Shown one piece after another: positions 1 to 48,319 of a DNA stretch of 48,319 nucleotides. Origin of the DNA: a virus. The first letter of the stretch is position 1. Each line of letters starts with the position of its first letter. A program made the translations under genes and the position numbers. A model generated the notes under the pieces. It worked only from the letters and a program-made list of their open reading frames with translations, had not been told where the DNA came from and did not search any database. The DNA lies in the IMG/VR virus record IMGVR_UViG_3300012931_000005, positions 1 to 48,319 of that record. One strand, given 5' to 3'.

Positions 1-123
1 AGCCTCCGTGGTCGCGACTTGCGTAGGATTGTTCGCGGGCGCCTCGCTTCCAGGATACGTCCCCAAGGCCGCCCACGCGGACTCGACGCTCTTGCCTCCT
101 GAGGGCAGCGTCAAGTAATGCTG
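1..123. repeat. Terminal direct repeat, left copy
   Basis: The first 123 bases are identical to the last 123 bases of the window. A reading frame crosses the repeat without interruption when the two ends are joined. The repeat therefore marks a circular or terminally redundant molecule, or an assembly overlap of a circularly permuted genome. Its short length and its position inside a coding gene make an assembly overlap more likely than a true packaged terminal repeat. Confidence 0.95.
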
Positions 124-444
124 CTCCATCGCGTTGCGCGCTTCGTCGCTCATTTGTCCGTGCGACGCGGCTTGCAGCGCAAGCATCGTCTGGTGCAACG
201 TTGCACGATTCGCCGCGGCACGCTCCGGGCCGAAGCTGCTGTTCGGATCGAAGGCCATCGCGCCGTACTGCAAAATAGGCTCCAACGCGGCGAGGTGCGT
301 CTGCGCGACCTGGTTCTTGTCGCCTCGCACTTCGGCCCGGCGAAGCTCTTCTTGCTTCTTGTACATGTCGAATGCACTGTCGAAGGACTTCCCTATCGCG
401 TCGGCCAGAACATTGCCGCTATTGTACTGGGCCTGATAGACCAT
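1..444 (-). CDS. Internal virion protein (about 665 aa), N-terminal part; continues at the right end of the window
   Basis: This is the first 148 codons of a protein that starts at ATG 444 (MVYQAQYNSGNVLADAIGKS) behind a GGAGG site eight bases upstream. It runs off the left edge in frame and continues from 48196 down to 46643 once the 123-base terminal repeat is merged, giving about 665 residues. It follows the 256-residue gene with one base between stop and start. The N-terminal part is helical, with a charged stretch (YKKQEELRRAEVRGDK) and no signal peptide. By position, between a Gly/Ser-rich virion protein and a 1508-residue protein, it is inferred to be one of three internal ejection proteins, as in T7-like podoviruses. 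No catalytic domain was recognised. Confidence 0.85.
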   Translation of the reverse strand, partial: MVYQAQYNSGNVLADAIGKSFDSAFDMYKKQEELRRAEVRGDKNQVAQTHLAALEPILQYGAMAFDPNSSFGPERAAANRATLHQTMLALQAASHGQMSDEARNAMEQHYLTLPSGGKSVESAWAALGTYPGSEAPANNPTQVATTEA

Positions 445-445
445 C

Positions 446-1216
446 TTAGTAGCCTCCAAAATACTTGTTGTACGAGTCCGAAGCACCACCTGAGATGCTT
501 CCTAGAGAACTTCCCCCGAAAAGACTCGACGCAATGTTACCGATACCACTGCTCAGCATCCCACCGAGCTGACCGCCAACGGAACCAAGTGCATTGCCCA
601 TCAACGACCCGAACGCTGATGTCTGAAAGTTAGGCGAGAGCAACGCCTGTTCCGACTGCGAGCCAAGCTGCCCTAGGAGCGAATTGCCCAAGGACGCATA
701 CTGATTTCCACGGTTGGAAATGCTAGACAAGGCGCTCTGCTGCATCGGACTGTAGGCATTTTGGTACGCATTACTATAAAGCTGCGAGATGTTCGTCAGC
801 GCCTGCGCATACGGTTCCGAGGCACCTTGCGCAATCGAACTAAGCGCGGCACCAGAGCCAAAGTTCCCGAGGCCCGAGGCTCCAAGACGCTGTTCCAGGC
901 TGCGACGCGTCTCGTTGGCCTGCTGCGCCGCAAGGGCATTGGCGTTCTGCCCGTAGGGACTCGTCGCAGCGGACGCTACTTGCTGCGCTTGCGACATCAT
1001 TGAACCTTGCGCACCGCCAAGTTCGCCCATAAGGTCCGAGGCGCTGCGCCCGTATTGGTCCTGGGCCTTTCCGTACAGATCGCTTACGTTCATCGAGGAC
1101 CCAGGATTCGTAAGCATTCCGTAGAAGGCATTCGACCTTTCACCGTTGAGATCTCGCCCATTCTGAGCCGCGTAGCCCGCGGTCACATCCGTCGTCGTCT
1201 TCAGTGCGTCGCCCAC
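446..1216 (-). CDS. Gly/Ser/Ala/Gln-rich virion protein, probable internal or ejection protein
   Basis: The product is 256 residues. The start is GTG with AGGAGG seven bases upstream. Composition is low in charge and rich in Gly, Ser, Ala, Gln and Asn. A middle portion has repeated Ala/Gln/Tyr-rich helices (for example YSNAYQNAYSPMQQSAL), and the C-terminal 60 residues are very Gly/Ser-rich (LGSVGGQLGGMLSSGIG), resembling amphipathic membrane-active segments. It is the first of three consecutive genes ending the late arm. In podoviruses the first and smallest internal virion or ejection protein often has this composition and position, so an ejection role is inferred. No family was identified. 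Confidence 0.8.
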   Translation of the reverse strand: MGDALKTTTDVTAGYAAQNGRDLNGERSNAFYGMLTNPGSSMNVSDLYGKAQDQYGRSASDLMGELGGAQGSMMSQAQQVASAATSPYGQNANALAAQQANETRRSLEQRLGASGLGNFGSGAALSSIAQGASEPYAQALTNISQLYSNAYQNAYSPMQQSALSSISNRGNQYASLGNSLLGQLGSQSEQALLSPNFQTSAFGSLMGNALGSVGGQLGGMLSSGIGNIASSLFGGSSLGSISGGASDSYNKYFGGY

Positions 1217-1232
1217 AGCGAGCCTCCTGCGA

Positions 1233-1703
1233 TTAGTCTATACGCCATATGTCGTCGTACACAATGTCTTTAGGGTCTATTTCAAGCGGGTCAAGCAGCC
1301 CGCGGTGAGGTCGTTTTCCGCACGCACAGAAGCCTAGTTCGGAAGCCAGTTTCCGCACTCCGTGCCCCGCCTGAGCCTCCAGGTGCAGCTCCGGGCGCAC
1401 GAGAGCGCAGAGGTCTGCCAAGATCCAAGGCAAGGCCGCATGTGCCTCGCGCCCAGGGCCAACGAACGGATGTACTACGACAAAGCCGTCAGCCATCGGC
1501 CGCTCTAGGAACAGGACGACGCCCTCGCGTCCGGTGCTCCAGACCTCGACCACTTTGGCTCTGAACCACATGGTGAACTCGCCAAAGCTGACAGTACACA
1601 GCGTGGCCCTGGTCCAGGCTTCGGCCTTAGAGCCCATCTGCCTCCAGGACCACAGCAGCGTCGCGTAGAAGTCCTCCAGCGCGACTGATTTAATCTCGCA
1701 CAT
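1233..1703 (-). CDS. GNAT-like N-acetyltransferase candidate
   Basis: The product is 156 residues. I chose ATG 1703 (MCEIKSVALEDFYATLLWSW) because GGAG lies eight bases upstream; a longer frame to 1820 would run deeper into the preceding gene. The start overlaps the end of the nozzle-like gene by 14 bases. A beta-strand-like segment (EGVVLFLERP, GFVVVHPFV) is followed by GPGREAHAALPWILADLCAL, strands around HLEAQA and a late LASELGF. The order resembles a GNAT fold ending in the usual helix plus GF. Acetyltransferase-like proteins do occur among podovirus late genes. The call rests on the pattern only, and an unrelated structural protein is possible. Confidence 0.7.
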   Translation of the reverse strand: MCEIKSVALEDFYATLLWSWRQMGSKAEAWTRATLCTVSFGEFTMWFRAKVVEVWSTGREGVVLFLERPMADGFVVVHPFVGPGREAHAALPWILADLCALVRPELHLEAQAGHGVRKLASELGFCACGKRPHRGLLDPLEIDPKDIVYDDIWRID

Positions 1704-3576
1704 TGTGGATCTCCGCAGGTCTGACACGCAGGACCAGGGCCTCAAGGGCCAATGGTCCAGTGCGCGTCGACGCAAGCCGAACTCGGAACGCATCGCTTCG
1801 TGCCCTGAAGTGCGCCTCATCGGAGTATGTCCCAGGCTCGAGCGCGATGTCGCCCTCCGGAGTCCAGGAGTACCCGCGGTCCCCGGACACCGACAGCCCG
1901 TAAGTCGTCGTCAGCGTGCGCACGATGTCGGCAAGATCGTTGATCTTCAAGTTGATCCTGGTCAGAACCTTGTCCATGTCCGGAGCGTCGAAATCAAGGT
2001 CCCCGGTCTCAAAGCTGCTTGGTATCGGCGTCTCGACCACCGAAGCCCCGACAATGAGCGAGTCGTCCTGCGCGGCCCTGTTCGCGACGTACAAGGCTCC
2101 GTTGGCGTCGACCGCAAACAGCACGAGGCCCGAACGCGACGGGGCTAATTCGGCCCACGTCGTGCTCTTGAGATCGGACCATTCATACGGTATAAGGTCG
2201 TGCCACGTTGTCTCAGAGACGATGGGCATCGACGCAAATGCGACGAACAGTGACTTTGGACTCTCGCTGTATGACCAGGCCTTCGTGCGCGCGTTCCAGA
2301 AGAACGTCCTCCAAATGCGTCCGCTCGAGTCGTTGAAGAACGTCAAGAACAGCGTCTCCAGCTCGCGGACGTAGATGACCTGCGTGCGGCGCGGATCGCG
2401 CATCTTGCGCACAGACTCGGTGACGACATCGGTTCCGATGGCCTCGCACGTCACCGCGCGCGTCGCGCTCAGAACGCTTCGATTCAAGAAGTAGATGTTG
2501 TCCGTCGCGACGAAGACAAGGCCACCTCCGAAGCTGGCCCAGGCCCGGATGCCTGCGAGCACGATCTGCCCGACTTCGACCTTTGCAAACGCGAACGGAA
2601 GTCCAGTGGTGTCGCTCGCGAACCCGGTGTAGACGCCTGTCTCCATGAAGACGACCGGAATGTCTTCTAGGGACGCAAGTTTTAAGATCGCGCCATTCTC
2701 CTGCGAAAAGACAACGTAGTCGACTGCGGCGAACTCCGTGATGTCTGTCAGGCTTGACCACCTGACGAAGCGCGAGCCCTCAACGTCGGATTCAACAACA
2801 CCGCCGAGCCAGACGCGCCCATTGAAGTACATGACCGAGTTGGCGCCCTGAACGTAGTCCTCAGGCACGGTATCGTCTTCGGCCGCATGGGAGGCAAAAG
2901 CAGACAGCAGTGCGCCGTCATACCACACGAGGCCTCCGACACTGCCGTCGGTCATCAATAGCCGCGACGGGGCATACGTATAGTCGACCATGTCCGTGAT
3001 GCCGAACGAGAATCGATGCTCGATCCAGAAGCTCGACTCCGCGTGCACCGGCGCAGTGTCGAACTCGAGCGAGTCGACGTTGACCGTTACGATTTCGGTC
3101 GCAACATCAGCGCCCAGGGCATTGGTCGTATGCACCATGTCTCCGGCGCGAACGCACATCTCGTTGAAGTCCATATCGTCCGACACGAAGGTCGTCGAGG
3201 TCTCCGATGAGATGACGTAGGCCGAATTGGTTCCGAACGGAACCCGCTGCCAAGTCGAGTCCTCGCTTCCGAGGACCCGGACGCACTTGTTTGTCAACGC
3301 GACGAAGACGAACGTCATGTCCTGCTTGTAGAACCCAAGTACGTCTTGCACGGTCTCATCTGCTTCGAGGTCCGTGATCTGTCCGAAGGAGTCCTTCATC
3401 GAATTGAACGGAACAAAGGCCGGCCTACGTGTCGGTCCCGAGGGCTCCACGATAAAGCCGTCAATGAGTGACATCTCCCCGATGGCGAGCGATGCTCCAG
3501 GTGCATTGGCGTTCATGCCTTTCGTCAGCGGACGTAAAGCGATCGACTGCGGGCTCGGTGGAACGAAGTCACTCAT
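1690..3576 (-). CDS. Tail nozzle or tail-hub-like virion protein, beta-rich
   Basis: The product is 628 residues. ATG 3576 (MSDFVPPSPQSIALRPLTKG) is preferred over the GTG three codons upstream because AAGGAG lies eight bases before it. The N-terminus has the pattern seen in podovirus tail-hub proteins: a short extended arm, then GEMSLIDGFIVEPSGPTRRP, where a gene-wide feature list is followed by RP. The rest alternates beta strands with repeated aromatic Gly/Trp turns (RIWRTFFWNARTKAW, TWHDLIPYEW), suggesting a beta-propeller body. This resembles the P22 gp10/T7 gp12-type nozzle family by layout. The identification is by fold-like pattern and synteny. It implies a short tail and fits the absence of a tape-measure gene. 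Confidence 0.75.
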   Translation of the reverse strand: MSDFVPPSPQSIALRPLTKGMNANAPGASLAIGEMSLIDGFIVEPSGPTRRPAFVPFNSMKDSFGQITDLEADETVQDVLGFYKQDMTFVFVALTNKCVRVLGSEDSTWQRVPFGTNSAYVISSETSTTFVSDDMDFNEMCVRAGDMVHTTNALGADVATEIVTVNVDSLEFDTAPVHAESSFWIEHRFSFGITDMVDYTYAPSRLLMTDGSVGGLVWYDGALLSAFASHAAEDDTVPEDYVQGANSVMYFNGRVWLGGVVESDVEGSRFVRWSSLTDITEFAAVDYVVFSQENGAILKLASLEDIPVVFMETGVYTGFASDTTGLPFAFAKVEVGQIVLAGIRAWASFGGGLVFVATDNIYFLNRSVLSATRAVTCEAIGTDVVTESVRKMRDPRRTQVIYVRELETLFLTFFNDSSGRIWRTFFWNARTKAWSYSESPKSLFVAFASMPIVSETTWHDLIPYEWSDLKSTTWAELAPSRSGLVLFAVDANGALYVANRAAQDDSLIVGASVVETPIPSSFETGDLDFDAPDMDKVLTRINLKINDLADIVRTLTTTYGLSVSGDRGYSWTPEGDIALEPGTYSDEAHFRARSDAFRVRLASTRTGPLALEALVLRVRPAEIHNVRD

Positions 3577-3588
3577 TGACGACACTCC

Positions 3589-3894
3589 TTACTTCGGCTG
3601 AGGCAGCGTATCGTCTGCCTTTCGCCCCATGTTGAACAAGTAGGTTCCGAGGCCTGCGACCGCGGACACGAGAGCGGCCATGATCGCCAGCTTACCCTCG
3701 CTGAGGACGTATGCGGCACCGACGATCTTCAGTGAGATGAACCCGGCGATCGCATAGAAAGCGAAGCCGCCGACCTTGTATGGGTCCAGGTGCCAGTCGC
3801 GATCCGAAATAGGAGCCCACACCTGAGTCGCGAGCCACTTAATGATGCGCTTCACCACGACCCAGATCACAGTCAGAATGTCCTTCAGCTTCAC
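3589..3894 (-). CDS. Small multi-spanning membrane protein, holin candidate
   Basis: The product is about 101 residues. I chose GTG 3894 (VKLKDILTVIWVVVKRIIKW), which overlaps the TGA of the upstream 14-codon frame and follows a GGGGG stretch; a GTG at 3930 in the same frame is the alternative. Hydrophobic segments lie near residues 5-22, 38-62 and 70-90, with a Lys-rich start and a polar Pro/Gln tail. Size, three candidate membrane segments and a place among other small membrane proteins in the late arm fit a class I holin. No sequence family was recognised, so the lysis role is inferred. Confidence 0.7.
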   Translation of the reverse strand: MKLKDILTVIWVVVKRIIKWLATQVWAPISDRDWHLDPYKVGGFAFYAIAGFISLKIVGAAYVLSEGKLAIMAALVSAVAGLGTYLFNMGRKADDTLPQPK

Positions 3895-3935
3895 TTTTTG
3901 CCCCCTTTGCCCTTCTTGCCACCTTTGCACGCCAT
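3891..3935 (-). CDS. Fourteen-residue Lys/Gly peptide MACKGGKKGKGGKK
   Basis: ATG 3935 has GGAGG eight bases upstream, a better site than the one serving the downstream GTG at 3894. The frame ends in TGA overlapping that GTG (GTGA). The encoded peptide is almost entirely Lys and Gly with one Cys. It may be a true micro-protein or a leader that couples translation to the holin-like gene. Confidence 0.35.
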   Translation of the reverse strand: MACKGGKKGKGGKK

Positions 3936-3936
3936 G

Positions 3937-4356
3937 TCAGTGCCCTCCTTTCTTGGCCGTTTCGCTCGCGATGAACATGATGAGCTGCATCGTAAACACC
4001 AGAGCGCTCGGAATTGTTGCGGCCAAGATGACCGACCGTGCGCCCAGACCCGCCTTGCGCATTTCAGTGTCCTCCTTCATTTGGACTTCAAGTTCCTTGC
4101 GTAGCTTGGCACACTCTTCAAGTCCAAGACATTCCGCAGGACGTTTGATATTCCAGAGTTCATTGACGGTTTCGTGAACTTCGGTCTCGAAGCTATAGTG
4201 CGCAGCCTTTAGTAGGTGAAGGTCGCCTCGAACGCCATTGGACCTCGTTGGGAGCGGCCCCATTAGCACCGTCAAGGCTTCCGACAGCTCGGACCTCAGG
4301 TCCGCGATCGCTTCATCATGATCTCGGCATTTGCGATCCAGGTCATCTACGTTCAC
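3937..4356 (-). CDS. Coiled-coil protein with C-terminal membrane anchor
   Basis: The product is about 139 residues from GTG 4356, six bases after GGAG; another GTG one codon upstream is possible. The N-terminal 40 residues look coiled-coil forming (DDLDRKCRDHDEAIADLRSE). The middle is mixed, with Cys in AECLGLEECAKL and a charged helix. One hydrophobic segment (SVILAATIPSALVFTMQLIM) lies near residues 108-130 with a short basic tail. It sits between the signal-peptide protein and the holin-like gene, so a lysis or virion-membrane role is possible. No family was recognised. Confidence 0.75.
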   Translation of the reverse strand: MNVDDLDRKCRDHDEAIADLRSELSEALTVLMGPLPTRSNGVRGDLHLLKAAHYSFETEVHETVNELWNIKRPAECLGLEECAKLRKELEVQMKEDTEMRKAGLGARSVILAATIPSALVFTMQLIMFIASETAKKGGH

Positions 4357-4368
4357 CACAGGCTCCCT

Positions 4369-4848
4369 TCAGGACTGCTTCAAGCCCAATAGAGGATTCG
4401 CGCGAAGCTCATCGACGAGACGCCACGAGACACCTACGAAAGCCCCGGTGGCCATTGCCATAAGGACCGTCTCCGGATGCCCAGGACGCAGGACTCCGAC
4501 CACGAGTCCTGAACCGAACGACACCGCACCGAGGCGCCACCACGTCTTGCGCAAAGATTCCTGTCTCAGCTCAGAGGCCGCTTGCGTCAACGAACTTTTG
4601 CAGCTCTCGAACGCATTCCGCGATTCCTTGAGCGAAAGCTGAAGCTGCGTCAATGTGATCTTGGAGGCTTCCAGCTCGCTCGACAGCGCGGTCGAGAGCT
4701 TTGAGAGCCGCGACGCTATGTCGTTGAGCGTCGCGGAGTCCGCCGGGACCGAGATACGTGGCGCCGAAAGAGGCAACTGCGCCAAGACCAAAGGACACAA
4801 GGCAAGCAAAGAGACAAGAACGAACACGCACCTTAGGGCTCCTTTCAT
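4369..4848 (-). CDS. Signal-peptide and coiled-coil membrane protein, spanin-like candidate
   Basis: The product is 159 residues. ATG 4848 overlaps the stop of the glycosyltransferase gene (ATGA) and has GGGAG about ten bases upstream. An N-terminal hydrophobic signal (CVFVLVSLLALCPLVLAQ) ends in a likely signal peptidase site after AQ. A helical, coiled-coil-like stretch follows at residues 40-95 (SRLSKLSTALSSELEASK), then two weakly hydrophobic segments (GAVSFGSGLVVGVL, MAMATGAFVGVSW). An exported, coiled-coil, membrane-attached protein in a late cassette fits a spanin, but the two C-terminal hydrophobic segments are unusual for one. A second frame (4571-4831) is nested inside. Confidence 0.75.
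   Translation of the reverse strand: MKGALRCVFVLVSLLALCPLVLAQLPLSAPRISVPADSATLNDIASRLSKLSTALSSELEASKITLTQLQLSLKESRNAFESCKSSLTQAASELRQESLRKTWWRLGAVSFGSGLVVGVLRPGHPETVLMAMATGAFVGVSWRLVDELRANPLLGLKQS
4571..4831 (-). CDS. Nested 86-residue frame inside the spanin-like gene
   Basis: GTG 4831 has a strong AAAGGAG seven bases upstream, the best ribosome site in this stretch, yet it lies just inside the host gene. The product begins with two Arg and a hydrophobic segment (CLFACLVSFGLGAVASFGA), followed by a charged amphipathic helix to the end (ALKALDRAVERAGSLQDHID). This is the shape of a small type II membrane protein such as an i-spanin. No proper lipobox is present, so an Rz1-like lipoprotein is not supported. 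It may equally be a shadow frame. Confidence rests mainly on the ribosome site. Confidence 0.3.
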   Translation of the reverse strand: MRVRSCLFACLVSFGLGAVASFGATYLGPGGLRDAQRHSVAALKALDRAVERAGSLQDHIDAASAFAQGIAECVRELQKFVDASGL

Positions 4849-6086
4849 ATGTCTAGCTCTCCCTGAACGCGAGGCGTCTCATTGGTGACTTTCATCAACG
4901 TTGCGCGGACCCAACAAACCTGATGGATGTCTTTATCCGTCGTGAAGAGGCGCACAGGTTGAAATCGCACATCACACCCGGGGCTGATGTACTTGTTCCA
5001 GTATTTGTGCGTGTAGTACAGGAAGCTGTTCTCGTTCCAAAAGCTGACGTGCGTCGGGTCCTGGAAAGCGCCACGGCCGTCGGTCGACGGGACCTGAATG
5101 AAGGCATACGCACCGGGGGCCAAGACGCGATAGAGTTCGCGCATCGTATGAATCGGGTCGTTGAGATGTTCGAATATGTCGAACGCCCTCACGACCCCGA
5201 TGCTGTTGTCCTCGAAAGGCCAACGCTCATTTAGGTCCGCGACAATGTCGGCGTCCTGAAGATCGACAGTCTCGAATCCCTTCGAGGCTGCCATGCGCCC
5301 GCCGAGTTCGACGCATCGAAGTCCCTGGCGTCGAGTCCAGGCTTCGGCCATCTGCGGCAGATACTTGTCCGAAAGTGCATAGGTATTCGTCTGGATGAAC
5401 TTATTCACGTCCGGGTCGAGCCAGGTGTTCTCGCCGTGGACGCGATATAGGTACAATGGCTCATTCAGATGCAAGAACTCCGTCTCAAGGAACATTCTGC
5501 ACATCAGGTCCAGATCATCGGTCACGGGCAGAGTCGGATCGTATCCGCCGATCTTATCGTACAGTGTGCGTCTGAATGCGCGTACATGATTCGGAGCTCC
5601 CCAGATTTTCGAGACAGACGCGGCTGTCGGCGCCATCGAAATGGTTTCGTCCAGCGGGTGCCCTTTATAGTCGAAGTCGCGGTAGGTCCAGCCGTACCTG
5701 GCATCATATCGAGTGCAAGGCTCGAAATCTTGATTGCAGCACACGCTGTTCGAGTAGACGAAACCGATATCGGGGTGCTCTTCAAAGGCCAGTCGGAGCT
5801 TTTCGATGCACCCTGGGAGCAGCATATCGTCATGGTCGACCTCGACCAAGATGTCTCCGGTACAACGATCGACCGCCTGTCCTTTGAGGAAGCCGACGTT
5901 CTTAGAGTTCGCGTCTTCGGTTTCAGGAAGCACACTCTCGTGAATGCGCGCGTCCTCGAGTCCGAGTGGCTTTGCCCCGCCGTTGTACAAGATGACCCAT
6001 TCGTCCCAGGGCTGGAAGCGCATCGATTCATACAGCGCCATGAGGTCCTTCGGTCGGTGCGTAGGAGTGAAAATGCTTATCTTCAT
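4845..6086 (-). CDS. Family 2 glycosyltransferase fused to a SAM-dependent methyltransferase
   Basis: The product is 413 residues. ATG 6086 (MKISIFTPTHRPKDLMALYE) is chosen because AAGGAG precedes it; the frame extends to 6137 but would overlap the fibre gene. Residues 1-230 are a GT-A fold glycosyltransferase: SIFTPTHRP at the nucleotide-binding start, the metal-binding EVDHDDMLLPG (DxD) and an acceptor-side VTDDLDLMCRMFLE. Residues 240-400 are a class I methyltransferase: a weak glycine loop at CVELGGRMA, acidic VDLQDADIVADLNERWPF, FDIFEHLNDP and VPSTDGRGAFQDPTH. Two-domain proteins of this type occur in phages. Its place directly after the collagen-like fibre suggests it glycosylates, and perhaps methylates, that fibre; this is inference. 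Confidence 0.9.
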   Translation of the reverse strand: MKISIFTPTHRPKDLMALYESMRFQPWDEWVILYNGGAKPLGLEDARIHESVLPETEDANSKNVGFLKGQAVDRCTGDILVEVDHDDMLLPGCIEKLRLAFEEHPDIGFVYSNSVCCNQDFEPCTRYDARYGWTYRDFDYKGHPLDETISMAPTAASVSKIWGAPNHVRAFRRTLYDKIGGYDPTLPVTDDLDLMCRMFLETEFLHLNEPLYLYRVHGENTWLDPDVNKFIQTNTYALSDKYLPQMAEAWTRRQGLRCVELGGRMAASKGFETVDLQDADIVADLNERWPFEDNSIGVVRAFDIFEHLNDPIHTMRELYRVLAPGAYAFIQVPSTDGRGAFQDPTHVSFWNENSFLYYTHKYWNKYISPGCDVRFQPVRLFTTDKDIHQVCWVRATLMKVTNETPRVQGELDI

Positions 6087-6096
6087 ATATAACTCC

Positions 6097-9000
6097 TTAC
6101 ATATAGTAGGCTTTTGCATCAATAGCCACTGTGTCACTAAACGGAGATATTTGGAGCTTATTGTCCGCTACACGTATATAACTACTCATGTCTGCACCTG
6201 CAAGGTGTGCAAGTGTATCTATTACAGTTCCTTGACGCAGGTATAAATACACTGAACCTTCACTGCCTCCAACCGTATAGCGATAAAGGTAGACGAGTCC
6301 GAAAGTAGAAGTAACTGCAGCAAAATCGATCAATGTCGTCCATGTAGAGCCTAAAAGACCTGTTATCTCACACCGTAATGCGGGCCCTTGCACTCCCTGG
6401 GCTCCAATTACTCCTTGGTATCCTTGTGGTCCGCCATACGATCCCTGGTAGCCCTGATTCCCTTGCGGACCTAAAGGTCCGATGGCTTGCCCCCAGGCCA
6501 GGATCAACGTTCCTGTCTGCCCGAAGATATATGTGTTGTTCGATGGAGTGCAAACAATGGTCTGCGCTGAGGGAAACGTAAGTGTAGAGTCCCACCCGTA
6601 GACTGTTATTTCCGAAGCTCCAGTACGCTTTGCGTATTTCAATGTGCATGTTATGTACGATGGAGTGTAAGGGGCCCCTGGAACGTAGTAATGTACTATA
6701 CTTGACCCTGAGAACGTCATCACATCATTCACATTCGGGAGGCTCGCGGAGATCGCGTTATATAGCTCTGAATAGTACGGATTCAAGATTACTGTATTTC
6801 CGAAGTTGATAACCGTGCCTTGCACACCTTGAGGGCCTAAGTATCCTTGAGGACCAGCAGCTCCAGTAGCTCCTTGAACACCGACATCTCCCTGCGGACC
6901 ACCGGAACCCGTCGCACCTACGCCACCTTGAACTCCAATATTTCCTTGAGCACCCTGTGCTCCGGAAGCTCCGACCGCCCCTTGATTCCCTTGATATCCT
7001 TGATAGCCGCGAAGGCCTTGTGCCCCGACTACGCCCTGCGCTCCTTCGGCTCCTGTGTCGCCCACCGCACCCTGAACTCCTTGGACTCCACGAGAACCTA
7101 TGAGAACGATGGTCCAGTCCGAATACGCCCCGGTCCCTTCGACATAGGAAACCGCAACCTGCAACGTCGTGCTCGAGTACGACGTTATAAAGCCTTCCAT
7201 GAAGTTCTCCGGAGCCGCAGTACGTGAAATCCGTACCGGAGACCCGACTTGAAGCGCCGATTGACTCGCCGTCACGGAGACTGTCAAGGTCTTCGTGCCT
7301 GTAGCAACGAACAACGAAGAAGCGCTCGACAACGGACCGGGGGCATTTCCCTGGTTCCCCTGATCGCCTTGTACTCCGGAAGCTCCGAGACCTCCCTGAT
7401 TGCCTTGCTGTCCTTGTGCCCCCTGAGATCCAACAGCACCTTGATTCCCTTGATTTCCTTGTGTTCCTGCTTGTCCTTGAGCTCCTTGGTAACCTTGATA
7501 CCCGCGAGAGCCTTGAACGCCAACGGAACCTTGATAACCTTGGTAGCCTCGAGACCCCTGCGTTCCTTGGTTCCCGGCTGCGCCTGTCGCGCCTTGACTC
7601 CCCTGATAGCCGAGGACACCTTGATATCCTTGATTGCCTTGGTTGCCTTGAGCTCCGGAAGTGCCTAAGACACCCTGGTTGCCTTGGTTGCCCTGCCCGC
7701 CCTGCACCCCGATTGAACCCTGATGTCCTTGATTTCCTTGTGCTCCTATGACTCCTTGAGTTCCTTGATAACCCTGATTCCCAAGAGAACCTTGAACTCC
7801 GGAAGCTCCCTGATAGCCTTGGTAGCCGCGCACACCTTGCACGCCTTGGTTCCCGATAGCGCCTATCGTACCTTGATTTCCCTGATAGCCGAGGACTCCT
7901 TGATATCCTTGATATCCACGGCTTCCTTGATTGCCCTGACTGCCGACAGAACCTTGACTGCCTTGCGCTCCAGTTGCTCCAGTTGCGCCCTGCGCCCCGG
8001 TCGTACCTTGAACGCCAACATTTCCCTGATAGCCTTGAGGGCCTATATCGCCTTGAGCTCCAAAAGTGCCTTGATCTCCTTGATTTCCTTGAGCGCCAGT
8101 TGCTCCTTGAGCCCCTGCTACTCCTTGGTTACCCTGAGCTCCTGTCACACCTGTACTTCCGTCGCTTCCTGCAAAGCCCTGATTACCTTGAGCACCAACA
8201 GCACCCTGATGTCCTTGACTTCCCTGGGTACCTTGCGGTCCTCCGGTCGTACCTTGATAGCCTTGAGGCCCCGTTCCTCCAAGGACACCGTTCACCCCTT
8301 GAACGCCCTGATTGCCTTGAACACCTTGATATCCATCACTTGGTCCTTGGAGACCTTGGTTCCCCTGTGTCCCCTGGACACCGATCGTGCCTTGTGTCCC
8401 TTGATCTCCTTGCGCGCCGATCTTACCGCTTGATATCTGCTTATAAAGTGCCGTGCGCTCTTCTGCGCTAAGGACGTAACCGTATTTACGGAACTCATCG
8501 ATATCGCCGACGGTGTACGTGGTCGAGTTTCCTCCCGCGATATATCGCATTAACGATATAGCCGCTGAGGTATCCCAGTCTGTGTATGCCAACGTTCCGT
8601 AACCACGCAACACGTCGTCCATATACAGAGTCACCAGTTCCGTCGCAGAAACAAAGGTCAGCACCGCAAAGTGCCACACGTCTCGAGAAACGTTGTTCAC
8701 TGTCGCGTAGAACTCAAGGCCTGACGCCGTTCGGTTGACAATGCCAACTGCGTTTTCAGTCGACAACCGCGCAAGGCCTAAGCCGCGAGCACTTGCGTAC
8801 CCTCCAAAAATGAATGTGTGCCCCGTCGTGTCCCAGGTGTACGAACTCGGAATCTTGAACCAAATGCACATCGAGAAATCTGAACTTGCGCTTGGATGCA
8901 GCGGTGTCACAATGCGACTGGTCGTCGCGCCGCTAAACTGGAAGCCTTTTCCGCTAACAGATTTCACGCTTGTCGGAGAGCCCTCGATTGTTCCATGATT

Positions 9001-10230
9001 GAGACTTCCTGAAAGATCCTTTGCTGTTCCGTCGTCGAAAGAATAGAAGGCTTCCAAAAGATCGTCTCGCGGCCAGACACCCGAGGACCCTAAGACGCCT
9101 TGACTTCCCTGATTGCCTATTGTCCCTTGAGTTCCGACGTGCCCCTGATTGCCTTGATAGCCCTGATAGCCTTGATGCCCCTGGTTGCCTTGATAGCCTT
9201 GGTAGCCTCGAGACCCCTGGACACCGGCTGCACCTATCGTGCCTTGGTTGCCCTGAGCCCCTATACTTCCCTGATATCCTTGATGGCCTTGGTTGCCCTG
9301 AGCTCCTGTCTCTCCGATATGCCCTTGAGGTCCGAGACCTCCGGTATTTCCCTGGTCGCCCTGGTTCCCCTGCGCTCCTTCGGCTCCTGTGTCACCTAAC
9401 GTGCCTTGAATACCTTGGTTTCCTTGAGAACCTTGATTGCCTTGATAACCAAGCGCGCCTTGGTTGCCTTGACTACCCTGATTGCCTTGAGATCCCTGAA
9501 CACCAGTCACGCCTACGATGCCCTGATTGCCCTGAGCACCAACATTCCCTTGATTTACCTGATTGCCTTGAGATCCCTGAACTCCTGTTTCACCAACTTG
9601 TCCTTGAGGCCCGAGACCTCCGGTCGCACCAGTGAGACCTTGAGTTCCTTGCACTCCGGCAATGCCTTGCGCTCCCGTTTCACCAACCTGGCCCTGAAGT
9701 CCCTCAGCTCCTTGCGTCCCAACGATACCTTGCTCACCTTGCGTTCCCTGTACACCAAGGATTCCTTGAGTCCCTTGTGCTCCGACAGGCCCCTGCGGAC
9801 CTTCAAACCTGACGCCTTCCGAGAAGGTCGCTCCATAGTCGCAACTTACGCGCAGATAGATGTCGCTTGACGCATACTCCGTATGCCAAGATGCTCCGTC
9901 CTCGGAATACTCAAAAACGATCCCTACACCTCCGACCTCAAACGGCGCAGACCACACTCCCACGAGGTGGTCTTCCGCATTGCGTTTTCCACGGCTGGCC
10001 CAAAGCTTATCCGTACCTGAAGGGGGCGCACTATACCACCCTATGGGTGTATCACCAGTCGGCGTCGCCGGAGCCGAGGAGCTTCGAATGTAGATGAAAT
10101 CGAGCCAAGCTCCAACAAGAACCTTATGTGTGCCTGCACCCTCGGGCAGTACGTCTGCCTCAAAGTCGTACTCGTGCTCCAGTGCAAAGGCTTCGATGAG
10201 ACGCCTAAGGCGAACTGCGTCGAGGGCCAT
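6097..10230 (-). CDS. Giant collagen-like tail fibre with LamG-like domain
   Basis: The product is 1377 residues from ATG 10230, with GAGGAG eight bases upstream. Residues 1-145 are a globular N-terminal region, probably the virion attachment part. Gly-X-Gln collagen-like triplets (GNQGYQGNQG) fill about 146-390, 602-963, 1043-1140 and a short block near 1250-1285. The first two blocks are separated by a LamG/concanavalin-like domain at 390-600 (LEAFYSFDDGTAKDLSGSLN, DVWHFAVLTFV, GDIDEFRKYG). A beta domain occupies 963-1043, and other globular parts lie at 1140-1250 and 1285-1377. Triplets carry Gln or Thr in place of Pro, so the trimer would rely on Gln/Thr contacts. LamG domains bind sugars, so receptor binding is inferred. 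Interruptions include one Gly-to-Val triplet. Confidence 0.95.
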   Translation of the reverse strand: MALDAVRLRRLIEAFALEHEYDFEADVLPEGAGTHKVLVGAWLDFIYIRSSSAPATPTGDTPIGWYSAPPSGTDKLWASRGKRNAEDHLVGVWSAPFEVGGVGIVFEYSEDGASWHTEYASSDIYLRVSCDYGATFSEGVRFEGPQGPVGAQGTQGILGVQGTQGEQGIVGTQGAEGLQGQVGETGAQGIAGVQGTQGLTGATGGLGPQGQVGETGVQGSQGNQVNQGNVGAQGNQGIVGVTGVQGSQGNQGSQGNQGALGYQGNQGSQGNQGIQGTLGDTGAEGAQGNQGDQGNTGGLGPQGHIGETGAQGNQGHQGYQGSIGAQGNQGTIGAAGVQGSRGYQGYQGNQGHQGYQGYQGNQGHVGTQGTIGNQGSQGVLGSSGVWPRDDLLEAFYSFDDGTAKDLSGSLNHGTIEGSPTSVKSVSGKGFQFSGATTSRIVTPLHPSASSDFSMCIWFKIPSSYTWDTTGHTFIFGGYASARGLGLARLSTENAVGIVNRTASGLEFYATVNNVSRDVWHFAVLTFVSATELVTLYMDDVLRGYGTLAYTDWDTSAAISLMRYIAGGNSTTYTVGDIDEFRKYGYVLSAEERTALYKQISSGKIGAQGDQGTQGTIGVQGTQGNQGLQGPSDGYQGVQGNQGVQGVNGVLGGTGPQGYQGTTGGPQGTQGSQGHQGAVGAQGNQGFAGSDGSTGVTGAQGNQGVAGAQGATGAQGNQGDQGTFGAQGDIGPQGYQGNVGVQGTTGAQGATGATGAQGSQGSVGSQGNQGSRGYQGYQGVLGYQGNQGTIGAIGNQGVQGVRGYQGYQGASGVQGSLGNQGYQGTQGVIGAQGNQGHQGSIGVQGGQGNQGNQGVLGTSGAQGNQGNQGYQGVLGYQGSQGATGAAGNQGTQGSRGYQGYQGSVGVQGSRGYQGYQGAQGQAGTQGNQGNQGAVGSQGAQGQQGNQGGLGASGVQGDQGNQGNAPGPLSSASSLFVATGTKTLTVSVTASQSALQVGSPVRISRTAAPENFMEGFITSYSSTTLQVAVSYVEGTGAYSDWTIVLIGSRGVQGVQGAVGDTGAEGAQGVVGAQGLRGYQGYQGNQGAVGASGAQGAQGNIGVQGGVGATGSGGPQGDVGVQGATGAAGPQGYLGPQGVQGTVINFGNTVILNPYYSELYNAISASLPNVNDVMTFSGSSIVHYYVPGAPYTPSYITCTLKYAKRTGASEITVYGWDSTLTFPSAQTIVCTPSNNTYIFGQTGTLILAWGQAIGPLGPQGNQGYQGSYGGPQGYQGVIGAQGVQGPALRCEITGLLGSTWTTLIDFAAVTSTFGLVYLYRYTVGGSEGSVYLYLRQGTVIDTLAHLAGADMSSYIRVADNKLQISPFSDTVAIDAKAYYM

Positions 10231-10232
10231 TC

Positions 10233-10850
10233 TCAATACTCCTCTTTCCCCAAGTACAACATCATCCTCGATGTCGTTCCATATCCTACTCCTTGTGCAC
10301 GTAACACTAATAAATGTGTCCCACGTTCGAGCGTGACAAACGTTGTGCCCGTATCCGCTATTGCAAAGTTTCCGTCCTTCGACGAAGAGAGATACCCGTT
10401 TCGTATATTTTCTGTCACAACTACGGCATTATGAGTTGGAGATGCTGCGTCGGTAAAACGATTTTTCAAGCGCTTAGTCTGAATGCTGGAATTGAAGTCT
10501 ATTGCAAGTGTTGTCTGTGCTTCCATTATTAAATATCTTTCCGACGCCACCACAAAGCATGCCTCGAGTGCCCCGCAGTACTCAGCCCTATCACCTTCGC
10601 CGTCGCTATAACGAATTACTCTGTAAGGCACCTCTTCAGAGTCTTCGAAATTGGTAAATGTATCGGTTTCATAGGCTGCGTAAAGCGTATTCCCGTCCGA
10701 AGACGCATCGTCCTCATCTGCCTCATAGGCATCCTCCATATGCAGTGCAAGGGCCTTGTCGCCTCCGGCTTCGTCACGCGTTGTGTACAACGTGAACTCC
10801 GTGTCGACTCCTTTTACCTGTACATGAAGAACGTATTCCGAAACGCTCAT
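10233..10850 (-). CDS. Hypothetical virion protein upstream of the collagen-like fibre
   Basis: The product is 205 residues. ATG 10850 follows AAGGAG and its stop lies two bases before the fibre start. It is acidic, with a run of Asp/Glu near residues 35-60 (EDAYEADEDDASSDG), and is largely beta-strand-like, ending in THLLVLRAQGVGYGTTSRMM. There is no signal or membrane segment. The position between the 190-residue protein and the fibre suggests a baseplate or fibre-attachment component. No family was recognised. Confidence 0.8.
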   Translation of the reverse strand: MSVSEYVLHVQVKGVDTEFTLYTTRDEAGGDKALALHMEDAYEADEDDASSDGNTLYAAYETDTFTNFEDSEEVPYRVIRYSDGEGDRAEYCGALEACFVVASERYLIMEAQTTLAIDFNSSIQTKRLKNRFTDAASPTHNAVVVTENIRNGYLSSSKDGNFAIADTGTTFVTLERGTHLLVLRAQGVGYGTTSRMMLYLGKEEY

Positions 10851-10860
10851 TCAAAGCTCC

Positions 10861-11433
10861 TTAGTTAACGATCCAGACGTCTCCATCCTTAGGATCCAGA
10901 GGCGCTGAAAGTGCGAAGCTCGAGCTTATGAGGCGCCACTCGGCGTCGGACTCATCGTCGTCGCCGTCTGGATCTGCCACGTACAAGTAAAGCGCATTTG
11001 TACTAAGTTTGAACCACAGCATTCCGTTCTGCGGGTCGGTGGGTGCCGACTCCGAGATCGCGACTGCCGAATAGGACTTTCCAGTCGCTGGAAGCTTCCA
11101 CTCAAGAACTTCGTCCGCATCGTCCCAGTAAGCGACGCGCAGCTCCCAGGTCGAAGGCTTCAACCACAGACGCCCAGCATCGTCCTCTCCAAGGTTTGCC
11201 ACTCCATCCGGTGTCGTAAGCGGTTGTGTCTCACTTACATAGACCATGGCGCTGCCTTCGAGATGTCGTCCCTGTCGCGGCTGCGGACTCGACTCCGTGA
11301 GGTCCATCGAGTGCTCGCGCCCGATGCGATCAACGAACGTCGCCTTGATATCACGCATCGCGTCATCTCCCGAACCTGCACTCGAAGAGTCCGAAGGCTG
11401 AACGAGCCAACTGGCATTGATGTCTGAAGCCAT
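10861..11433 (-). CDS. Tail-fibre-type protein with repeated display-module motif
   Basis: The product is 190 residues with AAGGAG before ATG 11433. Its second half repeats a motif common in phage fibre and neck-adjacent proteins: APTDPQNGMLWFKLSTNALY, and later SAPLDPKDGDVWIVN as a shorter copy. An earlier related copy is GRLWLKPSTWELRVAYW. The modules look like small beta units built around PxDPxxGxxW. The first 50 residues are polar and probably unstructured. Linker or fibre function is inferred from the motif and from the neighbouring fibre gene. Confidence 0.8.
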   Translation of the reverse strand: MASDINASWLVQPSDSSSAGSGDDAMRDIKATFVDRIGREHSMDLTESSPQPRQGRHLEGSAMVYVSETQPLTTPDGVANLGEDDAGRLWLKPSTWELRVAYWDDADEVLEWKLPATGKSYSAVAISESAPTDPQNGMLWFKLSTNALYLYVADPDGDDDESDAEWRLISSSFALSAPLDPKDGDVWIVN

Positions 11434-11444
11434 CTTAGGTCTCC

Positions 11445-12356
11445 TTAGCGTCGCGACGGCTCAAGCCGATCGCTTTCGAGATTGTCTTCGTAGTCGATCT
11501 GCGTCTGCAATGACTGCATCAGTTCCATGAAGTCTCGTTTAGTTGCATACGCAGTTGTCGATTCCGAATAACGTCTGAATCCCCACCAGGTTGCGCGCAA
11601 CACAATAGCCTGATGAAAGGCCTCAGGCAGCATGAACTCTTCATCGAGACTCGAGGCCTGCACCGGATAACCAACGTAATAAAGTTCGTAGGACCTCGAG
11701 GTCTCCGGAGCGCAGTCGAGCACGATGCCATTTCCGTACTTGGAAAAAGATCCTGGAACTCCGACCGCCGCCGTTAGCGCGGGCAAGAAGTTCTTTGCGT
11801 ACTCGCGATCGACTGGCTGCCCTGTTTCGCTGTCAATAACGTAAAGCACCTCGCACGGGCGAGAAGCGTTCTGAACATCATCGACCCCTGAGCCAAAACG
11901 TAGCACTCGCTGTCTGAGCGTCAACTCGAGTCCGGTTGGATCTTCCGTGAAGGCCTTGTCAAGTATGATCTGTGCAAGGCCGCCTACGACCGTATGCCGC
12001 AGTATACGTCTATGAACTCCGTTTACCGAAGCGAACCAGCCCTCGAAACGTCCCGAGGTCGAAGTCGCCAGACTTGGAGGTAGTTCAAGGATCTTCCAGT
12101 CCGAGGACATCACGCCTAAAGTGCCCGTAACGATCTTAGGTTCGAACGAGATGCTCTTCTCAAGACACCGGAACTTCAGTCTGCGGCCTGAGGGCAAGAT
12201 CCACGTTGCGATCGCGTCCTGTGCGTCGTTAAGCGCAGCCGCGATGCGTACCGCCGCTGCCGTTGTGAGCGACACCGAGCCGTTGACCGTCGGATTCAGA
12301 TCACTCGGCTCTCCGAGCATTTCCCAGACTTCTCGAATCGCATTTCCTAAGGTCAT
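11445..12356 (-). CDS. Head-tail adaptor-like protein
   Basis: The product is 303 residues; TAGGAG precedes ATG 12356. The N-terminal helix (LGNAIREVWEMLGEPSDL) and the C-terminal helix bundle (MLPEAFHQAIVLRATWWGF then TKRDFMELMQSLQTQ) resemble phage connector and adaptor proteins that sit below the portal. Between them is a beta-rich region (residues 70-220). It is the second gene after the capsid terminator and lies upstream of the fibre genes. The assignment is by architecture and order only; a tail tubular protein A-like protein is the nearest alternative. Confidence 0.7.
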   Translation of the reverse strand: MTLGNAIREVWEMLGEPSDLNPTVNGSVSLTTAAAVRIAAALNDAQDAIATWILPSGRRLKFRCLEKSISFEPKIVTGTLGVMSSDWKILELPPSLATSTSGRFEGWFASVNGVHRRILRHTVVGGLAQIILDKAFTEDPTGLELTLRQRVLRFGSGVDDVQNASRPCEVLYVIDSETGQPVDREYAKNFLPALTAAVGVPGSFSKYGNGIVLDCAPETSRSYELYYVGYPVQASSLDEEFMLPEAFHQAIVLRATWWGFRRYSESTTAYATKRDFMELMQSLQTQIDYEDNLESDRLEPSRR

Positions 12357-12365
12357 CTTGGACTC

Positions 12366-12605
12366 CTACTTCTGGTTTTCGGAGGAGCATCCATACTTCG
12401 TGCACAAGAACGATCCGCCGCGCTTGCGCATCTCGTTCTGAGGCGCGACGTAGCCGCATTTGGCGCAGACGGCCCATTTCGCATATACGCGCCTTGTCGG
12501 AGCCCACGCGGCCTCTAAAACTGGTCCTGAAGCCACGACGCCATCGGCCCCGATACGCATTGCAGTCGTTTCCGTGTAAATGCCTGAGGGCAGATCTGCG
12601 CTCAT
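12366..12605 (-). CDS. Small zinc-ribbon-like protein
   Basis: The product is 79 residues from ATG 12605 with GGAGG five bases upstream. A longer frame to 12773 would cross the terminator hairpin and the capsid gene end and is rejected. The C-terminal half has a CxxC pair (VCAKCGYVAP) and a second CxxxxC pair (LCTKYGCSS) separated by a basic segment, so it probably binds one zinc. It is the first gene of the second leftward late unit, directly downstream of the candidate promoter. Function is unknown. Confidence 0.8.
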   Translation of the reverse strand: MSADLPSGIYTETTAMRIGADGVVASGPVLEAAWAPTRRVYAKWAVCAKCGYVAPQNEMRKRGGSFLCTKYGCSSENQK

Positions 12606-12621
12606 AAGAGCCTCCACAAGC

Positions 12622-12650
12622 AGCATACATGTCCCTAAGTCCTTATGCAA
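12622..12650 (-). promoter_or_regulatory. Candidate leftward late promoter with CATAAGGACTTAGG element
   Basis: On the minus strand TTGCAT and TATGCT are separated by 17 bases. The 14-mer CATAAGGACTTAGG overlaps the -35 box and fills most of the spacer. The same 14-mer occupies an equivalent place in a second candidate at 21863-21891. The match to consensus is moderate. The position, between the capsid terminator and the next late gene, supports it. Confidence 0.45.
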
Positions 12651-12655
12651 CAGAA

Positions 12656-12679
12656 GGGGGACCCCTTTCAGGGTCCCCC
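12656..12679 (-). terminator. Terminator hairpin after the major capsid gene
   Basis: A perfect 9-bp stem (GGGGGACCC pairing with GGGTCCCCC) with a 6-base loop lies between the capsid gene and the next late gene. Read leftward it is followed by TTCTGTT, a short imperfect U tract. It would reduce read-through from the heavily expressed head genes. CCTAAGTC (12634-12641) and its reverse complement (12686-12693) flank it. Confidence 0.75.
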
Positions 12680-12706
12680 GGACAAGACTTAGGTCCTGCT
12701 TTCCGA

Positions 12707-13690
12707 TTAAGCGCCCGTGGACCCGTAGATCCCGCGGTACTCGTTCATGAACGCTAGGAACCTCGTTGAACATCGGTATAGTCGATTCCCGGTAGCGAGG
12801 TCGTCGGCGCTCTGGATCTTGACCTCGCGCTTCATCGCCATCCGCAGATCGACCTCATCGCCGAGACAGAACCAGGCGTCGGTGTCGGTCAGGTACTGGT
12901 TGACGATCACGTCCCAGGAGGCGCCCTGCGCCGGGTTCATCTCAGGCCGTAGCATGTTCGGAGCGTTCATGGCTGTCGGGTAGTAGGTGCTGCTGATCTT
13001 CGTGAGGCCGCGGTTCATGTCGCCGTCCGCAGTGTCGAAGACGCGGCCCTGGGCCCGCATGAGCTCCATGGCTTTCCACTGCTCGCCGATGGGTACCATC
13101 AGTAACTTCAGCACCATCTGGATCGGCAGGTCGTCCTCGCCGACAAGGCGCTGGAAATACTCGAAGGCGGCCTCAAGACTCGTCGTATCGAGGTCCGCGG
13201 TAGCCTTGTTGTCGATCGCGGTGCCGGCCGGACTCCGAACGGTGTGATGTGCATCGGCGCAGAGTGCGAGACCGTCCTTGCCGAGACTCGTGGTGAAGGC
13301 GTTGTTGAACAGCGCCGCGCCACTGACTTCGAGCGTATTGGAGGCGACGCGACCGAGACTGCTCGCGAGCTTGATGACGTTCCCGAAGAGGTCGTCCTCG
13401 ATCGCTTCCTCGGTGACCTGGAAGCCGAGCTGGAACTTCTTCGGCACCCGCGTGACCTTGTTGCCCTGTGATGCGGTGATGTACTCGACCGCCTCGCCTT
13501 CCGCGGCCTCACGAAGCTCACCGCCCAGACCAGCGATGTCGGCCTCAGTCCACTCATAGCCCTTGGGCCAGGTGGTCTTCTTGAAGAGGCGACTCCACAG
13601 CGGAGGCTTCCGCGTGAACTGGTCGTAGAAAACCTTGACGATGCTCCGGTCCTGCTCATAGGTCAGGAGCTTACTGTTCTGTACAGGCAT
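12707..13690 (-). CDS. Major capsid protein
   Basis: The product is 327 residues; AAGGAGG lies just before ATG 13690. The sequence has the features of an HK97-fold capsid protein of the Mu gpT-like type: an N-terminal helix (DRSIVKVFYDQFTRKP), a beta E-loop-like segment rich in Glu/Val, QVTEEAIEDDLFGNVIKLAS, the A-domain helix and strand set, and a late WFCLGDEVDLRMAMKREVK. It lies directly after the decoration gene and before a strong terminator, the usual place of the most expressed late gene. No proteolytic prodomain is evident. Confidence 0.9.
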   Translation of the reverse strand: MPVQNSKLLTYEQDRSIVKVFYDQFTRKPPLWSRLFKKTTWPKGYEWTEADIAGLGGELREAAEGEAVEYITASQGNKVTRVPKKFQLGFQVTEEAIEDDLFGNVIKLASSLGRVASNTLEVSGAALFNNAFTTSLGKDGLALCADAHHTVRSPAGTAIDNKATADLDTTSLEAAFEYFQRLVGEDDLPIQMVLKLLMVPIGEQWKAMELMRAQGRVFDTADGDMNRGLTKISSTYYPTAMNAPNMLRPEMNPAQGASWDVIVNQYLTDTDAWFCLGDEVDLRMAMKREVKIQSADDLATGNRLYRCSTRFLAFMNEYRGIYGSTGA

Positions 13691-13706
13691 CTAGTTCCTC
13701 CTTTCC

Positions 13707-14219
13707 TTAACCCGCGGCGCCTTGAGCACCCTGAGCGCCCTGAGCCCCTTGAGCACCTTGAGCACCGGTGGCACCTTGAGCTCCCGCAGCTCCCTGAGCG
13801 CCCGCAGCTCCCTGGTATCCGCGCAGTCCGTTGAACCCGAGCGAGACGCAGTACATCATCGAGGCGTCGCTCTCGTCGACCTCCATGACCTTGGCACGGA
13901 CGTGCGTGGTGTCGGTCCCGTCGAGCAGGAGCGTGGTCTCTGCAACGCCGTACTCACCGCCGGGGACAACAGTCCCGGTGGAATCGATCCGCACCAGGAC
14001 GTCCGGCGTCAGCGGCGTGTACAGCACCTCGTCGGCGTCGGCCGTCGAAGCCTGGGCTGCGACACCGCAGATCGGAACGTCGTTGGCGCCTCCCGTTGCC
14101 TTGATGACCTTGCCCGAGGACCAGACCAGCGGGTCGCCCACGCTGAAGACGCCACCAGCAGTCACTTTCCGGGTCGGAACAGGAGCACCACTCAGGGTGC
14201 CCGCAACTTCCCAACTCAC
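13707..14219 (-). CDS. Capsid decoration protein with collagen-like tail
   Basis: The product is 170 residues from GTG 14219 behind AGGAGG. Residues 1-125 form a beta-rich domain typical of small capsid decoration proteins (GGVFSVGDPLVWSSGKVIKA, VPGGEYGVAETTLLLDG). The last 40 residues are tandem Gly-Ala-Gln triplets (GAQGAQGAQGAQ), a collagen-like stalk probably projecting from the capsid. It sits immediately upstream of the capsid gene, the usual order. The Gly-X-Gln chemistry matches the giant fibre encoded downstream, suggesting a shared surface style. Confidence 0.85.
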   Translation of the reverse strand: MSWEVAGTLSGAPVPTRKVTAGGVFSVGDPLVWSSGKVIKATGGANDVPICGVAAQASTADADEVLYTPLTPDVLVRIDSTGTVVPGGEYGVAETTLLLDGTDTTHVRAKVMEVDESDASMMYCVSLGFNGLRGYQGAAGAQGAAGAQGATGAQGAQGAQGAQGAQGAAG

Positions 14220-14261
14220 ATTGAGCCTCCTACGAGCGCGCTACGGGGCGCCCACTCCGAA

Positions 14262-15014
14262 TTAGCGGTCCTGCCAATCAAGACCGTCCTTAGCATCGAG
14301 CTTCGAAAGGCCCGTTGAAGTGCCTTCGGAAGCGGCAGCGACCTGGCGATCCGCGAGGGCGCTCTTCTCGTCCTGAATGCGCTTGGCCTGGTCGATCGGT
14401 ACGCGCATCGCTACAAGTTCCGTGGCTCCGGTGCGCCGCGACTTGATCTCGAAATGTCCGTCGACCGCCACGCCGTTAATGAAGGCCGTAGGATCTTCCG
14501 GATTGCCGTCTTTGCCAGCCTTGACGAAATCGTATCCAAGGTCCCGGAAGTGTTCCACCTTGTCCGGTCTCGCGAAGTGGAGCTTGAACCCGTGCCCCGC
14601 GTAACCGGTCAGCTTCCTCGAGGCCGACATCGACGACGGGATAGAGCCGAACTGCGCCACAGTCTCAGCACGCCTATTGCGCTGACCAACAAACGAAATG
14701 CGACTCGAAAGACCATCGGCCTCCGGGTCGTGACGTGCGTTCATGTCCGCCGCCACATGATACCTGGTCTTGTTGTCGCGCCCTAAGGAACGGATGTCCA
14801 TCTCGGACATCTCCAGGAACAGGCCCTTTTCAAACAGGAAGACGACTTCGGCGCCCGCAGCATCGGCCTCACGCACCTCAGTTGCAGTATGCAAATCGCC
14901 CTTCTCGGGGTCCAGACTTACGAAGAGCTTCCGGGGAGGAAGTTTGGCCTTTTTCCCCTCCAGTGCCTGGGGCTTCACGGACTGCGTCGGACTCTTTTCC
15001 GCATTATCGCTCAT
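14262..15014 (-). CDS. Hypothetical head-region protein
   Basis: The product is 250 residues; AAAGGAG precedes ATG 15014. The first 30 residues are Lys/Pro-rich and probably flexible. The remainder is a mixed alpha/beta protein (VFLFEKGLFLEMSEMDIRSL, GHGFKLHFARPDKVEHFRDL, GHFEIKSRRTGATELVAMRV) ending in a polar tail. It lies between the scaffold-like protein and the decoration protein, so it is probably a head-assembly or minor head component. No known fold or motif was recognised. Confidence 0.8.
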   Translation of the reverse strand: MSDNAEKSPTQSVKPQALEGKKAKLPPRKLFVSLDPEKGDLHTATEVREADAAGAEVVFLFEKGLFLEMSEMDIRSLGRDNKTRYHVAADMNARHDPEADGLSSRISFVGQRNRRAETVAQFGSIPSSMSASRKLTGYAGHGFKLHFARPDKVEHFRDLGYDFVKAGKDGNPEDPTAFINGVAVDGHFEIKSRRTGATELVAMRVPIDQAKRIQDEKSALADRQVAAASEGTSTGLSKLDAKDGLDWQDR

Positions 15015-15044
15015 CTTGGTGCTCCTTTCCGCTTCTCGAGCGGC

Positions 15045-15857
15045 TTATACGCGTCCGGACTGGCGCCATTGCTCCAGCACCGTCGCCTTCGAGAGACCGA
15101 ACGTGTCCGCAAAGGCCTGTGCCTCAGCGTCCTGCTGTTTCGTGATGCGAATCTTGGACGTATTTGGAGCTACGGGCGCCACAGCGGTCCCGGAGACCTC
15201 CGAAAACTGCGCCGGCCTACGTGCCGCGGGGGCTGCCGCAGGCTGCGGCCCCAGTTTGGCCGCAGCCTCGGCCACAAGTTCGTCGAAATGCGCCCCCTTA
15301 ACGATGGACATGGCACGCTCGTACACGTTGGGGTCCCGCGCCTTTATGTCCGTGGGCATCAGTGCGAGTTCGCGCTCGATCTCAGTCCCGAAACGGGTCA
15401 CGAAGGCCTTCGCCGCAGGGTCGACGAGTGCCAACTTGCGCGAATATGCCAGGTTCTGCTCAGCCTGCACCGGAACCTGGGCACCGTTGACCCTCTCCAT
15501 CAGATCGAAGAAGGTCCCCGCCGGATCGGTGAAGAATCTCTCATTGAGTTTCTCCTTCGAAGCATCGAGTTCGGCCTGCGTCAATGGACGTTGCACTGAG
15601 ACCTGGGGTGCCTGAGGCTTCAAGGCCTCAAGACTCTTCGCCAAGGAACCAAAGCCGTTCTGGGTCCCGCGCTCACGTTCGAGCTCGGCGGTCCTGGCCA
15701 CCAAGTCGGCCTTGATGCGCTCCATCTCAGGGTCAGGAGCCACCGCGGGCGTCGAGTCGACGACCTCGAACTCCATCTCCGCTGGCGGTCCGTCCGGAAT
15801 GACCTCGAATCGGTTCTCCGGGGCCTGAACTTCAACCTCTTCCACAGTATCAGCCAT
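15045..15857 (-). CDS. Scaffold-like protein
   Basis: The product is 270 residues from the second of two adjacent ATG codons (15857), which has better spacing from AAAGGAG; the first ATG (15860) overlaps the upstream stop. The N-terminus is acidic and Pro-rich (EVEVQAPENRFEVIPDGPPA), followed by helices with charged repeats (MERIKADLVARTAELERE) and a Pro/Ala-rich hinge near residue 210. The C-terminus has a helix with basic residues (KATVLEQWRQSGRV), the usual capsid-binding end of scaffolds. Its position between portal and capsid genes agrees. No protease was found nearby. Confidence 0.75.
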   Translation of the reverse strand: MADTVEEVEVQAPENRFEVIPDGPPAEMEFEVVDSTPAVAPDPEMERIKADLVARTAELERERGTQNGFGSLAKSLEALKPQAPQVSVQRPLTQAELDASKEKLNERFFTDPAGTFFDLMERVNGAQVPVQAEQNLAYSRKLALVDPAAKAFVTRFGTEIERELALMPTDIKARDPNVYERAMSIVKGAHFDELVAEAAAKLGPQPAAAPAARRPAQFSEVSGTAVAPVAPNTSKIRITKQQDAEAQAFADTFGLSKATVLEQWRQSGRV

Positions 15858-16150
15858 CATGTACTCCTTTCGAAGCCCTGGGAGGCTTCGTAAACGAACT
15901 TGAACAGTGTCAAGAAGGCATCGCGCGCATTTATCTTGCCTCGAAGCTCCGCGGCGACGATCGTGTCGCGCTCGCGCGCAAGGCGCTCCAAGGCTTCAAG
16001 GCGCCCGGCCTCAGTCCACTGCGCGAGGGCCTTCAGCCCCAGGTTACTGTCCCGAGACAGCTCCAACAGGGCCTGTGCCTGCGCCTGGCTGCACCCCAGG
16101 AGCTCCTGCGTTCGCGCTAGGGGGCTGGTTTCCTCCGCTTCTAAGACCAT
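15857..16150 (-). CDS. Small helical protein overlapping the portal gene
   Basis: The product is 97 residues. ATG 16150 has a strong GAGGAGG upstream and lies 107 bases inside the end of the portal gene in another frame. The protein is helical with Leu/Gln/Ala heptads (TQELLGCSQAQAQALLELSR), an Arg/Glu-rich middle (ALERLARERDTIVAAELRG) and an aromatic tail. Its stop overlaps the scaffold start. The ribosome site makes the overlap believable. The role is unknown; a portal accessory or assembly factor is possible. Confidence 0.75.
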   Translation of the reverse strand: MVLEAEETSPLARTQELLGCSQAQAQALLELSRDSNLGLKALAQWTEAGRLEALERLARERDTIVAAELRGKINARDAFLTLFKFVYEASQGFERST

Positions 16151-17990
16151 TCAATACCTCCTCGAGAGCATTTGTATCCGGAAACAGTTTCTCCACATGT
16201 TCGATATGCAAAAGTTCCATGCTGTCCTTGGCGAAGGTCGTCGCGCCGAGAAGAAGCTGCGCCGCAAGCGCGCGCATCTCTGGAGGCAGTTGCACATTTT
16301 GCATTCCACTCATGAGCTGCAACGCATTCTGACCATAGGAACTGTAGAGCTGCATCGCTGCCTGGACATTGTTGCGCTTCATCTCGTCAGAGCGTGAGAC
16401 ATCGGCGCTGACGACTGTGAAACGAAACGTCGTCGGAAGCGTTTCGGCAGGCATTGCTAGGATCTCGTTCACGAACGCCATGTCGACGTCGTCAAGCACA
16501 CTAAGGTCCACAAGATCCTTGTTGGCGACGAGTTGTAGCAAGACCAATTGCCCGATCTGGTCGTAGTCGCGCTCGATACCGTCGTAAATGGCGTTCAAGA
16601 CGCTGTTGCCCTGCTGTGCCAAGAACATGAGCGACGCGGCGTTGGACCCAGACTTCAAGGTCGTATCCGCGTAGCCTGACATCGGGTCATTGGCCCCTGA
16701 GACACGGTCTGCATAGTCGCGAACGACATTTTCAGCCGGATACGTGACGCCGCTTAGGTCCTGCACCGCCATCGGAACCACGTCGTTGATGTCGTCGAGG
16801 TCGAGGAACTGACCAGGGACCAAGGTCTGCCGTTTAGAGATCATCGATCCACGGCGACGCTTGTACACCGGCGTCAACTGCAACGTCGCGTTATCGACGC
16901 GCGTGTTGTGCCAGAAGTCGTTCTCGGTCTGAAGACGCTTGAGCATCTGGCAGATGCCGATGGCGTAGAATGAATATGGGACCTCGAAATACCGTAGCAC
17001 CGCCAGATCACGACGCCCCAAGAGATTGACCTCAGACCTCAGGAACGTCCCGGACTTGCGCTCGAACCACACTTTCAAGTCTTCAGCAATTCCGTCGCCA
17101 TCAGCATCATACCTGACGAACAGTTCGAAGACCTCGTAGGTGCGCATCTCTTCGAACTCGGCACTAGGAGCTGTCGAAAGTCCTTGGCGCTCACGCTCTT
17201 CGCGAACGGCCTCCGAGAACTCGCTCACGTATGACGTCAACACGACCTGGACCGCAGCGGCGTCGTAGACCCCGGACGCAGCGCGCAACTTGAGTTCCGC
17301 GTTCGTCAACGAAACGCAAACGCCACACCAAGGCATTCGCTCGATGTCGACGAACTCGCTCGGCCCGACGAAGTCCTCCAGCCGAATGGGCACAATGGCC
17401 GGTCCATTATGCACGATGCGCTTCGAGTCGATCGTCGCTCCAGACACAGGGTCCTTGGTCTTGATCGGGACCTCATCGACAAGGAACGGAACACGAACGA
17501 CCTGCGTCCCGAGGCTCGCAACTTCGTAGAATATAACCCGATTCTTGCGTGCAATATCAAGGGCGTGCGGATTCTTTGCGAGTGCGTTCAGGAACTTTCC
17601 AAGAGCCTTCGCGTGATCGACGTAGCGCGCATCCGCAGTCTCGACGCCCCAGAACGGATGCTGGTTCTGGAACATTGATATCAATTTGGCCCAGACGACG
17701 TTAACCTTCTGCGCTGTCACAGGCGTTACGACGTTGGACGCATTAGGCCAAGGATCGGATCTGGACTGCGCCTCAGGCTCAGCGATGCGCATCCTGCGAT
17801 ACGTGCGCAAGTTCTCGAGGAACGTCGCGCGCTCGTCGCCGTCGAGGACTCTGGACAACTCCGAACTGAGGAACGTACTTAACGCGGCCTTCTGAGTATC
17901 GTCCAACGTGTCCGAAGGTGCAAACGTGCGAAGAGTGCCCTCAACCTCAGGACTTGAAGATGTCTCTTCAGTAACAATAGTTTCGGGCAT
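16044..17990 (-). CDS. Portal protein
   Basis: The product is 648 residues; GGAGG precedes ATG 17990. Portal features seen: an N-terminal SDPWPNASNVVTPVTAQKVN segment, a wing region with IVPIRLEDFVGPSEFVDIER, a stem-like helix region, the ALRYF-like AVLRYFEVPYSFYAIG and LKRLQTENDFWHNTRVDNAT before the clip, and a long C-terminal helical barrel (MKRNNVQAAMQLYSSYGQNA). The last 35 residues are Gly/Pro/Asn-rich and probably disordered. Podovirus portals are long with a C-terminal barrel, consistent with this size. It follows the large terminase, the standard order. The final 107 bases also encode the next gene. Confidence 0.9.
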   Translation of the reverse strand: MPETIVTEETSSSPEVEGTLRTFAPSDTLDDTQKAALSTFLSSELSRVLDGDERATFLENLRTYRRMRIAEPEAQSRSDPWPNASNVVTPVTAQKVNVVWAKLISMFQNQHPFWGVETADARYVDHAKALGKFLNALAKNPHALDIARKNRVIFYEVASLGTQVVRVPFLVDEVPIKTKDPVSGATIDSKRIVHNGPAIVPIRLEDFVGPSEFVDIERMPWCGVCVSLTNAELKLRAASGVYDAAAVQVVLTSYVSEFSEAVREERERQGLSTAPSAEFEEMRTYEVFELFVRYDADGDGIAEDLKVWFERKSGTFLRSEVNLLGRRDLAVLRYFEVPYSFYAIGICQMLKRLQTENDFWHNTRVDNATLQLTPVYKRRRGSMISKRQTLVPGQFLDLDDINDVVPMAVQDLSGVTYPAENVVRDYADRVSGANDPMSGYADTTLKSGSNAASLMFLAQQGNSVLNAIYDGIERDYDQIGQLVLLQLVANKDLVDLSVLDDVDMAFVNEILAMPAETLPTTFRFTVVSADVSRSDEMKRNNVQAAMQLYSSYGQNALQLMSGMQNVQLPPEMRALAAQLLLGATTFAKDSMELLHIEHVEKLFPDTNALEEVLNGLRSGGNQPPSANAGAPGVQPGAGTGPVGAVSGQ

Positions 17991-18001
17991 CCTTGGCCTC
18001 C

Positions 18002-19789
18002 TTAGGCGCGAACACGGAACGCATACTCGGTCTCAAGATCGAAGTCGTCTTCGTCCACATAGGCCGAAGTATCTTCTGGAACGTAGGTCTTTGCAATAGC
18101 AAGTTTAGTCGCGTCCAGGAGGTCAAGGCTCGCACTTGGAAAGACACGAAATTCGGACATGAACAGTTCGCGCTCGCTATCACAGACGAACAAGAGTCCG
18201 TCGCGCAGCAGTGGTTCGAGCGTACTGCGTATCGTGGCGAGCTTGTCTCCGAGAGCTTTCATCGGAACCATGTTCAAGAAGGTCTTTCGCCGCTTCTCTT
18301 CTTCGCGAATGGCTGCGGCGACGAACTTGAACGGGCCCTCGGCCTCGCAGTAGGAGTTGCGCACATAGCGCGCGAAGCGTGCATACGTGCTGAAGATCAC
18401 GTCGTACAACGCGGTCGGTGCAAAGTAGCCGCCGCGCAAAGACAATATCGCAACACGTCGATCTGCGAAGCGTGCCACGACCGCCAAGGCGCTTCTCGAC
18501 GTTCGGGCCGAGACACGCTTCTCAGAAGCGGCCGGGTCGATGGCGAGGACCACATCGGCCGCTGAGAGCTTGCGCTCATCGTGATCGTTGAACGTTACGA
18601 GGAGTTCGCCCTCATATTCGGAAAGGCAACAATGCCCTACTTCATATCCGGAGAACTCGACCTTATCAGCGCTATGTGGGTTGTTTACGTACTGTGTGAT
18701 GTAGGTCCAGAAATCGGTCTCGGCCAAGTTGCGCAAAAAGGCCGCCGTGTACTTCTCCGGAAAGATGGACTCTTCGGCGACAAGCGCACTTCGGTAGTAA
18801 ACGCTCCAAGGCTGCTCCAACGGAGCTCCAGACTGGGGCTCGTCATAGAAGGTTCCAAGGGCAGTCCAATCGCCAAGGCGTCTCGACGCAGCTTGCATAA
18901 TGTCTTCGTAAGGGTCGTCGATCGCGTATCTGGTGGCAGCTCCGACAACACGTGACAGTGCAGGGCTGATGAGGATGGTCGAAATTGCATACGGAAGCCA
19001 CCCGCGCCTTCGGAGCATTTCGCTTGAGCCGTCACGGGTTGACGTCAGCTCCGCATCCGAGACAATGTCATCGAACACTGCGAGGTCGACATGAATGCCA
19101 GCCGTCGAGCCGGCTGCCGTATGCGCGCGCACACTCGGCTCGGGAAACGTTCTCGTGCGCGACGACATGACTGCGGTACGTTCATTCCACTGACCGTTTC
19201 GCCGTGACCGAGGCTTCGTCTCGGGCCACAAGAACGCGACCAGATCATTGGCGTCGAAGATGCGCTGCACGCTGTGCATGAAGTCGGTGGCACGCTCTTC
19301 GATGGCACTGAAGATGCCGATGCGCAGGTTGCCGTTGCGTACGAGTTCCCAACCAGCGGAACCGTGGTCAAGGACCGTGGACTTGAAACTAGACCGGGGC
19401 ACGAAGCCGAAGAAACGTGCTCCTGGTGCGAGGGCCTCCGTCCGTGCGTTGGACATCTCGCCGTGGAGGGTCTCTTTGAGTTCGTTGTAGGGACACGAGT
19501 AGCCGGCGACGTACTTAAGAAAGACGAACAGGTTGACGAGAGCTGTCTGACGCAGTAGTTCCAGATCATCGGGGTCCATCTGCCCCGGCTCAGCGGCGCT
19601 GAGACCCCGCGCAACATCGAGCCCTTCGTCAAAGGTCGCGGCCAGGAGCTCGAGGTCGTCGGACCCGAACAGAGGCGCATCTGGGTGCTTAGCGATAAGG
19701 ACTTCTTGTTTCACAACGGCCCCCGGACTCGGTCCGTAGGTGGTCGGAATCCAGACGAGGTCCTCAAGGCGCGTCACGTATGGGGTCAT
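18002..19789 (-). CDS. terL: Terminase large subunit (ATPase and nuclease)
   Basis: The product is 595 residues. ATG 19789 is chosen because it overlaps the preceding stop (ATGA); a GTG ten codons upstream is weaker. The ATPase domain has a deviant Walker A (VPRSSFKST) and Walker B (HVDLAVFDDIVSDAE). The C-terminal RuvC-like nuclease has the first Asp in VVLAIDPAASE and a late acidic SLDLLDATKLAIAKTY. It powers packaging through the portal encoded next. The order of two or three small genes, the terminase and then the portal is the usual head-module start. The product belongs to the phage terminase large subunit superfamily. Confidence 0.93.
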   Translation of the reverse strand: MTPYVTRLEDLVWIPTTYGPSPGAVVKQEVLIAKHPDAPLFGSDDLELLAATFDEGLDVARGLSAAEPGQMDPDDLELLRQTALVNLFVFLKYVAGYSCPYNELKETLHGEMSNARTEALAPGARFFGFVPRSSFKSTVLDHGSAGWELVRNGNLRIGIFSAIEERATDFMHSVQRIFDANDLVAFLWPETKPRSRRNGQWNERTAVMSSRTRTFPEPSVRAHTAAGSTAGIHVDLAVFDDIVSDAELTSTRDGSSEMLRRRGWLPYAISTILISPALSRVVGAATRYAIDDPYEDIMQAASRRLGDWTALGTFYDEPQSGAPLEQPWSVYYRSALVAEESIFPEKYTAAFLRNLAETDFWTYITQYVNNPHSADKVEFSGYEVGHCCLSEYEGELLVTFNDHDERKLSAADVVLAIDPAASEKRVSARTSRSALAVVARFADRRVAILSLRGGYFAPTALYDVIFSTYARFARYVRNSYCEAEGPFKFVAAAIREEEKRRKTFLNMVPMKALGDKLATIRSTLEPLLRDGLLFVCDSERELFMSEFRVFPSASLDLLDATKLAIAKTYVPEDTSAYVDEDDFDLETEYAFRVRA

Positions 19790-20061
19790 TCGGTCACCGT
19801 ATGCGGAAGCTCTTCCCACGCTGTTGCAATATCATGCGCTATGATGCTGGTAAGGCCGGCGCAGGTCAGGTACTTGCCCAAGTACATTGTCGAGACGGAC
19901 CCGTCTGCATTCTGAATTGCAATGACCAAGGTCTCTGTGGTGTCGAAGTCGCCGTCGGCGAGGCGTTTCTGAACCCAGTCTCGAATTGAGGCGACAACCA
20001 GACCGGACTTTGGGCTGAATGAGACGGACTTCGAAGACGCGGCGGCGTCGCGCTTCGTCAT
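19786..20061 (-). CDS. Small hypothetical protein before the large terminase
   Basis: The product is 91 residues. Both ends use ATGA overlaps with neighbours. A Lys/Ser-rich start leads to a mixed alpha/beta domain (LVVASIRDWVQKRLADGDF, TLVIAIQNADGSVSTMYLG). Size and place just before the terminase make it a possible small-terminase or head-closure component. No helix-turn-helix is evident, so it is left unnamed. Confidence 0.75.
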   Translation of the reverse strand: MTKRDAAASSKSVSFSPKSGLVVASIRDWVQKRLADGDFDTTETLVIAIQNADGSVSTMYLGKYLTCAGLTSIIAHDIATAWEELPHTVTE

Positions 20062-20219
20062 TGAGGGACCTCGGACAGCGAGACCTCGGTCAGCGGAAGC
20101 CAGCCTCCATGACCGCTTCGTTGCTTTGAGGCCGCGGGCAACGACGACAGCGGCCTCCTAAGAGCCTCAGGCATCAGCGACTCAGGTACTGAAGACTCAG
20201 GACATTGCGCGTCGTTCAT
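20058..20219 (-). CDS. Fifty-three-residue protein coupled between two head genes
   Basis: The frame starts at ATG 20219, overlapping the upstream stop by ATGA, and ends in TGA overlapping the next ATG. The product is Ser/Pro/Glu-rich (CPESSVPESLMPEAL) and probably unfolded. Tight stop/start overlaps on both sides are the main evidence that it is translated. Its function is unknown. Confidence 0.5.
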   Translation of the reverse strand: MNDAQCPESSVPESLMPEALRRPLSSLPAASKQRSGHGGWLPLTEVSLSEVPQ

Positions 20220-20803
20220 CGACGGGCTCCTTTGGAAGCAGCAACGCGGGCAGCAATGCGGTCCTCGAGACTAGGGCGACACGAGACTTCGGGGGCTGAA
20301 GGTCGCTCGTCCGGGTCCTCGAGATCGCGCAGGATCTCGTCGGCCGTGAGGCGAGGAGGCGTCATCGGCGCTGGGCTTGCGATGTCCTTAGCTCGCGAAG
20401 CGGGCGCTGCATCAGCCTCGAGGAGCGCCAAGGCGGCCAAGGCCGCCTTCAAACGTGTCCGGTCGTCACGTGCCGTCTGCGAAATCGTTATGAGCGTTGC
20501 GCGGACCTTGGCCCGATCCGAAGCACTGGACCCGTGACCGGGGGCCTGCAAGACCGACGCGGCCGCAAACGGCAGCACATTGGACCTCGACGCAGGGCCA
20601 GAGGCCTCGATGGGCATAGGCCGCTGCGCGGCCACAGAACGCTCTCGAGCCCGGCCTCGGCCGGCGATCTGAGCCTCGAGGGCAAGGAGGTCTGCGTCCT
20701 CGGATGCTTCGAGGGCGGCCAAGGCGTCATCGCGCCCAAGGTCCTCCAGGACCGGGTCCTCGGTGAGGTCTTCGGCTGCGACAAAGCGGCTGACAGAACG
20801 CAA
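20216..20803 (-). CDS. Helical low-complexity protein, small terminase candidate
   Basis: The product is 195 residues. The start is TTG with AGGAG seven bases upstream. It is Ala/Arg/Glu-rich and mostly helical: an acidic N-terminal part (EDPVLEDLGRDDALAALEAS), a basic patch (RGRARERSVAAQRP), a middle helix pair (TARDDRTRLKAALAALALLE) and a basic C-terminus (EDRIAARVAASKGARR). A helical core with charged ends just upstream of the large terminase fits a small terminase, although no DNA-binding motif is certain. The 53-residue frame follows with an ATGA overlap. Confidence 0.65.
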   Translation of the reverse strand: MRSVSRFVAAEDLTEDPVLEDLGRDDALAALEASEDADLLALEAQIAGRGRARERSVAAQRPMPIEASGPASRSNVLPFAAASVLQAPGHGSSASDRAKVRATLITISQTARDDRTRLKAALAALALLEADAAPASRAKDIASPAPMTPPRLTADEILRDLEDPDERPSAPEVSCRPSLEDRIAARVAASKGARR

Positions 20804-20814
20804 CTTGGGACTCC

Positions 20815-21351
20815 TTAGTCCGAGAGCTCCCAGTCCTCGGCGAGGGCGTCGGACACGCTCGGCGCCCAGGGGACGAGGTCGCCCTGGGCCGAGAAGAGCA
20901 CAAGATACGGCCGATAGGTGATCGTGGTCCCGACGGGTATCTTGTGAGCGGCCGCGGTCGGTTCGTTCGCCGGGACTCCGTCCGGGTATCCCTTCATCCT
21001 GACCACGTACTGCCCGCGGCCGTTCCAGCCCGCACGGCGGACGCGGGCGCCCTGCTTGAGAAGCTCGAGCGCGCGGCCGAAGGAGAGTCCCTCGTCGCGC
21101 TGCTCCTCGTAGGTGGCCACGAAGACGTCCGGCTTGCAGGGGTAGAATTCCCCCTTGATCTCGCGGATGACGTAGTCGTACGTGCTGATCTTCATGTCTC
21201 CTTCGAGGGTCTTCGCAGCGTAGTAGGTAAGGCCGTTCTCCGTCACCGTGTCGAGGGCCTCGCCCATGAAGGCCTTGAGCTCACAAATGCTCTCAGGTGT
21301 TCCAGTGTACTGAATCGCTTCGACGACGACGCCTTTCTTGCGATACTGCAT
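20815..21351 (-). CDS. Tad2-like (DUF2829) protein fused to a phage N-terminal domain
   Basis: The product is 178 residues; AAGGAGG precedes ATG 21351. Residues 1-85 match a domain common in phage proteins (MQYRKKGVVVEAIQYTG to GEFYPCKPDVFVATYEE). Residues 90-178 match DUF2829: LSFGRALELLKQGARVRRAG, WNGRGQYVVRM, then ITYRPYLVLFSAQG and DLVPWAPSVSDALAEDWEL. DUF2829 is the Thoeris anti-defence protein Tad2, which sequesters the 1''-3' gcADPR signal. Whether this copy keeps that activity is unknown. It opens the leftward arm next to a palindromic operator-like site (21367-21392), so it may be made early. Confidence 0.8.
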   Translation of the reverse strand: MQYRKKGVVVEAIQYTGTPESICELKAFMGEALDTVTENGLTYYAAKTLEGDMKISTYDYVIREIKGEFYPCKPDVFVATYEEQRDEGLSFGRALELLKQGARVRRAGWNGRGQYVVRMKGYPDGVPANEPTAAAHKIPVGTTITYRPYLVLFSAQGDLVPWAPSVSDALAEDWELSD

Positions 21352-21366
21352 CCTAGGCCTCCTTGG

Positions 21367-21392
21367 CTAAGTCCCAGTGTACAAGGACTTAG
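21367..21392. promoter_or_regulatory. Operator-like palindrome before the Tad2-like gene
   Basis: CTAAGTCC (21367-21374) is repeated as its reverse complement GGACTTAG (21385-21392) with a 10-base spacer. It lies 16-41 bases upstream of the start at 21351, ending just before the ribosome site. The half-site matches the core of the CCTAAGTCCTTATG element found at two other places, which suggests one shared DNA-binding protein. Confidence 0.5.
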
Positions 21393-21400
21393 GCCTGCGG

Positions 21401-21643
21401 TCAAGGGCAACGAAAGAGGGGGCATAGTCGGACATGGGAGTCGCTAGTTTGACCTTGCGGTTCCCCCACGCGCGCCAGGACACTTTTCCCGTCAGGGCCA
21501 CCGAGAGACTGCGGCTCAGGTAGATCTTGGCTCCAAGGCCTCAAGGTGCCCCGAGGTTGCGTCCATGCGTCGAGGGGTCTAAGTTCCCTTGGTCCGCTCC
21601 GCGGACCGCGTGGCGCCTCAGGAATCACGATCTCAGAAGCCAT
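21401..21643 (-). CDS. Possible 80-residue Pro/Arg-rich protein
   Basis: A frame from ATG 21643, with GGAGGG five bases upstream, runs to TGA 21401. The product is Pro/Arg/Gly-rich (PEAPRGPRSGPRELRP) and lacks obvious structure. It fills the gap between the Tad2-like gene and the AT-rich control region. Several inverted sequences here (for example GGTCCC-TCC-GGGACC at 21646-21660) could mean that it is non-coding instead. Confidence 0.3.
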   Translation of the reverse strand: MASEIVIPEAPRGPRSGPRELRPLDAWTQPRGTLRPWSQDLPEPQSLGGPDGKSVLARVGEPQGQTSDSHVRLCPLFRCP

Positions 21644-21831
21644 AGGTCCCTCCGGGACCAAGGCATCGGAGCTCCTGGGGCCGCCTTCGGGCGGCCAAGA
21701 ACACCGAGACACCTAAAAGGCCGCGAAGTTTGACACAAAGGGCCCTAAGTGTCATGCGCCAAAGCGTTCCAGATGCGCCAAAGCGCATCGAATGCACCAC
21801 AGATCACTGTGCGCGAAATCCTGCATCCGAG

Positions 21832-22116
21832 TTTCTAGTCTTTTTCTAGAAATTTCTAAAAGTTTCTAGTTGACCTAAGTCCTTATGTCATATACGCCTA
21901 AGGCGTTTTTCTAGTTTTTCTAGTCTTTTCTAGAACTAAGACCCCACACACTCTCTAAGCGTCATTACGTACACTGTATTGATATACACCTGTCTATTTA
22001 CTTACACATGCCAGTCCGCACTTTACTAGAAATCCTAGAAATCTCTAGAAATCGCCCAAAGTCTCGCACCACAAGCACTTAGACACTAGAAATCGTTTTA
22101 GAAATCTCTAGAAATC
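21832..22116. repeat. Helically phased TTTCTAG/CTAGAAA repeats in two opposed arrays
   Basis: Six exact TTTCTAG copies (starts 21832, 21843, 21863, 21908, 21917, 21927) and one variant TTTCTAA (21853) form the left array. The right array has CTAGAAATC at 22026, 22035, 22045, 22086 and 22108, plus TTAGAAATC at 22098. Within clusters the copies are 9-12 bases apart, about one DNA turn. The gap between clusters is 38 bases on the left and 32 on the right. The orientation flips around a centre near 21980. This looks like an iteron or operator array. Confidence 0.85.
21863..21891 (-). promoter_or_regulatory. Candidate leftward promoter with CATAAGGACTTAGG element
   Basis: On the minus strand ATGACA and TAGAAA are separated by 17 bases. 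CATAAGGACTTAGG (21874-21887) overlaps the end of the -35 box and the spacer, as in the candidate at 12622-12650. The -10 box coincides with one TTTCTAG repeat, so a repeat-binding protein could control it. Confidence 0.4.
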
Positions 22117-22183
22117 CCAGGCCACCTTGGTCCTTGGTCCTTGGTGCTTCGCAAACCTTGTGCCAACTCGCCTCAAAAAAAGC

Positions 22184-22205
22184 GTCCAAAAATAGTTTTT
22201 AGGAC
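22184..22205. terminator. AT-rich hairpin in the control region
   Basis: GTCC plus five A pairs with five T, one bulged A and GGAC around a 3-base loop. The T run lies in the right arm. It could be a weak bidirectional terminator or an attenuator ahead of the first rightward gene. Confidence 0.35.
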
Positions 22206-22251
22206 TTGCAAAGTTCCGGAAAACCAGGCTAAGTTTGATTTCGTCGCACAG

Positions 22252-22270
22252 AAAGCGCGAAAAACGCTTT
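22252..22270 (+). terminator. Hairpin AAAGCG/CGCTTT upstream of the first rightward gene
   Basis: A 6-bp stem with a 7-base A-rich loop is followed by TCAGG with no U tract beyond the stem. It may regulate the leader of the rightward arm. It is included because the leader carries two such structures within 90 bases. Confidence 0.3.
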
Positions 22271-22330
22271 TCAGGACGTTGGAATACGGCCCCAGGCCGC
22301 AAATACACTCCAGCGCCCACGGAGACTAAG

Positions 22331-22585
22331 ATGCCCAAGAACACCGAGACGAAGCCCACCTCCAACACGCAGCCCATCGCCATGGCCCCCACCGCTCCCC
22401 AGGTCCTCGAGGCCGCGCTAGGTCAGTATGGCCTCATCGCCGCTCTCAAGAAGACCTTCTCGACAGGCAGCGTGGGCTACTACGGCAACGGCAAACTGGC
22501 GATCGAGGGACAGATGTACCAGGTCGCCCTCACCGCCACACTCATCGGTTCCAAGCCCACCGCGAGCCAGGACGCCAAGGCCTAA
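22331..22585 (+). CDS. First rightward gene, hypothetical 84-residue protein
   Basis: ATG 22331 (MPKNTETKPTSNTQPIAMAP) follows GGAGA. The first 25 residues are Thr/Pro-rich and probably flexible. The rest is a small mixed domain (VLEAALGQYGLIAALKKTFS, GSVGYYGNGKLAIEGQMYQV). It is separated from the next gene by a strong hairpin. As the promoter-proximal gene of the early arm it may act on the host or on early control. No family was recognised. Confidence 0.75.
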   Translation: MPKNTETKPTSNTQPIAMAPTAPQVLEAALGQYGLIAALKKTFSTGSVGYYGNGKLAIEGQMYQVALTATLIGSKPTASQDAKA

Positions 22586-22592
22586 GTCGCCT

Positions 22593-22627
22593 CAGGGGTC
22601 GGAGGGCACCTAAGCCTCCGACCCCTG
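22593..22627 (+). terminator. Strong hairpin, 13-bp stem, after the first rightward gene
   Basis: CAGGGGTCGGAGG (22593-22605) pairs with CCTCCGACCCCTG (22615-22627) around a 9-base loop GCACCTAAG. No U tract follows; the next bases are the ribosome site AAAGGAG. It could lower downstream expression, protect the upstream message end or serve as a processing site. The loop shares CCTAAG with the terminator at 35559-35589. Confidence 0.55.
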
Positions 22628-22640
22628 AAAGGAGCATTCG

Positions 22641-22838
22641 ATGAGCAGGACCAACCGCAAGTCAACAACCGATCTGGCGCTCGACGAAGCCGTCAGCCGC
22701 TTCAAGCACGCTTCTGAAGTCGCTCGCCTCGAGCGCGAAGACCGTGAGGCCCGAGCCGCCATGCGTCGCCATGTCGTGAACGCCGAACTCGACGCCTTCA
22801 GACGCCTCGATGCCCTATACGCACGGGTCGACCTATGA
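22641..22838 (+). CDS. Small basic helical protein
   Basis: The product is 65 residues with AAAGGAG before ATG 22641. It is Arg/Glu/Ala-rich and helical (LEREDREARAAMRRHVVNAE), likely one long amphipathic helix. Its stop overlaps the next start (ATGA). Unknown function; early-arm location suggests a host-interaction role. Confidence 0.65.
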   Translation: MSRTNRKSTTDLALDEAVSRFKHASEVARLEREDREARAAMRRHVVNAELDAFRRLDALYARVDL

Positions 22839-22897
22839 AGCGTAAGCCGCCCTTCGACCACGGCTACAAGGACGTGGTCCTCCGGTCGGTCGTATGA
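22835..22897 (+). CDS. Twenty-residue micro-protein
   Basis: The frame MKRKPPFDHGYKDVVLRSVV begins with an ATGA overlap and ends with another ATGA overlap onto the next gene. The exact tiling between two genes is the main evidence for translation. It is basic. Alternatively it may serve only to couple translation. Confidence 0.45.
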   Translation: MKRKPPFDHGYKDVVLRSVV

Positions 22898-23106
22898 GCG
22901 ACTCACCCCAGATCGAGGTCGACTACGTCCCGTTCGCCTTCAGGGTCTGTATCTTTGATGCGCTCTACGGAATGCAGCTCACGCCGACGTTCAGGGGCTT
23001 GACCTGGACCACCTACGGTCCGGACGAGCTTTTACTCGCCAAGGCCGAAGCCTCCAAGTTTAGGGGCGCCATCGTCCTAGAGCGCGACTACGAGGAGCTA
23101 GTATGA
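22894..23106 (+). CDS. Hypothetical 70-residue protein
   Basis: ATG 22894 overlaps the upstream stop. The product is a small mixed alpha/beta protein with aromatic residues (VDYVPFAFRVCIFDALYG, FRGLTWTTYGPDELLLAKAE). Its stop overlaps the next ATG. No family was recognised. Confidence 0.7.
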   Translation: MSDSPQIEVDYVPFAFRVCIFDALYGMQLTPTFRGLTWTTYGPDELLLAKAEASKFRGAIVLERDYEELV

Positions 23107-23324
23107 CCACGTTAGGAGAATCCTTAGCCCAGATAGCCGAGGCATACGACGTGGCACGTGGTACGAGCGATCCCTTGTACCTAGGCAACGCAACGTCCGG
23201 CCTCATCCGGGCGTGGTTCGACCTCAAGACCGACGAAGGCCACGTCATAGGGCACATGCTCAAAGGCCTCGTCGCCTACAGTATGAAAGAGATCTTTGAG
23301 CTCAAAGGGAGAGTATACATATGA
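23103..23324 (+). CDS. Hypothetical 73-residue helical protein
   Basis: GAGGAG precedes ATG 23103, and the ends overlap both neighbours by four bases. The protein is helical (LGESLAQIAEAYDVARGTSD, HMLKGLVAYSMKEIFELKGR). No motif was recognised. Confidence 0.7.
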   Translation: MTTLGESLAQIAEAYDVARGTSDPLYLGNATSGLIRAWFDLKTDEGHVIGHMLKGLVAYSMKEIFELKGRVYI

Positions 23325-23782
23325 AATACTTCATCGACCACAGTATGGACAAGGCTATGCTGCTCCTTGACAAGACGACCGGCGTCGAGTGCGGCAAGAT
23401 CCTCGCCTACTACACCGACAGCCCGAACGGCGCCGTATGCCACGCCAAGGTCATCCTTTGGGACCACGGATACGAGGTGCTCGGCCTTACGGGAAGACCA
23501 ACGCTGCCCGACAACGCCAGCCCCGACTTCGACGAAGGCCGCGCGGGCGGCGGCAGCTACGACAAGTTCTCCGCGGCTGTCTCCTCCGCGCTACGCAAGA
23601 TGGGCCTCGGAGGAGGCTATGAGCACATAGGCTCCGGGGTATTCAGCAACACGATGTCCGACGCCATGCGCGCCGAGCTCGCGGACAAGATCAAGGCCGC
23701 GCACATCATTCCCGTGTACTCAGGTGCCGGCAACGTAGTTCAGGCCTTCAAGCTGTACTTCCGCGTTATCGAAGTTCTGTAG
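23321..23782 (+). CDS. Hypothetical 153-residue protein
   Basis: ATG 23321 (MKYFIDHSMDKAMLLLDKTT) follows GGGAGAG. Two beta-like halves flank a Gly-rich linker (FDEGRAGGGSYDKF), and a short helix with EHIGSGVFSNTMSDAM follows. Cys at two places (VECGKIL, AVCHAKV) could be structural. It is the largest of the first early genes. No family was recognised. Confidence 0.75.
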   Translation: MKYFIDHSMDKAMLLLDKTTGVECGKILAYYTDSPNGAVCHAKVILWDHGYEVLGLTGRPTLPDNASPDFDEGRAGGGSYDKFSAAVSSALRKMGLGGGYEHIGSGVFSNTMSDAMRAELADKIKAAHIIPVYSGAGNVVQAFKLYFRVIEVL

Positions 23783-23791
23783 AGGGAGAAC

Positions 23792-23929
23792 GTGAACGAG
23801 ATCAATTTCGACGCCACGCCCGAGGAGATGAAGACCGCATCCGCCATCGTGAGGCGGGCACGAAAGCTTGAGGGCAACCAGGGCCTCCTCGCCACCATCG
23901 TCAAGAACGTGAAGGAGCAAACGCCATGA
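23792..23929 (+). CDS. Hypothetical 45-residue protein
   Basis: GTG 23792 follows GGGAG, and its TGA overlaps the next ATG. The product is a single amphipathic helix region (EEMKTASAIVRRARKLEGNQ). The end overlap and the codon pattern support translation. Its function is unknown. Confidence 0.5.
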   Translation: MNEINFDATPEEMKTASAIVRRARKLEGNQGLLATIVKNVKEQTP

Positions 23930-24366
23930 TCGTGAACGGAACCGCGTATCCCGACGGCACCGACCCTAAGGTGGTCGAGTGGCTCGAGACCTCCCGCGAG
24001 CGCAAGCAACGTCTCCGTCTTTGGGAAGGCTCCGAAGGCCGATGTCGAAACGAGGAGTACGGTACTATCGGCCACGTCGGCCGCTCGTGCGGAAGCCAGA
24101 AGATACCTCTGCTGGTCCATTCGAGCCGATCGTCAGGCGGCCAGGGCATCATGGTCGACAGTATCATACGCATCGACACGAAGGACTCTCACGGCAAGAT
24201 CAGGACCGTCTACAAGCGCGACAACGTCCGCTTCGACAAGTTCGTCTCGACAGACATAGGTACGGTCTACAACGAGACGAAAGGCGAGCTATACGCCCGG
24301 TGCAAGTCCGCCGACGCAGGCCGACGCCTCGCTGCCTACATGAACGGCGAGCGTTGGGCCAAGTAA
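23926..24366 (+). CDS. Hypothetical 146-residue basic protein
   Basis: The start is ATG 23926 in an ATGA overlap. It is Arg/Gly-rich (SRERKQRLRLWEGSEGRCRN) with a beta segment near VDSIIRIDTKDSHGKIRTVY. The basic character could mean nucleic acid contact, but no motif is evident. Confidence 0.7.
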   Translation: MIVNGTAYPDGTDPKVVEWLETSRERKQRLRLWEGSEGRCRNEEYGTIGHVGRSCGSQKIPLLVHSSRSSGGQGIMVDSIIRIDTKDSHGKIRTVYKRDNVRFDKFVSTDIGTVYNETKGELYARCKSADAGRRLAAYMNGERWAK

Positions 24367-24378
24367 AGGAGGCCAGGT

Positions 24379-25041
24379 ATGTCTATTACTAGGTACAAGC
24401 TCACCGATCAGGACATGCGCACGTACAACGGGTTCCAGTGGACGCTAGGAGTTAAGGCGTCCGTCGAGGGGGACGACAAGGAGCTATGCTCCGCATCGTG
24501 GCTTCACTGCTACGATGATCCCGTATTAGCGCTCCTGCTGAACCCGATCCACGCAAACATAGCCGTCCCTCGGCTGTTCGCCGTTAGGACGGAGGGCAGG
24601 GGCCTTAACGATAGAGGACTCAAGCGTGGGTATAAGGCAATGACCTTAGTGAAGGAACTACCACTACCGAATGTAACGTGGTCAGTACGGACGGCGTTCG
24701 GCATACTGTGCGCTATGGAGGTGTACAAAGTCCCCGCGTGGAACCGGTGGGCGCAGGCTTGGTTGAATGGAATGAATAGGATCGACGTCTACGCCGCCGC
24801 CAACGCCGCCGCCTATGCCTACGCTGCCGCCCGCGTCTACGCCAACGCCCGCGCCAACGCCTACGTCAACGCCAACGCCGCCTATGCCCGCGCCGCCGCC
24901 TACGCCGCCTACGCCGCCGCTGACGCCGTCCGAGCCACCCGCGCCGCCGTCTACGCCGCCCACGCCGCCGCTGACGCCGCCGCCGCTGCTACGCTGCCTT
25001 TAGTCCAACTAGCGAACTCTGCGTTAGCCTACGCCAAATAG
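24379..25041 (+). CDS. Phage protein with Ala/Tyr/Asn repeat tail
   Basis: The product is 220 residues with AAAGGAGG before ATG 24379. Residues 1-135 match a family often met in phage genomes: YKLTDQDMRTYNGFQWTLG, a WLHCYDDPVLALLLNPIHAN segment and KELPLPNVTWSVRTAFGILC. Residues 137-200 are repeats built from Ala with Tyr, Asn, Arg or Asp at about every third place (AAYAAYAAADAVRA). The repeat DNA is almost pure GCC codons. Similar Ala repeats occur in some predicted immunity proteins. Function is unknown; the repeat resembles a long amphipathic alanine helix. Confidence 0.8.
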   Translation: MSITRYKLTDQDMRTYNGFQWTLGVKASVEGDDKELCSASWLHCYDDPVLALLLNPIHANIAVPRLFAVRTEGRGLNDRGLKRGYKAMTLVKELPLPNVTWSVRTAFGILCAMEVYKVPAWNRWAQAWLNGMNRIDVYAAANAAAYAYAAARVYANARANAYVNANAAYARAAAYAAYAAADAVRATRAAVYAAHAAADAAAAATLPLVQLANSALAYAK

Positions 25042-25118
25042 CCGAATACACCACAAGGAGCCCTACATCCCCAAGGACCGGGAACTAATAGACGCTGGAC
25101 CAAGTAAAGGAGCACACC

Positions 25119-25508
25119 ATGAAACTGACCCTTCCCGACGTCAAGGCCGTCTATGCCCTCGTGCAGGGCAAGCTCCCCATGACCGAGGACGTATTCAATC
25201 GCAACTACAAGCTGTTGCGTGCCTACGCTGCGGGCGCAATCAAGTGGTCCGCCATCGCGGACGGCTTCCCCCAGACCGAAGAGTGGCGTATCGGCTGCTA
25301 CAACGAGCCCTGGCGTTCCAAGATGGTCATGTCGGCCCTTGACGAGATCGTTCACGGCTACGGCGTCGGGTCCGTCGACGGATGCGAGACAAGAGATCGT
25401 AACAGGCTCGAATACGTGAACTTCGGTGATCCGTACATCAAGACGCTCCTGCACTACCAAGGTTCATCGAAAGTCTTCATCGGCGCCTGGGGAGACTGCA
25501 TCAAATGA
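25119..25508 (+). CDS. Hypothetical 129-residue protein
   Basis: AAAGGAG precedes ATG 25119. The protein is mixed alpha/beta (LPDVKAVYALVQGKLPMTED, AAGAIKWSAIADGFPQTEEW) with Trp and Cys residues in RIGCYNEPWRSKMVM. It ends with FIGAWGDCIK. No family was recognised. Confidence 0.7.
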   Translation: MKLTLPDVKAVYALVQGKLPMTEDVFNRNYKLLRAYAAGAIKWSAIADGFPQTEEWRIGCYNEPWRSKMVMSALDEIVHGYGVGSVDGCETRDRNRLEYVNFGDPYIKTLLHYQGSSKVFIGAWGDCIK

Positions 25509-25606
25509 GCCCGACGACCACATTTACGACAGTTACTACTTCGACGCGAACAGACTCTAAAGGCGCGTTTCGCCTTCGCAAAATACTGATCCCTAAGGAG
25601 CCCTAG
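25505..25606 (+). CDS. Possible 33-residue Thr-rich micro-protein
   Basis: The frame starts in an ATGA overlap and stops (TAG) one base before the next ATG. It begins MSPTTTFTTVTTSTRT and ends in RLRKILIPKEP. Its end contains the ribosome site of the next gene. An AAGGCG/CGCCTT hairpin lies inside, so a regulatory leader is an alternative. Confidence 0.35.
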   Translation: MSPTTTFTTVTTSTRTDSKGAFRLRKILIPKEP

Positions 25607-25939
25607 ATGGACATATTCGTCGTCGAACGCATTCATAAGCGTGCCTGGCCGGAGTCGCACTTCTTCGACACCACGGTGCTGAGACTGCGGCACCTGACAC
25701 AAGCTGACTTCTGTGTTACGGCAGCCGACGTCGACCTTGACGATGGAGCGACTCCTATTTACATGGTACGCGCCCCAGTACGAAATCTGACCCGGTACTT
25801 CGACCCAGAATCCGGGGCCTTGGAGCTGACCGCCGACGCCGCCCTTGGCCGGCGCGCTGAAAAGCTCGAGAGTCACATTTTTACGACTTGCGCCAAAGGC
25901 GGAAGCGTGATACATTTTTCGCAAAGGAGAAACCGATGA
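25607..25939 (+). CDS. Hypothetical 110-residue protein before SSB
   Basis: AAGGAG precedes ATG 25607. It is mainly beta (VLRLRHLTQADFCVTAADVD, IYMVRAPVRNLTRYFDPESG) with a basic end. Its stop overlaps the SSB start. Coupling to SSB could mean a role in DNA metabolism. No family was recognised. Confidence 0.7.
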   Translation: MDIFVVERIHKRAWPESHFFDTTVLRLRHLTQADFCVTAADVDLDDGATPIYMVRAPVRNLTRYFDPESGALELTADAALGRRAEKLESHIFTTCAKGGSVIHFSQRRNR

Positions 25940-26271
25940 ACAGTCTGAACAGCATTCTTCTTGAGGGCGCTTTGACGGCGGACCCGGAACTCAAGGACCT
26001 CTCATCCGGTACGCAGGTCTGCAACTTCACCGTCGCGTGCGGCAGGTTCTACAAGCGGAACGACGAGAGCGAGGAGGAAGTGTCGTACTTCGACGTCGAG
26101 GCCTGGGCGAAGCTGGGCCTCGTCTGCGCGCAGAACCTCAAGAAGGGCAGGGGCGTCCGCGTCATGGGCCGTCTCAAGCAGGATCGCTGGCAGGACTCCG
26201 AGGGCAAGTCGTGCTCCCGCGTGATAATCGTCGCGGAGCACGTCGAGTTCAAGCCGCAGAAGAAGGAGTAA
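25936..26271 (+). CDS. ssb: Single-stranded DNA-binding protein
   Basis: The product is 111 residues; GGAG precedes ATG 25936. It has an OB-fold SSB pattern: MNSLNSILLEGALTADPELK, an NFTVACGRFYK strand, VSYFDVEAWAKLG, then GRGVRVMGRLKQDRWQDSEG. It lacks the usual acidic tail of bacterial SSB, ending in Lys/Glu. It coats single-stranded DNA at the fork and in recombination. The DUF669-like protein at 35058-35489 may be a second ssDNA-binding protein. Confidence 0.85.
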   Translation: MNSLNSILLEGALTADPELKDLSSGTQVCNFTVACGRFYKRNDESEEEVSYFDVEAWAKLGLVCAQNLKKGRGVRVMGRLKQDRWQDSEGKSCSRVIIVAEHVEFKPQKKE

Positions 26272-26274
26272 CCA

Positions 26275-26505
26275 GTGACCAAGTCCCAGGCATTGCACCG
26301 TCTCGAACTCGTCGTCTACGTCGTCTGCCTCGGATTCGTCCTTGCGGCATGCGCCGTACGGTGCGGCAGCCCCTTGGCAATCGTCCCCTCGGAATCGTGG
26401 ATGTGCAGCGCTTGCGGGCAGGTCTATGCGAATGAGGTCGAGGCTCTCAGATGTCACGACGCCAAGGCGCTGCGCCTCGTTCATCCATTCGAGAAAGAGG
26501 ACTAA
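26275..26505 (+). CDS. Small membrane protein with zinc-finger-like end
   Basis: The product is 76 residues from GTG 26275 behind AAGGAG. A hydrophobic segment (VVYVVCLGFVLAACAVRC) near residues 12-32 ends in LAAC, which looks like a lipobox. A CxxC (WMCSACGQVYA) and late CHD follow, which could bind a metal. A lipoprotein with an exported metal site or a single-pass membrane protein are both possible. No family was recognised. Confidence 0.65.
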   Translation: MTKSQALHRLELVVYVVCLGFVLAACAVRCGSPLAIVPSESWMCSACGQVYANEVEALRCHDAKALRLVHPFEKED

Positions 26506-26506
26506 G

Positions 26507-26929
26507 ATGGCATACATGTCTGACCTACGCAAAAATGCACTTAAAATATTGGTGCAGAAGACATGCCGCGAGATATCATGCTACAAGTGTCCTGCCATAG
26601 GGCATAACAGACCTGGCTCAACTCAGTGCGACGGACTGGCAACAGGGCCGGGGGCTCCAGCGGGTGGAGACACTCTCAACGAGGCCGGAGTCGCCTTCTT
26701 CACCAAGTGGCTCGAAGAGCATCCGGAACCGAACGCCGACGCGCAGCAACTCTCGCGACAACAAATCAGCAACCGGGAGTTCGCTGAACGGTGTATCAAA
26801 GCGGACGATAGCGTGGTGGGTTACTGCAAATCCGACGCAATCCTGAGACTCAAGATAGCCGAAGACCTTGCGTCTTTCCCCGAATCGGCTTTCGACGACC
26901 GCCTAGCGGATCGTATTTTCAACTTCTAA
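26507..26929 (+). CDS. Hypothetical 140-residue Cys-containing protein
   Basis: ATG 26507 (MAYMSDLRKNALKILVQKTC) lies two bases after the upstream stop; a weak Shine-Dalgarno sits within that gene. The N-terminal Cys cluster (TCREISCYKCPAIG) suggests a metal site. The second half is helical. No family was recognised. Confidence 0.65.
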   Translation: MAYMSDLRKNALKILVQKTCREISCYKCPAIGHNRPGSTQCDGLATGPGAPAGGDTLNEAGVAFFTKWLEEHPEPNADAQQLSRQQISNREFAERCIKADDSVVGYCKSDAILRLKIAEDLASFPESAFDDRLADRIFNF

Positions 26930-26939
26930 GGAGCTCCAA

Positions 26940-27251
26940 ATGACCATGTTCAAGAAGATCGCCACCGCTACGCAGGCTATCATCGACGAGCTGAAGTGGC
27001 CCGCCATCGAAGCCTCCGTGAAGCGTCGCATCGACGACAAGATCCAGGACGTCAAGGACCTCGAGGACAAGAACACCGCGGCGCGCATCGATCTCATCCA
27101 GAAGCTCGGCAAGACCTCCGAACGCGACGTTCAGTCCTCAATCATCGACCAGATCGTCGCCCTTGATCGGGAGCTGTTCCTGGTGCAGCAGAAGGCCGAC
27201 TTCACGAAGGCGCTCGGCGACGTGCTCTTCGCCAAGGCCAAGGAGGACTAA
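26940..27251 (+). CDS. Hypothetical 103-residue helical protein
   Basis: AAGGAG precedes ATG 26940. The protein is charged and largely coiled-coil (SVKRRIDDKIQDVKDLEDKN, IVALDRELFLVQQKADFTKA). It is followed by a hairpin. No motif was recognised. Confidence 0.7.
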   Translation: MTMFKKIATATQAIIDELKWPAIEASVKRRIDDKIQDVKDLEDKNTAARIDLIQKLGKTSERDVQSSIIDQIVALDRELFLVQQKADFTKALGDVLFAKAKED

Positions 27252-27264
27252 GAAAGATCCTTCA

Positions 27265-27290
27265 ACGGGGCATCTAGTACGGTGCCCCGT
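27265..27290 (+). terminator. Intergenic hairpin, possible terminator
   Basis: ACGGGGCA (27265-27272) pairs perfectly with TGCCCCGT (27283-27290) around a 10-base loop. No U tract follows. It lies in a 105-base gap with no gene, so it could tune expression between two early genes. Confidence 0.45.
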
Positions 27291-27356
27291 ACGGCCGCTC
27301 AGTGTCGCCTCCACGTGGCGCGGCTGGAACAACCAAGACACCAAAGGAGACTTCAG

Positions 27357-27866
27357 ATGACGCTTACCAAGATGCTGAAAGAGGCTATCGAACGGAAGGT
27401 GCTCACGCTCAAGTATGAGGAGCGAGAGAGCAAAATGGAGAATGAGCTTGCAGCGATCGTAGAGGGGATAATCGCCAAGCAGTCCGAGGGCCTGCCGCTT
27501 AAGGAGTGCTGCGAGTACGTCGGGACAGGATCGACCGGGAGAATCCTCGGCGACGGTATTTACAAAACCGTGAGACTCTCGAAGCCGTACCCGATTAAGT
27601 GCGGCGAAGGCTATCCGACCGTCGCGCCATGTAAAGAGATCAAGGCGAAGCTCCACGAGATCGAGCTACTCAAGAGGGAGCGCGAAGAGTCGAAGCGCCT
27701 CGTCCGACAGATTCTCAATAGCTGCAATACCGCGGAGCAGCTCCTCGAGGCGGCGCCTGAGATCGCGCCTTTCGTCCCCGAAGAGGACCAGGCGTGCAAG
27801 GCTCTTGTCCCTATAGGCAATATAACAAAGGTTCGACAGCTGCTTAAAAATATCTCAAAGGACTGA
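27357..27866 (+). CDS. Possible Nmad5-like protein
   Basis: The product is 169 residues; AAAGGAG precedes ATG 27357. The start MTLTKMLKEAIERKVLTLKY and a middle KEIKAKLHEIELLKREREES resemble the putative nucleotide-modification-associated domain 5 family of phages. A short insertion with Cys (KECCEYVGTG, YPIKCGEG) is present. The match is weak and rests on the first 30 residues. It could be a DNA-modification accessory protein or an unrelated helical protein. Confidence 0.6.
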   Translation: MTLTKMLKEAIERKVLTLKYEERESKMENELAAIVEGIIAKQSEGLPLKECCEYVGTGSTGRILGDGIYKTVRLSKPYPIKCGEGYPTVAPCKEIKAKLHEIELLKREREESKRLVRQILNSCNTAEQLLEAAPEIAPFVPEEDQACKALVPIGNITKVRQLLKNISKD

Positions 27867-27869
27867 TCT

Positions 27870-28253
27870 ATGCAACTACATGTGCAGTACGAAGGCCTCG
27901 AGGAGGCCCTTAACAAGACCTTTAAGGACTTTCTCGAGGTGCACAAGCTCGATCCCTTTGCGCTCCGTTTCGTCTGGACCTCGGACGAAGGCCTCTATAT
28001 CAACTCGTCGCACCGATCGGATCTCGTCGAAGCGCGCTTCGTGGCGCTCGATTACGTCGAACGGCGCAACGCTTCGAAGGCCTTTATGGGCCACCTGGAG
28101 CACGATCTCAAGAAACGCCTCGAGGCCTTGTCCGACCTCGAACTTGAGGGCGAAGCGCGTGGACTCGACGTCAAGGCCCTTGACTATGCCGCCATAGTAG
28201 CCGAAGTAGAGCGACGTCGGCGCCTGCAGGCTCACGAAGACAGCCCTCGGTGA
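27870..28253 (+). CDS. Hypothetical 127-residue protein
   Basis: ATG 27870 follows AAAGGA. The N-terminal part has beta and helical segments (YEGLEEALNKTFKDFLEVHK, FALRFVWTSDEGLYI). The C-terminal part is a charged coiled-coil-like helix (LKKRLEALSDLELEGEARGL). Its stop overlaps the next start. No family was recognised. Confidence 0.7.
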   Translation: MQLHVQYEGLEEALNKTFKDFLEVHKLDPFALRFVWTSDEGLYINSSHRSDLVEARFVALDYVERRNASKAFMGHLEHDLKKRLEALSDLELEGEARGLDVKALDYAAIVAEVERRRRLQAHEDSPR

Positions 28254-28522
28254 CTGACATCGAACTCCGTGACGCCGTCTTACGTGAGTGTCGCGTAAGG
28301 CTTCTTGATCCTGAGGGCAAGCGCGAGCTTGCGCGTCTCGTTGCGGGCTTCAGTCTACGGCTCGGACCAGCCTTGTGCCAGTTCGTGCTTTCGACGGCGC
28401 GCAATCGGCGCCTCTGCGAGACCCTTGAGCGCGCCATGCTTGAACTCGAACTGGTCGAGTCCGTCGCGGCCGAACTCGAGCGTGACATCATGCGCGATTT
28501 TGAAAAGGAGCACCTCCGTTGA
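28250..28522 (+). CDS. Hypothetical 90-residue helical protein
   Basis: The start is GTG 28250, overlapping the upstream stop, with no strong Shine-Dalgarno, so translation is likely coupled. The protein is all-helical and Arg/Leu-rich (LRECRVRLLDPEGKRELARL). No motif was recognised. Confidence 0.65.
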   Translation: MTDIELRDAVLRECRVRLLDPEGKRELARLVAGFSLRLGPALCQFVLSTARNRRLCETLERAMLELELVESVAAELERDIMRDFEKEHLR

Positions 28523-28797
28523 AGCAGCACGAAATCATCGAAGGCGCCACGTACCGCCTCGCCCGGATGCAGTACATCAGGCATCCACTCCTGAACAACA
28601 AGATCACCACGGTGCACATATGCCGTTCGGTCCTCAAGGGAGATCCGGCCCAAGGTGGAGCCGGCTCTCGGGCTGCCCTATACATGACACAGTTCAGCGT
28701 CCCGGTCATGGCGACGAATCTCATCCCGGTCGACGAGACCTACGAGGTCCGTCACCACGAAGAGCCCAAGCGCTCGAAGGAGTCCAAGGATGTATAA
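28519..28797 (+). CDS. Hypothetical 92-residue protein
   Basis: The start is TTG 28519, with AAGGAG eight bases upstream and a TTGA overlap with the previous stop. It is mostly beta (IIEGATYRLARMQYIRHPLL, LIPVDETYEVRHHEEPKRSK) with a basic tail. No family was recognised. Confidence 0.65.
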   Translation: MKQHEIIEGATYRLARMQYIRHPLLNNKITTVHICRSVLKGDPAQGGAGSRAALYMTQFSVPVMATNLIPVDETYEVRHHEEPKRSKESKDV

Positions 28798-29002
28798 GCC
28801 TCCACTCAAGTGGATCGATACCCTGCGACATGACGTCGACGCCGATCGTGGCTTCGTCAAGGACACGCGGGTCGTGTGCGAGGCCTTGCGACAAATGGGT
28901 AGTCCTTGGTCCTGGACGCAAATCAAGATCCAGGGGCTCGGTTGGATCGACGCACGCGACCTTACCGGCTGGCGTCATTCGAGCGCCGAGGCCTTGAAGT
29001 GA
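28790..29002 (+). CDS. Hypothetical 70-residue protein
   Basis: ATG 28790 with AAGGAG upstream overlaps the preceding stop by eight bases. It contains Trp-rich segments (KWIDTLRHDVDADRGF, SPWSWTQIKIQGLGWIDARD). No family was recognised. Confidence 0.65.
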   Translation: MYKPPLKWIDTLRHDVDADRGFVKDTRVVCEALRQMGSPWSWTQIKIQGLGWIDARDLTGWRHSSAEALK

Positions 29003-29292
29003 AGACGGAAGTCCATGTCGTCCTTGAAGGGCTAGGCCTTCATATCTTGGGCACCTACTACAAAGGCAGCCCCGAGGTCCAGACGCTTCCGAACGGCGAT
29101 CCGGGGCATCCTGCGGAATCGGAGTCCTTTGACTTCGACGCTGTCTACACGAAGGAGTCGCGTACTGAGATGCGCGACTTCCTCAACAAGTACGCGATGC
29201 CGCAGTTCTGGATCGACCTCGAAGAGGCCGTCCTTCTCAAACTTGCTCCCAAGTCTGAAGACGCCGCCGACATGTGGGAGGCCAAGGAATGA
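28999..29292 (+). CDS. Hypothetical 97-residue protein
   Basis: GTG 28999 overlaps the upstream TGA (GTGA). The N-terminal strand region (VKTEVHVVLEGLGLHILGTY) is followed by an acidic segment and helices. The stop overlaps the following ATG. No family was recognised. Confidence 0.65.
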   Translation: MKTEVHVVLEGLGLHILGTYYKGSPEVQTLPNGDPGHPAESESFDFDAVYTKESRTEMRDFLNKYAMPQFWIDLEEAVLLKLAPKSEDAADMWEAKE

Positions 29293-29570
29293 GCAAGAAA
29301 GACGACGGTGGGCCAGCGTTCCCGACCGAGACCGAGAACCAGGTAGTACCGAATGTACTGTATCTCAAGGACATGTCCCTCCTCGACCACTTCGCAGGGC
29401 AGGCGCTTGAAGGAATGCTTGCCAATCCGGCAAGAGCGTATGACTTCGACGGCGCGGCCGAGGACGCATACCGGTTTGCCGCCGCCATGCTCGCTGAAAG
29501 GAATCACGCTGAGCGTCCTTCGGTGCGAGGGACTACGTTGACGGACCGGCTCCAAAGAACGCGTATCTAG
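29289..29570 (+). CDS. DGGPAFP-family phage protein
   Basis: The product is 93 residues from ATG 29289, an overlap with the previous stop. It matches a widespread family of uncharacterised phage proteins: KDDGGPAFPTETEN, then DMSLLDHFAGQALEGMLANP and YRFAAAMLAERN. No function is known for the family. The polar C-terminus (RGTTLTDRLQRTRI) looks extended. Confidence 0.75.
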   Translation: MSKKDDGGPAFPTETENQVVPNVLYLKDMSLLDHFAGQALEGMLANPARAYDFDGAAEDAYRFAAAMLAERNHAERPSVRGTTLTDRLQRTRI

Positions 29571-29599
29571 TCTCACGTTGGATAAAGGAGGCATTGGAC

Positions 29600-29920
29600 A
29601 TGCTAACGATCAAGTTACGATCTGAAAAGAAGGGCGCTCACGTCTACGACACCCTGTTCATGGGACAAAAGGATCAGACATTACAGTACACAGGGCAGAT
29701 TGTCTTCTCTAGCGTGCCAGAATGGTCCTTGTTCGGCGCGGTCTTGCTCCTAGGAGCGGACGCTATCAAGCAGAAGAGAACAGGGCAAGGTGTGGAGAGC
29801 GACGTTGAGGTCGTGCTTGAGGGGTGGTCCCCAGACGACGATGAAGAAAAACGACCGCGGATGAATAACGACCCCGACTGTCCTATTATCGACCATCTTC
29901 GCGAGGACATTCCGTCATGA
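29600..29920 (+). CDS. Hypothetical 106-residue protein
   Basis: ATG 29600 is chosen because AAAGGAGG lies eight bases upstream; a TTG two codons earlier is too close to the ribosome site. A beta start (LTIKLRSEKKGAHVYDTLFM) precedes a short hydrophobic helix (WSLFGAVLLLGADAI) and an acidic tail. Its stop overlaps the ATPase start. No family was recognised. Confidence 0.65.
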   Translation: MLTIKLRSEKKGAHVYDTLFMGQKDQTLQYTGQIVFSSVPEWSLFGAVLLLGADAIKQKRTGQGVESDVEVVLEGWSPDDDEEKRPRMNNDPDCPIIDHLREDIPS

Positions 29921-31227
29921 TGCTCAAAATACGCAACGACGGTGAAATCGCGCTAGGAGCGCTCGCCCTGCTCGGCGCCTCTACAAAAGAGGGCGACGAA
30001 ACGAAGATCGGTTTCTTCGGTTCAGGCGCGAAGTACGCGCTCTCCACGCTCCTACGGAACGGTATCGGTATCCGATTGTTCAGCGGCGTAAGAGAGCTTC
30101 CTGTAGAGACAAAGACGGTCGAGTTCAATGGAAGGATGTTCGAGCAGATATGGATCGACGGACAGCCTACGTCGTACACGACGCGCATGGGTCCGTCGTG
30201 GGAAGTCTGGTTCGCTATCCGAGAGTTTATCTGCAACGCTATCGACGAAGGCGGATACACGCTGGACGTTACGGACCAAATCGAAGGATTCGAAGGCGAA
30301 ACGAACGTCTATATCGAAATGGCCGAGCCCGTCGTTCTGTTTTACTCCTCCATCGATGAATATCTGCTCCAGTCAGACCCTCTTGTGTCCGTCGAGACGG
30401 AGTATGGCCGAGTCGATATTCTCGATAATCCGTCAGGGAAAAGAGCGTACTACCGAAAGGGAGTGCGCATATGCGGATTCGAGGAGACACGGGCTCGGTT
30501 CCGGTATAACTTCGCTTCCATCGAAATCAACGAAAGCCGAATCTTCTCCCTGTCTTATCAACCCCTTGAACGCGTGGCGTCCGCCTTGTCAGTGGTCGAG
30601 GACGAGTCGATCATACAAGAGTACCTTCACGCTCAGAATGCGGGCGGCGAGTCTGTCGAGAAAAGCGCGTGTTGGTCCTACTCGAGCGAGACGTTCTCCG
30701 AGGCGTGGCGTCGCGTCCTCGGTCAGACTCCCATCTATCCCTCTTCCTGCGCACACTTCCTCCCTGTTGAAGATCGCATGCACGGCGTTCTTCTCCCCGA
30801 CGAACTCGTCAAGAAACTCGGCGAGCAGTTCGAGGATTTGAACATCTGGAACAACGGGGACCACGATTTCGTTGCTTCGAATGAGTTGGAAGCGGCTCGT
30901 GACACGGAGCTGTTAGAAGAAGCCCTCGACGAGGTCCGCGCTATGGGATACTCTAATGACGCGCTCATGTTCGAGATTGGTCTCTTCCCGAATGCGCCTG
31001 ACCGAGTCGCGCAGTATTCTCTCGATCATAATAGGGTTCGCCTCTCGTCGAAGTTCATGGGCGATAAGAACTATCTCCTGGCGACGTTGATCGAAGAGAT
31101 CATGCACAGCCAAGGATATCCTGACGCATCGAGAAAGTTCGATCAGCATTTGATCGAAGAGCTCATCGCGGCGAAAAGGGATAGTATGAAGCTCAAGGCG
31201 CTGAAGGATATGGTGAGGTCAATATGA
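29917..31227 (+). CDS. GHKL-type (HSP90/histidine kinase-like) ATPase
   Basis: The product is 436 residues; ATG 29917 overlaps the previous stop. A GHKL ATP-binding pattern is visible: a glycine-rich IGFFGSGAKYALST near residue 31 and the N-box REFICNAIDEGG near residue 102, with the Asn and Asp/Glu that bind Mg-ATP. A beta-rich middle follows. The C-terminal helix has LIEEIMHSQGYPD, a degenerate zincin-like EExxH. Proteins of this type appear in phage genomes without a fixed function. It is the largest early protein before the recombination module, so it may act on DNA topology, chaperoning or host defence; this is inference. Confidence 0.75.
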   Translation: MMLKIRNDGEIALGALALLGASTKEGDETKIGFFGSGAKYALSTLLRNGIGIRLFSGVRELPVETKTVEFNGRMFEQIWIDGQPTSYTTRMGPSWEVWFAIREFICNAIDEGGYTLDVTDQIEGFEGETNVYIEMAEPVVLFYSSIDEYLLQSDPLVSVETEYGRVDILDNPSGKRAYYRKGVRICGFEETRARFRYNFASIEINESRIFSLSYQPLERVASALSVVEDESIIQEYLHAQNAGGESVEKSACWSYSSETFSEAWRRVLGQTPIYPSSCAHFLPVEDRMHGVLLPDELVKKLGEQFEDLNIWNNGDHDFVASNELEAARDTELLEEALDEVRAMGYSNDALMFEIGLFPNAPDRVAQYSLDHNRVRLSSKFMGDKNYLLATLIEEIMHSQGYPDASRKFDQHLIEELIAAKRDSMKLKALKDMVRSI

Positions 31228-31895
31228 GCGATAGAACAGAGAAAAGAGCGCGGGAGCTGGCGATATCGATACTGGGCAACGATCCTCAATGGTATGCCGA
31301 AGGCTCGCTGGGTGCCCTCTTGGCCGAGGACGCGGTGTCCATGGCCGCCACCAAAATCGATCACTTCGTCGCGGTCCGCCTTGCCGACCGCCCCCAGCCC
31401 GAAGCGGCGCGAGCGGCACTGAGATCGAGCGAGCTGCTCCCTGGACCCTACGACATGGTGAGGTTAGATACAACAGACAAAATCGGCATAACGCCCGAAG
31501 CGGCGAAGGACGCGCGGGAGCTGGCGGAAGAAATATACGCCTGGTATGAAAACTCACTAGGCCGCCACCCCGACGGGAATGACGACCCGTCTATTGGAGC
31601 GGCAGCGAAGATCGAGCGCTTCGTCGCGGCCCGCGTTTCCGAGTTAGCTCAGGCGTATAACAGAATCGCTCAGGAAAACCTCGAGCTACGAGATCGCCTC
31701 GCCGCCCGTCTCTCGGAGCCCGAGGCTGTCCGATCGCGGATGTGGGATGCCTTCGAGGCTGGCTACATACAGGGGCACAACGACACGGTGGAGTCTTGCG
31801 TGCGCGACAGCAAAGAGGCAGCCTGCGAGTATTTTGAGAGCCGGCCCCTCGCCACGTCCCGCCCCTCAGAGCCGAGCGCGGAGGACAAGAAATGA
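31224..31895 (+). CDS. Hypothetical protein with internal duplication
   Basis: The product is 223 residues from ATG 31224, overlapping the upstream stop. Two related halves are visible: RARELAISILGN with KIDHFVAVRLAD, and DARELAEEIYAW with KIERFVAARVSE. The C-terminal FEAGYIQGHNDTVESCVRDS motif is common in phage proteins of unknown function. The tail is Pro/Ser-rich. The duplication suggests an ancient repeat of a helical unit. Confidence 0.7.
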   Translation: MSDRTEKRARELAISILGNDPQWYAEGSLGALLAEDAVSMAATKIDHFVAVRLADRPQPEAARAALRSSELLPGPYDMVRLDTTDKIGITPEAAKDARELAEEIYAWYENSLGRHPDGNDDPSIGAAAKIERFVAARVSELAQAYNRIAQENLELRDRLAARLSEPEAVRSRMWDAFEAGYIQGHNDTVESCVRDSKEAACEYFESRPLATSRPSEPSAEDKK

Positions 31896-32404
31896 AGTTA
31901 GCCAAATATGTCGCTTATGACGCAGGGAACTGCGAGTCTGAAACCTTCGATACTTTCGAGGAAGCCGAGCGCTGGCTCGATGAGTGCAACTCGGAAGGGA
32001 TCAGTATCGAGATGGTGCAGGGGTATAGCTACATAGCAAAAATTACCCATCGGTCGCATTTCGAGGTCACGGACAAGAAGTCAAATTATCACGAGCATAC
32101 TGAATCATGCCCCGAAGATTGTGCCGGGGAAGAGTGGCCTCACGATTCCGATTTCGATGAAGTGGGCGACGTGCTCTTTCTTCCTGTCGAGGAGCCGAGC
32201 GCGGAGGGGCTGAGGGAGGCGTTGAATCATGGCGCATGGGGCTGCTACATGACGCGCAACTACCTATCCGGAGTCGTTCCGGAAGAGGAGCATCGCGAGC
32301 GCTTGCTCTTGCAGGCGGAGGAGTGGGAACGCCAACTCGTTGAACTGAAGGTCGCCCTCCTCTCCTCGCCTCCCACTGCGCCGGGGCTTGAGGGCAAGTC
32401 TTGA
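31892..32404 (+). CDS. Hypothetical 170-residue acidic protein
   Basis: ATG 31892 overlaps the upstream stop. An acidic alpha/beta start (FEEAERWLDECNSEGISIEM) is followed by a His/Cys-containing segment (YHEHTESCPEDCAGEE) that could bind a metal. The C-terminal half is helical. It ends the first early transcript before the promoter at 32426. No family was recognised. Confidence 0.7.
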   Translation: MKLAKYVAYDAGNCESETFDTFEEAERWLDECNSEGISIEMVQGYSYIAKITHRSHFEVTDKKSNYHEHTESCPEDCAGEEWPHDSDFDEVGDVLFLPVEEPSAEGLREALNHGAWGCYMTRNYLSGVVPEEEHRERLLLQAEEWERQLVELKVALLSSPPTAPGLEGKS

Positions 32405-32425
32405 AACGATTTTTCATTTCCCCTC

Positions 32426-32454
32426 TTGACGCAAGTCGTCTCGAGGTCTAAACT
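32426..32454 (+). promoter_or_regulatory. Sigma-70-like promoter for the recombination genes
   Basis: TTGACG (32426-32431) and TAAACT (32449-32454) are separated by 17 bases in the only clear gap of this stretch. They match five of six and four of six consensus positions. The start site would be near 32461, 23 bases before the first codon of the Cas4/RecB-like nuclease. Confidence 0.7.
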
Positions 32455-32483
32455 TCATTTCGTCCGACATAAAGGAGGCACAC

Positions 32484-33422
32484 ATGCCTGATTCGACGAC
32501 GACGACCGCGTCTCGGTCCAAAGGAACTTCGCGCGGATTCCATTTCCTGAACGAGTACCAGGTCTGTCCCTGGCGCTTCTACTTGCACTACGTCCTCGGC
32601 CTCGAGCCCGTACACCAAGGAAAGGCGCTTCTTTTCGGAACCGCGGTCCATGCGGCCAAAGAAGCCTTCTATAAGGACATGCAACTAGGAGTTCAGACCT
32701 CGACGGCCGACTTCGTCTCCGCAGGGGTTCTGTCCCTCGCTTCGCAGAAAGACCTCTACGAGCGCCGGGACGATTTCGACACTGACGCGAAGCGCCTCGG
32801 ACCGATGCTTGCGGCGTGGCACTCCAAATGGGCCGCGCACGATCTCGACACCTACGAGGTCCTCGCTGTCGAAGAGGAGATCAAGTTCCCGCTGCCTGGG
32901 GGCTTCTCCATGACGGTGCGCCCGGACGCAATACTGCAGGTCCGAATGACCAATCCGCAGCACATCGTCGCCCTCGAAACGAAGTCCACTTCGAAGTCTG
33001 TCGGCGCCATGCAGAAGTCTGTCGCCTGTTCCGGGCAGGTCGATGCGCAGCTTCTTGGGCTGCGGTCCCTTGGCTTCACGGACCCCGATTTCGCAGTCGA
33101 CGTCCTCCCGGACATCCTATACCAACGTCAGAATGGACCTATCCTTGCCGAGCGCCCCTGTCTTCTCGGTCGCTCCAAGCGCGAACTGGCCGAAGCCGCT
33201 CTCGGCTTCTCGGGCATCGCCTCCGAGATTGCGCAGAAGTGCGCCGCCATCGAAGCCCCTGATGCCGAAGTCCCTCCCGAGTTCTACTTCCCACGTAATG
33301 GCCTCGTCTGCGGTCAGTTCGGCTGTGCCTACGAGACCATTTGCAAGGCGCGCACGCGTCCTGGCGATGTTCCGTGCGGCTTCCTCCACGCTGAGGCTTC
33401 GGATGCCTCCATCGAAGTCTGA
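32484..33422 (+). CDS. Cas4/RecB-like PD-(D/E)XK nuclease with Fe-S cysteines
   Basis: The product is 312 residues from ATG 32484, behind AAAGGAGG. Nuclease motifs seen: FGTAVHAAKEAF (His), VRPDAILQV (Asp), ALETKSTSK (E-x-K), with RxxQL-type GQVDAQLLGLR. A first Cys (EYQVCPWRFYLHY) and a C-terminal CGQFGC-x5-C group form the iron-sulfur pattern of AddB/Cas4 nucleases. It would process DNA ends into single strands for the neighbouring Sak4-like ATPase. No CRISPR array is present, so this is a recombination enzyme. Confidence 0.85.
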   Translation: MPDSTTTTASRSKGTSRGFHFLNEYQVCPWRFYLHYVLGLEPVHQGKALLFGTAVHAAKEAFYKDMQLGVQTSTADFVSAGVLSLASQKDLYERRDDFDTDAKRLGPMLAAWHSKWAAHDLDTYEVLAVEEEIKFPLPGGFSMTVRPDAILQVRMTNPQHIVALETKSTSKSVGAMQKSVACSGQVDAQLLGLRSLGFTDPDFAVDVLPDILYQRQNGPILAERPCLLGRSKRELAEAALGFSGIASEIAQKCAAIEAPDAEVPPEFYFPRNGLVCGQFGCAYETICKARTRPGDVPCGFLHAEASDASIEV

Positions 33423-33915
33423 CGCAGTGAAGCGCCCGCTGCTCTTCGCCTTGGCGGCGGCTCTTGTCGCCCTGTGCGTCTTCACCGCAACTGCGCAGTC
33501 CTGGCTCCCGCAGCCTGAGGGCACTAGGCATGTCTACCGCGGTCCGACTGATGAGTCCGTGATTCTTTCAACGTGGGCCTTCGTCAGCTCGGTTCGATAC
33601 GTTGCTCGCGACGACGACCGATGGCTCGAACCGCCGGCCTTCGTCCGCCTCGGCGGCGTGTGCCGAGACTTCGCAACGGCCGAGGTCGCGCTTCTTGAGG
33701 CCAACGACATCGAGTCTCGAGTCGTTGTCATCGCGTCTAAGGACGGTGCCCATGCCCTCGTCGAAGCTCGTCTCGGAATGTCTTGGATCGCCTTCGACCC
33801 ACAGGTCTTTGGACCGTTCGTCGATCTGTCCCACGAACGTGTCCTCGAACGAGTTCCGTTCTCTGTGCTTCGCAACCGAGCGCACTTCACCACGACCAGT
33901 GGTCTGACCTTCTAA
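33403..33915 (+). CDS. Secreted transglutaminase-like cysteine protein
   Basis: The product is about 170 residues from ATG 33403, with GAGG six bases upstream and a 20-base overlap with the nuclease gene; GTG 33427 is an alternative. An N-terminal signal peptide (RPLLFALAAALVALCVFTAT) ends near TAQS. The mature part shows the transglutaminase-like order: GGVCRDFATAEVALL with the Cys near residue 85, HALVEARLG with the His near 116, and AFDPQVFGPF with the Asp near 130. It would act outside the cytoplasm on a peptide or amide bond. Bacterial transglutaminase-like cysteine proteinases are the nearest known group. It might be a wall-active or superinfection-related enzyme. Confidence 0.7.
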   Translation: MPPSKSDAVKRPLLFALAAALVALCVFTATAQSWLPQPEGTRHVYRGPTDESVILSTWAFVSSVRYVARDDDRWLEPPAFVRLGGVCRDFATAEVALLEANDIESRVVVIASKDGAHALVEARLGMSWIAFDPQVFGPFVDLSHERVLERVPFSVLRNRAHFTTTSGLTF

Positions 33916-33980
33916 CGGGTGAGTCCGATTTCGACGCCTACCTCGATCTTGAATGCCGCAATGCGGCGAAGGAGATACTG

Positions 33981-34787
33981 ATGCCCGATGCCTCGATTCC
34001 TGTCAAGCTGCCTCCGGCGCCCTCGAAGCTCAAAGGCCCCGCGTGGCTCAACGACCTCGGCTACTTCGATGACGACAAGTCGATCTTCCAGCGAGCGCTC
34101 ATCTATGGAGAGTCCGGTTCCGGCAAGACGACGTTCCTTGGTTCCTGGCCAAGGCTCCTGGTAATCGACACCGACAAGGGTGGCCGCACGCTGCGCGACA
34201 AGCACATCCCATGCATCCCATGCCTCGAGTCCCGCGGCATTGTCGACCGGGTCTTCGCGATTCTGACCGCGGCTCAGGCCCGTTCGAAGCTCGAACTCGA
34301 CGACGGCCGCGTCCTCGACTTCAACGAAATCGATACCATCGCCCTGGATAGCTTCACTGCCTTCTCCAATAGCGCCATCGCGGACATGCTCTTCGAAATC
34401 GGTAAGGACCCTTTGAAAACGAAGCCGTCCTACGACGAGTATGGCAAGCTTCTCAACATCCAGACCGAACTTGGCAAACGTTTCAAGCGCCTCAGCCTCA
34501 TGTACAACATCGTCGTCACAGCATTGCCCGATGTGAACCGCGACGAGAACACCGGGACCATGTACGGTGGTCCGTTGATGGTCGGCTCTTATCGAAACGT
34601 CGTCATGGGCGACTTCGACGAGGTCTACTACTTCACGACCGAGGGTTCCAAGGACAAGGTCACCTACTTCATGTACAGCGCCAAGATCCAGTTCTTCGGG
34701 GCCAAGACCAAGCTCAAGATCCCCTATCGCGTCGAGGACCCGACCTACGATAAGCTCGTCGCCTTCGATGCGAAGGCCCGCGCTTGA
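33981..34787 (+). CDS. Sak4-like RecA-fold ATPase
   Basis: The product is 268 residues. ATG 33981 is chosen because AAGGAG precedes it; the frame is open further upstream but runs into the transglutaminase-like gene. Walker A GESGSGKT lies at residues 43-50 and Walker B IDTIALDSF near residue 118. A TALPDVNRDENTGTMYGGPL segment and KLKIPYRVEDPTYDKL end match phage Sak4/AAA_24 proteins, single-strand annealing or strand-exchange ATPases. Cas4/RecB-like nuclease, this ATPase and the next ssDNA-binding protein form a recombination module. Confidence 0.85.
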   Translation: MPDASIPVKLPPAPSKLKGPAWLNDLGYFDDDKSIFQRALIYGESGSGKTTFLGSWPRLLVIDTDKGGRTLRDKHIPCIPCLESRGIVDRVFAILTAAQARSKLELDDGRVLDFNEIDTIALDSFTAFSNSAIADMLFEIGKDPLKTKPSYDEYGKLLNIQTELGKRFKRLSLMYNIVVTALPDVNRDENTGTMYGGPLMVGSYRNVVMGDFDEVYYFTTEGSKDKVTYFMYSAKIQFFGAKTKLKIPYRVEDPTYDKLVAFDAKARA

Positions 34788-34969
34788 GTGTCGCGCAGAT
34801 CTTTGCGACCGCGGGCGTCGGCGTCCTGATCGCCATCTGCCTCGCCGTTGGCTTCGTCTGCATCTTCGCCGATACCGCAACGTACTTGCGCGACAGTCTT
34901 CGCATTCTGACCCGTTATCGTCTTGAGCGCAAAGCCTCTAAGCTGCGTGCTGATTTCGATCGTTCATAA
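34784..34969 (+). CDS. Single-pass small membrane protein
   Basis: The start is TTG 34784, in a TTGA overlap with the previous stop, with GAAGG seven bases upstream. One hydrophobic segment (AGVGVLIAICLAVGFVCIF) is followed by a basic tail (YRLERKASKLRADFDRS). The product is 61 residues. The small size and early position suggest interaction with the host membrane. Confidence 0.6.
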   Translation: MSVAQIFATAGVGVLIAICLAVGFVCIFADTATYLRDSLRILTRYRLERKASKLRADFDRS

Positions 34970-35057
34970 GGGCAATTCGCGTGGCCGGACGTTGTCCAAT
35001 GACCACGCAATGCACATACGGGGTTTCGAGGTCCCCTAAACTTCGAAGGAGCACTTC

Positions 35058-35489
35058 ATGGACATGGACTACATCGGAGTAGATGCCGCCGCCGACGATT
35101 GCCTCAAGGCCGGCCGTTACGCGCTCGAGATCCAGGGTCTCGACTCGAACAAGGTCTTCGACAACGAGAAGCACACTAAGGCCATCATGGTCACGGTTAA
35201 CGTACTCGATGGTCCCGAGCAGGACGACGGCTCGAGCCCTATCGGTGCGGTGAAGACCTTTTTCCTGTACTACCCGACTCCGGCTCATAAGGACGGAGGA
35301 AAGGCTTGTGCCTTCCGCATTAACGCTTTCCTCGATGCCTGTGACTTTGCTGACGAGCGCGCTGCGCACCAGGCCATCGACGACGCGGACTTCATCAGCA
35401 AGCGCTTCTACGCCACGGTGAAGGTCGAGGATAGCGCCGAGTACGGCAAGCGCGAAGGCTTCGACCGCTTCGCCGCGGTGCAGGGCTAA
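35058..35489 (+). CDS. DUF669-like ssDNA-binding protein candidate
   Basis: The product is 143 residues; GAAGGAG precedes ATG 35058. The pattern is YALEIQGLDSNKVFDNEKHT, KAIMVTVNVLDGP, FFLYYPTP, then DFISKRFYATVKVED and a C-terminal RFAAVQG. It resembles the DUF669-type protein that often follows Sak4-like ATPases, and would protect or deliver single-stranded DNA in recombination. The call is from synteny and pattern. Confidence 0.7.
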   Translation: MDMDYIGVDAAADDCLKAGRYALEIQGLDSNKVFDNEKHTKAIMVTVNVLDGPEQDDGSSPIGAVKTFFLYYPTPAHKDGGKACAFRINAFLDACDFADERAAHQAIDDADFISKRFYATVKVEDSAEYGKREGFDRFAAVQG

Positions 35490-35558
35490 TACGATGAAGA
35501 ACGCCACCAAGACCAGCGTCGCCATGGCGTTCTAGGACAGTATCCCGCTGAGCCCTAA

Positions 35559-35589
35559 GGGGGACAAGGACCTAAGCGCCTTGTCCCCC
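35559..35589 (+). terminator. Strong terminator hairpin after the recombination module
   Basis: GGGGGACAAGG (35559-35569) pairs perfectly with CCTTGTCCCCC (35579-35589) around a 9-base loop ACCTAAGCG, followed by TCTTC. The loop shares CCTAAG with the hairpin at 22593-22627. It closes the recombination unit before the membrane-protein gene. Confidence 0.75.
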
Positions 35590-35607
35590 TCTTCAAAAGG
35601 ACTGCCT

Positions 35608-36435
35608 GTGATATTGAAGAAGCTGCCCTTGGACATGTGCTTTGGCCTTGTCCTGTTTGTCGTCAACGCGATCTTCTCACTCATTCTATATCTCGAAGTC
35701 GCCTCTGGCGTCTGGTACTACGTCGTCGCTTATTCGCTCCTTGCGGTCTCGTTTGACACCGGCATGATGCTCCTTTGGGTCCGAGGCGTCCATGATCGTA
35801 ACCCTGTCTTCATCGTCGTCGCGTGCGGCTTTGCAATACTGTCTCTGTTTGCCGCGGGCTCAAGTTCCCTTTCGATTGTCGAGGCCCAAAATGCGTCCAA
35901 TACCGTCGTTGCCTCAGAGGTCGCGGATCTCGAGTCCGAAGTCGCCTCGCTTGAGGCCGACCTTGCAACGAACCGAGACGCCATCGCAAAGACTCCTGAG
36001 GACTTCACGACACGACTGCGCGAACTGAACCGAATCTCGGCCGACCTGCGTGCCTCACTTGAGGCCAAGCGACTTGAGGTACGGACCGCGAAACGGATCG
36101 CGGCCTCCAAGACTTCGACCTCAACGTCGATGTTCGACGTCGTCGGAAAAGCTCTCCGAGTTGCGCCCAAGACGGTCGAACTCTGCTTTCTCCTCGGCAC
36201 CTCAGGCATGATGATCGTCGGAGCCTTCGCGCTGACAGCGCCTCGCAAACGTGCCAAAGCGGCGCCCACGTTGCGCACATTGACCTACGGCACGACGACC
36301 CACGCGGTCCTTGCGTCCGGACGGACCCTTTGCGGAAAGCCCTCTGGTCCTGCGATGAGCCCGCCACACTCCCTGTGCCCTGTCTGCTTTGCCCGCTTAG
36401 TCCAGTTGAAGGAGGTTCCTGATGCGAACGCTTGA
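35608..36435 (+). CDS. Membrane protein with coiled coil and zinc-ribbon-like end
   Basis: The product is 275 residues from GTG 35608 with AAAGGA upstream. Hydrophobic segments lie near residues 10-32, 35-60 and 68-88 (CFGLVLFVVNAIFSLILYL, FIVVACGFAILSLFAAGSSS). A coiled coil of heptads (VADLESEVASLEADLATN) spans about 95-165, and a fourth membrane segment lies near 190-212. The end has a CG and CPVC arrangement (LCGKPSG, HSLCPVCFARLV) typical of a small phage zinc ribbon. This unusual combination may be a membrane-bound sensor or superinfection factor. No family was recognised. Confidence 0.75.
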   Translation: MILKKLPLDMCFGLVLFVVNAIFSLILYLEVASGVWYYVVAYSLLAVSFDTGMMLLWVRGVHDRNPVFIVVACGFAILSLFAAGSSSLSIVEAQNASNTVVASEVADLESEVASLEADLATNRDAIAKTPEDFTTRLRELNRISADLRASLEAKRLEVRTAKRIAASKTSTSTSMFDVVGKALRVAPKTVELCFLLGTSGMMIVGAFALTAPRKRAKAAPTLRTLTYGTTTHAVLASGRTLCGKPSGPAMSPPHSLCPVCFARLVQLKEVPDANA

Positions 36436-36976
36436 TCTCGCTAAGTGCCCTTGGTTCAAGTCGGCCAAGATCGACTTCATCCGCGAAGGCCTATTTCGCG
36501 GTGCCCTTGCCTGCAACGTCGTCCTGAATGACGTTCCCGGTGACCCGGACTCGCTTGCACTGCTGTTGAAGGCTCTTCTTCATGCGCGCCTTCCGCCGAG
36601 GCGCAAGATCGTCCACGTCTCTGGTCCAATGTCCGGAGACGATCCGCTCTTGCCCATCGCATGCAATGCGCTCTTCGAGTACGGCTTCCGGGTCCATCTT
36701 GCAGTCAACGGTAACGTCATCCCGCGCCAGATGTCCGAGAGCGTCTCGTGGACCACGGCCTCAGTCCGTGATGCGACTCCGTTCCTGTCGTCCGTGGACG
36801 AGATCATTTACAGCCCGGCACGCGTTGCAGACGGTCAGATCGAGGACCTCGTCTTCCCGCTGCCTCCGGCGCGGCAAACGTTCCTGTTCCTCAATGCCGC
36901 GGCAGGCTTCAGCTTCGACGAGATCGACACTTTCGTCTGCAAGTCGACGCATGATTGGAACGTGGTAGGCGTATGA
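36422..36976 (+). CDS. Hypothetical 184-residue protein
   Basis: GAAGGAGG precedes ATG 36422, which overlaps the upstream gene by 14 bases. The segment KIVHVSGPMSGDDPLLPIAC, followed by ALFEYGFRVHLAVNGNVI and IIYSPARVADGQ, faintly recalls the core of radical-SAM QueE proteins, but the CxxxCxxC cluster is absent. It is therefore listed as unknown. Its stop overlaps the next start (ATGA). Confidence 0.65.
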   Translation: MRTLDLAKCPWFKSAKIDFIREGLFRGALACNVVLNDVPGDPDSLALLLKALLHARLPPRRKIVHVSGPMSGDDPLLPIACNALFEYGFRVHLAVNGNVIPRQMSESVSWTTASVRDATPFLSSVDEIIYSPARVADGQIEDLVFPLPPARQTFLFLNAAAGFSFDEIDTFVCKSTHDWNVVGV

Positions 36977-37146
36977 GCAACAAGGCTGCACGTTCCGTGA
37001 CGTTCGACGTCCTACGCAAAGGTCGTGTGTTTGAGTCTTGGACGACGACGACACACGACATTGATGAGGCCAAGGCCGAGGCCATTGAGGCTCTCGGACT
37101 GCCGCCGGACGTAGTACTTAAGAAGCAACCCAAGGAGTCCAAATGA
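36973..37146 (+). CDS. Small 57-residue protein
   Basis: ATG 36973 is in an ATGA overlap; a longer frame begins inside the previous gene and is not used. A beta start (RSVTFDVLRKGRVFESWTTT) is followed by a helix (DEAKAEAIEALG). It may be a small regulator. Its stop overlaps the next ATG. No motif was recognised. Confidence 0.65.
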   Translation: MSNKAARSVTFDVLRKGRVFESWTTTTHDIDEAKAEAIEALGLPPDVVLKKQPKESK

Positions 37147-37349
37147 ACTTCAGCATCCTCTACCGCAATCACGAGGGCTCCACGTCGAAGTACATGAGTC
37201 CTGAGCGTAGCTTCGAGACTGCGCTTAGGGACTTCTACGCTAAGTTTCATGCGCAGGGCTACACCAAGCACGACGTCATCCGTGTCGAGCGCCTCGGTGC
37301 ACGGCCGTTCAAGCGGAGGTCCTCCAATGCCACGTCAGCGTCCGAATGA
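37143..37349 (+). CDS. Small 68-residue protein
   Basis: AAGGAG precedes ATG 37143, overlapping the prior stop. The product is basic and aromatic (YAKFHAQGYTKHDVIRVERL). It overlaps the next small gene by 23 bases. Function is unknown. Confidence 0.65.
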   Translation: MNFSILYRNHEGSTSKYMSPERSFETALRDFYAKFHAQGYTKHDVIRVERLGARPFKRRSSNATSASE

Positions 37350-37419
37350 GGCCGAACTTGGCGCCCTCGTCGTGAGTGCCTTCCTGTTGCTTCTCGCCGC
37401 GTTCAACCTCCACTTCTAA
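37327..37419 (+). CDS. Thirty-residue membrane micro-protein
   Basis: ATG 37327 has GGAGG seven bases upstream. The product, with hydrophobic segment LGALVVSAFLLLLAAF, is a likely single-pass membrane peptide. Its stop lies eleven bases before the polymerase ATG and overlaps its ribosome site. The good ribosome site makes translation likely. Confidence 0.5.
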   Translation: MPRQRPNEAELGALVVSAFLLLLAAFNLHF

Positions 37420-37429
37420 GGAGCCCCAT

Positions 37430-40153
37430 ATGCGCTACACGCGCACTAAATCGACATGCACCTTGTGTCCGTTGCGCGATCGCCGCCGCGTCTGGAGCGA
37501 AGTCCCCGATGGCGACGTCCGAATCGCGGTTGTTGCCGAAGCGCCCGGTGAGGCCGAAGCCCACGAAGGCCGACCGCTCATCGGCCCCGCAGGCAGTCTC
37601 TGGATGAAGGCCCTCAAGGAGAATGGCATCAACCGCGCCGGTCTCTGGGTCAGCAACGTCGTCTGCTGTCAGCCACCGCACAATGACATGCGCAGCTTCG
37701 AAGGCGTCGACGCCTTGGCATGCTGTACCCCAGGCTTTGAGGCAGAACTCAAAGCAATGAAGGCCCGAGGCGTCAAGATCGTCGCCTTGATGGGCAACGT
37801 CGCCCTCAAAGCAGCCGGTTTCGAAGGCAGCATCTCGACGATGCGTGGCTCCGTCTACGAGAAGGACGGAATGCTCTTTGTTCCAACGTTGCATCCGAGC
37901 GCGGTCCTTCGTGGCTCTGGAGCGAAGCGTGACGGCTCTGGCTACCAGGACCTTGGCGTCTTCATCCACGACTGGGGCAAGATCAAGGACATCGCAGACA
38001 ACGGTTGGACCCGCATTCGAGAGGACTTCAACTTGGAGCCATCTCTTGACGACTTGCGCGCCTTCGTCAAACGTGTCACTGCGAAGAAGACCCTTCTCTA
38101 CGCAGACACCGAGACAACAGGACTCAAGTGGTCTCGAGGCGCACGTGTCGTCGTCCTCGGGCTTGCCGAGTCCGCAACCAAAGCCATCAGCATCCCGTTC
38201 CTGAAGGAGCACGGATTCCCTTACTGGAACGGCCACTCCGACGAAGTACATGCCCTTGTTCAGTCCGTCTTCGACAACTGTCCGATCGTATTTCAGAACT
38301 GCTTCTTCGACGTGCCATTGCTCCGACGCGCCGAAGGCTTTCGAATCGACGACGCTTCGATTGCACACGACACCCTCGTGCTGCATTCGCTTGTCTCACC
38401 TGAGACGCGGCACGATCTCGCCTTCATCACGTCCGTCTACGGCAAGACTCCTGAATGGAAAGAGGTCTTCAAGAACCGCGACAAGGGCATCCTCGAGATG
38501 GACCAGATCGAGATGCGTCGATACAACCTACGCGATTGCGTTGTCTTGGCGCAGATACTCCCTTCGATGCTTGCGCATCTCGAGAAGCTTGGTCTAACGC
38601 AGTTCTACAACGAGGAGACAAGGCGTCTCATCGGACCCTTGCTTCAGATGTCTGAGGCCGGTATCACCTTCGACGTCGAACACCTCGAAAAGTTCGATTT
38701 GCTACTGGATCGGTCCTTGGCCGAGAAGCTTGCTGAGATCCGTGAGGCCTACGCCCTGCCTGCGGAGTTCGACTTCGGCAGCGACGAAGAGCTCCGATAC
38801 TTCTTGTACGGAATCGTACCGGCGAAGTTCCGTCAGCTTCGAGGTACCTTGGTCCGCTACACGAAGCACCTCAAGTCCGGCGACCGCGCAGATTCGAAGT
38901 TTTTCCAAGGCGTTGCCCTGCGTACTCTGAAGCATAATATCCCCGAGGCTGATGTTCTCGGCGTCGAAGAAATCGCGTCAACTTCTGTGAAGCGTCCTGG
39001 GACCGCAGCTTACGAAGAACTCCACAGACTCGAAATCGTCCGCGACTTCTGCAAAGCCAAGTACACCCTATCGTCTTGGTCTCCGCTGAAAACTGACTCA
39101 GGTCTTGCGGGCGTCGGGGCCGAGGCACTACTCGCATACACCGTGCAGCTTAACAACAGGCTCGAGTCCATCGCAGCCCTCGTTCATCCTGAGAAGTACG
39201 AAGACGAAGTCTCTTCGATCGAAGATGTCATCTCATTTATCGCAGACCTTGGACAACTGTCGGAGCTTCAGAAGCTAAAGTCTTCCTTCACGAAGTACAT
39301 CGTCGATCCTGATGGGCGCATTCGTGCCTCGTGGAACATATGGGGCACTGCTACAGGAAGACTCAGTTGTAGTCGTCCAAACCTGGAGCAGCTCCCAGAG
39401 CACGGCGTCGGCAAGCAGGTCCGAGGCTTCTTCAAGGCCAAACCGGGCTACAAGCTCGTCTCGTCGGACGGCGAGAACCTTGAGGTCGCACTTCTAGGCT
39501 ATGACTCCCTCGATCCGACAATTATCGACGCCTACGTTAATGGCAAAAACATTCACGACCTCAATACGAAGATTCTCTACGACATCGGCCCAGAGCATCC
39601 GTACTGGAAAGAAGGGCGTGCCGCGGCAAAGAAGTTCCAGTTCGGCGGTATGTCCTACGGTGGCGGCGACAAGAACGTCCATCGAAAGATGGTCGTCGAG
39701 GCGCCGCACTTGCCGCTCACTCTGGCCCAGTATCGCGAGGCTAAGGCTCGTTGGCTCGAAGCACATCCGGCCTATGTCAAGTGGCGCGCCACCGTTGAGG
39801 CCGACGTCACCTCGACGCGCATCGTGCGTAACGCCTTCGGGCGCATTCGAATCTTCTTCGGTAAGCCGCGCGACATCGTCCGCGAGGCAATGAACTTCCG
39901 CATTCAAAGCGCTGGCGCCTGTCTCATCAACCGCGCTATGATCCGCGTTTACGACGAAGTCAAACGCCTCGGACTCGATGCGACGTTCGTGTTGCAGATC
40001 CACGACCAATTAATACTTGAGGTTCGCGAGGACCAAGCGACTGAGGTCGCCGCACTCCTGAAGCGCGAGATTGAGCGCCCCTTCGTGATGCACGGCATCG
40101 AACGCTTTGTGCGCGCCGATTCGACGATCGGAGACACCTATGCCGACGTTTGA
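37430..40153 (+). CDS. Uracil-DNA glycosylase fused to family A DNA polymerase
   Basis: The product is 907 residues from ATG 37430 behind AAGGAG. Residues 1-190 are a family-4 (Fe-S) uracil-DNA glycosylase: CTLCPLRD, VAEAPGEAEAHEGRPLIGPA, a VVCCQPPHND segment and TLHPSAVLRG. A DEDDy 3'-5' exonuclease follows (LYADTETTGLK near residue 223, RRYNLRDCVV near 364). The polymerase domain has motif A (VSSDGENLEVALLG), motif B (AAKKFQFGGMSYGGG) and motif C (LQIHDQLILEV, near 857), where the usual HDE is HDQ. It replicates the genome and may excise uracil at the fork. Confidence 0.9.
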   Translation: MRYTRTKSTCTLCPLRDRRRVWSEVPDGDVRIAVVAEAPGEAEAHEGRPLIGPAGSLWMKALKENGINRAGLWVSNVVCCQPPHNDMRSFEGVDALACCTPGFEAELKAMKARGVKIVALMGNVALKAAGFEGSISTMRGSVYEKDGMLFVPTLHPSAVLRGSGAKRDGSGYQDLGVFIHDWGKIKDIADNGWTRIREDFNLEPSLDDLRAFVKRVTAKKTLLYADTETTGLKWSRGARVVVLGLAESATKAISIPFLKEHGFPYWNGHSDEVHALVQSVFDNCPIVFQNCFFDVPLLRRAEGFRIDDASIAHDTLVLHSLVSPETRHDLAFITSVYGKTPEWKEVFKNRDKGILEMDQIEMRRYNLRDCVVLAQILPSMLAHLEKLGLTQFYNEETRRLIGPLLQMSEAGITFDVEHLEKFDLLLDRSLAEKLAEIREAYALPAEFDFGSDEELRYFLYGIVPAKFRQLRGTLVRYTKHLKSGDRADSKFFQGVALRTLKHNIPEADVLGVEEIASTSVKRPGTAAYEELHRLEIVRDFCKAKYTLSSWSPLKTDSGLAGVGAEALLAYTVQLNNRLESIAALVHPEKYEDEVSSIEDVISFIADLGQLSELQKLKSSFTKYIVDPDGRIRASWNIWGTATGRLSCSRPNLEQLPEHGVGKQVRGFFKAKPGYKLVSSDGENLEVALLGYDSLDPTIIDAYVNGKNIHDLNTKILYDIGPEHPYWKEGRAAAKKFQFGGMSYGGGDKNVHRKMVVEAPHLPLTLAQYREAKARWLEAHPAYVKWRATVEADVTSTRIVRNAFGRIRIFFGKPRDIVREAMNFRIQSAGACLINRAMIRVYDEVKRLGLDATFVLQIHDQLILEVREDQATEVAALLKREIERPFVMHGIERFVRADSTIGDTYADV

Positions 40154-41621
40154 GCGCCCAAAGGCCTTCGTCATTCCGCCTGACGCAGGGCTCGTCACCG
40201 AGCCCGAGGATGCCCTCGTGCCCGAAGGCACCTGGATTGCGGACTTCGTCGCCTCAATGCGCGGCATCGAAACGCCGACCATCTTCACCTTGTGGGGTGC
40301 CTTGTGGGCTTTGTCGACCGCATCAGCACGCGAAATTGGCTTCGAGTGGCTCGAGGACGAGCTCTTGTACCCGAACTTGTACGTGATTCTGGTAGCGCCT
40401 CCGGCTCGATGCCGCAAATCGACTTCGTTGCGACATGCCTTCAAGGTCCTTGAGCGCCTCGCAGAGACCTATGTCCCTGATCCGGATGACCCAGACCTCG
40501 AGACGACGGACCTTGTCCTGGAGCAGCTCGCTACCTTCAACTGGGCTACTTCGAAGACGACGCCTGAAGCTCTCGAAGTGCTTCTCGAACCGCCTCCGAC
40601 GATGAACCTTCACGGGCGCGATGGGCTAGCGCTTTTCGACAAGGGCTCTCAAGTTTCGCTTCTCGTCTCGGAGCTGACGACATTTCTTTCGAAACGTAAG
40701 TACATGACCGGAATGATTGATACCTTGACCGACCTCTACGACTGCCCAGAGCGCCATTCATACAACACCATCGCTCGCGGAAACGTCATCCTCGAGAAGG
40801 TCTACTTGACATTCATCGGAGCAACGACGCCTACGTCACTCAAGGACGCCTTGCCTCCCGAGGCCTTCGGTGAAGGCTTCATGTCACGAGTCTGCGTTAT
40901 CTTCAAGGAGACGACGCTGCGACGCTTTTCGAAGCCAGTGCACCTCGACGGATTCCCAACGATCGAGGAACTCGCCATACGATTGGCCTACGTCATACGA
41001 CACGCAATTGGTGAGCCTTACCGAGAGACGCCTGAGGCCGAGGTCTGGTTCAATTCTTGGTACAACGTCTGGAAAGACACCTTAGAGGCCGACGATGGAT
41101 ACGTAGATCGTACCGGCGAGTATCGATTCGACGTTATGATTCGACGCCTGGCACTCTTGATCGCCATTTCACGCTACGATCGCGACGCGCACGTTATCGA
41201 CGTCCTCGACTACGAGCAAGCGAAGGCTCTTCTCGAAGGCTCCTACCGTAGCGCAATGCCGCAGACACAACGTCTTGCTGCAGCCGAAGGCTTCCAGACT
41301 CATTACTTGACCATTCGCAACTACATCAACAAGAAGGCCGTCGACGGCAAGATCGAACGTCGCAAGATCCTATCGTACATGTCCTCCACTGGAGTAAGCT
41401 CCAAGGAGGTTGACACTGTTCTGTCTCAACTCGAAGACGAAGGAGCTATATCATGTCTCGAAAGCAACAAGGCCCGGACAAAAAAAGGCGAACTGGCCTA
41501 CCGAATCGTAAGCAGCGACAAGGAGTCCTTCCGCGGACCGACGCCACAGGCACCCAGGTCGACAACCTCGGGCGTCGCACCACAATCCTTGAGCGCCTTG
41601 GCCTCGGGCGAGACGATCTGA
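40140..41621 (+). CDS. DUF3987-like P-loop protein, candidate helicase or primase partner
   Basis: The product is 493 residues from ATG 40140, overlapping the polymerase end by 14 bases. A P-loop VILVAPPARCRKSTSLRHA lies near residue 93, with an altered glycine-rich loop. LLVSELTTFLSKRKYMTGMI, LTDLYDCPERHSYNTIARGN and YLTFIGATTPTSLKD match phage DUF3987 proteins, thought to be replicative ATPases or helicases. The C-terminus looks like a winged-helix (VLSQLEDEGAISCLE) and overlaps the next gene by 169 bases. It probably works with the polymerase. Confidence 0.8.
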   Translation: MPTFERPKAFVIPPDAGLVTEPEDALVPEGTWIADFVASMRGIETPTIFTLWGALWALSTASAREIGFEWLEDELLYPNLYVILVAPPARCRKSTSLRHAFKVLERLAETYVPDPDDPDLETTDLVLEQLATFNWATSKTTPEALEVLLEPPPTMNLHGRDGLALFDKGSQVSLLVSELTTFLSKRKYMTGMIDTLTDLYDCPERHSYNTIARGNVILEKVYLTFIGATTPTSLKDALPPEAFGEGFMSRVCVIFKETTLRRFSKPVHLDGFPTIEELAIRLAYVIRHAIGEPYRETPEAEVWFNSWYNVWKDTLEADDGYVDRTGEYRFDVMIRRLALLIAISRYDRDAHVIDVLDYEQAKALLEGSYRSAMPQTQRLAAAEGFQTHYLTIRNYINKKAVDGKIERRKILSYMSSTGVSSKEVDTVLSQLEDEGAISCLESNKARTKKGELAYRIVSSDKESFRGPTPQAPRSTTSGVAPQSLSALASGETI

Positions 41622-42145
41622 TTGTCCTCTACAAGGAACTCGGCACGTTTGAGGACGTTGCGACGCGAGTTGGTGTCACAGACCGGACGGTGCGGAATTG
41701 GTTCAGCGCTTTCGGCCTATGCGGAACTCGAAAGAAGCCGCATACGTCCCTGCGCGCGCAGACCTCGTGCGTGTCGGACTGGCTCAGAGCGCACCCGGAC
41801 GCGCAACTACCTCGGTCCGTCGTTAAGTGTGCCGAAATGATGCAGCTCAAGCCCGCGGCGGTCGAAGCCTACATCGAGCGCCGTCGCAACCGGGTCCGGG
41901 ACTACGTATCCGGGCTTGGCGATCTTCGTCAGTACCCAAAAGTCTTCGTGGCCAAAGGAACCACGAAGAATGTCCATGTGCCTCCGAAGGCGATCGCGGA
42001 CTATACCTTGGCTGTCGATCGTTGGACTCTGATCGTCACATACGAAGGCGTCCTGAAGGCCAAGGTAAAGTTTAGCCTTGAGCTGCCTTACAAGGATGCC
42101 ATTCGTTTTTGGCACGAGGCTACGGAAACAGACGCGTCGAAGTAG
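41453..42145 (+). CDS. Helix-turn-helix DNA-binding protein
   Basis: The product is 230 residues. ATG 41453 has AAGGAG seven bases upstream and lies 169 bases inside the previous gene in another frame. A basic Arg/Lys-rich N-terminus is followed by an HTH (TFEDVATRVGVTDRTVRNWF) near residues 66-88. A second basic helix (AVEAYIERRRNRVRDYVSG) and a beta-rich end follow. It may bind the TTTCTAG or CTTAGG elements. The last 26 bases overlap the end of the convergent 1508-residue gene. Confidence 0.75.
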   Translation: MSRKQQGPDKKRRTGLPNRKQRQGVLPRTDATGTQVDNLGRRTTILERLGLGRDDLIVLYKELGTFEDVATRVGVTDRTVRNWFSAFGLCGTRKKPHTSLRAQTSCVSDWLRAHPDAQLPRSVVKCAEMMQLKPAAVEAYIERRRNRVRDYVSGLGDLRQYPKVFVAKGTTKNVHVPPKAIADYTLAVDRWTLIVTYEGVLKAKVKFSLELPYKDAIRFWHEATETDASK

Positions 42146-45100
42146 CTCTAAGGACTGGGGCGCCCGAAAGGACGATCGCTGCGTTCTTGACGTCGCCCTG
42201 ATCCAGGTAGCCAAAAGCCTTAATGAGCTGCTTCCCGAAGGCGTACCCAGGACTTGAGACGCGCAACACAGAGTCCAAGAAGGTATTGCGTGCCATCTTT
42301 GCAGTCAGATCGGTTCCGAGTAGCGAGGTCCCGTCAACAAGCAGTGACCATCCAGGTCCACCTTGGAACCCAAACGGGTCCGTCCACTGGAAACCTTTGT
42401 AGTCGATCCCGGCGAGTTTGAAGGCCTCGTAGGTGGCGGTCGACGTCGCTATGAGGCGCGTCATCATTCCGATGCGCTCTCCGACGTTGCCAGTCGTGGC
42501 CATCTTGACATAGAGCGCTAAGGACGACGACGGGTACGTCATGAACTTTCCGAACAACTTGCCCAGAGTGCCACGCCCGACCATAGGCTTTGCTACCTTG
42601 GAGTAGTCGAACATCGTCAAGGCCTGGGTTGCGTTGGCAAAGACGTCGATTCCGACGTCGTCAGTGCCTGAGGCCACAGCCTTTAGGATCTGATCTTGTT
42701 CCTGAACGTTCAGAACCCCGAGATGCGTCTCGCGCGCGAAACCCCTGAGATCGATCGTACCCGCGCGCAGTCTTGCAGCGGCGCCTACGTACTGCTTCTC
42801 TGCAGTCGACCACGCGACCGCGCGCGTGAAAACGTCCATGTTCTCGTTCCAGCGCATCATGCGCTGCCAGACACCGAGGTCGCGCTTCATACGTTCCGTA
42901 GGAAGTCGCTCTGCGACAGCGCCGGAGCGTGTCATACGTCGCACAATTGCGGTGTATTTGGCCTCGTCGTTCACAAGCTCATGGGCAACTTTCCAAGGCA
43001 GCGAAGTTCCATGGACCGCGCTCAAGAGATTGATCTGGAAGAAGTTCCTCAGTGGTGCCCAAGGCTTCGTGGCCTGCGTTGCGATCGTCATCTTATGGTT
43101 TAGACGGTCCAGTACCAGCTCGGGAGATGCTCCAGCGTCTACAAGTCCACGTAATATTGGCGTCTTCTTGCATACCGCTAGGAACGTGTTACCCATGCGA
43201 CGTTGCGCCTCAGCCATCATGGCATCCGAATTGGTCCTCGGAGCTCCGTGCAGTTCGAGCATAGTGTCGCCTACGAGACGGACCGAAGCCTTTGAAAAGC
43301 GATGCTCGCCCTCAAGCAGCGTGTCAACTTGCGCCTTTGTGTTGCGCAGTACCGGCTCCAGGTAGGCGTGCCTGAACACAGACCCGGTATAGGCGTCAGC
43401 TATTTCGCGCGCGTCTTCGAGAAGGGCAAATCGAATGAGGTCCGAGGCACGGAGCTTCTCAGCGAACAGTGCAAAGTCCGTCGGCGCATTGCCTTTGAAC
43501 GTTGCGCGCACCAGCTCTGCGGCGGCCTCCTCAGAATTGAGAAAATCCGGATTCTCCTGCACGAACTGCCTTATGCGCGGAATGTAGTCCGTTACATGCT
43601 TCCAGGCGTCGATGCCTGAGACGCGCTTCAGCTCATCGTACACGGTGCGCTGCGCTGCAATGATGCCCTTGGCCTTCTCTGGCATAGCCTCGCCAAAGAC
43701 CGCCTGCCATCTCGAAGAACGGACTGATTCAGGCCACTGCGACGCTACAGTGATCTTGGTCCCAAGCTTTCGGTCCATGTCGCCGAAGGCATTGCGCCAG
43801 ACCGGGTCGAAACTGGCCCGTGCCCCGTCGTAAAAGCGCACCGCGCTTCGGATAGAGCTGTACGCTTGTGACAGAGCCTTGTCTCCTACGAGACGTGCCT
43901 CGTCCGAGAGCGCCATCGCGGGCGGCGCCAGGAAGCTCTCCAGCGTTATGCGCGCCCGCAGGGCCGCCTTTCCGAACTCGGTCTTCGGGGGAGCTGCGAT
44001 CTTCGACACAACGTCTGCGACCTGTGTTTCGATCTCGCGCGTAATGTTCTCATCGAAGCCTAAGACGTCCTGCATCCACGTCGGCATCGGAGTCGCGGCA
44101 TGCCAGGCCTCGAGTTCTGCCAACGTGCCAAAAGTCTTCTCGACACCTGAAGGCCCGATGAGCGCAATACGTCCGTCACTGAGATAATCTTGCTTGAACC
44201 CCTTCAGCGAGGACGCGGTCTCCATCTCAATCAAGGTGTCCTGACGTCGCTCGAGAGCTTTCTTGACGCCGCTAACGCTTCGGAACGTCTCACTTGTTCC
44301 AAGACGCGCATTCTCGTAGATGTAGCCGACCTTCTCGACCTTAGCCAATGTGGCGCCCTCGAGCGTTGAACTTATCAGCGTTCCTTTGCGCGCGCTCGAC
44401 TTGAAGCTCGACAGGAACTCCAATGCCTCGGCGCTCGAGCCTTGGATAACGGTGTCCTGAAGGATGATCTTTCCGGCACCAGGGTCCAGGGCGACCATGC
44501 GCGGCGCCAGACTGGCTGGGAGTCTGATGTCGATCTCTGGATGGCGCTCCATGATCTCGGCCAACGACTCTCCGGAATCGAGCATTCCGAAGGTCGTCTT
44601 TCCGGACTTGGCGTCACGGGTGATGCCTCCGACTTCCCAACGAGTCACGGTCTGCGACGTGGTCCCAGGCACGGCATACTTCGCTGCATTACTGCCTTCG
44701 CCAACGATCGGAACCTCGACACGACGCACGCTAAGCCCTGTGTCCTGCCTCACCAGTGTTCCGATATGGTCCGGCGAAATGCGCCCGGTCTGCACGAGCA
44801 TGTCGTACAGCTCATAGTTGGCCCATTCCAACGTCGGGAACTCATGTACCTTGCCGCCGATTGTAACTGCGGTCTTTCCGTGTCCAAGGTCGCGTAACGT
44901 GGCTCCGAGCTGAGACTCTGCGACATATGCGAGGCCTTCGAAACTTGGACTGCGCATTGTGGACTTCGCAGGCGCGATCGTGGCGAGAAACTTCGTCGCA
45001 AGACTTTGCGCCTCGATGTCGTCCATTGTTCCGCCTGCAATCTTACGGATCGAGTCCAGCTGCCTCATAAGGCTTTCGCTGAACTGCTTCTCGGCCTCGA

Positions 45101-46646
45101 GCCCGTTGGCCGTCGCTGGTAGCACGATGTCCATTGGCTTCCGCGTGACTCGGCCTGCGACCTTTGAGTCAACGAGCCGCACCTTGAGCTTTGCGAGATC
45201 ATCTTCGCCAAGCCCTGCACGCTTGGCGTATGCCACCGCAAAGGTCTGAATGTTCTTCGCGTTGTAGCGCCCCGCGACAGGGCTTATGAGCGGAACGAGG
45301 TCTTCAAGCGGAGCAGTGTCGTCCAGTGCTGCGACAGTCTGTCGCGTGACACGCGAAGTACTTGATGCTGTCGCGGCCAAGGATCTGACAGCGGCCTCCG
45401 GAACTGGAATTGCAGGACTCCCCGTGACGACCATCTCGGCAAGGCGCATCGCGGCTTCGCTGCGATTACGCGCGGTGAACGTCGAGGCCGAATCGGCGAT
45501 GCTTGTGAACGTGACGCTATCGTCCAGGCCGAACTTCGTCTGCCATCCTCGGGACTGTGCCTCGACCGCGAATCGGGCATCACCCTTCGTATCGAATCCG
45601 CGAGAGCGCCTGAGAGCGTCTTGTGCAATGAACTCCTGGCGTGCGCTCAAGGGCATCTCCTTGAGCGTCGTCAAGACTTCAGGACTCGCGTGAAGGTCGA
45701 TCGCGGCGCTGACCGTCTCTGGAGTCACCGCGTCCGCGGCGAGCTTTGCTCTTTTCGCGGTGCCGACAAGCGCCTTCGCCACCGTTGAAATGCCTGCGAT
45801 CGCGCCCCAGCCGACGAAGTTTGTCAGCGTGTTCGTGCCCATATCGAGGGCAATCTTGCCCCAAAAGTCCAACGTCTTCGGATCGCCAGTCTTGTCTTGC
45901 AGATATCTGCGCGTTAGGTCTTCTACGGTGCCGAAAACGCCGTAGGCGGCACTTTCCGCAATACCTGGGGCTAGGGAACGTGCCACACCCAGAAGGGCCG
46001 GGTTGCGAATCGTCTCGACAGCCTTTGCCAAGGAGCCTGCTTCGCCGAAGAGCTTCGCCGTCAAGGCACCGCCCTTCGCCGCGGTCCCGACGAGCGGAAT
46101 CGCCGTCAGCGCGGTCTCAACGAACCCGAGCCCGATCTCTGCCGCTGTGGACCAACCTCGGATGTTGTCCAAGGCACCTTTGCCCCCGGCGCGCTCAACC
46201 TCAGCCTCGAGCCACGCCGCAGTCTTGTCTCCTGTGAGCCCGACAAAGTCGCGCGAGATAGCGTCGTGCGGTCGCTCAGGATCAAACGTCTGAGCGACCG
46301 CGTCGATGCCCTTCGCGGCCAAGGTTCCGACGAAGCTGCTCGCAAGGGCGTTGCGCCCGATGAGAAGACCCGAAGCATCTTCGACAGCCTTAGGATCTCC
46401 GGCACGGAGCCGCATTGCGACCTCAGCGGCCTGCTTCGCGAACGGACTGTCCAGCTCATCGGGGGCATACGCTGGAGCGCGCTCTACGGCGGCCTTCCAG
46501 GCCTCCTGTTTCAAGAGTGGGTTCGCGGCCTGGTACTCCGGGGTCGAAGCGTAGTCGCGATCAAAAAGGGCCTGTCGTGTCGCGGTCTGATCCTGGTACG
46601 AGAGCGCCTGGAACTCAGGGCTGGCATCAAGCTCGTCAAGGGTCAT
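42120..46646 (-). CDS. Giant 1508-residue virion protein, probable DNA ejection protein
   Basis: ATG 46646 overlaps the stop of the 665-residue gene (ATGA). The length is that of the largest internal virion proteins of podoviruses. Hydrophobic segments near residues 170-195 (IGLGFVETALTAIPLVGTAA) and 250-285 could insert in a membrane. Long helical repeats fill the middle. The C-terminus is a helical, aromatic domain (LFGKFMTYPSSSLALYVKMA) seen in large phage virion proteins. No transglycosylase or peptidase motif was recognised. Its function is inferred to be formation of the DNA ejection channel. Confidence 0.8.
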   Translation of the reverse strand: MTLDELDASPEFQALSYQDQTATRQALFDRDYASTPEYQAANPLLKQEAWKAAVERAPAYAPDELDSPFAKQAAEVAMRLRAGDPKAVEDASGLLIGRNALASSFVGTLAAKGIDAVAQTFDPERPHDAISRDFVGLTGDKTAAWLEAEVERAGGKGALDNIRGWSTAAEIGLGFVETALTAIPLVGTAAKGGALTAKLFGEAGSLAKAVETIRNPALLGVARSLAPGIAESAAYGVFGTVEDLTRRYLQDKTGDPKTLDFWGKIALDMGTNTLTNFVGWGAIAGISTVAKALVGTAKRAKLAADAVTPETVSAAIDLHASPEVLTTLKEMPLSARQEFIAQDALRRSRGFDTKGDARFAVEAQSRGWQTKFGLDDSVTFTSIADSASTFTARNRSEAAMRLAEMVVTGSPAIPVPEAAVRSLAATASSTSRVTRQTVAALDDTAPLEDLVPLISPVAGRYNAKNIQTFAVAYAKRAGLGEDDLAKLKVRLVDSKVAGRVTRKPMDIVLPATANGLEAEKQFSESLMRQLDSIRKIAGGTMDDIEAQSLATKFLATIAPAKSTMRSPSFEGLAYVAESQLGATLRDLGHGKTAVTIGGKVHEFPTLEWANYELYDMLVQTGRISPDHIGTLVRQDTGLSVRRVEVPIVGEGSNAAKYAVPGTTSQTVTRWEVGGITRDAKSGKTTFGMLDSGESLAEIMERHPEIDIRLPASLAPRMVALDPGAGKIILQDTVIQGSSAEALEFLSSFKSSARKGTLISSTLEGATLAKVEKVGYIYENARLGTSETFRSVSGVKKALERRQDTLIEMETASSLKGFKQDYLSDGRIALIGPSGVEKTFGTLAELEAWHAATPMPTWMQDVLGFDENITREIETQVADVVSKIAAPPKTEFGKAALRARITLESFLAPPAMALSDEARLVGDKALSQAYSSIRSAVRFYDGARASFDPVWRNAFGDMDRKLGTKITVASQWPESVRSSRWQAVFGEAMPEKAKGIIAAQRTVYDELKRVSGIDAWKHVTDYIPRIRQFVQENPDFLNSEEAAAELVRATFKGNAPTDFALFAEKLRASDLIRFALLEDAREIADAYTGSVFRHAYLEPVLRNTKAQVDTLLEGEHRFSKASVRLVGDTMLELHGAPRTNSDAMMAEAQRRMGNTFLAVCKKTPILRGLVDAGASPELVLDRLNHKMTIATQATKPWAPLRNFFQINLLSAVHGTSLPWKVAHELVNDEAKYTAIVRRMTRSGAVAERLPTERMKRDLGVWQRMMRWNENMDVFTRAVAWSTAEKQYVGAAARLRAGTIDLRGFARETHLGVLNVQEQDQILKAVASGTDDVGIDVFANATQALTMFDYSKVAKPMVGRGTLGKLFGKFMTYPSSSLALYVKMATTGNVGERIGMMTRLIATSTATYEAFKLAGIDYKGFQWTDPFGFQGGPGWSLLVDGTSLLGTDLTAKMARNTFLDSVLRVSSPGYAFGKQLIKAFGYLDQGDVKNAAIVLSGAPVLRATSTRLFP

Positions 46647-48319
46647 CGGCGTACTGCCTTCTTGGACTCAATCGTCCTCAGTAGCAAGGCCCCTGTAGAC
46701 GACGCAGGAGTCGGCGCCGTGGGCGGTTGCTTCATCGTGCCTTGAACTCCCGGCGCCGGCGAGCTGAGTCCTCCATAGATCGACTGCATCTGCGCCATCG
46801 TCGTGTCGGCGTTCTGCTTCGCGGCTTCCTCAGGCGTCGCCGGTCGCGTATTGCCTCCGAACATGAGGAACTTGCCCGTCGCCCCAGGCTCAACGGAGCC
46901 AATACCCAGTCTGCCCGAGACCATCGGCGTCAAGGCGTCAATGGTCTTCGAGAGCGCCGGGAACTCGGCCTTGATGTCTGCGAGAGCCTGTCGCGTGTTT
47001 CCCTTGGCTGCGTTGACTGCGGCGACTGCGATCGGCGTCATGTTGTCTCCGAGGAACTTCAAGGCCGCGGTCTGCGCGAGGTCGGCGCCGACCTTGAGCG
47101 ACGCCGCGATGCGACTCAGTTCCATGTCGATCTCGCGCCCGCGCAGTCCACGGTTGCCCGCGTTGTTACGCGCGTCGGCGACGTCTTTACCGAAGACGTA
47201 TGCGAGCTCTTCGTCGGAGGCGTCTTTGAGCATCCGACGCATGTTCGCAACAGCCTGACGCTCCCAGGCGATACCCGAGAGGTCCGAAGCCTGCGCCGCC
47301 TTGACACCTGCTGCAAGTACCTTGGCTCCAGCCTCGATGCGTGCAATCCCTGCGGGCGTCTTCGGGTCGACGACCCCAGATGGACCGGCCGCGACATGAT
47401 TGGCGCGCGCGACCGTCGCAGCGATCTTTGCGTCGAGTTGCGGATTCGAGGGTGGCATACCGATGACCTTGCTCAAGGCCGCAAGACGATTCTTGGGGTC
47501 CGGTCCTTGCGCGGCGACCTGAGCCTGTACTGTCGGGCCTTGGATATCCTGAGGCCCAGGAAGTCCGCCTGCTCGGATCTGAGGACTGGTAGCGACATTA
47601 GTCGGGTACTGCATATTAAGTTGCGCAACGGTTTCCGCGACTCCAGGCTGCCGCATGGCGCGCTCGTTGACGATGCCTTCTTTGAGCCCGACGAGCATCG
47701 GAACATGGACGTCGCCTGTGGCGACCTCGTGCTGCGCCAACGTGCGCGGACTGTTCGGAGTCCCGTTTGCGTGGGCCATACCTCCGACACGAGCGAGGTT
47801 CCACGCAGGCACCGGGATCTGATATCCAGCCGTCTGCCCGCTGTTCTTGACCCAAGAATCATAGCGCCCAAGTGCATCCGCGGCGCCGGGAACGTTCTGA
47901 GCAACTCCGTTCAAATAGGCCTGCGCTTCGGCCTCAGAGCTGAAGTACGATCGAGGCTTGACCCCTCCACTTTCCAGCAAGGTCTGAAGTGGCTTCGTAA
48001 GCTGAAAGCCGATCTGCCTTGGACCGTTCAGCGTCGTCCCGATCATCGGAATGAAATATCCGGTAGACGCCGGAGCTCCTTGCTTCGAGACATTTCCCGG
48101 AACAGGCTTCAAGAAGTCCGGCCCCTTTTGTTCCGGAGTCTGCATTGTAGGCGCCTCGGCACGAGGAACCGGAGTTCCAGGAGCGACCGGAGCCGCAGCC
48201 TCCGTGGTCGCGACTTGCGTAGGATTGTTCGCGGGCGCCTCGCTTCCAGGATACGTCCCCAAGGCCGCCCACGCGGACTCGACGCTCTTGCCTCCTGAGG
48301 GCAGCGTCAAGTAATGCTG
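46643..48319 (-). CDS. Internal virion protein (about 665 aa), C-terminal part; begins at the left end of the window
   Basis: The part from 48196 to 46643 encodes residues 149-665; bases 48197-48319 repeat positions 1-123 and encode residues 108-148. The middle is Pro/Ala/Gln-rich (TEAAAPVAPGTPVPRAEAPT) followed by Gly/Ala helices (KVLAAGVKAAQASDLSG) and a region with KDASDEELAYVFGKD. No hydrolase motif is visible. It ends in a basic tail (RTIESKKAVRR) and overlaps the next start. It is inferred to be an internal or ejection protein by its place between the other two. Confidence 0.85.
   Translation of the reverse strand, partial: QHYLTLPSGGKSVESAWAALGTYPGSEAPANNPTQVATTEAAAPVAPGTPVPRAEAPTMQTPEQKGPDFLKPVPGNVSKQGAPASTGYFIPMIGTTLNGPRQIGFQLTKPLQTLLESGGVKPRSYFSSEAEAQAYLNGVAQNVPGAADALGRYDSWVKNSGQTAGYQIPVPAWNLARVGGMAHANGTPNSPRTLAQHEVATGDVHVPMLVGLKEGIVNERAMRQPGVAETVAQLNMQYPTNVATSPQIRAGGLPGPQDIQGPTVQAQVAAQGPDPKNRLAALSKVIGMPPSNPQLDAKIAATVARANHVAAGPSGVVDPKTPAGIARIEAGAKVLAAGVKAAQASDLSGIAWERQAVANMRRMLKDASDEELAYVFGKDVADARNNAGNRGLRGREIDMELSRIAASLKVGADLAQTAALKFLGDNMTPIAVAAVNAAKGNTRQALADIKAEFPALSKTIDALTPMVSGRLGIGSVEPGATGKFLMFGGNTRPATPEEAAKQNADTTMAQMQSIYGGLSSPAPGVQGTMKQPPTAPTPASSTGALLLRTIESKKAVRR
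48197..48319. repeat. Terminal direct repeat, right copy
   Basis: These 123 bases are identical to 1-123. Removing one copy joins the 665-residue frame and gives a unit of about 48,196 bp. Confidence 0.95.

Follow-up and report, generated by a model that had tools for sequence, protein, structure and literature searches.

Opposed, phased heptamer clusters between the divergent gene arms of a podovirus probably mark where viral DNA copying starts

Few uncultivated phages have an identified replication origin. In the lambda origin and in the origins of iteron plasmids, phased iterons lie next to an A+T-rich opening site and the iteron DNA is bent (PMC5043065). In the podovirus genome of phage T7, a heptamer occurs 12 times in the region that separates the terminase side from the early-gene side; its copies read CCTAAAG, follow one another at a 13-bp step, keep the same orientation on both sides and adjoin the terminal repeat. 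These terminal arrays are named SRL and SRR. Here we analyze a 48,319-nt stretch of DNA (positions 1 to 48,319 of IMG/VR virus record IMGVR_UViG_3300012931_000005; hereafter, the window) from a podovirus in which clustered copies of the heptamer TTTCTAG occupy the intergenic region between two divergent gene arms, probably where copying of the viral DNA starts.

The locus shares with lambda ori and with the iteron plasmids P1, RK2 and R6K (PMC5043065) its phased short repeats resembling initiator sites (11 exact non-overlapping copies at 9-12-bp steps within clusters), an adjacent A+T-rich, meltable stretch and an intrinsic bend, which is predicted for the left half only. It differs from them in its 7-bp motif of unreported sequence with a 9-12-bp step, in the arrangement of the repeats as two opposed halves around a 92-bp center, in the placement of the repeats neither beside nor inside an initiator gene and in lacking a DnaA box (21352-22331 contains no site within two mismatches of TTATCCACA). 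DnaA boxes near iterons are usual in plasmids and are not a defining feature of a phage origin such as that of lambda. Clusters of DnaA boxes of the oriC type, beside an AT tract and in the same intergenic region, are absent from the window but occur in two relatives described below. The T7 arrays resemble the window in the number of heptamers and in their genomic position, whereas the step of about 13 bp and the single orientation that characterize T7 are not seen here. The original prediction that no known system uses the TTTCTAG motif is not contradicted by the literature, as a full-text search of open-licence papers for TTTCTAG with phage and repeats returned nothing relevant.

The window has a GC content of ~58%; an overlap of 123 bp between its ends, located elsewhere than the array, closes it. 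As had been predicted, leftward and rightward genes flank a non-coding stretch at ~21.4-22.3 kb; the two arms converge head-on at ~42.1 kb (Table 1). The leftward arm comprises the TerL, portal, capsid and tail region genes, and the rightward arm encodes SSB, a PD-(D/E)XK exonuclease, an AAA/Sak4-like ATPase, a UDG-exonuclease-polymerase, a primase-helicase and a helix-turn-helix (HTH) protein. Domain matches of this last protein are to HTH only; its AlphaFold2 model (pLDDT 73) shows a pair of HTH units plus a beta domain, and a PDB fold search with the model gave nothing significant. DNA comparison of the window with phage records yielded only short matches, all inside the Tad2-like gene. Elsewhere in the window, the protein of 27282-27866 has an Nmad5 (nucleotide modification associated) domain (E 9.8e-10), that of 24379-25041 joins a DUF7666-like start to a long low-complexity tail rich in Ala, Tyr and Asn, and a leftward 1379-aa ORF (6097-10236) is dense in short repeats at 7500-9500 (ATCAAGG/CCTTGAT, n = 40; GCCTTGA, n = 47), with steps that are mostly multiples of 9.

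Table 1. Features of the array, its surroundings and the associated genes (positions in the window; steps in bp)
Feature	Position	Strand	Details
First leftward gene	20815..21351	-	Tad2-like (Thoeris anti-defence) domain protein; PF11195, 4.4e-22
Perfect dyad	21366..21391	none	CTAAGTCC-N10-GGACTTAG; half-site like family element; overlaps -10 of leftward promoter
Sole sigma70-like promoter found in intergenic region	21376..21404	-	TTGACC-17-TACACT, 9/12; reads into leftward arm
Cluster A	21832..21869	+	TTTCTAG at 21832, 21843, 21863; near copy TTTCTAA at 21853; steps 11, 10, 10
Candidate copy of family dyad	21876..21900	+	TAAGTCCTTATGTCATATACGCCTA; between clusters A and B; predicted bend center 21894
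Cluster B	21908..21933	+	TTTCTAG at 21908, 21917, 21927; steps 9, 10
Center between opposed halves	21934..22025	none	92 bp, 41% GC
Cluster C	22026..22051	-	CTAGAAA at 22026, 22035, 22045; steps 9, 10
Degenerate, inverted version of the 21876 element	22057..22081	-	CTAAGTGCTTGTG vs CTAAGTCCTTATG; 8/2000 shuffles; low profile score
Cluster D	22086..22114	-	CTAGAAA at 22086, 22108; near copy TTAGAAA at 22098; steps 12, 10
First rightward ORF	22331..22585	+	84 aa, function unassigned
SSB gene	25888..26271	+	PF00436, 5.3e-28
UDG domain, 3'-5' exonuclease and family A DNA polymerase	37376..40153	+	UDG domain N-terminal
DUF3987 primase-helicase	40107..41621	+
Tandem-HTH protein gene	41453..42145	+	Family-wide, just after primase-helicase gene; candidate binder/initiator

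The array proper (21832-22116) is a non-coding segment of 285 bases with a GC content of 36.8% and is thus, as predicted, AT-rich relative to the genome. TTTCTAG or its complement CTAGAAA has exactly 12 matches in the whole window, all within 21832-22114, compared to 3.5 by chance and a shuffle maximum of 10, which answers the concern that the 7-mer might be equally dense elsewhere. One match, at 21846 on the minus strand, overlaps another copy inside the palindrome TTTCTAGAAA, leaving 11 non-overlapping exact copies accompanied by two copies with one mismatch; in 1000 dinucleotide shuffles of 21832-22116 no 7-mer reached more than 5 copies. The twelve copies and 9-12-base steps that had been predicted are therefore borne out, as is the change of orientation at the center: four and three sites (one a near copy) point forward on the left and three and three (again one a near copy) point in reverse on the right. 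The inner clusters B and C lie 92 bp apart around a center at 21979.5, in agreement with the predicted center near 21980 and distance of about 46 bases on either side. From one cluster to the next the step is 45 in the left half and 41 in the right, with gaps of 38 bp and 34 bp; the prediction had the first gap right and gave 32 for the second. Likewise, the proposal that all copies share one face of the helix holds inside each cluster but not across clusters, since phase is kept within clusters and not strictly between them. An identical 16-mer, CCAAGAACACCGAGAC, flanks the array at 21695-21710 and 22335-22350, its right copy lying in the start of ORF 22331-22585.

The physical character of this DNA is extreme for the genome. 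Nearest-neighbor stability has its minimum over the window at the array for both 100-bp and 300-bp stretches (starting at 21840 and 21816, respectively), and in the BMHT wedge model predicted curvature reaches its genome-wide peak between clusters A and B (145 degrees over 125 bp, compared to a genome-wide 125-bp mean of 31 and standard deviation of 17 degrees). A simpler model that considers AA/TT only concurs, giving 127 degrees at 21885; no bend is predicted for the right half of the array. The GC skew, suggested beforehand as a check on origin activity, shows no clean switch at 22 kb and gives no origin signal, and the change in AT skew coincides with the change of gene strand.

Protein homology defines a family with the same layout as the window, consisting of BK063670 (vir526, with polymerase and TerL 40% and 37% identical to those of the window) and about ten IMG/VR contigs. 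The latter were recovered by two-row alignments; as single queries against viral contigs, the window's TerL and polymerase found no relatives, and neither did two scans of genome contigs. The nearest relatives by TerL (L131, L194 and L195; 48%) are contigs that end before the intergenic region. Synteny is common to the family, including the HTH gene after the primase-helicase. In the intergenic region before the terminase genes, vir526, G003, G008, G007, G011, L178, L226 and L227 carry a 25-bp element of dyad form, TAAnTCCTT-N7-AAnGAnTTA. The first of these elements were chosen by eye from TAAnTCCTT. Profiles trained without the tested clade have their best match in the whole genome or contig within the intergenic region of these relatives, and at most 2 of 300 column-permuted profiles did as well (0-2/300 for vir526, G003, G008, G011, L178, L226 and L227). 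L226 and L227 were found later and are the cleanest test. In G010 the dyad is absent from the intergenic region.

Other origin-like features occupy the position of the array across the family. The least stable 50- and 100-bp DNA falls in the same intergenic region, usually as a TATATA tract, in all nine further genomes or contigs that were analyzed. The BMHT comparison covered vir526, G003, G008, G007, G011, L178 and G010; in the last five the region is also the curvature maximum of the genome or contig, or within 0.05% of it, and in vir526 and G003 the maximum lies elsewhere. The control region of vir526 resembles that of the window in synteny, opposed phased repeats, inverted duplication (69 nt), dyad elements and AT tract but differs in the repeat sequence, which consists of opposed pairs of TGCATTTT at an 8-9-bp step.

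The same record (L121 in our numbering) has a near-consensus bacterial sigma70 promoter, TTGACA-17-TATGAT, at 1318-1346. Given this promoter and the bacterial sigma70 type of the promoters in the relatives, we regard the host label of vir526 (Methanomicrobiales) as doubtful and dropped the archaeal host that it implies. Also in this record, a terminator-like hairpin with a T run lies no more than ~130 bp after a TTGACA promoter-like site (42679-42814), possibly a small RNA, and ten 12-bp tandem units containing GCCGCTA lie at 9378-9486, as they also do in L136.

Within the window, the two halves of the array form an inverted duplication of ~95 bp (local alignment score 59, reached by 0 of 1000 shuffles). 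The spacers between clusters are related, with CTAAGTSCTTRTG common to both (8/2000 shuffles), and no significant palindromy was found in the center. The element at 21876 in the left spacer is the best or second-best match in the window of the out-of-sample dyad profiles; because 16 of 300 permuted profiles match it, we grade this assignment as borderline. Profile matches at 6090 and 12636 resemble Shine-Dalgarno sequences and were left uncounted.

The original prediction suggested searching related phages for the same array. When 2.9 million viral contigs were scanned blind for TTTCTAG in phased triples, 22 places came up, of which one, L178, was recognized as a family member, the other arrays being judged by eye; a paired TTTCTAG pattern proved too loose (119 matches, mostly single). 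L178 is a distant relative (TerL 31% identical to that of the window), and upstream of its terL are three TTTCTAG copies at 11-bp steps, one inverted copy, the dyad and an AT tract. Its closest relatives, L226 and L227, have no TTTCTAG array. All five DnaA boxes (TTWTNCACA) of the L178 contig lie in this intergenic region, four of them at 11-12-bp steps. L227, whose TerL is 78% identical to that of L178, has all eight boxes of its 21.8-kb locus there, together with three dyads and an AT tract. These boxes are the most telling sign of an origin in the family; the window lacks them.

An iteron origin, a partition site and a multi-site operator had all been considered for the array. We think it rather likely that 21832-22116 is the core of an iteron-type phage replication origin, a reading favored by the comparison because the least stable DNA, the conserved dyad and, in two relatives, clusters of DnaA boxes come together in the same place. 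It is unlikely, to our minds, that the array instead serves a divergent control region as its multi-site operator, filled by a phage regulator that switches the rightward and leftward arms without a role in replication. Such an operator would fit the position between divergent arms, multiple phased sites suit cooperative repression, and the sole sigma70-like leftward promoter overlaps a dyad whose half-site resembles that of the family element (both within 21366-21404). However, a sigma70-like search found no promoter inside the arrays, the one such site (9/12, 21404-21376) being 430 bp away, and the strong sigma70 promoters of the relatives, where any were found, lie at least 200 bp from the dyads. 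The exception is G011, where one 10/12 leftward promoter-like site (2441-2412) stands beside the dyad at 2383-2407. Nor would an operator require extreme instability, AT tracts or clusters of DnaA boxes.

We hold it improbable that the arrays mark genome ends, flanking a terminal repeat or terminase site for packaging and concatemer processing as the T7 heptamers do. Exact terminal repeats of 810, 234 and 216 bp do occur in the equivalent divergent region of Saffermanviridae, a family whose TerL is distantly similar and whose arms are laid out alike, and five phages of this type are reported to have terminal repeats of 107-234 bp (PMC10140849); T7, too, has its 12 heptamers next to the left terminal repeat. 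Yet the window array has a ~10-bp step and inverted halves where T7 has 13 bp and a single orientation, a packaging site would not be expected to have dyad elements or a cluster of DnaA boxes, and in three Saffermanviridae the stability minimum is not at the ends. Most improbable of all would be a partition site or a purely structural element of bent DNA bound by a host nucleoid protein: the strong predicted bend suits either, but partition is without support since no ParA/ParB-type gene was found among 20 window proteins scanned, and bending alone does not explain exact conservation of the heptamer in the unbent right half.

If the array is an origin, a phage DNA-binding protein would load on the two opposed TTTCTAG arrays, in each of which two phased clusters flank a dyad-like spacer. 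The conservation and position of its gene, right after that of the primase-helicase, suggest the tandem-HTH protein as the most likely candidate for this binder. Loading on one helical face of the pre-bent left half would wrap the DNA, and wrapping would open it within or beside the arrays, where the genome is least stable. Replication would then start with the DUF3987 primase-helicase and the family A polymerase and, we infer, would probably be bidirectional and co-directional with transcription of both arms.

More tentatively, the family origin may combine the conserved dyad with phased arrays that are specific to each lineage, change identity between relatives (TTTCTAG, TGCATTTT or DnaA boxes) and are read by a fast-evolving tandem-HTH protein, which would then represent a new class of initiator; the lineage of the window might have replaced host DnaA boxes with a heptamer of its own. 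Overall, if the array is indeed part of an origin, one intergenic position would locate the replication origin for an entire family of uncultivated podovirus-like phages, a candidate initiator would be named for that family, and origin repeats would be seen to turn over between host DnaA boxes and phage heptamers around a core dyad and meltable DNA that persist.
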